From positions 1-28,687 of the forward strand of contig JACFNM010000006.1 of assembly GCA_019454915.1 (NCBI GenBank): a stretch of 28,687 nucleotides of DNA, in the 5' to 3' direction. Of this stretch, positions 1 to 28,687 are shown one piece after another. The DNA comes from Chitinophagaceae bacterium. GTDB taxonomy: Bacteria; Bacteroidota; Bacteroidia; Chitinophagales; Chitinophagaceae. Position 1 is the first letter of the stretch; each line of letters begins with the position of its first letter. The notes under the pieces are model-generated. The model had not been told where the DNA came from. It made no database searches and was given only the letters and a program-made list of their open reading frames with translations. The translations under genes and the position numbers were made by a program.

Positions 1-252
1 GCTAAAATGTTGGCTAACTGTAATCCCGAGTATCGTTTAATGATGTTGTTGAGTTATCTTATCCAATATAAAAAGAATATATGTTTTAACCGTAACCGTT
101 TGCTGTTAACGCGCAAACAGTTAGCCTGTATGCTGGGTTTGCGGATAGAAACCGTTATTCGTACCATTAAGCAATTGGAACAAAAGGAAGTATTGTCTAT
201 TGACAAGGGAAAGGTACATATCAAAAATATGACTCAAATCATACCCTGCTGA
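1..252 (+). CDS. Crp/Fnr-family transcriptional regulator, C-terminal part (partial)
   Basis: The reading frame is open to the left edge, so only the last 83 codons of the gene are visible. They contain a winged helix-turn-helix typical of the Crp/Fnr C-terminus: LTRKQLACMLGLRIETVIRT forms the HTH, followed by a wing (KEVLSIDKGKVHIKN). The N-terminal cyclic-nucleotide-binding-like sensor is outside the window, so the signal (O2, NO, cAMP or other) cannot be read. It lies 37 bp upstream of a His-rich membrane protein and a cbb3 oxidase cluster in the same direction. From that context it is probably a redox or anaerobiosis regulator of the locus; this is inference. The internal ATG at position 7 is probably not the true start. 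Confidence 0.8.
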   Translation, partial: AKMLANCNPEYRLMMLLSYLIQYKKNICFNRNRLLLTRKQLACMLGLRIETVIRTIKQLEQKEVLSIDKGKVHIKNMTQIIPC

Positions 253-289
253 CAGATAAGTTTGTTGTTTTGCAAAAAATTTCCGCTTT

Positions 290-1525
290 ATGATTAAAAG
301 TATAAACGGCTGGTTTAGAGTGGCTGCTTTTAATTTAATGATTGTAGCTTTTATCGGTTTCCTTTTGCGGTATAAAATTGCCTATTCGCTGCCGGTTATA
401 CATCAGAAGCACATGCTGCATGCGCATTCACAGTTTGCTTTTACGGGTTGGGTAACCATGATTCTGATGGCGCTGTTGGTTACGCGACTTGATAACGGGA
501 AAATTAATCCTTTCAGGAAATATGCCCCTCTGCTGATAGCCAATCTGGTGGCTGCTTACGGGATGTTATTCTCATTCCCGGTTCAGGGTTATGGTTTGTA
601 TTCAGTCAGTTTTTCCGTACTGTCCATCTTTGTCGCATATATTTTTGCCTTCGTTTACTGGAGAGACCTGAACCGCAGCGCCGACAAAAGTCCTGCGGAT
701 CCCTGGTTTAAAGGGGCGCTCTTTTTTAATATAATATCTTCCGTCGGCGCCTTTGCACTGGCTATCATGATGATAACGAGAACGGCCAGCGCGGACAAGT
801 ATCTCGCCTCTTCCTACTATTTTTTGCATTTTCAGTATAACGGTTGGTTCTTTTTTGCGTGTACGGGATTACTTATCCATAAGCTGCACGCATGGGGTAT
901 CCGGTTGAAGCAGCACAATACTATTTTCTGGCTTTTTGCCATTTCCTGTATTCCGGCCTATTTCTTATCGGCGCTTTGGTTGCATATACCCTGGTGGATA
1001 TATATTATGGTAATCATCGCGGTTTGTTTCCAGATCGCCGGTTTTGCTCTCCTGTTCAGGTCGGTTACGGCCCATCTCGCCCGGTTGAAGCAGTTGGTTC
1101 CCTTGTTAGGGAAATGGCTGGTGGGGCTTTCGGCTATAGCATTAGCCATAAAAATTTTATTACAAACCGGTTCGGTTATTCCATCACTGAGTAAACTTGC
1201 ATTTGGTTTCCGCTCTATTGTAATCGGTTACCTGCACCTGGTTCTGTTAGGAGTGATCTCGCTGATTATTTTCGGATACATTGTGATCAACCGGTATATG
1301 AAGATCAATAAAACAGCCATCGCGGGTCTTACTATTTTTATTATTGGTATATTCCTGAATGAACTGATCCTTTTTATTCAGGGTGCGGGAGCGATCAGTT
1401 ATACCAGCATTCCTTATACAAATGAATTGCTTCTTATTGCTGCGCTTTTTCTCTTCACCGGGCTATTGATATTGAACATAAGTCAGCGGCGGGCGGCCTC
1501 CGAAGCGCCCATTCTTTCTTCCTGA
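290..1525 (+). CDS. Polytopic His-rich membrane protein, possibly heme-copper-oxidase/NnrS-like
   Basis: This 411-residue protein is almost entirely hydrophobic, with roughly 10-12 membrane segments. Histidines cluster at or near helix ends: H38, H41, H44 and H46 (HQKHMLHAHSQFAFTGW), H180 (YFLHFQYNGW), H197/H200 and H316 (IGYLHLVLLG). The HxH followed by a Gly-Trp helix resembles the heme-ligand helices of heme-copper oxidase subunit I, but no His-His pair for CuB is visible. Heme or metal binding is therefore an inference. It sits between a Crp/Fnr regulator and an Rrf2 regulator, directly upstream of cbb3 oxidase genes. A lone TAAGTTTG at 257-264 could be a -7 box but lacks a clear -33 partner. 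Function is unknown; it may handle NO or assist oxidase biogenesis. Confidence 0.75.
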   Translation: MIKSINGWFRVAAFNLMIVAFIGFLLRYKIAYSLPVIHQKHMLHAHSQFAFTGWVTMILMALLVTRLDNGKINPFRKYAPLLIANLVAAYGMLFSFPVQGYGLYSVSFSVLSIFVAYIFAFVYWRDLNRSADKSPADPWFKGALFFNIISSVGAFALAIMMITRTASADKYLASSYYFLHFQYNGWFFFACTGLLIHKLHAWGIRLKQHNTIFWLFAISCIPAYFLSALWLHIPWWIYIMVIIAVCFQIAGFALLFRSVTAHLARLKQLVPLLGKWLVGLSAIALAIKILLQTGSVIPSLSKLAFGFRSIVIGYLHLVLLGVISLIIFGYIVINRYMKINKTAIAGLTIFIIGIFLNELILFIQGAGAISYTSIPYTNELLLIAALFLFTGLLILNISQRRAASEAPILSS

Positions 1526-1549
1526 TTCATTTATTTGGTGAATTGGTGA

Positions 1550-1557
1550 TAACTTTG
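1550..1557 (+). promoter_or_regulatory. Candidate -7 promoter box (TAACTTTG) ahead of the Rrf2 regulator
   Basis: TAACTTTG matches the Bacteroidota -7 consensus TAnnTTTG exactly and lies 19 bp before the ATG of the Rrf2 gene. The nearest TTTG (1534-1537) is only 12 bp upstream, too close for a standard -33, so the call is tentative. If real, Rrf2 and the oxidase genes form their own transcript. Confidence 0.35.
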
Positions 1558-1576
1558 AGGACTTAACTGAATCTCA

Positions 1577-2011
1577 ATGTTCTCGAAAACTTGTGAATAC
1601 GCGCTGCGCGCCATGATATACGTAGGTCAGAAATCAAAAGATGGTGCCAAAGTGGGAATTAAAGAAATTGCAGAGGGTACGGACTCACCGGAATATTTTA
1701 TAGCAAAAGTTTTACAGGGACTTACCCGAAAAGACCTGATACGGTCTCAAAAAGGACCTTCGGGCGGATTCTATCTTGATGAAAAGAGAATGAATTGTAC
1801 CTTAGCGGATATTGTCATCGCAATAGACGGGGATGAAGTTTTTAAAAAATGCGGACTCGGATTAAAAGAGTGCTCTGAAAAAATGCCCTGTCCGATACAT
1901 CATGATTTCAAGAAAATAAAAACAGCGCTTCTTAATATGCTGCAGTCAACCAGGCTGGACGAGCTGAATGAACAATTAGAAAAGAAGATATTTTTTCTGA
2001 AAAGAACCTGA
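1577..2011 (+). CDS. Rrf2-family transcriptional regulator, probable Fe-S sensor
   Basis: The protein has 144 residues, the usual size for the family. The N-terminal winged helix begins with the family hallmark FSKTCEYALRAMIYV and includes GIKEIAEGTDSPEYFIAKVL and RSQKGPSGGFYL. Three cysteines, C92, C99 and C105 (CGLGLKECSEKMPC), have nearly the spacing of the cluster-binding cysteines of IscR and NsrR. Binding of an Fe-S cluster that senses NO, O2 or iron is therefore likely but inferred. The ATG of ccoN lies 17 bp after its stop, so it is probably co-transcribed with, and may regulate, the oxidase operon. Confidence 0.9.
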   Translation: MFSKTCEYALRAMIYVGQKSKDGAKVGIKEIAEGTDSPEYFIAKVLQGLTRKDLIRSQKGPSGGFYLDEKRMNCTLADIVIAIDGDEVFKKCGLGLKECSEKMPCPIHHDFKKIKTALLNMLQSTRLDELNEQLEKKIFFLKRT

Positions 2012-2028
2012 CTTTTTTGATAATTACT

Positions 2029-4206
2029 ATGAAAAGGAAAAATCGCCTTAAGTTAATCAGGGGACTGTTTTTATCCGCGGGGTTATTCAGTTCCTATGCA
2101 CTTTATGCACAAAGTGAAGCAAAGCGGGCGTATTATTTTACGGATCTCAATGGGGTACTGCTTTTTCTTTTTGTATTGGTGTTTTTTTTATTGGCGGGGA
2201 TATGGTATCTGAAAATTAAAATCCGGGAAATGGTAAAAATGAACAGACGATTAAAGAATCGAAATAATGAGACAGACTTTGACAAATATATGAAAGACCT
2301 GAGCAGTGATCAGATTGAGGCTTATTTGAAGTATAGCAAACAGGACGATGCGTCTTCGGCAGAATCTTCCAACGGGGGCAATAACACGGCACTTAAAAGT
2401 GGGATCGTGTTTCTGTTGCTGTCTTTGAGCAGTCTCGGGTTGTTCGCACAGGACCGTTCGGGTGGCAAAGGATCGGTTTTAGGAGAAACCGGTATCATTA
2501 TCACCATATTCTTACTCATTATTCCTATAGGTGCAGGTATTGTGTTTATGATTTTTAAGGTACTTAAACTCATTAATCAAAAGAAAAACCAACTGAATCT
2601 TATAAGGGCGGAAGAGTTGGCACAGCATCTCTCCCACTCACCGGATGCCGATACCCGCCGTGATCTGATTAAGCGAAAAGAGGCCCTGGATTTTAAACTG
2701 ACTCATTCTGAACTGTCAGGCAATCTCCCTGCGGAAGACAAAAAGGGACTCATCACCAGCATTACTACCGACAGCGGATTGCCGGTGGTAACGCAAAAAA
2801 AGAAGGCGATAAAACGTCCGAACGTAGATCCACGGTTGGCTAAGCTGGTATTGTGGTATATAGGATGCGCCACTTTTTGGTTGTTATTCGGCACTACGGT
2901 GGGAGAATACGTAGGGATAAAATTTGTAGCACCGGATGCCGATCATCTGAGTTGGCTGAGCTTCGGCCGCTTACGTCCGGTACATACCAATGCGGTATTT
3001 TGGGGCTGGGCGTCCCTGGGTATGCTCGGACTAGCCTATTATGTGGTGCCCCGGGTAAGCAACCGTGAGTTGGTGAGTTTTAAGATGGGATGGTATAGTC
3101 TTTGGCTGATTAATGCAGCCGTCTTGCTGGGCTCCATTTCTCTGATGGCGGGGATTAACAATGCCGGAGGTGAATACCGGGAGTATATTTGGCCGATCAT
3201 GCTGCTGTTTGGTATTGGACTGGTACTGACGCTGATCAACTTTTTGAAAACCATCGCCCGGCGAACCACTAAAGAAATATATATATCCAACTGGTATATT
3301 GTAGCCGCATTGATCTTTGGTTTGGTCATCTCTCTTGTGGCGTATATTCCGTGGTGGCAGGACGGGTTGGGTGAAACAATTGTGCAGGGATATTATATGC
3401 ACATGGGCGTGGGCATGTGGTTCATGATGATGACCCTGGGACTGGTCTATTACTACTTACCCCAGCAATTAAACCGACCCATTTACTCGTATAGTTTGGG
3501 CATATTAGCTTACTGGACACAGATTCTTTTTTATACGCTTATCGGGACGCATCACTTTGTGTTCAGTTCTATTCCCTGGTGGTTGCAAACAGTGGCGATT
3601 GTGGGCAGCGTGGGCATGGTAATCCCTGTGGTAGCAGGAAGTACGAATTTTATATTGACCTTTAAAGGCGGCTGGCACAAGATTTCAGACAGCTATACGC
3701 TTCCGTTTTATCTTGTAGGCATCATTTTTTATTTTACCGGCTCTTTGCAGGGCACGGCAGAGGCCTTCCGTTCCACCAACCTGATGTGGCACTTTACCGA
3801 TTTTACTGTGGCTCATTCACATCTTACTATGTACGGTATCATTACCTTTTTTGTGTGGGCGGGTGTATATACCATTATCCCCCGGTTGTCCGGCAAGGAA
3901 GCGCCGCAGATAACGGTAGGCGCGCATTTTTGGTTTGCGCTGATTGGCTTGTTATTTTATACTGTTCCGCTGATGTACGGAAGCACATTAAAGGGATTAA
4001 TGTGGATGGAAGGGAAACCATTCCTGGACAGTGTCGTATTTTCTGCACCTTACTGGTTGTGGAGGGCAGTGGGTGGCAGCTTAATGTGGATTTCCCACAT
4101 ATTCTTTGTCTATAACGTATATAAGATGATAGGCGGAAAAGCAATAGTAGATGTAAAAGAGGCAGCCTTTGAAAAGCTGGCACAAACGTCAGCGGGCACT
4201 CATTGA
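2029..4206 (+). CDS. ccoN: cbb3-type cytochrome c oxidase subunit I (CcoN) with N-terminal extension
   Basis: This is the catalytic subunit of a high-affinity terminal oxidase in the inner membrane (725 residues from this ATG; an in-frame TTG at 2017 is less likely). The oxidase core begins near residue 270. The low-spin heme ligand H319 is in RLRPVHTNAV. CuB ligands are H458 (YYMHMGVG) and H508/H509 (GTHHF), with the cross-link tyrosine Y502. Heme ligands H596 and H598 are in TVAHSHLTMYG. Spacings 458-508-596-598 equal those of Pseudomonas CcoN (207-257-345-347), so the active site appears intact. Residues 1-270 are unusual: a signal-peptide-like segment ending YAQ (1-28), a membrane helix (43-61), a charged linker, a second hydrophobic stretch ending LFAQ (125-141) and a helix at about 155-178. 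The gene is followed after 19 bp by ccoO. Confidence 0.95.
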   Translation: MKRKNRLKLIRGLFLSAGLFSSYALYAQSEAKRAYYFTDLNGVLLFLFVLVFFLLAGIWYLKIKIREMVKMNRRLKNRNNETDFDKYMKDLSSDQIEAYLKYSKQDDASSAESSNGGNNTALKSGIVFLLLSLSSLGLFAQDRSGGKGSVLGETGIIITIFLLIIPIGAGIVFMIFKVLKLINQKKNQLNLIRAEELAQHLSHSPDADTRRDLIKRKEALDFKLTHSELSGNLPAEDKKGLITSITTDSGLPVVTQKKKAIKRPNVDPRLAKLVLWYIGCATFWLLFGTTVGEYVGIKFVAPDADHLSWLSFGRLRPVHTNAVFWGWASLGMLGLAYYVVPRVSNRELVSFKMGWYSLWLINAAVLLGSISLMAGINNAGGEYREYIWPIMLLFGIGLVLTLINFLKTIARRTTKEIYISNWYIVAALIFGLVISLVAYIPWWQDGLGETIVQGYYMHMGVGMWFMMMTLGLVYYYLPQQLNRPIYSYSLGILAYWTQILFYTLIGTHHFVFSSIPWWLQTVAIVGSVGMVIPVVAGSTNFILTFKGGWHKISDSYTLPFYLVGIIFYFTGSLQGTAEAFRSTNLMWHFTDFTVAHSHLTMYGIITFFVWAGVYTIIPRLSGKEAPQITVGAHFWFALIGLLFYTVPLMYGSTLKGLMWMEGKPFLDSVVFSAPYWLWRAVGGSLMWISHIFFVYNVYKMIGGKAIVDVKEAAFEKLAQTSAGTH

Positions 4207-4225
4207 TTATAAATAGAAAGTGATT

Positions 4226-5236
4226 ATGGAATTCTTTGATAATTATAAAAAACTTTTTAGTGCTACCTTCTTATTGTTCGTTGGACTTACCATCCTGGTA
4301 GCGATTTTACCTGCATTCCGCAATGAGAAAAACAATGCTCCGCTACCCAATGCGGTACCGTTAAGCGAGGACGCGGTAAAAGGTAAAGCGGTGTATATTG
4401 CCAATGGCTGCGTAGCCTGCCATACCCAACAGGTTCGTATTGTAGATATGGATAAAACCTGGGGCCCCCGGCCCAGTATTGCTGCGGATTACGCTGATAT
4501 GCACCGTACGGATTTTTGGAGAAATACGGCCACCCTCATGGGTACAGAGCGTACGGGACCTGATTTAACAAATATCGGAAACCGACAGCCCAGCCTGGAG
4601 TGGAATCTGGTGCATCTGTATAACCCCAGAATTGTGGTAAAGGAATCCGTAATGCCAGCTTATCCGTGGATGTTTACACTTAAAACTAACCCCGGGAAGG
4701 ACGATGTGGTAGTTAACGTTCCGGCAGAATATTTGAAAGGGAAAAGCGGAAAGGTAGTGGCTACCAAACAGGCATTACATTTAGTGGCATATCTTCAGTC
4801 CTTAAAACAGGCTCCGCTGCCTGATGGCAGACCTGCCCCGGAATTTTTATATAAGAGGGAGGTGAAAGCGCTGCCAGCCGCCGATGGAACAATTCCGGCT
4901 TTAGACGGAGCGGCATTGTATGCGGTCAACTGCCAGAGCTGCCACCAGGCAAATGGTGAAGGACTGCAGGGAGCATTTCCTTCGCTAAAAGGAAGTAAGA
5001 TTGTTTTGGATGATAATCCGGAAGCGATGGTAGACATCATCCTGCACGGCTACAACGGGAGAGAAAAAGAAGGATTCCCGCCTATGCCGGCGATAGGTAC
5101 CGATAATAACCTGAGTGCGGAAGAGATAGCGGCCATTATGAACCATGAGAGAACAAGCTGGGGTAATTCGGCCAAAGAAGTGACTCCTGCGCAAATAAAG
5201 GAAATTATTGAAGCGCTGAAATCGGACGTTAAGTAA
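4226..5236 (+). CDS. ccoO: cbb3 oxidase subunit II (CcoO) fused to a second cytochrome c domain
   Basis: This is the membrane-anchored cytochrome c subunit that feeds electrons to CcoN (336 residues from ATG 4226; a GTG lies two codons upstream). One membrane helix (about 11-28) is followed by a periplasmic CcoO domain. That domain has heme motif C62-VA-C65-H66 in GCVACHTQQVR and the family motif ESVMPAYPW with axial M143. After about residue 200 a second class I cytochrome c domain follows, with C236-QS-C239-H240 and probable axial M287 in PPMPAIG. Separate ccoP and ccoQ genes are not present. The extra domain may replace part of the diheme CcoP subunit; this is inference from domain content. 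Confidence 0.92.
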   Translation: MEFFDNYKKLFSATFLLFVGLTILVAILPAFRNEKNNAPLPNAVPLSEDAVKGKAVYIANGCVACHTQQVRIVDMDKTWGPRPSIAADYADMHRTDFWRNTATLMGTERTGPDLTNIGNRQPSLEWNLVHLYNPRIVVKESVMPAYPWMFTLKTNPGKDDVVVNVPAEYLKGKSGKVVATKQALHLVAYLQSLKQAPLPDGRPAPEFLYKREVKALPAADGTIPALDGAALYAVNCQSCHQANGEGLQGAFPSLKGSKIVLDDNPEAMVDIILHGYNGREKEGFPPMPAIGTDNNLSAEEIAAIMNHERTSWGNSAKEVTPAQIKEIIEALKSDVK

Positions 5237-5298
5237 GATTCTCCATTAAAGAACACTGAACTGGTGCTCATTTTTGATTAAATAATTAACAGAAGGTC

Positions 5299-5559
5299 AT
5301 GAAAAGGATATTACTAAGTTTCACGTTGACAGTACTCTCGCTGATTACTTTCGCTTGCCCGGTTTGTGAAAAGCAGCAGCCGCAAGTCCTACGCGGGATT
5401 ACACATGGCGCGGGTCCGGAGGATAGATGGGATTATGTGATAGTCTGGACGATGGTTATTATAGTAGTGGTTACATTATTTTATTCCGTTAAGTGGCTGA
5501 TTCGGCCTGGTGAAAGGTCAAGAGACCATATTAAACGGTTTATTTTAACGAACGAATAA
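5299..5559 (+). CDS. Small membrane protein with a CPVC motif, cbb3-locus associated
   Basis: This 86-residue protein starts at an ATG preceded by AGAAGG (5291-5296). An N-terminal signal or anchor helix (about 2-19) ends directly at C20-PV-C23, followed by EKQQPQVLRGITHGAGPED. A second helix spans about residues 46-68, and a short basic tail follows. The CxxC would face the periplasm and could bind copper or heme or act in thiol exchange; none of this is proven. The lipobox fit around C20 is poor (Phe and Thr before Ala-Cys), so a lipoprotein is less likely. It lies between ccoO and the Ig-like protein in one apparent operon. I recognise no named family. Confidence 0.75.
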   Translation: MKRILLSFTLTVLSLITFACPVCEKQQPQVLRGITHGAGPEDRWDYVIVWTMVIIVVVTLFYSVKWLIRPGERSRDHIKRFILTNE

Positions 5560-5569
5560 AGGGCTGTAT

Positions 5570-5971
5570 ATGGAAGAAAAGAGTACCATATTTATTTTTC
5601 TGGATGATGAAGTAGCGCCTGTTGCCAGACTTACTTCGCCGGTTAACTTTGAGTTGGATACCCGGAAGTTGGTGGATGGGAAGCATACGCTTAAGATCGT
5701 AAGTAAAGATCCCAGCGGAAAGGAAGGACTCCGCATCATTCCTTTTGAAGTGAGAAACGGCCCGGCAATTGATATCGAAGGTATTCGGGAAAATGCTATT
5801 GTAGATGGCGTATTGCCGCTGATGATTAATGCCTATGGAAAAGGAGACGCGAAAAACTTTATGATCAGAGGAAGTGAAACGCCCCAAAGTATCCCTTCGT
5901 GGGTATGGATTATGATCATTGGTATTGCCGGATGGGCTTTATATTACCTCGTGGCCTATTTAAGTATTTAG
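5570..5971 (+). CDS. Ig-like-domain protein with C-terminal membrane anchor
   Basis: This 133-residue protein starts 10 bp after the CPVC gene. Residues about 6-65 (DDEVAPVARLTSPVNFELDT, then DGKHTLKIVSKDPSG and IIPFEVRNGP) read like a bacterial Ig-like beta-sandwich. A single hydrophobic helix lies near the C-terminus (SWVWIMIIGIAGWALYYLVA, about 110-129). No signal peptide is seen, so topology is uncertain. FixH/CcoH also combine one helix with an Ig-like fold, but with the helix at the N-terminus, so this is not a clear CcoH. The position suggests an accessory or assembly subunit of the oxidase; that is inference. Confidence 0.7.
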   Translation: MEEKSTIFIFLDDEVAPVARLTSPVNFELDTRKLVDGKHTLKIVSKDPSGKEGLRIIPFEVRNGPAIDIEGIRENAIVDGVLPLMINAYGKGDAKNFMIRGSETPQSIPSWVWIMIIGIAGWALYYLVAYLSI

Positions 5972-6016
5972 GAAAGTAAACGGGGAGACGATGGTACCCT
6001 GCCCCAAAAGTTTCAT

Positions 6017-6045
6017 TTTGAGAAGTGTGGCTTTCTGTAACTTTG
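6017..6045 (+). promoter_or_regulatory. Bacteroidota-type promoter for the DUF488 gene
   Basis: A -33 TTTG at 6017-6020 and a perfect -7 TAACTTTG at 6038-6045 are separated by 17 bp. Transcription would start roughly at 6050-6055, about 30 nt before the ATG at 6085. The match fits the TTTG / TAnnTTTG primary sigma consensus of this phylum. Confidence 0.6.
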
Positions 6046-6084
6046 CATCAGTAAGTGGGGTATGAACTATTAAACCGAAATACC

Positions 6085-6441
6085 ATGTCTCAAATACAAA
6101 TAAAAAGAATTTACGAGCCTGCTGACGAAAGCGATGGATTCAGAATTCTGGTTGACAGGCTTTGGCCTAGGGGCGTTAAAAAAGAAAGTGCACATCTGGA
6201 TATCTGGCTGAAGGAAGCCGGTCCGTCCAATGAGTTAAGAAAATGGTTTAACCATGATCCCGAAAAATGGGAAGCGTTTAAGAAGAAGTACAAGGATGAG
6301 CTAAAAAAATCCGCGACGACCAAAGAATTGATTGATTTGGTGAGTAAACATAAAAAGACAACGCTGCTGTACAGTGCGCACGATGAAGAGCATAACCAGG
6401 CACAGGTCTTACTGCAGTTCCTGAAAGGGGAAGCCAGGTGA
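6085..6441 (+). CDS. DUF488 / YeaO-family protein
   Basis: The protein has 118 residues from the ATG at 6085; a longer reading from 6055 would overlap the expected transcription start and is rejected. Family motifs are visible: RILVDRLWPRGVKKESAHLD, then WLKEAGPSNELRKWFNHDPE, and a C-terminal TLLYSAHDEEHNQAQVL. Length matches the family (about 115-120). The biochemical function of this family is not established. It has its own promoter and converges on the downstream acyltransferase gene, sharing a bidirectional terminator. Confidence 0.9.
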   Translation: MSQIQIKRIYEPADESDGFRILVDRLWPRGVKKESAHLDIWLKEAGPSNELRKWFNHDPEKWEAFKKKYKDELKKSATTKELIDLVSKHKKTTLLYSAHDEEHNQAQVLLQFLKGEAR

Positions 6442-6458
6442 CTTAAAAGAGTAGCTAA

Positions 6459-6476
6459 AAAAGCCAGACGGCTTTT
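6459..6476. terminator. Bidirectional terminator between convergent genes
   Basis: AAAAGCC (6459-6465) and GGCTTTT (6470-6476) form a 7-bp perfect stem with loop AGAC. The A/T tracts serve both strands, between the DUF488 stop (6441) and the acyltransferase stop (6479). Confidence 0.6.
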
Positions 6477-6478
6477 CC

Positions 6479-7591
6479 TTACACCTTCAGGAACATCTTC
6501 TTCTTATATAAAATATAGAGGAACGTCCATTTTACAGCAATATAGCAGCAGGCAAACGTCAGAATGCCATAGCGCTCGCCACTCAGTTGGATCAGCCACT
6601 TAAAAAAAGACTCTGTGCTGTATCTCCAGTCAATGAAGTGTCCCGACATATAAATTAAAATGGAGTTCATCCCGATCACGACAAAGAAGAAGGACCACTT
6701 CTTATATCCTTTCGCATCTATGATATAATAAAACAGGGATAACAAAACCATGCTTATCCCGCCAACCAGCATCGTGAAAGAACTGGACCATAGATTTTTG
6801 TTGTATGGGAAAACGATATTCCAAATTGCCGATACTGCTATGAATACTATCCCTGCCAAAAACAGGCGACCGGATTTTTTGACCGGGGCGATGGTTCCAT
6901 GTTTCAGGAAATTACCGGTTAATATCCCCAACAGTCCTGTAGCAATGGCGGGTAAGGTGGCAACGAGTCCTTCCGGATCGTGCATATTATTTACATATAA
7001 ATGACCGGGTATAATCAGACGGTCGGCATAAGAAACGAAGTTCCCTTCCAGGCTTAGATCTCCGGGTGCGTGACCGGGAGATGATGTGAATAAAAGCAAT
7101 AGCCAGTAGCCCAATAACAGCCCTCCGGCCCATATCATCTGTCCTTTTTGTTTGGTGTACAGGAATATGATATTCGCAAACATATAGGCCAGCCCGATTC
7201 TTCCTAATACGCTGGGAAAGCGTATTTCAGAAAGGGGCTTTATGACTAATCCGTTATTGTAGATTACGCCCAATACGACTAATATCAATCCCCGCTTGAT
7301 GACATGCCATAAGAGTTCGTTTTTTGAATATCCTTTTTCTATTCGTCGGCCAAGAGAGTACGGAGTAGCTACGCCGGCGATAAAAAGGAACAGCGGGAAA
7401 ATCAAATCATAAAATCTGAAACCGTTCCAGTCGGGATGGGAAAACTGGAATGATAAACCGTTCCAAAACGGGTTATCGGTTATTTTAGAGAGCGCATGAA
7501 AGATGCGTTCTCCTCCCATAATCCAAAACATGTCAAATCCGCGAAGTGCATCTAAGGAATGCAGACGTTGGGATGGTATGACGTCGGCCAT
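6479..7591 (-). CDS. HGSNAT/NagX-like membrane acyltransferase (COG4299, DUF5009 type)
   Basis: This 370-residue polytopic membrane protein has about 10 helices. The N-terminus LDALRGFDMFWIMGG is the family signature. The motif HPDWNGFRFYDLIFPLFLFI (from H52, with D62) matches the region of human heparan-alpha-glucosaminide N-acetyltransferase that holds its active-site histidine, so H52 is the likely acetyl-accepting residue. Relatives transfer acetyl groups across the membrane to amino sugars; the substrate here is unknown. It is transcribed divergently from the first SusC gene, 199 bp away, so a role in processing an imported glycan is possible but inferred. Confidence 0.88.
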   Translation of the reverse strand: MADVIPSQRLHSLDALRGFDMFWIMGGERIFHALSKITDNPFWNGLSFQFSHPDWNGFRFYDLIFPLFLFIAGVATPYSLGRRIEKGYSKNELLWHVIKRGLILVVLGVIYNNGLVIKPLSEIRFPSVLGRIGLAYMFANIIFLYTKQKGQMIWAGGLLLGYWLLLLFTSSPGHAPGDLSLEGNFVSYADRLIIPGHLYVNNMHDPEGLVATLPAIATGLLGILTGNFLKHGTIAPVKKSGRLFLAGIVFIAVSAIWNIVFPYNKNLWSSSFTMLVGGISMVLLSLFYYIIDAKGYKKWSFFFVVIGMNSILIYMSGHFIDWRYSTESFFKWLIQLSGERYGILTFACCYIAVKWTFLYILYKKKMFLKV

Positions 7592-7698
7592 AAAGTAGTA
7601 TTATAATATCAGGGTTGTAAAAAAGAAAGTAAAGTAAGATAAAAATGAGCGTGTTGAAAAAAAATAATTTTAGCCATTAAAAAAATGGAAAAGGACAT

Positions 7699-7727
7699 TT
7701 TGATTGGCTAAAAAAAAAATACCATTG
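7699..7727 (+). promoter_or_regulatory. Candidate promoter for susC-1
   Basis: TTTG (7699-7702) and TACCATTG (7720-7727, one mismatch to TAnnTTTG) are 17 bp apart in the 199-bp divergent intergenic region. This would give a leader of about 55 nt before the ATG at 7791. The region is otherwise A/T-rich and shows no other gene. Confidence 0.35.
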
Positions 7728-7790
7728 CAAAATTGTAATTTTTGATTTTAGAACTCGTAAAAACTTCAACCTTCTATTAATTTAAAATCA

Positions 7791-10700
7791 ATGATCATGT
7801 TGCCAAAACGATTCGTATGTGGAGTTGCTTTCTCCACCTTGCTTTTGCTGTTTTCGCTTTCTTATTCACTTGCTCAGGATCGGACGGTAACCGGGAGGGT
7901 TACCGACAGTAAGAATGATCCGTTATCAGGTGTTACTATTGTAAAAAAAGGAACCGCACAAGGTACCGTAACCGGAGAAGACGGGCGTTTTGTGCTGCCT
8001 GGCGTTCCGTTAAATACGGTGCTGACTTTCTCATCTGTTGGGATGGCCACTCAGGAGATTCATTTCACCGGACAGACCAATCTGGAGGTTGTTATGACAG
8101 AGGATGCTATTGGATTAGATAGGGTGGTGGTTACGGCATTGGGTCTGAAACGTGAAAAGAAAGCCCTGGGTTATTCCGTGGGTGAAGTCAATTCAGATAT
8201 GATGAATAAGGTGCCTCAGAAGGACCTGCTCGGTGCGCTGACGGCAAAGATGTCGGGGGTGAAGATTACCAATACGTCCAATGACATAAACAGCGACACC
8301 TATGTCAACATAAGGGGGCTTTCTTCTCTTGCGGGAAATAACAGTCCTTTGGTAGTGATAGACGGAGTGCCTACCGGGGATCAGCGGGTGATGAAGGATA
8401 TCAATCCGGACAACATAGAAAGTGTTACGGTGCTAAAAGGGCCGAGCGCTGCTGCGCTTTATGGTTCCAGAGCAGGAAACGGCGTAATCTTAATTACCAG
8501 CAAATCAGGTAAATCAGTAAAAAGAGGTATTGGAGTTGATGTGAATATTGGTTCTACCCTTTCGGTACCCTACAAGTACATTGATCTGCAGCGCAGATTT
8601 ACTTCGGGAATAAGCGGCGTGCTTAATGAAAACTCATATCAGCAATGGAACGGTCCGGAAGAAGGAGAAATGGCTGTACAATGGAATACAGACGGCGAAG
8701 AAAAGCCGCTGGTTTTTTATGATAATTCTCTGCAGGATTATTTCAGAACGGGCACCGAACAGGTGTATGATGTAAGTGTGAGTGGTTCCTATGACCGGGG
8801 TAGTTTCAGACTTGGAATTACTCATCTGGATGCAACAGGCGTGTATCCCGGTGTGGAATTACAAAGAAATGGTGTGAATCTCGCCGCCGTGTACAATATC
8901 ACGAACAAAGTGAAGGTGTCTACAAACATTGATGTTGCCAATCCCTATTCGGATAATTACCCGTTAAAAAACGGGGGAGAGACCCAATACATGGCCATCT
9001 ATCAGATACCACCTCATATTAATGTCAATGATCTGAAAGATTATTGGCTGGAACCGAATATACAGCAACGCAATTTTAATGCTGCTCACGATAATCCCTG
9101 GTTTGCCGCTTACGAACTGCAGGATAAATTTGACCGGATGAGAATGTTCGGCAATATCAAACTTGAGTATCAGATCCTGCCTGATCTTAAGCTTATGGGG
9201 CGCTATGCTTATAACAGCAACAATGAAAAAAGAGTGTACAGGCAGGCGTGGTCCGGTTACGGAGGTGACGGCGGCGGACAAAATAAACCTCAGGGTACGC
9301 TGAATGAAAGGATCAATAATCAAAGGGAGATGAACTCGGATGTTTTACTTTCTTACAAGAAGTCACTGGGTAAATTTGAGATTGCCCCTTCAGTTGGAGG
9401 AAATCTGATGACACAGAGAAGCTACGCGTTGTATGCCGGTGGCGATCCGCTTGTACTTCCGGGATTATATACCTTGTCTAATGTAAACCGCGATGGGCTT
9501 AGTTATTCCGACTTCACTTATAAAAAGAATATTTACAGCGCTTATGGTTTATTGGATTTGAGCTACGACAACATGATCTTTCTGAATGCTACGGCACGGA
9601 ACGACTGGTCGAGCACGCTTCCCAAAGATAATCGTTCCTATTTCTATCCTTCGCTGTCTTTAAGTGTGCTACTGAATGAAATGCTTCCCTTGCCTTCATG
9701 GGTTTCGTTACTTAAGTTACGCTCCGGTATCTCACAGGTGGGAAAGGATACGAATCCATACGTGATTGCTACCGTACTGAATCAGGGTATGTGGGGCACC
9801 AACACAACGTATAATGTTCCGGGGAATTTGCCCAATATCAACCTCAAACCCGAAATCGCCAAAGCGTTTGAAATTGGGACGGATATCTCGTTTTTCAATA
9901 ACCGCTTAGGCGCAGACTTTACCTATTACAAGGTGCAAAATACCAACCAGATATTAAATGCCTCAACGTCTTCTACGTCGGGTTACACCGCAGCCACGAT
10001 TAATGCGGGTAATATTGAGAATTATGGTGTAGAGATAGGATTGAATGTGACGCCCGTGCGGACTAAAAACTGGAATTGGGATATACGCGCTAATTTCACC
10101 CGCGAAAGAAGCCGGTTAATGGAATTGACTCCGGGAATAGACCAGTTTATGTTCTGGGGAAGCACCCATGTGTTTGCCATTACTCAGGTGGGCGAGTTAA
10201 TTGGCGATATTTACACAAGAGACATGATCCGCGTAGAGGATAAGAACAGTCCGTATTATGGTTGGCCGCTTTTGAACTCCAATGGGAAACTGCAGCGCAA
10301 TAACGATAATGACGCCATGATAAAAGTTGGCAATTTCTTACCGGATTTTATGGTCGGAATGCAAACGGGGTTATCCTATAAAAGGATTTCTCTTTCTCTC
10401 AGTATTGACTGGAGGCAGGGAGGTACTTATTACGACCAGACGATGCTGCGGTTAGCGAGGGCAGGTAAAGTGGAATACTTCCATAATGATGCCAATTCCA
10501 GCACCTTTACCGGCATTCTCAGTAATAATTCATTTAAGGGAGATAACGAGGCGTTAGCTAATGAGATTAAGTCGCACCCGGAAATTTACCAGAAAGATAC
10601 CTGGGTCGGTGGACGAACCCAGGATCTGGGAGGCTTTTTGTATTCTAACGGTGTGTATGAGGGAGCATTTTTCCCCGGCGTTATTTCAGATGGTGCGGGT

Positions 10701-11075
10701 GGATATATCGAAAATTTTGGCGGAGCAGGAACCAAATACGTGAAAGCGTATGATATCTTCCAGCCGTCCGGAGGATTTTGGGATGCAGCTATGAGATACA
10801 AGTGGTTTTATAGTAGCTCGTTTGTTAAGCTGAGAGAATTGGCCATTTCCTATGCACTACCGGATACATGGGCACATAAAGTGTTGGCGCAACATATTAG
10901 TATCGCAGGATTCATGAAAAATCTGATACTGTTTGCAGCGAATAAAACCAATCAGGATCCGGAATCCATTTATAATCAAAACCCGCTCACTGGATCGACA
11001 GAGCAGGGGAGAAATATCTGGAATGCTTCTCCGATTATCATGCCGGTGGGTTTGAAGCTTAATGTATCATTTTAA
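7791..11075 (+). CDS. SusC/RagA-family TonB-linked outer membrane transporter (first copy)
   Basis: This 1094-residue outer-membrane protein should import an oligomer or other nutrient with its SusD partner. Order: signal peptide (1-29, ending SLAQ), carboxypeptidase-regulatory-like domain (about 32-110, VTGRVTDSKNDPLSGVTIVK), TonB-box-like DRVVVTALG, plug domain with the SusC hallmark PLVVIDGVPTGD and VLKGPSAAALYGSRAGNGVI, then a long beta-barrel ending in the OMP-type terminal Phe (LKLNVSF). There is no STN domain, so it is not expected to signal through a FecR anti-sigma factor. An alternative ATG lies two codons in. SusD follows after 13 bp. No glycoside hydrolase is adjacent, so the substrate cannot be guessed. 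Confidence 0.95.
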   Translation: MIMLPKRFVCGVAFSTLLLLFSLSYSLAQDRTVTGRVTDSKNDPLSGVTIVKKGTAQGTVTGEDGRFVLPGVPLNTVLTFSSVGMATQEIHFTGQTNLEVVMTEDAIGLDRVVVTALGLKREKKALGYSVGEVNSDMMNKVPQKDLLGALTAKMSGVKITNTSNDINSDTYVNIRGLSSLAGNNSPLVVIDGVPTGDQRVMKDINPDNIESVTVLKGPSAAALYGSRAGNGVILITSKSGKSVKRGIGVDVNIGSTLSVPYKYIDLQRRFTSGISGVLNENSYQQWNGPEEGEMAVQWNTDGEEKPLVFYDNSLQDYFRTGTEQVYDVSVSGSYDRGSFRLGITHLDATGVYPGVELQRNGVNLAAVYNITNKVKVSTNIDVANPYSDNYPLKNGGETQYMAIYQIPPHINVNDLKDYWLEPNIQQRNFNAAHDNPWFAAYELQDKFDRMRMFGNIKLEYQILPDLKLMGRYAYNSNNEKRVYRQAWSGYGGDGGGQNKPQGTLNERINNQREMNSDVLLSYKKSLGKFEIAPSVGGNLMTQRSYALYAGGDPLVLPGLYTLSNVNRDGLSYSDFTYKKNIYSAYGLLDLSYDNMIFLNATARNDWSSTLPKDNRSYFYPSLSLSVLLNEMLPLPSWVSLLKLRSGISQVGKDTNPYVIATVLNQGMWGTNTTYNVPGNLPNINLKPEIAKAFEIGTDISFFNNRLGADFTYYKVQNTNQILNASTSSTSGYTAATINAGNIENYGVEIGLNVTPVRTKNWNWDIRANFTRERSRLMELTPGIDQFMFWGSTHVFAITQVGELIGDIYTRDMIRVEDKNSPYYGWPLLNSNGKLQRNNDNDAMIKVGNFLPDFMVGMQTGLSYKRISLSLSIDWRQGGTYYDQTMLRLARAGKVEYFHNDANSSTFTGILSNNSFKGDNEALANEIKSHPEIYQKDTWVGGRTQDLGGFLYSNGVYEGAFFPGVISDGAGGYIENFGGAGTKYVKAYDIFQPSGGFWDAAMRYKWFYSSSFVKLRELAISYALPDTWAHKVLAQHISIAGFMKNLILFAANKTNQDPESIYNQNPLTGSTEQGRNIWNASPIIMPVGLKLNVSF

Positions 11076-11088
11076 AAAAAAGTAAGAG

Positions 11089-12864
11089 ATGAAAAATATT
11101 TTTTCTAAAGCGCAGATATTGAGATCTAAAATGCTTGGATTGGCGCTGACATTTGTACTTGTGATCACATCCTGTCAGGATTTGTCGGAGATCAACAAAA
11201 GCCCCAATCAACTGAGCGCCAGTGAAATTAATATTAAATATGTGCTGACCTCTGTCCTTGCCGGCACGGCACATGATTATATTTATGAATATGCTTATCC
11301 GGGCGGATGGACCATTTCAGAGGCCATGCAGTATCTTCAGCGTGATTATATTGACTTTCAGGGGCCCAATACTTTTGTATGGGGACCTAAAGATTTCAGC
11401 GCACCCTATTCCAGGATTAAAAACAGTCAGTATATATTAGAAAATGCTGAACTGGAAAAATCAGAGAACAATCAACGGTTTTATACGGCGGTGGGGCAGA
11501 TCATGCGTAGTTTCTGGTATGGCTTTTTAACTTCAATACATGGCGATATTCCGTATTCGGATGCCATGAAGGCGGAGGAAGGCAATTTTACGCCGGTATA
11601 TGACAGCCAGAAGGATATTTTTAAAGGCATCCTGGATGATTTAAAATCAGCCAATGACATCCTGGCCCAGGTATCATCCGTAGATGGCGCCTCATCCAGT
11701 GATATCCTGTTTCAGGGAGACCCGGCGAAATGGCGGAAATTTGCCAACTCACTGCGACTGAGGTTTTTGATGAGATTATCCGAAAAGGCGTCTGATATGA
11801 GCAGCGTTGGATTGGATGTAAAGTCGGAGTTCAATAGTATTATAAGTAACAGCTCGGCTAATCCGGTTTTCACTTCTAACAGTGACAATGCTGCCATCTC
11901 TTTTATCGGAAGCGCTGCTGCCAACTCCTGGTACGGTGGTCCGCTCTGGCATACCAACCGGTCGGAATTCTATCGCCGGAAACCGTGTGCCACTTTCGTA
12001 GATGCCATGATTGACGGCGGCGACCCGCGCCTGACCACTTTTATCAGCCCGGTTGATGCCCAATTGAAGATCAGTGATGCTACGCCTACGTATTCAAAAC
12101 TTCCGGATGGACAGATTATTAGAAACATTCCCACTTCAACACCCGGTAAGGATCAACTGAATACCCACCGGTATGTGGGTCTTCCGCCGGCATTGCAGGA
12201 TCCTAACCTGTATAACTTAGCCACGGATGTTGACTTTAATGCCATTAAAGCGTTGAATCCCGCTATTTATACGGATTTAGCTGCCAACCCGGGGGTTTCC
12301 TATCTGGGGAATATTTATGCACAAAATGCCAATCCGCTGGTGAAGACGGTGTTGATGAGTTATTCAGAGCTTTGTTTTATTCTTTCTGAGGCCCGGTTAA
12401 AGGACTGGTTCAGTAGTGGCAATGCGGTTGATTACTACCAGTCCGGAGTATTAGCCAGCATGCGTCAATATGATATAGCCGATGGAAGTATCAAAGTATA
12501 CGACCCCAATACCGATGTATTAATGGCATGGAATGAGAGCGCATTTCTTAGTAACCTTGCAGGAGATTTTACGAGCGCTGATGATGGAGGAAAACTTACT
12601 CAGTTGATGACTCAAAAATGGCTGGCATGTTTTATGACTCCGGAATTCTGGTTCGATTGGCGCAGAACGGGCGTTCCCAACCTTGGTGCTAACCTGATCC
12701 TGGCAAGCAATGGTAATAAAATTCCGGTACGTATTGTTTATCCCGATACAGAAAAGAATTTGAATAGCAGTAGCGTTGGAGAAGCCATCAGCCGATTGGA
12801 GCCGGGAGAAGATAGTCACTGGAGCAAAATGTGGTTATTACAAGGCACCAATAAGCCCTGGTAA
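11089..12864 (+). CDS. SusD/RagB-family surface lipoprotein (first copy)
   Basis: This 591-residue partner of the preceding SusC is the substrate-capturing lid on the cell surface. The signal peptide ends in lipobox VITSC with C29 as lipidated residue. The body is mostly helical with TPR-like segments. Family-type signatures include the C-terminal block LMSYSELCFILSEARLKDW and the late WLACFMTPEFWFDWRRTGVP, which best fit the SusD-like type 2 branch. It follows SusC by 13 bp, so they are co-transcribed. A strong stem-loop terminator lies 73 bp after the stop. Confidence 0.93.
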   Translation: MKNIFSKAQILRSKMLGLALTFVLVITSCQDLSEINKSPNQLSASEINIKYVLTSVLAGTAHDYIYEYAYPGGWTISEAMQYLQRDYIDFQGPNTFVWGPKDFSAPYSRIKNSQYILENAELEKSENNQRFYTAVGQIMRSFWYGFLTSIHGDIPYSDAMKAEEGNFTPVYDSQKDIFKGILDDLKSANDILAQVSSVDGASSSDILFQGDPAKWRKFANSLRLRFLMRLSEKASDMSSVGLDVKSEFNSIISNSSANPVFTSNSDNAAISFIGSAAANSWYGGPLWHTNRSEFYRRKPCATFVDAMIDGGDPRLTTFISPVDAQLKISDATPTYSKLPDGQIIRNIPTSTPGKDQLNTHRYVGLPPALQDPNLYNLATDVDFNAIKALNPAIYTDLAANPGVSYLGNIYAQNANPLVKTVLMSYSELCFILSEARLKDWFSSGNAVDYYQSGVLASMRQYDIADGSIKVYDPNTDVLMAWNESAFLSNLAGDFTSADDGGKLTQLMTQKWLACFMTPEFWFDWRRTGVPNLGANLILASNGNKIPVRIVYPDTEKNLNSSSVGEAISRLEPGEDSHWSKMWLLQGTNKPW

Positions 12865-12936
12865 CTCCTGTTGAGAAAGAGGCAGGTTTTGTTGCAGAAA
12901 TAATCTGCATCGGGACGGACTCATTTCAGACAAAGA

Positions 12937-12982
12937 TAAATTTCAAAAGCACCCTTGACATCAAGGGTGCTTTTGAAATTTA
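12937..12982. terminator. Long perfect-stem bidirectional terminator
   Basis: A 22-bp perfect inverted repeat (12937-12958 pairing with 12961-12982) has a two-base loop (CA) as drawn; in RNA the innermost pairs would open. The core is AGCACCCTTGA with flanking A/T arms that give a U tract on either strand. It lies between the convergent susD-1 and truncated LOG gene, whose stop codon is only 20 bp beyond it. Confidence 0.85.
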
Positions 12983-13001
12983 AGAGGTATGGCATAGTAG
13001 A

Positions 13002-13588
13002 ATTAAAAATTCGGCGCCAGTTGTCTTGTCCGGTAATATTCTAGCATGTATTGAACCACATCTTCAGCGGTGTCGGCAATTTCAAACAGGGATAAATCGT
13101 CTGCATGAATATTGCCTTCTGCCAGCATCACGTCTTCAAGCCAGGCCATTAATCCCAGCCAATATTTTCTGCCGACGAGTACCATTGGCATTTGTTTGAA
13201 CTTTTCCGTTTGCATTAGCGTGGCTACTTCAAAAAATTCATCTAAAGTGCCAAATCCGCCCGGCATCATCACAAAGCCCTGGGAGTACTTGGTGAACATA
13301 ACTTTTCGAACGAAGAAATAATCGAAGTTGAGCAGTTTATCTTTATCTATATATTCATTAGGGCGTTGTTCAAAAGGGAGGTCAATATTTAAACCGACAC
13401 TTTTCCCCTCGGCTTGTAAGGCGCCCTGGTTGGCTGCTTCCATAATACCCGGCCCGCCGCCGGTGATAATTCCAAAACCTTCTTCCGATAACCTTCTCGC
13501 TATTTCGGCCGATAATTCATAATAATGCGTTCCCGGTTTGGTTCTGGCAGACCCGAATATGGATATGCAGGGCCCGATTTTGGATAAG
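13002..13588 (+). repeat. 587-bp direct repeat, copy A
   Basis: Reading base by base, 13002-13588 equals 21310-21896 without a visible mismatch, at a constant offset of 8308 bp. At the right end the copies differ at 13589 (A versus G), share CTTCA, and then diverge at 13595. At the left end similarity stops just outside the stop codon of the LOG gene. Copies are in the same orientation. Confidence 0.95.
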
Positions 13589-13632
13589 ACTTCACATCTG
13601 GGGTTGCTGGCATATTGGATAGTCAACACCAT
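13003..13632 (-). pseudogene. 5'-truncated duplicate of the LOG-family gene
   Basis: Residues from SKIGPCISIFGSA to the C-terminal APNF are identical to the intact copy at 21311-22006, including the motifs GGGPGIMEAAN and PGGFGTLDE. The first 38 residues of the intact protein are missing. They are replaced by about 16 codons (MVLTIQYASNPRCEVL) read antisense through a transposase remnant, which provides an accidental in-frame ATG at 13632. No convincing promoter or ribosome binding site is visible upstream. Because the catalytic motifs survive, a product is conceivable, but it is more likely a non-functional by-product of the duplication. Confidence 0.85.
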
Positions 13633-13909
13633 TCGCTATCAACTAAAACAGGCAGGCATAAACGATGACGAGAAAGAAATAAGGAGAAAAGCCTCCACAC
13701 AAAAATCAGTATTGGCTACGGCTCAAAGCAGCTTTGACAGAACCATACAAATAAAAAGGTGTACCGAACCAACATCTGATCTGCAGGAAATCCATAACGG
13801 ATTAAAAATAGGCAGGTATAAGCCCTTCAGAAAAATTAAATTTGTAGTACACAAGCCGCCACTTAAAAAAAGTGTATCTCTCGACAAAATTCAGTTTGGG
13901 CCGGATTAG
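13589..13909 (+). pseudogene. C-terminal remnant of a transposase (IS1634/IS4-like)
   Basis: About 107 codons remain, starting TSHLGLLAYWIVNTIRYQLK and continuing through IQIKRCTEPTSDLQEIHNGL to PFRKIKFVVHKPPLKK before a TAG stop. HLGLLAYW-VNTIRYQLK followed by a short basic tail is typical of the C-terminus of DDE transposases of the IS1634 group; that assignment is from memory of the family. The N-terminal and catalytic part is absent: the sequence joins directly to the truncated LOG gene at 13588/13589. A 9-bp inverted pair TAGCTGCAA (13907-13915) / TTGCAGCTA (13964-13972) follows the stop and may be part of an IS end or chance. Confidence 0.7.
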
Positions 13910-14103
13910 CTGCAATGCGGCTTAAGACACTACGCGTGGATTGTGGTTCGTAAAATTAGAACGTTGCAGCTATATTTGGCAGCGAAATTTTGAAATACAC
14001 CTAATTATTTGTTATCATTGTTGTATAAATTGCAGGCTTTTTGCCTTATTCCTAAGCCGGACAAGCCGGAACTAAACAGGGAAATATTTAACTTTCCGAT
14101 ATT

Positions 14104-14240
14104 ATGGAATCGCTTACTCAAAGATATTACGAAAAAATCAGCGGAGTACTTTGTTGCTACGACCGCATAGTTATCACTGGCACACTTCCTGTTCTGAGTA
14201 ATGCCCATCATCTGACATCGTATATGTACCTATTTTATCA
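14104..14240 (+). pseudogene. N-terminal fragment of a dispersed mobile-type ORF
   Basis: From ATG 14104 the frame reads MESLTQRYYEKISGVLCCYD, then RIVITGTLPVLSNAHHLTSYMYLF. This resembles, from memory, the first ~45 residues of a ~450-residue protein found in scattered copies in many bacterial genomes and often annotated as hypothetical. Here similarity stops near 14235 and the frame ends at 14286 inside the sigma-factor gene in another frame, so only a relic remains. The preceding 13910-14103 shows no gene, only a short direct repeat AGCCGGA. Family assignment is uncertain. Confidence 0.5.
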
Positions 14241-14257
14241 CACAATGCCAAAACGAG

Positions 14258-14863
14258 TTGAAACGCGTGAGAAAACCTTCTGTTGACATACAGGATTTAT
14301 TGATACGCATTGGTGAGAGAGATGATATGACTGCTTATGAAAAGTTTTATTATCACTTTTATACACCGCTATTTAATTTTGCCCTGTCCATAGTTGATTC
14401 CAGGCAACAGGCAGAGGAGATTGTATCAGATGTATTCGTTAAAATATGGCGCTCCCGCAAAACGCTTTTGAAAATTAATAATATAAGCACATATCTTTAT
14501 ACCTGTGTTCGCAACGGGGCTATTGACTATTTGAACCGTATGCGAAAACACGAAATCATACATTTCTCTCCTACCGATTACAAAGATGTATTTATTGAGT
14601 TGAGGAATCCATCGGATCATTGTATCTCGACAGATTTGATGAAAAAAATAAATGACGCAATTAATCAGTTACCTTCTCAATGTAAGGTGATTTTTAAGTT
14701 GGTCAAAGAGGATGGATTGAGTTATAAACAGGTTGCTGAAATTATGCACTTATCACCCTTAACCGTTAGGAATCAATTAGCTATCGCAATTAGAAGGATG
14801 GGAGAAATCCTGCCGGAACATATCTACAACGACTCGGGTTCCGGCAAACGCGAAAAAGTATAA
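14258..14863 (+). CDS. ECF (FecI-like) RNA polymerase sigma factor
   Basis: The 201-residue reading starts at TTG 14258; a stop at 14213-14215 and no in-frame ATG before codon 24 leave TTG 14258, GTG 14267 or ATG at DDMTAYEKF as possible starts. Homology to the family begins before that ATG (VDIQDLLIRIGERDD), so TTG or GTG is favoured. Region 2 is at about residues 25-95 (AEEIVSDVFVKIWRSRKTLL) and region 4 at about 138-190 (LPSQCKVIFKLVKEDGLSYKQVAEIMH with LSPLTVRNQLAIAIRRM). It should direct transcription of the FecR-SusC-SusD unit or its regulon when released by FecR. Mobile-element debris directly upstream may have replaced its original start. Confidence 0.88.
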   Translation: MKRVRKPSVDIQDLLIRIGERDDMTAYEKFYYHFYTPLFNFALSIVDSRQQAEEIVSDVFVKIWRSRKTLLKINNISTYLYTCVRNGAIDYLNRMRKHEIIHFSPTDYKDVFIELRNPSDHCISTDLMKKINDAINQLPSQCKVIFKLVKEDGLSYKQVAEIMHLSPLTVRNQLAIAIRRMGEILPEHIYNDSGSGKREKV

Positions 14864-14961
14864 GGCATATTTTGTTCTCCCTTTACTTAAAATAATATTC
14901 CTCTTTTGGTACATTCTTATCCGTTTATCAGTCTGTATTAAGACTACATTGATTTAAAAAT

Positions 14962-16059
14962 ATGGATCAGCAACGTTTCTGGTTATTGGTAAGTTTAAAA
15001 TTGAGTGGCGAGGCTACCCGGGAAGAGCTACTGGAACTTGATGACCTCATACAACGAAATTCTGAAACAGGACTCAAGCATGCAGTAATTTCGGGAATAT
15101 GGAATGAAAAAGCCCCCTTGCCCGACATATCGCATTTATTCAAAAGCCAGGTAGAACGGTTAAGACGGGAGGGTGAACTGGGAGAAGAGTCAATCCCTTC
15201 TTCGCTTGAATTGCAGGATTTTACCCCCGTAATTAAGCGGAAATCCAGGCTTCTTTATTTGCTAACGGCCGCTGCGAGCGTAATAGTCATTTTTTTTTGC
15301 TGGAAATTTTTTTTGAAGAACAAAACAGATATGCAGCATGAAATACCGCTGGCTTCAAATATTATCACAACGCAAAAAGGATCTAAGACAACCGTGCAAC
15401 TGCCCGATGGCACAAAAGTGTGGCTTAATGCCGACAGCAGAATATATTACGACGAAAATTTTAAAGGCGATTTGCGTGAGATTCAATTAGAAGGAGAAGC
15501 ATTTTTCGAGGTAAAAAAAGACTCTTCAAGGCCATTTGTGATTCATACAAGCATTGTTGATATAAAAGTATTAGGAACCACTTTTAACGTAAAATCCTAT
15601 AATAACGAAGACGCAACAGAAACGTCTTTGATATGCGGTAAAGTGGAAGTAAGTCTTAAAAGTAATCCGGAAAAGAAAATTATACTGCGCCCCAATGAGA
15701 AACTGGTGGTAAAGCATGGTATTGGCAACGAAGTGATAAAGCGCACAATAGGCGATGAAAGCGCATTGCTGCTGGTGAAACCATTACGCAAAGATCCGGC
15801 TTATAAAAACTCATTGGAAACTTTATGGATAGATAACAAGCTGGTATTTGACAGTGAGACTCTGGAAGAAGTGTGCAAAAAACTGGAACGGTGGTATAAT
15901 GTAAAGATTGCCATACACGATGAAGAAATGAAGAAAGATACTTACACCGCCATCTTTGACGGGGAAACACTACTGAATGTGCTTACTGCATTAAAAATGG
16001 CCGATAAGCTTGATTTTACCATTCACAATAACGAAGTATCCATTTTTGCGAAAAAGTAA
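14962..16059 (+). CDS. FecR-family anti-sigma factor
   Basis: This 365-residue inner-membrane protein is organised as in Bacteroidota FecR regulators. A cytoplasmic N-terminal part (1-95) binds the sigma factor, one membrane helix spans about 97-118, a FecR domain follows (about 130-235; TTQKGSKTTVQLPDGTKVWL, EGEAFFEVKKDSSRPFVI, VLGTTFNVKSY), and a C-terminal DUF4974-type domain lies at about 285-362 (LVFDSETLEEVCKKLERWYN). It should receive a signal from the STN domain of the downstream SusC across the periplasm and control the sigma factor encoded 98 bp upstream. The 98-bp gap has no obvious TAnnTTTG box. Confidence 0.93.
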   Translation: MDQQRFWLLVSLKLSGEATREELLELDDLIQRNSETGLKHAVISGIWNEKAPLPDISHLFKSQVERLRREGELGEESIPSSLELQDFTPVIKRKSRLLYLLTAAASVIVIFFCWKFFLKNKTDMQHEIPLASNIITTQKGSKTTVQLPDGTKVWLNADSRIYYDENFKGDLREIQLEGEAFFEVKKDSSRPFVIHTSIVDIKVLGTTFNVKSYNNEDATETSLICGKVEVSLKSNPEKKIILRPNEKLVVKHGIGNEVIKRTIGDESALLLVKPLRKDPAYKNSLETLWIDNKLVFDSETLEEVCKKLERWYNVKIAIHDEEMKKDTYTAIFDGETLLNVLTALKMADKLDFTIHNNEVSIFAKK

Positions 16060-16145
16060 AATCTTCGATATTTCTCAAAAAACCTCATTTTTTACCAAAC
16101 AATTGCTTTATATGAAAAGAGTTACATAAATCAACCAACAAAAAA

Positions 16146-16207
16146 GCGGAAGATGTTTCCGGCATCCTCCGCCAACAGACGAAAAAAACCGCATGCAAAT
16201 ATGCGGT
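16146..16207 (+). promoter_or_regulatory. Two hairpins in the susC-2 leader
   Basis: The 179-bp gap between fecR and susC-2 contains two stem-loops. The first (16146-16172) pairs GCGGAAGATG with CATCCTCCGC, ten positions with one mismatch, loop TTTCCGG. The second (16188-16194 with 16201-16207) pairs ACCGCAT with ATGCGGT, loop GCAAAT, ending about 30 nt before the start codon. Neither is followed by a long T run, so they look more like leader or processing structures than a simple terminator. Function is inferred. Confidence 0.45.
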
Positions 16208-16238
16208 ATTCCTTCATTGTTAAATCAATATGCAAAGT

Positions 16239-19200
16239 ATGAAAAAAAATGCATTTGCACCTGCAAAAAAGTGGGTAAATAGTTATTTCAAATATCTAAT
16301 AGTGACTAAAATTACCTTGATACTTACAGTTGTTTTTTCTTCACAGCTATTTGCGAATAGTTTCGGACAGAATGTAACCGTAAAATTTGAAAAAATAGAA
16401 TTAAAAAAGGCGCTTAAAGTTCTTGAAGAGAAAAGCTCATACCGGTTTGTATACAAAGATGATGTATTACTAAAATGGCCGAAAGTCAACCTGTCCGTGG
16501 AAAACGTACCGCTTACAACAGTGTTGGATAAGCTTTTTGAGAACACGACCCTGCGTTATCAGAGAGTTGGTAATACACTCCTGGTGTTAAGTAACGTTAG
16601 CGCCGACCACCCGGTTTTGCGCGATGTGCCGCAAACGATTACCGTTAAGGGGAAGATAACAGGCACTGTGGGAGACCCTTTGCATGGCGTTACGATCATG
16701 GAAAAGGGTAGTACCAACGGTACTTCTTCTAATGCAGAAGGTAATTTTTCTATTGATGTTACCAATGAAAAAGCTATATTAGTATTCAGCTATGTTGGCT
16801 ATAAATCTCAGGAAATAGCAGTAGCAGGTAAGTCTGTCATTGACGTGGTAATGGTGGAAGATGCAGAGAGCCTTCAGGATATAGTAGTAGTGGGTTATGG
16901 CACGGTAAAGAAAAAAGATGTTACCGGTTCTATCATTTCTTTGCAGGCAAAGGACTTTAACCGGGGAATTAATGTGGCTCCGGATCAGTTGATACAAGGT
17001 AAGACGCCCGGGGTAATGGTAATTAACAATACAGGCCAGCCCGGAGGCTCTACAACGGTGCGTATCCGGGGTAACTCTTCTATCAGAGCCAGTAATAATC
17101 CATTGTTTGTGCTGGATGGAATTCCTTTGTCGGGAGGTTCGGCCCGCCCGGGGGGAAGCGGCGGTTTTGGATCGGATAGCGGTAACCCGTTGGCTTACCT
17201 GAACCCCAGTGATATAGCGAGTATGGATATTTTGAAAGATGCTTCCGCTACCGCCATTTATGGCTCCAGAGGTGCTAATGGGGTTGTTATAATCAATACA
17301 AAAAGAGGAGTAAGTGGCGCCCCCACGATCAGCGTTATGACATCGGCGGGTATTTCAAACCTACTGAGAAAACCTGAAGTATTATCGGCAGATCAGTTCA
17401 GGGAAGCGACCAAATTTTACACGCCGGATGATGCTGCCTCCGCAGATCATGGCGGAGACGTAAATGCCTTTGACGCTATTACCAGAACGGCGTTTACGCA
17501 AAATCATAGCGTAGCCATAGGTGGCGGTACGGACCGGGGACGCTATCGGTTGTCGCTGGGTTATTTAAACCAGGACGGAATCATAAAAGGCTCTAATCTT
17601 CAAAAGTTTACTGCTAATATTAATACCAACTTTAAGTTTCTGCAAAGCAAAAAGCTGGGGCTGGACGTAAACCTTTTCTTCACCCAAACCAATGAGAAAA
17701 TAGCTGCTATTGATGTTGGCGTTGGCTTTGAAGGCAACCTCATTTCGCAGGCGCTTAACTGGAATCCCACCCGGCCTTTACGGGATAACGATGGAGCGCT
17801 TACCTGGGTAAGTTCTAATGTAATAAGCCCATTGGCTACGTTAGATGCTTTTAAAGACAGAGCCGCGGTAAACACGATCATTGCCAATATTGCCCCTTCG
17901 TATAAAATAACAGATTACCTGGAATACAAACTGACCTACAGTTTAACCCGGCAAACGGGGTTGAGAACAGGTATGTATGACAGGTTGCTGATTAACCCTA
18001 CAAGTACTGAAAAAGGATTTGCATTTATGGGTAGTAATTCCAATACCGATCACCAGCTTACTCATACGCTCAGCTTCAATAAAGACGTCGCTGAATTCAT
18101 GAATCTGAATGCGGTGGCAGGGTATGAGTATCTGAGCTATGATTCAAGGTGGTATACAGAAAATGGAAATGGATTCACCAATGTGGGGCTGGACTTTTAT
18201 GATTATCTGGGGTATTCGGTAGCTTCCGCCAGGAACATCAATTCAAACCGCTCCCCCAAAAATGAATTGCAGTCATTGTTTTTGAGAGTAGGGCTGAATT
18301 ACCGAGATAAATACCTGCTCACCGGTACGGTTAGGCGGGATGGGTCCACAAAATTTGGCGTGAATAATAAATATGCCAACTTCCCGTCTCTTGCTTTTGC
18401 GTGGAACCTTTCGAATGAATCGTTCTTAAAGAATGACTTTTTCAGTGTGTTGAAGTTGCGGTTAGGCTGGGGTAAAACCGGGAATAGTGAGTTTCCTTCA
18501 GGCGCCTCAAGAAATCGTTATGTATTTGGTATGCAGAGTATCAGCCAGGCTAATTTTGGAAACCCAGATCTGAAATGGGAAACTTCCGCTACATTGAATG
18601 GCGGTTTGGATTTTGGTATACTTGATAATCGAATCACCGGTTCTATTGATGTTTTTCATAAAGCCACTACCGATGCATTATTTGAAAGAACCATCGCGCA
18701 GCCGGCCCCCAGCGGTAAAATTTGGGTAAATCTGGATGGGGAAGTGGTTAACAAAGGAGTGGAGATTTTACTGAGCGGCGCCATCATACAGAGTAATAAC
18801 TGGGGCTGGAGTATAACCGGAAATGCAACGTTTCTTAAAAATAGTGTAACCGGTTTACCCGGTTTTTACGAAACCGCAACGCTCAGGGGACAGGGATTTT
18901 CGGGTGTTGTGGGTCAGCGAATGGTGAGTGACCAACCGTTGAATGTATGGTATCTTTCAATTTTTGAAGGGATTGATCCTGCTACTGGTACCAGCAAATA
19001 TCGTAGTAAAGACGGTCATGCCGGCACAGATGTAGATCCGGCACAGAATAAGTTTTATGTAAATAGCCCGAACCCCAAAATGCTGTTAGGTTTTTCAACG
19101 GATGTGTCTTTCAAGAGACTCACCGCAACGGTAAATTTCAATGGTGCTTTTGGGCACTACCTGTTTAATAATACAATGGCTACCGTATTGGGTATAAACA

Positions 19201-19541
19201 ATCTTTCAGGCAAAAATATTTCTCCGGAATATTTCAAACCTGAATTGAAAGAATTGGTATCTAACTCTGCGGCGCCTTCTACCCGCTATCTCGAAAAAGG
19301 AGACTATATGAAACTGGCTAATGCCACTATCAGTTACAGGGTAGGAAATATCGGCAAGGCTTTCAGGAACGTGAATATTTCCTTAACAGGACAAAATATT
19401 TTTGTACTCACAAAATATAATGGATTTGATCCCGAGGTGAATACAGATGGAGCGTCCGGAGGTATTCCTTCACTGGGGATTGAGTATATTCCTTATCCTT
19501 CCGCAAGGAATATTCTCTTAGGTGTAAACTTTTCTTTATAA
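16239..19541 (+). CDS. SusC-family TonB-dependent transporter with STN signalling domain (second copy)
   Basis: This 1100-residue outer-membrane protein has an alternative ATG three codons upstream at 16230. A long basic signal peptide (about 1-43) is followed by an STN domain (about 46-118; VTVKFEKIELKKALKVLEEK, and NTLLVLS). Then come a carboxypeptidase-regulatory-like domain (about 132-210), a TonB-box-like LQDIVVVGYGTVKKKDVTGS, a plug with PLFVLDGIPLSGG and ILKDASATAIYGSRGANGVV, and a barrel ending LLGVNFSL. The STN domain is the element that contacts FecR, so transport and induction are coupled, unlike in the first SusC. SusD follows after 18 bp. Confidence 0.95.
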   Translation: MKKNAFAPAKKWVNSYFKYLIVTKITLILTVVFSSQLFANSFGQNVTVKFEKIELKKALKVLEEKSSYRFVYKDDVLLKWPKVNLSVENVPLTTVLDKLFENTTLRYQRVGNTLLVLSNVSADHPVLRDVPQTITVKGKITGTVGDPLHGVTIMEKGSTNGTSSNAEGNFSIDVTNEKAILVFSYVGYKSQEIAVAGKSVIDVVMVEDAESLQDIVVVGYGTVKKKDVTGSIISLQAKDFNRGINVAPDQLIQGKTPGVMVINNTGQPGGSTTVRIRGNSSIRASNNPLFVLDGIPLSGGSARPGGSGGFGSDSGNPLAYLNPSDIASMDILKDASATAIYGSRGANGVVIINTKRGVSGAPTISVMTSAGISNLLRKPEVLSADQFREATKFYTPDDAASADHGGDVNAFDAITRTAFTQNHSVAIGGGTDRGRYRLSLGYLNQDGIIKGSNLQKFTANINTNFKFLQSKKLGLDVNLFFTQTNEKIAAIDVGVGFEGNLISQALNWNPTRPLRDNDGALTWVSSNVISPLATLDAFKDRAAVNTIIANIAPSYKITDYLEYKLTYSLTRQTGLRTGMYDRLLINPTSTEKGFAFMGSNSNTDHQLTHTLSFNKDVAEFMNLNAVAGYEYLSYDSRWYTENGNGFTNVGLDFYDYLGYSVASARNINSNRSPKNELQSLFLRVGLNYRDKYLLTGTVRRDGSTKFGVNNKYANFPSLAFAWNLSNESFLKNDFFSVLKLRLGWGKTGNSEFPSGASRNRYVFGMQSISQANFGNPDLKWETSATLNGGLDFGILDNRITGSIDVFHKATTDALFERTIAQPAPSGKIWVNLDGEVVNKGVEILLSGAIIQSNNWGWSITGNATFLKNSVTGLPGFYETATLRGQGFSGVVGQRMVSDQPLNVWYLSIFEGIDPATGTSKYRSKDGHAGTDVDPAQNKFYVNSPNPKMLLGFSTDVSFKRLTATVNFNGAFGHYLFNNTMATVLGINNLSGKNISPEYFKPELKELVSNSAAPSTRYLEKGDYMKLANATISYRVGNIGKAFRNVNISLTGQNIFVLTKYNGFDPEVNTDGASGGIPSLGIEYIPYPSARNILLGVNFSL

Positions 19542-19559
19542 TAGATAAATTAACTTTTT

Positions 19560-21101
19560 ATGAATACAAAACAAGGTATTTACGCAGTATTCATTTTGTC
19601 ACTCTTATCCTTTTCCTGCACAAAACTGAACGAGGAACTTAGAAGCAATCTCGAAGAAGGGGTAAGTGGTAGTGCCAATACTGCCGAGCTATTGATTAGT
19701 GCTTATTCAACACTAAACACTCCTTACCAGCAGCAGAGCAGATGGTGTTTACAGGAGTTGTCAACAGATGAAGCTATTGCGCCAACGAGGGGTGGTGACT
19801 GGGACGACAATGGAACCCACAGAGCCATCCATTTACATACCTGGAATGCCGACAATAGTTATATGAATAATACCTATAATCAACTGGGCACAGCGGTATT
19901 TCAGTCTTCCAATGTGTTGAGAAATAATCCGTCAGCCCAACAGGGTGCCGAAGCGCGCTTTATCAGGGCACTGGCGTTATTGGATATGATAGATTTATGG
20001 GGCGTGGCGGTATACCGGGAAGATCTTGATAATTTCAGGGTTGATCCGAAAGTAATGACTGCCGAAGAAGGGTTGAATTTTGTGATCGGCGAGATAAATG
20101 CGATTATGAATGATCTCCCTGCATCCGGCCCGGCTTACGTTGCCAGTAAAAATGCCGCAAGGGTATTGTTGATGAAAGTGTACCTCAATAAAGGCGCTTT
20201 CCTTAACCGGGAAAATCCAACTTTTGCACCGGAAGACATGAATAAAGTAATCGAACTGGCTGATCAGGTTACCGGTTACACAATTTCTGCGCCTGGAAAA
20301 TACTTCGACAATTTTGCACCTGACAACGATGTGAAATCTACCGAAAATATCTTTACGCTATATAACAAAGAAGGAGACAGAGGTGGCTCTATGAGCAGAA
20401 CCTACAATACAATTGCGCATTACAATATGAAACCGGGCGGATGGAATGGATGGGCAACTTTGGGTACTTTTTATGATAAATTCACTTCAGATGATGAACG
20501 CAGGGGCATAAATTACAGTTATCCTGCCTTTGGCCGGCCTAACCCCAGCGGTGCACCCAATGTTGGATTTTTAGCCGGGCAACAATATGATCAAACTACA
20601 GGGACGCCACTAATGGCAAGGAATCCATCTAGTCAACCCCTCGTATTTACCCATGACATCACTATACGGACCTCCGGCAATACCCTTGAAACTGCCGGTA
20701 TCAGGGTACTAAAGTATGCCTACGACTATGCTTCGCAAAGTGGACAGAAAAACAACGACTGGGTTGTGTACAGGTACGCTGATGTATTACTGATGAAGGC
20801 AGAGGCTATATTGCGTGGTGGAACAGGAGGCGGTACCAATGCATTAGACATTGTCAACGATATTCGCTCTGCACGAGGCGTGCCTGATCTTTCATCGCTT
20901 AGTATTGATGAACTACTGGACGAACGCGGTCGCGAGTTGTACTGGGAGGGATGGAGACGACAGGATTTGATTCGTTTTGGAAAATTTTTAGGCACATGGG
21001 TAACAAAGCCGGAGGCAGGGCAGCCAAAAGAATTGCTCTTTGCGCTCCCCAGCCAGCAAATTGCTGTCAATCCCAGCCTGAAGCAAAACCCGGGGTACTG
21101 A
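19560..21101 (+). CDS. SusD/RagB-family surface lipoprotein (second copy)
   Basis: This 513-residue lipoprotein has signal peptide and lipobox LLSFSC with C20. SusD features include the N-terminal repeat helices (EARFIRALALLDMIDLWG), the central NAARVLLMKVYLNKGAFLN and the C-terminal signature DWVVYRYADVLLMKAEAILR followed by ELLDERGRELYWEGWRRQDL. This is the classic SusD/RagB type, distinct from the SusD-2-like first copy. It pairs with the preceding SusC and is the last gene of the sigma-controlled unit, followed by a strong stem-loop. The substrate is unknown because no hydrolase gene accompanies the pair. Confidence 0.95.
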   Translation: MNTKQGIYAVFILSLLSFSCTKLNEELRSNLEEGVSGSANTAELLISAYSTLNTPYQQQSRWCLQELSTDEAIAPTRGGDWDDNGTHRAIHLHTWNADNSYMNNTYNQLGTAVFQSSNVLRNNPSAQQGAEARFIRALALLDMIDLWGVAVYREDLDNFRVDPKVMTAEEGLNFVIGEINAIMNDLPASGPAYVASKNAARVLLMKVYLNKGAFLNRENPTFAPEDMNKVIELADQVTGYTISAPGKYFDNFAPDNDVKSTENIFTLYNKEGDRGGSMSRTYNTIAHYNMKPGGWNGWATLGTFYDKFTSDDERRGINYSYPAFGRPNPSGAPNVGFLAGQQYDQTTGTPLMARNPSSQPLVFTHDITIRTSGNTLETAGIRVLKYAYDYASQSGQKNNDWVVYRYADVLLMKAEAILRGGTGGGTNALDIVNDIRSARGVPDLSSLSIDELLDERGRELYWEGWRRQDLIRFGKFLGTWVTKPEAGQPKELLFALPSQQIAVNPSLKQNPGY

Positions 21102-21143
21102 AATTGCAACTTGTTCGGTGTAAACCTATAAGTTCAAATTATG

Positions 21144-21181
21144 AACCAATAGCCTTTGCCTTATCGCAAAGGCTATTGGTT
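21144..21181 (+). terminator. Terminator after susD-2
   Basis: AACCAATAGCCTTTGC (21144-21159) pairs perfectly over 16 bp with GCAAAGGCTATTGGTT (21166-21181), loop CTTATC. A weak T tract overlaps the 3' arm. It lies 43 bp after the SusD stop. The following 21182-21309 shows no gene. Confidence 0.75.
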
Positions 21182-21309
21182 TAGGTAGGAGCTGCTGGTT
21201 AAATCCGTGGCAACTGATAAATAAGATATCCAGTGCGAAAATGACACTGATGCGAGATTTTCATCGGCTTTACGCTTGATAACGGCTAGCCGGGTAAGGT
21301 ATGTTAGAC

Positions 21310-21896
21310 ATTAAAAATTCGGCGCCAGTTGTCTTGTCCGGTAATATTCTAGCATGTATTGAACCACATCTTCAGCGGTGTCGGCAATTTCAAACAGGGA
21401 TAAATCGTCTGCATGAATATTGCCTTCTGCCAGCATCACGTCTTCAAGCCAGGCCATTAATCCCAGCCAATATTTTCTGCCGACGAGTACCATTGGCATT
21501 TGTTTGAACTTTTCCGTTTGCATTAGCGTGGCTACTTCAAAAAATTCATCTAAAGTGCCAAATCCGCCCGGCATCATCACAAAGCCCTGGGAGTACTTGG
21601 TGAACATAACTTTTCGAACGAAGAAATAATCGAAGTTGAGCAGTTTATCTTTATCTATATATTCATTAGGGCGTTGTTCAAAAGGGAGGTCAATATTTAA
21701 ACCGACACTTTTCCCCTCGGCTTGTAAGGCGCCCTGGTTGGCTGCTTCCATAATACCCGGCCCGCCGCCGGTGATAATTCCAAAACCTTCTTCCGATAAC
21801 CTTCTCGCTATTTCGGCCGATAATTCATAATAATGCGTTCCCGGTTTGGTTCTGGCAGACCCGAATATGGATATGCAGGGCCCGATTTTGGATAAG
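21310..21896 (+). repeat. 587-bp direct repeat, copy B
   Basis: Identical by eye to 13002-13588 and in the same orientation. This copy lies inside the intact LOG gene and covers its last 195 codons and stop, but not the first 36-38 codons. Confidence 0.95.
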
Positions 21897-22006
21897 GCTT
21901 CAAAGCCTTCCACAAATTCAGCCATGATCTTAAAAATCTGCCAACTGCTATGCCCGTTGCTTTCCTTCCAGTGCCTCTCTTTGAGTGTTTTTAATGTAGC
22001 GTTCAT
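21311..22006 (-). CDS. LOG-family protein (TIGR00730-type Rossmann fold), intact copy
   Basis: The 231-residue reading starts at the ATG whose complement is 22004-22006, preceded on its strand by an A-rich AAAAAAGAA; a longer reading to 22048 is less likely. The Rossmann-fold phosphate-binding segment SIFGSARTKPG (about 47-57), GGGPGIMEAANQGA (80-93) and signature PGGFGTLDE (146-154) identify the LOG family, formerly called lysine decarboxylase-like. Relatives release the base from nucleoside 5'-monophosphates, including cytokinin precursors. The true substrate here is not determined. The gene is downstream of the symporter gene but separated by a terminator. Its 3' 587 bp are duplicated at 13002-13588. 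Confidence 0.92.
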   Translation of the reverse strand: MNATLKTLKERHWKESNGHSSWQIFKIMAEFVEGFEALSKIGPCISIFGSARTKPGTHYYELSAEIARRLSEEGFGIITGGGPGIMEAANQGALQAEGKSVGLNIDLPFEQRPNEYIDKDKLLNFDYFFVRKVMFTKYSQGFVMMPGGFGTLDEFFEVATLMQTEKFKQMPMVLVGRKYWLGLMAWLEDVMLAEGNIHADDLSLFEIADTAEDVVQYMLEYYRTRQLAPNF

Positions 22007-22049
22007 ATATTCTTTTTTATTCACTAAACGTGTATTGATAGGATGCAAA

Positions 22050-22072
22050 AGCCACCGCTAAGGGCAGTGGCT
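22050..22072 (-). terminator. Terminator after the symporter gene (minus strand)
   Basis: On the minus strand AGCCACTG pairs with CGGTGGCT (8 bp, one G-U), loop CCCTTAG, followed directly by TTTTGC. It lies 31 bp beyond the symporter stop and 44 bp before the LOG start, so the two genes are probably separate transcripts. Confidence 0.6.
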
Positions 22073-22102
22073 CCGCTTATATACAACGAGATGAATTGAT
22101 TT

Positions 22103-23626
22103 TTAGTTTGTTGGGCTTGCTTTTTTTGAAATGAGCATTAGCCCGGCATAGGTCAGCAGTCCATTATAAATCAACAGTTCGTAACCGATCTTGAAATCGC
22201 GGAAGATGGCGTGGGAAAGAGATTTTATGTTTTCAACCCATGCACCGTCTAAGTTGAGCTGGGGTTGATACCATTGGATATTATTGATTAAGTCAATACC
22301 GAGAATAATGGTGGGCGCCAGCAAACATATAACGAGTGACAGACGATCCCTGATGGAGCGTTTACTCAAAATGCCGAAAGCAAATAGTCCCAATAAAGGA
22401 CCATAAGTAAATCCGGCTATTTTAAGGATAACGTCAATGATGGATTTGTTATCTACCAGTTTGAATCCCATCACCACTAAAAAGAAGATGAAGGCAAAGC
22501 TGAAATGGGTAGTGAGCCTGATGCGTTTCTTCTTTTCCTCACCCCATTCCGCATTTCTTTTTAAGCCTAATATATCAATACAAAATGAAGAGGTTAATGC
22601 CGTCAGCGCCCCGTCAGCGCTCGGAAAGAGCGCCGAAATCAGAGCGATGATAAAAATGATCGACACGGCGGTAGGCATGTGATGCAGAGCAGCAGTGGGG
22701 AACAAATCATCCGGCGGTACGCTGATTCCGTTTTTGGAAGCAAAAAGGATGAGTAATCCACCCAAGAATAAAAAGAGAAAGTTCACCAGCGCCATAATGG
22801 TGCTGAAAGTCATCATGTTTTTTTGAGAATCTTTCAGATTTTTTACACTGATATTTTTTTGCATCATTTCCTGGTCAAGCCCCGTCATAGCAACAGTGAT
22901 AAATGCGCCGCCAAGAATATGTTTAAGGAAATGAGACGGGCTGTTGATATCGGTATTGAATATTTTGGTGAGTTGAAGGCTTCTTAATTCATTCAAGGTC
23001 CCGAAAAAACTGTGCCCCAGGTTGGTCATAATATAAATGATACACACAATCAATCCTAAGAGCATGAAGGAGGTTTGCAGCGTATCGGTGAATACGATCG
23101 TTTTGACTCCTCCTTCAAAGGTGTACAGTATAATCATGAATAAGATCACCAGGGTAGTCATCCAGAATGGTATCCCGAGGTTGTCCAGGATGAAGATTTG
23201 GAGGATATTAATGACCAGATATAACCGGGCTGTGGCGCCTAATGTTCTTGAAATGATAAAGAACAATGCGCCGGTTTTGTAAGAAACCATTCCAAACCGG
23301 TGTTGAAGATAATTATAGATAGAAGTGAGGTTGAGCCGGTAGTATAAAGGCAACAAAATAAATGCAATCAAAAAGTATCCAATCAGGTAACCGATAACCA
23401 CTTGAAAATAGGCAAAGGCGCTTCCGCCCACTGTTCCCGGAACTGACACAAAAGTGACTCCCGATAAGGAAGTGCCAATCATCCCAAAGGCAACCAGCAT
23501 CCAGTTGGAGTTTCTGTTACCGATGAAAAAAGAATCATTATTGGAGTTGCGCGATGTATAATAGGCGACCACTAAAAGAAGCAGGAAATACCCTATTACA
23601 AAGGAGAAAAGCAGCCAAGGGGTCAT
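22103..23626 (-). CDS. Sodium:solute symporter family transporter
   Basis: This 507-residue inner-membrane protein has about 13 hydrophobic helices, as expected for the SSS family. Family features include FFIGNRNSNWMLVAFGMIGT, SLSGVTFVSVPG, and FEGGVKTIVFTDTLQTSFML, plus ALFPSADGALTALTSSFCID in helix 9, which holds the conserved Ser/Asp sodium-site pattern. The substrate (sugar, sialic acid, amino acid or other) cannot be told from sequence by eye. It is transcribed divergently from the oxidase-like gene 103 bp away. Confidence 0.92.
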   Translation of the reverse strand: MTPWLLFSFVIGYFLLLLVVAYYTSRNSNNDSFFIGNRNSNWMLVAFGMIGTSLSGVTFVSVPGTVGGSAFAYFQVVIGYLIGYFLIAFILLPLYYRLNLTSIYNYLQHRFGMVSYKTGALFFIISRTLGATARLYLVINILQIFILDNLGIPFWMTTLVILFMIILYTFEGGVKTIVFTDTLQTSFMLLGLIVCIIYIMTNLGHSFFGTLNELRSLQLTKIFNTDINSPSHFLKHILGGAFITVAMTGLDQEMMQKNISVKNLKDSQKNMMTFSTIMALVNFLFLFLGGLLILFASKNGISVPPDDLFPTAALHHMPTAVSIIFIIALISALFPSADGALTALTSSFCIDILGLKRNAEWGEEKKKRIRLTTHFSFAFIFFLVVMGFKLVDNKSIIDVILKIAGFTYGPLLGLFAFGILSKRSIRDRLSLVICLLAPTIILGIDLINNIQWYQPQLNLDGAWVENIKSLSHAIFRDFKIGYELLIYNGLLTYAGLMLISKKASPTN

Positions 23627-23729
23627 AAGCTCAAATTGAGAATAAGCCTGAAAGTTATAATTTTCTTTCCTAATTCGGTATAGTTATGTAACCGGTGCGT
23701 TGTATCTTCCGCCCGGAATAAGAAGTATT

Positions 23730-25019
23730 ATGTTTGGTGAAGTTTCGGGCGGGGATGCCGTCTATAAAACATCCCGTAATGTTATTATACCTTTTTATGG
23801 CTATGCATCTTTAGCCTTTTTGATCGCCATAGTTTTCATTTTCTTCTGGGCACCGGCTTTTACGCGACACTATTTTCATCCAAAAGTTATTGCCGCTACG
23901 CATCTGATGGCGCTTGGGTGGGGCACTATGATGATACTCGGATTCAGCCATCAGGTGGTACCCGCCGTCACCAAAGAGAAATTATATAGTTCGGCTATGG
24001 CTCTCCTTTCTTTTGGGTTGGCTGCTACAGGCATTCCACTATTGGTCTATTCTTTCTACACCTTTGAGATGGGGTGGATGGCAAAAACTGGAGGCATTTT
24101 AATGAATGGAGCCGTGCTTGTTTATCTTATCAATTTGATTTTAAGCCTTGTCAAATCCAGGGTAGAAAGCATTATCGCGCTTTTTATTCTTACCGCCGGC
24201 TTATGGTTATTTCTGACAACGCTGATCGGTATCTTACTCATCTATAATTTTTCCATACCTCTATTCTCTGAGGACTCCCTGCATTTTCTGTCCCTGCATG
24301 CTCATTTGGGAATTATTGGATGGTTTTTACTACAGATCATCGGATTGACTGCTTACTTAGTGACAGAAAATATATCGCCGGATTTAAGAGATATAAAATC
24401 ATTAAACCGTGTCTATCTTCTTATCAATGCCGGTCTGATTACTTTTATTTTTATGTTTCTGCGGGGCGCTAATCGTTACTGGTATTTGATAGCCGTGATG
24501 GAAATCGTGGGTGCATTGTTGTTATTCTTCCGCTATTGGGTGAAGATGCGCCGCCAACATACCGGTGATAAGCCTGCTTTTATCCGAATGAAGTATATCC
24601 TGCTTCTTGGCGGCTTTTTGTTGTTGTCAGTTATCCTATTAGCGGTTTTGCTGCTTGTTTTTGCGGGAAAAGGAGAGCAGGTAGCATTAATACTTGCTTA
24701 TGGATTTTCTATCTTTTTTGGTTGGATTACCGCGTTTATATTAAGCATTACTTTTCGTTCTTCGGCTTCAGGAGTTCCGAAAGAATCTTCTGTGTACCGG
24801 AAAGAATTCTCAGAGTCGCGTATCGCTAGTAAATCAAACAAGAAGTCGCTGTTGTTGTGGGCTGTACTTATATATATAACCGGATACCTCTTATTTTTGA
24901 CGGGTGTATTATTATCAGTTGTTGGATTTATTCAGATAGCGACCCTGCTTTTGTTAGCCGTAGCGGTAATTCATAACTTTGGCGTCATACATAAGATATT
25001 CGAAAAATCTGAGTGGTGA
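23730..25019 (+). CDS. Heme-copper-oxidase-subunit-I-like / NnrS-like membrane protein
   Basis: This 429-residue polytopic protein has about 12 helices. The ATG at 23730 follows GGAATAAGAAG; a TTG at 23700 is possible. Two segments resemble oxidase subunit I: THLMALGWGTMMILGFSHQV plus VP (H58, H74), comparable to the VHTNAVFWGWASLGMLGLAY helix of CcoN in this window, and LHAHLGIIGWFLLQ (H190, H192), comparable to VAHSHLTMYG. The middle His and His-His pair that bind CuB are not seen, so catalysis of O2 reduction is unlikely. A role in NO or metal handling is inferred. Its stop overlaps the start of an Fe-S assembly factor, indicating translational coupling. Confidence 0.78.
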   Translation: MFGEVSGGDAVYKTSRNVIIPFYGYASLAFLIAIVFIFFWAPAFTRHYFHPKVIAATHLMALGWGTMMILGFSHQVVPAVTKEKLYSSAMALLSFGLAATGIPLLVYSFYTFEMGWMAKTGGILMNGAVLVYLINLILSLVKSRVESIIALFILTAGLWLFLTTLIGILLIYNFSIPLFSEDSLHFLSLHAHLGIIGWFLLQIIGLTAYLVTENISPDLRDIKSLNRVYLLINAGLITFIFMFLRGANRYWYLIAVMEIVGALLLFFRYWVKMRRQHTGDKPAFIRMKYILLLGGFLLLSVILLAVLLLVFAGKGEQVALILAYGFSIFFGWITAFILSITFRSSASGVPKESSVYRKEFSESRIASKSNKKSLLLWAVLIYITGYLLFLTGVLLSVVGFIQIATLLLLAVAVIHNFGVIHKIFEKSEW

Positions 25020-25342
25020 TTAATATTAAAACGAATAACAATCTTAAATCTACTATAGCGATTGCTGCCCTGCAGGGAGTAATAGACCCGGAAATAGGTT
25101 TGAATGTGGCAGACCTCGGTCTGATCTATGAAATTGATTTTGACGAACCTGAAAAAAAGATCAGAACCACCATGACGCTGACTACCCAGTTTTGCCCTAT
25201 GGGAGAGTCCATCGTAGGAAATGTAACACAGGCAATGCAGGAGATTTTTCCCGAAGACGCCATTGAGGTTAACCTCATCTTTGATCCGCCCTGGACTTAT
25301 GAAATGATATCGGAAGAAGGGCAAAAATTCCTGAACGGCTGA
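25016..25342 (+). CDS. MIP18/DUF59-family metal-sulfur cluster assembly factor
   Basis: This 108-residue protein carries the family motifs D24-PEIGLNVADLGLIYEI and MTLTTQFCPMGESI with C60. Members (SufT, PaaD, MIP18 types) help mature or repair Fe-S proteins. The start is a GTG that forms a GTGA overlap with the upstream stop; another GTG lies one codon earlier. Starting with GTG inside the upstream stop suggests tight coupling to the oxidase-like membrane protein, perhaps in NO or oxidative stress repair (inference). Confidence 0.88.
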   Translation: MINIKTNNNLKSTIAIAALQGVIDPEIGLNVADLGLIYEIDFDEPEKKIRTTMTLTTQFCPMGESIVGNVTQAMQEIFPEDAIEVNLIFDPPWTYEMISEEGQKFLNG

Positions 25343-25713
25343 TGTAACAACGGCTGGCATTTATTTTCTTTTTCTCACTGGTTCCGTAATTCCGCGTAAA
25401 CTATCATCGTGTTCCTTATTAGCACTGGTTATTGGATGGTCATATTTCCGACATATTGATGCTTCTAACGTCTATATTGCCCCTGCGGCTTCCCTTAATT
25501 CATTTTTGACGGTTTTCATTCGGCGAAGTATTCAGTCGCTTCATCGAAGTTTTCCTTACAAACATCGAAATCATTCGCTAATGGTTTCACCACACTTTAA
25601 TTTTACCAATGACCTTATTCTATAAAACCCTATGATTCAGTGCTGTGGAGAATGGATAAAGGGATAAAAGGAATAGAATATTAAAATTCAATACTCATAA
25701 TGTAAACCGGGCC
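25343..25713. other. 371-bp intergenic region without a recognised gene
   Basis: No open frame of useful length, terminator or consensus promoter was found. The minus strand has two tiny overlapping frames around 25460-25593 that I could not assign to any family. Confidence 0.5.
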
Positions 25714-26655
25714 ATGCAAGGGAAGAAAATATTTTTGGTAATTTTTGGAGTGCTGTTAGTCGCTGCCGGAGTTTTGAACTTTGTGCCGGTGCGCCGCACC
25801 TTTCAGGCGGAGATCGTGATTAACGCTGATAAGCTGATTACCTGCCGAACATTACAGGACACGGATAACTGGAAAGTATGGTACCGGGATGGAGCGATTG
25901 CTCAACCCAACCCGGTGGCTCTCGATACGCAATCCCTGAAGAAAGGAACCCTGTTTGAGTATCGTATGGAAAACGGAGATTATTTGGTGAAGGATGGTCA
26001 GATAGAAGTTACCGCCAAAAACCGTTGGGACCTTAATTTGGATTGGGCCGAAGAATACGTTATAAAGGGAAATATCGTCAGGAAGCTGCAGTTACTCTTC
26101 AAGCCTTCCACCTTTAGAGTGGAATTTCTTCAAAATGTGATAGAATTCAAGAATACCATTGAACACCCCGGGAACACCTTCGGGGGGCTTACTTTTGAAC
26201 CCCTTGAAATGCCCGTCGTTAAGTGGGTAACTTTAACCGACACAGTGGGACTGCAGGACCTAAATGCAGAAATTCCGTTGCTGCATGATCGGTTAATCCG
26301 CAAGCTACCCGGTGAAACGATTGAATCTCCGGACAGCTTTTTAAGCCAGTATGAAATCCTTACGGATTCAACGGTACTCCTGACTGTGGCGGTGACCGTG
26401 GATGATGAACTTAAAAACGTGAAAGAGCCCCTGGAAATGATAGAAATGGATGAACATCCTGTAGTGATCTTACATTCCATGAGAAGCTATACGGATATGA
26501 ATGAAGATATTAATATAATGTACGAGTGGCTAAAGAAAAATGACCAGCGACCCGCCAACAGCTATTGGGTAAAACATGATATATCGGGAGCTTTGGCGAA
26601 AACAGGCGATAACAATGGTTTTACCATCATCCAGGAAGTATATTCCCTGAAGTAA
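25714..26655 (+). CDS. Membrane-anchored protein, possibly SRPBCC plus GyrI-like domains
   Basis: This 313-residue protein has one N-terminal helix (about 5-25, FLVIFGVLLVAAGVLNFVPV) and a long soluble remainder. Residues about 30-160 (EIVINADKLITCRTLQDTDN, WKVWYRDGAI) recall a polyketide-cyclase/SRPBCC fold in its usual start pattern. Residues about 170-313 (MNEDINIMYEWLKKNDQRPA, then SYWVKHD) recall a GyrI-like/effector-binding domain. Both assignments are fold impressions without a diagnostic motif. It stands alone, with 371 bp before it and 321 bp after. A small-molecule-binding role is possible; function is unknown. Confidence 0.7.
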   Translation: MQGKKIFLVIFGVLLVAAGVLNFVPVRRTFQAEIVINADKLITCRTLQDTDNWKVWYRDGAIAQPNPVALDTQSLKKGTLFEYRMENGDYLVKDGQIEVTAKNRWDLNLDWAEEYVIKGNIVRKLQLLFKPSTFRVEFLQNVIEFKNTIEHPGNTFGGLTFEPLEMPVVKWVTLTDTVGLQDLNAEIPLLHDRLIRKLPGETIESPDSFLSQYEILTDSTVLLTVAVTVDDELKNVKEPLEMIEMDEHPVVILHSMRSYTDMNEDINIMYEWLKKNDQRPANSYWVKHDISGALAKTGDNNGFTIIQEVYSLK

Positions 26656-26861
26656 AAAAGGCCACCTCATTCCCGATTACCTGAGTTCTTCTCTCTACTC
26701 TCTTCCCGAAACTTAGGGCTAAAAAGCAGCATTGTTGGGACAAAATGATGCTAAACAGGGCTAAAATGCTCAGGCTTCTACATTGGCGTTTCAAAACCTG
26801 TCAAAATTTTTACTGATTATCAGTGAGTTACAAAAGTCCTATAAAAATTTACCAGTTAATT

Positions 26862-26894
26862 TTTGGGAATGGGAACAGTTTACGCCTACCTTTG
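26862..26894 (+). promoter_or_regulatory. Bacteroidota-type promoter for rplM-rpsI
   Basis: TTTG (26862-26865) and a perfect -7 TACCTTTG (26887-26894) are 21 bp apart, matching the phylum consensus. The leader would begin near 26900, about 75 nt before the rplM ATG. The rest of the 321-bp gap (26656-26861) shows nothing recognisable. Confidence 0.6.
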
Positions 26895-26916
26895 CGCTCC
26901 TATTTTTAACCGGTAG

Positions 26917-26934
26917 TTGCAGGGATGGCTGCAA
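26917..26934 (+). promoter_or_regulatory. Hairpin in the rplM leader, possible autoregulatory element
   Basis: TTGCAG (26917-26922) pairs with CTGCAA (26929-26934), loop GGATGG, in the predicted 5' leader of rplM. Leaders of ribosomal operons often bind one of the encoded proteins. Whether this one does is inference from position alone. Confidence 0.35.
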
Positions 26935-26976
26935 TACCACCCCGTTTTCACATGAAAGCGGAAAAAAAAGAACATA

Positions 26977-27420
26977 ATGAGCAAATTACATTTTACAACA
27001 AAGCATGCGAATGCAGCTTCCGTGCAGCATAACTGGTATGTTGTGGACGGCGCCAATCAAACTGTGGGTCGCATGTCTGCGCGTATTGCGGCGGTATTGC
27101 GGGGCAAGAACAAAGCCTATTACACACCGCATGTTGATTGCGGAGACTTTATTATCGTTATTAATGCAGACAAGGTGAAGTTTACCGGCAATAAGCTGGA
27201 AGAGAAAACCTACATCAGGTTTTCGGGCTATCCCGGAGGTAAAAAGGAAGAAACAGCGAAGAGTCTGCTGAATCGCCGTCCCGAAGCGGTTATAGAAAAA
27301 GCGGTGAAGGGAATGCTACCCAAGAACCGTTTAGGACGGAAGATGTTTAAGAAACTATTTGTATATGCGGGCGCTGAGCATCCTCATATTGCACAAAAAC
27401 CTCAGGAATTAAAATTTTAA
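26977..27420 (+). CDS. rplM: 50S ribosomal protein L13
   Basis: This 147-residue large-subunit protein has the full L13 pattern: [19 protein letters not shown] near the N-terminus, then [20 protein letters not shown], the [12 protein letters not shown] loop, and the C-terminal [20 protein letters not shown] with [14 protein letters not shown]. Length is normal. It precedes rpsI by 50 bp in the widely conserved rplM-rpsI order. Confidence 0.98.
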
Positions 27421-27470
27421 TTGGTAAAACTGCTAATAGCGGTTTCGCTAATAGCCTAAAGCTTAAATAA

Positions 27471-27860
27471 ATGGAAAAGCAAAAAAATGGAGTTGGTCGT
27501 CGTAAAGAGGCAGTAACCCGCGTCTTTCTCTCGAGGGGTGATGGTAAGATTACTGTAAACGATAAAGACTACAAACAATATTTTTCTCTGATCTACCTTC
27601 AGAATAAGGTGGAGCTGCCTTTGAAGGCAATAGACTCGCTGGATAAATTTGATATTAAAATCAATGCAACCGGGGGTGGCGTTAAAGGTCAGGCTGAGGC
27701 CGCCAAACTGGGTATCGCCCGTGCATTGCTGGAAGTAAATCCGGAATATCGGCCTGTGTTGAAAGCCGCCGGATTACTCATGCGTGACCCGAGAGGTGTG
27801 GAGCGCAAGAAATTTGGTAAAAAGAAAGCAAGAAAGAGCTTCCAGTTCAGCAAGCGTTAG
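27471..27860 (+). CDS. rpsI: 30S ribosomal protein S9
   Basis: This 129-residue small-subunit protein has S9 signatures: GVGRRKEAVTRVFLSRGDGK at the start, then NATGGGVKGQAEAAKLGIAR and the C-terminal LLMRDPRGVERKKFGKKKAR, with the basic tail ending SKR that reaches the P-site tRNA. Length is normal. It is co-transcribed with rplM. Confidence 0.98.
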   Translation: MEKQKNGVGRRKEAVTRVFLSRGDGKITVNDKDYKQYFSLIYLQNKVELPLKAIDSLDKFDIKINATGGGVKGQAEAAKLGIARALLEVNPEYRPVLKAAGLLMRDPRGVERKKFGKKKARKSFQFSKR

Positions 27861-27867
27861 GCTTTGC

Positions 27868-27942
27868 TTTCCGGGTATGGGAACCCGGAGATGTTGTGTA
27901 TTCAAAATTGCAAAATTGTAAATCATCCTGCCTTTTGGCGGG
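27868..27942 (+). promoter_or_regulatory. Two hairpins in the rpsI-rpsB gap
   Basis: TCCGGGT (27870-27876) pairs perfectly with ACCCGGA (27883-27889), loop ATGGGA, extendable by two pairs. CCTGCC (27927-27932) pairs with GGCGGG (27937-27942), loop TTTT, ending 16 nt before the rpsB start. Neither is followed by a T run, so simple termination is unlikely. The second could limit rpsB translation. Role is inferred. Confidence 0.4.
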
Positions 27943-27958
27943 GCTTCAAATCAGATAA

Positions 27959-28687
27959 ATGGAAAATAATACTTCCCTTCAACAACAACTCCTCGACGCA
28001 GGCGTACATTTCGGTCACCTGCGTAAGAAGTGGAATCCAAAAATGTTGCCTTACATCTTCGCAGAGAAAAAGGGTATTCATATCATTGACCTCAATAAGA
28101 CGGTTGAACATCTGCAGGAAACTGCTGCAGCCCTGAAAAGTATCGCTAAGAGCGGAAAAAAAATCATGTTTGTCGGTACAAAAAAACAGGCAAAAGAAAT
28201 CGTCACGGAATGTGCAAAACGGGTAAATATGCCTTATGTAACCGAAAGGTGGCTGGGAGGCATGCTGACGAACTTTAATACCGTGCGTAAGAGTGTGAAG
28301 AAAATGCAGAGTATTGATAAAATGCTTAACGACGGTACTTTTGACAGTATTACCAAGAAAGAAAGGCTGACGCTGAGCCGTGATAAGGAGAAGATGGAAA
28401 AGGTTCTTGGCGGTATTGCCCAGTTGGGAAGAGTGCCCGCTGCCCTGTTCATTATAGACATCGGCCATGAGCACATTGCCTTAGCAGAAGCCAGACGCCT
28501 CGGTGTAACTACTTTCGGCATGGTAGATACGAATTGCGATCCGAATAAGGTAGACTATGCTATCCCTGCTAATGATGATGCCACAAAATCCATAGCGATC
28601 GTCACCAATTATATAGTAGCTGCGATAGCAGAGGGACTGGCAGAAAGGCAGAACGAAAAGATGGAGGAAGAAGCAGAGGAAGAAGTA
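27959..28687 (+). CDS. rpsB: 30S ribosomal protein S2, N-terminal part (partial)
   Basis: From ATG 27959 the frame stays open for 243 codons to the right edge, so the gene continues beyond the window. S2 features are clear: LLDAGVHFGHLRKKWNPKML near the start, IHIIDLNKTVEHL, KIMFVGTKKQAKEI, VTERWLGGMLTNFNTVRKSV, and IIDIGHEHIALAEARRLGV followed by DTNCDPNKVDYAIPANDDA. An acidic glutamate-rich tail begins at the edge, as in other Bacteroidota S2 proteins. It follows rpsI by 98 bp. Confidence 0.97.
   Translation, partial: MENNTSLQQQLLDAGVHFGHLRKKWNPKMLPYIFAEKKGIHIIDLNKTVEHLQETAAALKSIAKSGKKIMFVGTKKQAKEIVTECAKRVNMPYVTERWLGGMLTNFNTVRKSVKKMQSIDKMLNDGTFDSITKKERLTLSRDKEKMEKVLGGIAQLGRVPAALFIIDIGHEHIALAEARRLGVTTFGMVDTNCDPNKVDYAIPANDDATKSIAIVTNYIVAAIAEGLAERQNEKMEEEAEEEV

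Follow-up and report, generated by a model that had tools for sequence, protein, structure and literature searches.

A sigma/FecR/SusC/SusD cassette between direct repeats of part of a LOG-family gene in a Chitinophagaceae bacterium: a possible single-crossover integration

Introduction

The locus described here raises the question of how a sigma-controlled SusC/SusD cassette came to lie between two identical pieces of a LOG-family gene. The window, by which we mean the whole stretch of 28,687 nucleotides analysed, comes from the draft genome (802 contigs) of a soil-type Bacteroidota bacterium, and the comparison set consists of 11 other genomes of the same genus, one per species, with labels including G003, G006, G008, G010, and G011. 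The original prediction, made from the sequence by itself, was that a circle had integrated by a single crossover or that a segment had been tandemly duplicated, with an assembly artefact as the alternative.

Results

Comparison of the contig with itself bears out the predicted repeat, with positions 13002–13588 and 21310–21896 identical at 587 of 587 bases, in direct orientation and offset by 8308 bp. Both copies read on the reverse strand; the left one covers LOG between its stop codon and roughly codon 36, and the right one lies within the intact LOG gene. The repeat is indeed the 3' part of LOG, although at about 84% it is more than the three-quarters first proposed. Local alignment widens it to 12986–13594 and 21293–21902 (610 bp, 99.0% identity), so there is weak similarity just outside both edges of the exact block; such edge scores are reached by 0.7–0.8% of random position pairs at the LOG 3' edge and by 3.6% at the other. 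Same-strand repeats of at least 100 bp and at least 95% identity are rare, with one instance, a 103-bp tandem, among 88 LOG-centred loci (1.66 Mb, including several in which one genome is counted twice), and chance is therefore not the explanation of a 587-bp repeat. Across all contigs of the draft genome the only other copy is a distant 66% match.

The surroundings of the repeat are those of a LOG locus found elsewhere in the genus. To the left are the native susC1 (7791–11075) and susD1 (11089–12864) genes on the forward strand, with TonB-dependent and SusD-like Pfam matches, and their order beside LOG is the same in G010 and G011 at 81–88% identity. To the right is the native neighbour, a sodium:solute symporter gene (22103–23626, reverse strand; PF00474), which adjoins LOG in all 11 relatives. 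The predicted empty site was found in two of the 11 genomes, G010 and G011, which have SusC1-SusD1-LOG-symporter with one LOG and no insert, and removal of 8308 bp from the window yields a single unbroken 8.9-kb alignment to each of them, with both outer flanks of the insert in agreement. The insert between the copies is 7.7 kb, and because it is missing at this locus in both empty-site relatives, the middle segment is not native to the locus in them and plain tandem duplication is unsupported. The 3' neighbour of LOG is labile within the genus, with three states in the 10 relatives that can be read at this position.

The insert carries, in order and all on the forward strand, genes for an ECF sigma factor (14267–14863; TIGR02985, 140.6 bits; GTG start chosen by comparison with the G008 homologue), a FecR-type anti-sigma factor (14962–16059; PF04773 and PF16344), a TonB-dependent transporter with an STN signalling domain (susC2, 16230–19541; TIGR04056, 701 bits; STN, PF07660), and a SusD protein (susD2, 19560–21101; PF07980). 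In systems of this kind SusD binds the ligand and SusC imports it, while the STN domain signals via FecR and the sigma factor switches the operon on, and by this analogy the most likely role of the cassette is that of an inducible importer in the outer membrane. The insert has no gene for a polysaccharide-degrading enzyme, and the motif TTTG-N17-23-TAnnTTTG, which we take to be the Bacteroidota promoter motif, occurs at six sites in the window, none of them before the sigma gene or the re-headed LOG. Like other Bacteroidota sigma-FecR-SusC(STN)-SusD units (FecIRA-like cell-surface signalling), the cassette has the four parts in order, and it is unremarkable beside them except that, from about 34 bases before the sigma start, the upstream region is mobile-gene debris in place of the original.

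The affinities of cassette and locus are discordant. The sigma factor is 81% identical to that of G006 and 63% to that of G008, SusC2 is 88% and 86% identical to its homologues in these two genomes respectively, and SusD2 is 86% identical in both, whereas against the same genomes LOG is only 69–73% identical and the oxidase 65–66%. The opposite holds for G010, with 89% identity in LOG and only 64–66% in SusC2 and SusD2. This disagreement had not been part of the original prediction. Both G006 and G008 hold the four cassette genes in other surroundings, with DNA similarity stopping at the operon ends. Since SusC2 and SusD2 are close to those of genus members that are distant at LOG, the cassette was probably acquired horizontally. 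As to how it travels, no SusD2 relative was confirmed in viral contigs by our scan, the 28 plasmid records with SusD homologues are all below 60% identity, and the exact 21-base pattern at the left junction gave no match in viral contigs, which is a weak test.

Two truncated genes, also absent from the earlier description, occupy the left end of the insert. The first is the right end of an IS1634-type element (13595–13925, forward strand), comprising a transposase C-terminus with its stop at 13909 followed by an end motif, reaching to about 13925, that is common to three relatives. The fragment is 75% identical to a sequence in G003 and 59% to a G010 homologue of full length, which matches NF033559 (transpos_IS1634) with 237 bits; the fragment itself has no Pfam match. 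The second (14049–14232, forward strand) is the 5' fragment of a gene that is probably mobile. It has a 24-bp upstream box (14049–14072) identical at 24 of 24 bases in G010, and codons 1–43 (14104–14232), whose product is 77% identical to the N-terminal 43 residues of a G010 ORF of 504 aa; the remainder of the gene was not found in this genome. A Pfam scan of the insert's main ORFs found no intact mobility gene.

The intact LOG gene (TIGR00730; 21311–22006, reverse strand) encodes 231 aa, counted from the ATG common to the relatives, and is 69–92% identical to LOG of the 11 congeners. The left LOG ORF (13003–13632, reverse strand; 209 aa; PF03641, 116 bits; TIGR00730, 146.8 bits) has the whole LOG domain and, N-terminal to it, about 14 new residues encoded across the left junction, J1, and in a protein search this fusion occurs only in this contig among the 120 matches listed. 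As placed by comparing the two copies and the transposase relatives, J1 (13588–13595) joins LOG at about codon 36 into the transposase gene, with about 5–6 bases of microhomology. The right junction, J2, is the end of a 208-bp tail downstream of susD2 (21102–21309), one base from the LOG stop codon; the tail contains a predicted hairpin at 21142–21183 (–28.3 kcal/mol, z –8.0). The terminator-like hairpin expected 20 nt from the left LOG stop is present in the susD1/LOG spacer at 12937–12982 (–30.9 kcal/mol, z –9.6), and the same spacer in relatives contains a GC-rich, hairpin-like stretch. The left copy thus keeps the native 3' side and the right copy the native 5' end, in the geometry anticipated. 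The further expectation that excision would restore an intact LOG fails, since the right LOG is already intact; excision would restore no gene and would leave one LOG of the two. A separate origin for the repeated portion of LOG and its unique 5' portion was considered and rejected, as their identities to G011 (464/588 and 91/113) do not contrast.

Discussion

Relative to two congeners, this contig contains an insert with definable borders, flanked by a duplicated piece of LOG and carrying a cassette whose affinity differs from that of its locus. The explanation we favor, with a probability of roughly 0.45, is that the cassette was brought beside LOG by a non-replicating circle, which carried a trimmed 3' end of LOG and entered through a single homologous crossover. 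The cassette would have entered this lineage from elsewhere, from a donor strain in which susD2 was convergent to LOG, the two meeting in the spacer at what is now J2. A donor fragment with one break within LOG and the other within the IS transposase gene would have had its ends closed into a circle, leaving J1 as a scar, and recombination of the circle with the recipient LOG would have placed the recipient LOG 3' side and J1 at the left and the intact LOG at the right. The cassette unit should then be able to exit by RecA-type recombination between the repeats.

This is a simple history with experimental precedent in E. coli. In that study the diagnostic PCR product for a partial lacZ duplication was obtained from 56 of 60 Lac- clones, the 14 that were sequenced had duplications of 109–950 bp, and these were ascribed to trimmed, re-closed circles entering by a single crossover (PMC3240628). 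The locus here resembles such Campbell-type integration in that part of one gene is directly repeated on either side of the insert, with the native 3' side at one copy and the native 5' end at the other, and its 587 bp fall inside the range of the lacZ duplications. It differs in being natural rather than engineered, with a circle that is postulated, and in that one copy of LOG has remained whole, whereas trimmed-fragment clones in E. coli had the Lac- phenotype (PMC3240628).

The nature of the junctions, with J1 joining two gene interiors and J2 lying in a spacer at the LOG stop, supports entry as a circle, as do the lability of the LOG 3' neighbour, the empty sites with their colinear alignments in G010 and G011, the discordant affinity of the cassette, and the lack of an intact mobility gene among the main ORFs scanned. 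The weak similarity present in both flanks past the LOG stop would be compatible with two variants of a single LOG 3' flank. Counting against it, a DNA comparison of the 208-bp tail with the 11 other genus genomes gave no match. Among 91 LOG 3' flanks the best edge score for resemblance to the tail is 5, compared with 6 for the resident flank, and the gene order proposed for the donor was seen in no genome. Because the copies do not differ at any of 587 bases, whereas at the DNA level LOG of the nearest relative is about 79% identical, the incoming LOG piece would need a near-identical strain as its source, unless gene conversion had levelled the differences. The identity had also been read as a sign of a recent event, but it is a weaker sign than it looks, as gene conversion or assembler merging yields identity too.

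The identity of the copies is explained directly by a possible though somewhat unlikely alternative, in which a linear cassette fragment without LOG DNA was joined illegitimately, through microhomology, at two points 587 bp apart on sister LOG copies, duplicating resident DNA. The microhomology at J1 and gapped similarity at J2 agree with this, and truncated mobile genes already form a mosaic at the insert's left end, so that illegitimate joins are common there. However, two independent joins on sister copies are required, it would be by chance that J2 lies a single base from the LOG stop codon, and the true illegitimate integrations reported in E. coli (4 of 60 clones) gave deletions rather than duplications (PMC3240628).

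We regard as unlikely a contig that merges an empty-site chromosome, or population, with a free 8308-bp circle carrying one LOG fragment. Integrated and free forms share the same assembly graph, the 587-bp block is longer than ordinary short reads in an 802-contig draft, and an assembler resolving simple loops would output exactly such a contig. The main ORFs of such a circle include no replication gene, however, and the circle would therefore need continual production by excision, which presupposes the integrated form.

It is quite improbable that one or both junctions are chimeras of assembly or library construction and that the cassette lies elsewhere than at LOG. The draft state of the genome speaks for this, as does a fused LOG protein that, among the 120 matches listed, occurs only in this contig, but the few bases in common at J1 would not suffice for a false overlap, chimeras would have to have arisen twice, and the outer flanks match G010 and G011. 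Hardly credible is carriage by an integrase-type island or a composite transposon with the repeat as attachment site or target duplication: transposase debris lies at one insert end, and some integrative elements do insert at the 3' part of a gene and leave it intact, as here, but the main ORFs include no integrase (by Pfam scan) and no intact transposase, the left end is only a 3' fragment of one IS and the right end has no recognised IS, 587 bp far exceeds an attachment core or a short target duplication, and in G006 and G008 similarity is confined to the operon and the loci do not hint at a cassette set between long repeats.

SusC/SusD pairs are known to move between genomes, and a gut survey reports 47 SusC/SusD loci carried by mobile elements (PMC6907783). 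The pair here has probably moved likewise, although unlike those loci it has no recognised conjugation, integration, or transposition gene. In the portions of the literature examined we found no natural case of this kind, which does not prove that none has been published. The mechanism is already known and the example, although new, is ordinary and changes no known mechanism. It seems most doubtful that the 587-bp repeats make the cassette reversible and amplifiable, such that cells of the population would switch between an integrated form, an excised circle, and a multi-copy state, with the circle spreading between strains, integrase-free, by using LOG as its landing homology. If the single-crossover history is correct, the locus would be a natural case, visible in the sequence, in which an importer complete with its own regulation came to a new place in the chromosome while carrying no recognised mobility gene, and as a by-product a metabolic gene would have been duplicated with a new start.

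Results

The perfect direct repeat of the original prediction is borne out: 13002-13588 and 21310-21896 match over 587 bases without a single difference, in direct orientation and with an offset of 8308 bp, and local alignment stretches the similarity to 610 bp at 99.0% identity (12986-13594 versus 21293-21902). The edge past the stop codon of the LOG-family gene continues with matching bases and a gap, and the opposite edge with one mismatch and five matches; edge scores this high occur in 0.7-0.8% and 3.6% of random position pairs, respectively. A survey of 88 LOG-centred loci (1.66 Mb, several representing the same genome twice) turned up just one locus with a same-strand repeat of 100 bp or more at 95% identity or higher, a tandem of 103 bp; a second LOG piece reaching 40% identity was absent from all of them. 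The left LOG copy (13003-13632) retains the resident 3' side, and the terminator claimed 20 bp from its stop corresponds to a hairpin 20 nt away; the right copy (21311-22006), expected to keep its 5' end, is complete and has the symporter next to it.

The window is a complete contig of a draft genome (4.64 Mb, 802 contigs), and the named proteins nearest to LOG, among the matches listed, are largely from Agriterribacter or Chitinophagaceae; the genus is probably Agriterribacter. The predicted empty site is found in two same-genus relatives, G010 and G011, which have the order susC1-susD1-LOG-symporter with a single LOG and a susD1-LOG spacer of about 150-165 bases. Both possible ways of removing 8308 bp from the window give one identical sequence, which aligns in a single piece with G011 (8904 columns, 76.5%) and G010 (8936 columns, 75.2%); the unedited window gives two pieces with each, the targets overlapping by the repeat. 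Judged from these alignments, the 7.7-kb cassette region at LOG is an insertion.

Leftmost in the insert are about 330 bp of IS1634-type sequence, the element's right end, in which the transposase terminus is 75% identical to a fragment in G003 and 59% identical to a G010 homologue of full length, itself a match to the NCBI IS1634 model. Another full-length IS1634-type transposase (L124, G000:C752) is 45% identical to the window fragment, and its contig starts at the IS end motif. To the right lies a second truncated gene (14049-14232), represented by its first 43 codons. Its 504-residue G010 homologue (L151:735-2249, G010:C48) lies near a contig end and reaches the cut-off of no Pfam family (best E 0.008), and a 24-base upstream box is identical in the window and G010; the family of about 504 residues with its box may be part of an undescribed mobile element. 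There follow, in order, sigma, FecR, SusC2 (with an STN domain) and SusD2, then a strong hairpin and 127 more bases to LOG. Upstream of sigma only about 34 bases (14232-14267) resemble its homologues, with the second gene's 5' part farther out, and the promoter of that gene may therefore drive sigma. The G+C content at 14001-17000 is lower, 0.35-0.41 in most 1-kb steps versus about 0.40-0.47 elsewhere.

The same four genes are placed among different ORFs in two other relatives, G006 and G008. DNA similarity covers window positions 14288-21099 for G006 and 14369-21097, split into two pieces, for G008, and thus spans the operon and ends at its ends. Identities to G006 and G008 are 88% and 86% for SusC2 and 86% for both SusD2 proteins, with 73% and 69% for LOG and 65% and 66% for the oxidase. 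In G010, LOG (89%), the oxidase (77%) and SusC1 (88%) are close and the best SusC2/SusD2 homologues reach 64-66%; in G011, LOG is 92% identical and no listed SusD2 homologue exceeds 46%, and the absence of an oxidase orthologue from this draft (88% complete) leaves no second yardstick there. Among 294 family genomes sampled, its own included, SusC2 identity above 67% is confined to the window, G006 and G008; the nearest SusD2 in a large protein set is 91% identical. Horizontal acquisition of the cassette is the simplest reading of these identities, with old paralogues and repeated loss a possible alternative. Sigma (81% and 63% to G006 and G008) and FecR (73% and 56%) are less similar than SusC2 and SusD2, which counts against simple block transfer.

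Discussion

We put at about 0.45 the probability that a single homologous crossover of a circle placed the cassette at LOG. The two junctions are asymmetric: at J1 (13588-13595) LOG is fused at about codon 36 to the transposase gene interior, and at J2 (21309/21310) the intergenic tail meets LOG a single base away from the stop codon. This is what a circle would be expected to leave if susD2 were convergent to LOG in the donor strain, with J2 the native border, and if J1 were the point at which two broken ends closed; one crossover in LOG would then give exactly the observed map. The geometry and the empty site fit this part of the original prediction, but the donor order, with the cassette tail beside LOG, was found in no genome (91 LOG 3' flanks; 11 other genomes of the genus). 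On this reading the LOG piece must derive from a nearly identical strain, or gene conversion has levelled the two copies; either way the identity of the repeats gives no date, and the claim of a recent event is weakened.

A readily changing LOG 3' neighbour also fits the single-crossover circle. By gene order this boundary is labile across the genus (L116-L123, L166-L168): the neighbours are three ORFs in LOG's direction in six of 11 relatives (174-215, 407-445 and 178-180 aa), a convergent FG-GAP/ASPIC protein in G003, an amidohydrolase and then an FG-GAP/ASPIC protein in G001, and susD1-susC1 in G010 and G011. The G007 contig (L119, G007:C97) breaks off on this 3' side about 115 bases beyond LOG, perhaps a sign of a repeat or rearrangement in that genome as well. 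The symporter is constant on the 5' side in these relatives. In E. coli, 56 of 60 Lac- clones from a linearised incoming plasmid gave a PCR product diagnostic of partial lacZ duplication (109-950 bp in the 14 sequenced), from which the authors inferred trimming, re-closing and a single crossover; the remaining four clones had integrated the DNA illegitimately and carried deletions (PMC3240628).

Two illegitimate joins on sister LOG copies would account for the repeat identity more directly, but they leave the position of J2 at the LOG stop to chance, and we regard them as rather unlikely. Still more doubtful is an empty chromosome and a free circle merged in one contig, an arrangement that yields the same assembly graph as the integrated map and so cannot be told from it in the contig. 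Chimeric joining of unrelated DNA is less probable, because J1 shows only about 5-6 shared bases and two separate chimeric events would be required; the fused LOG protein occurs in this contig only, among 120 matches listed of 8000 scored in a protein set clustered at 90%.

No LOG function was lost, since the right copy is intact. The left copy is an open frame of 209 residues with a complete LOG domain (146.8 bits versus 146.4 for the intact copy) and a new N-terminus of about 14 residues that is an antisense reading of the transposase fragment. Its domain content suggests that it could be a working protein; a motif scan of the window recognised no promoter before it. Excision had been expected to restore one intact LOG gene, and one would indeed remain, although the right copy is intact already. 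Recombination through the repeats would thus remove the importer, leaving a single intact LOG.
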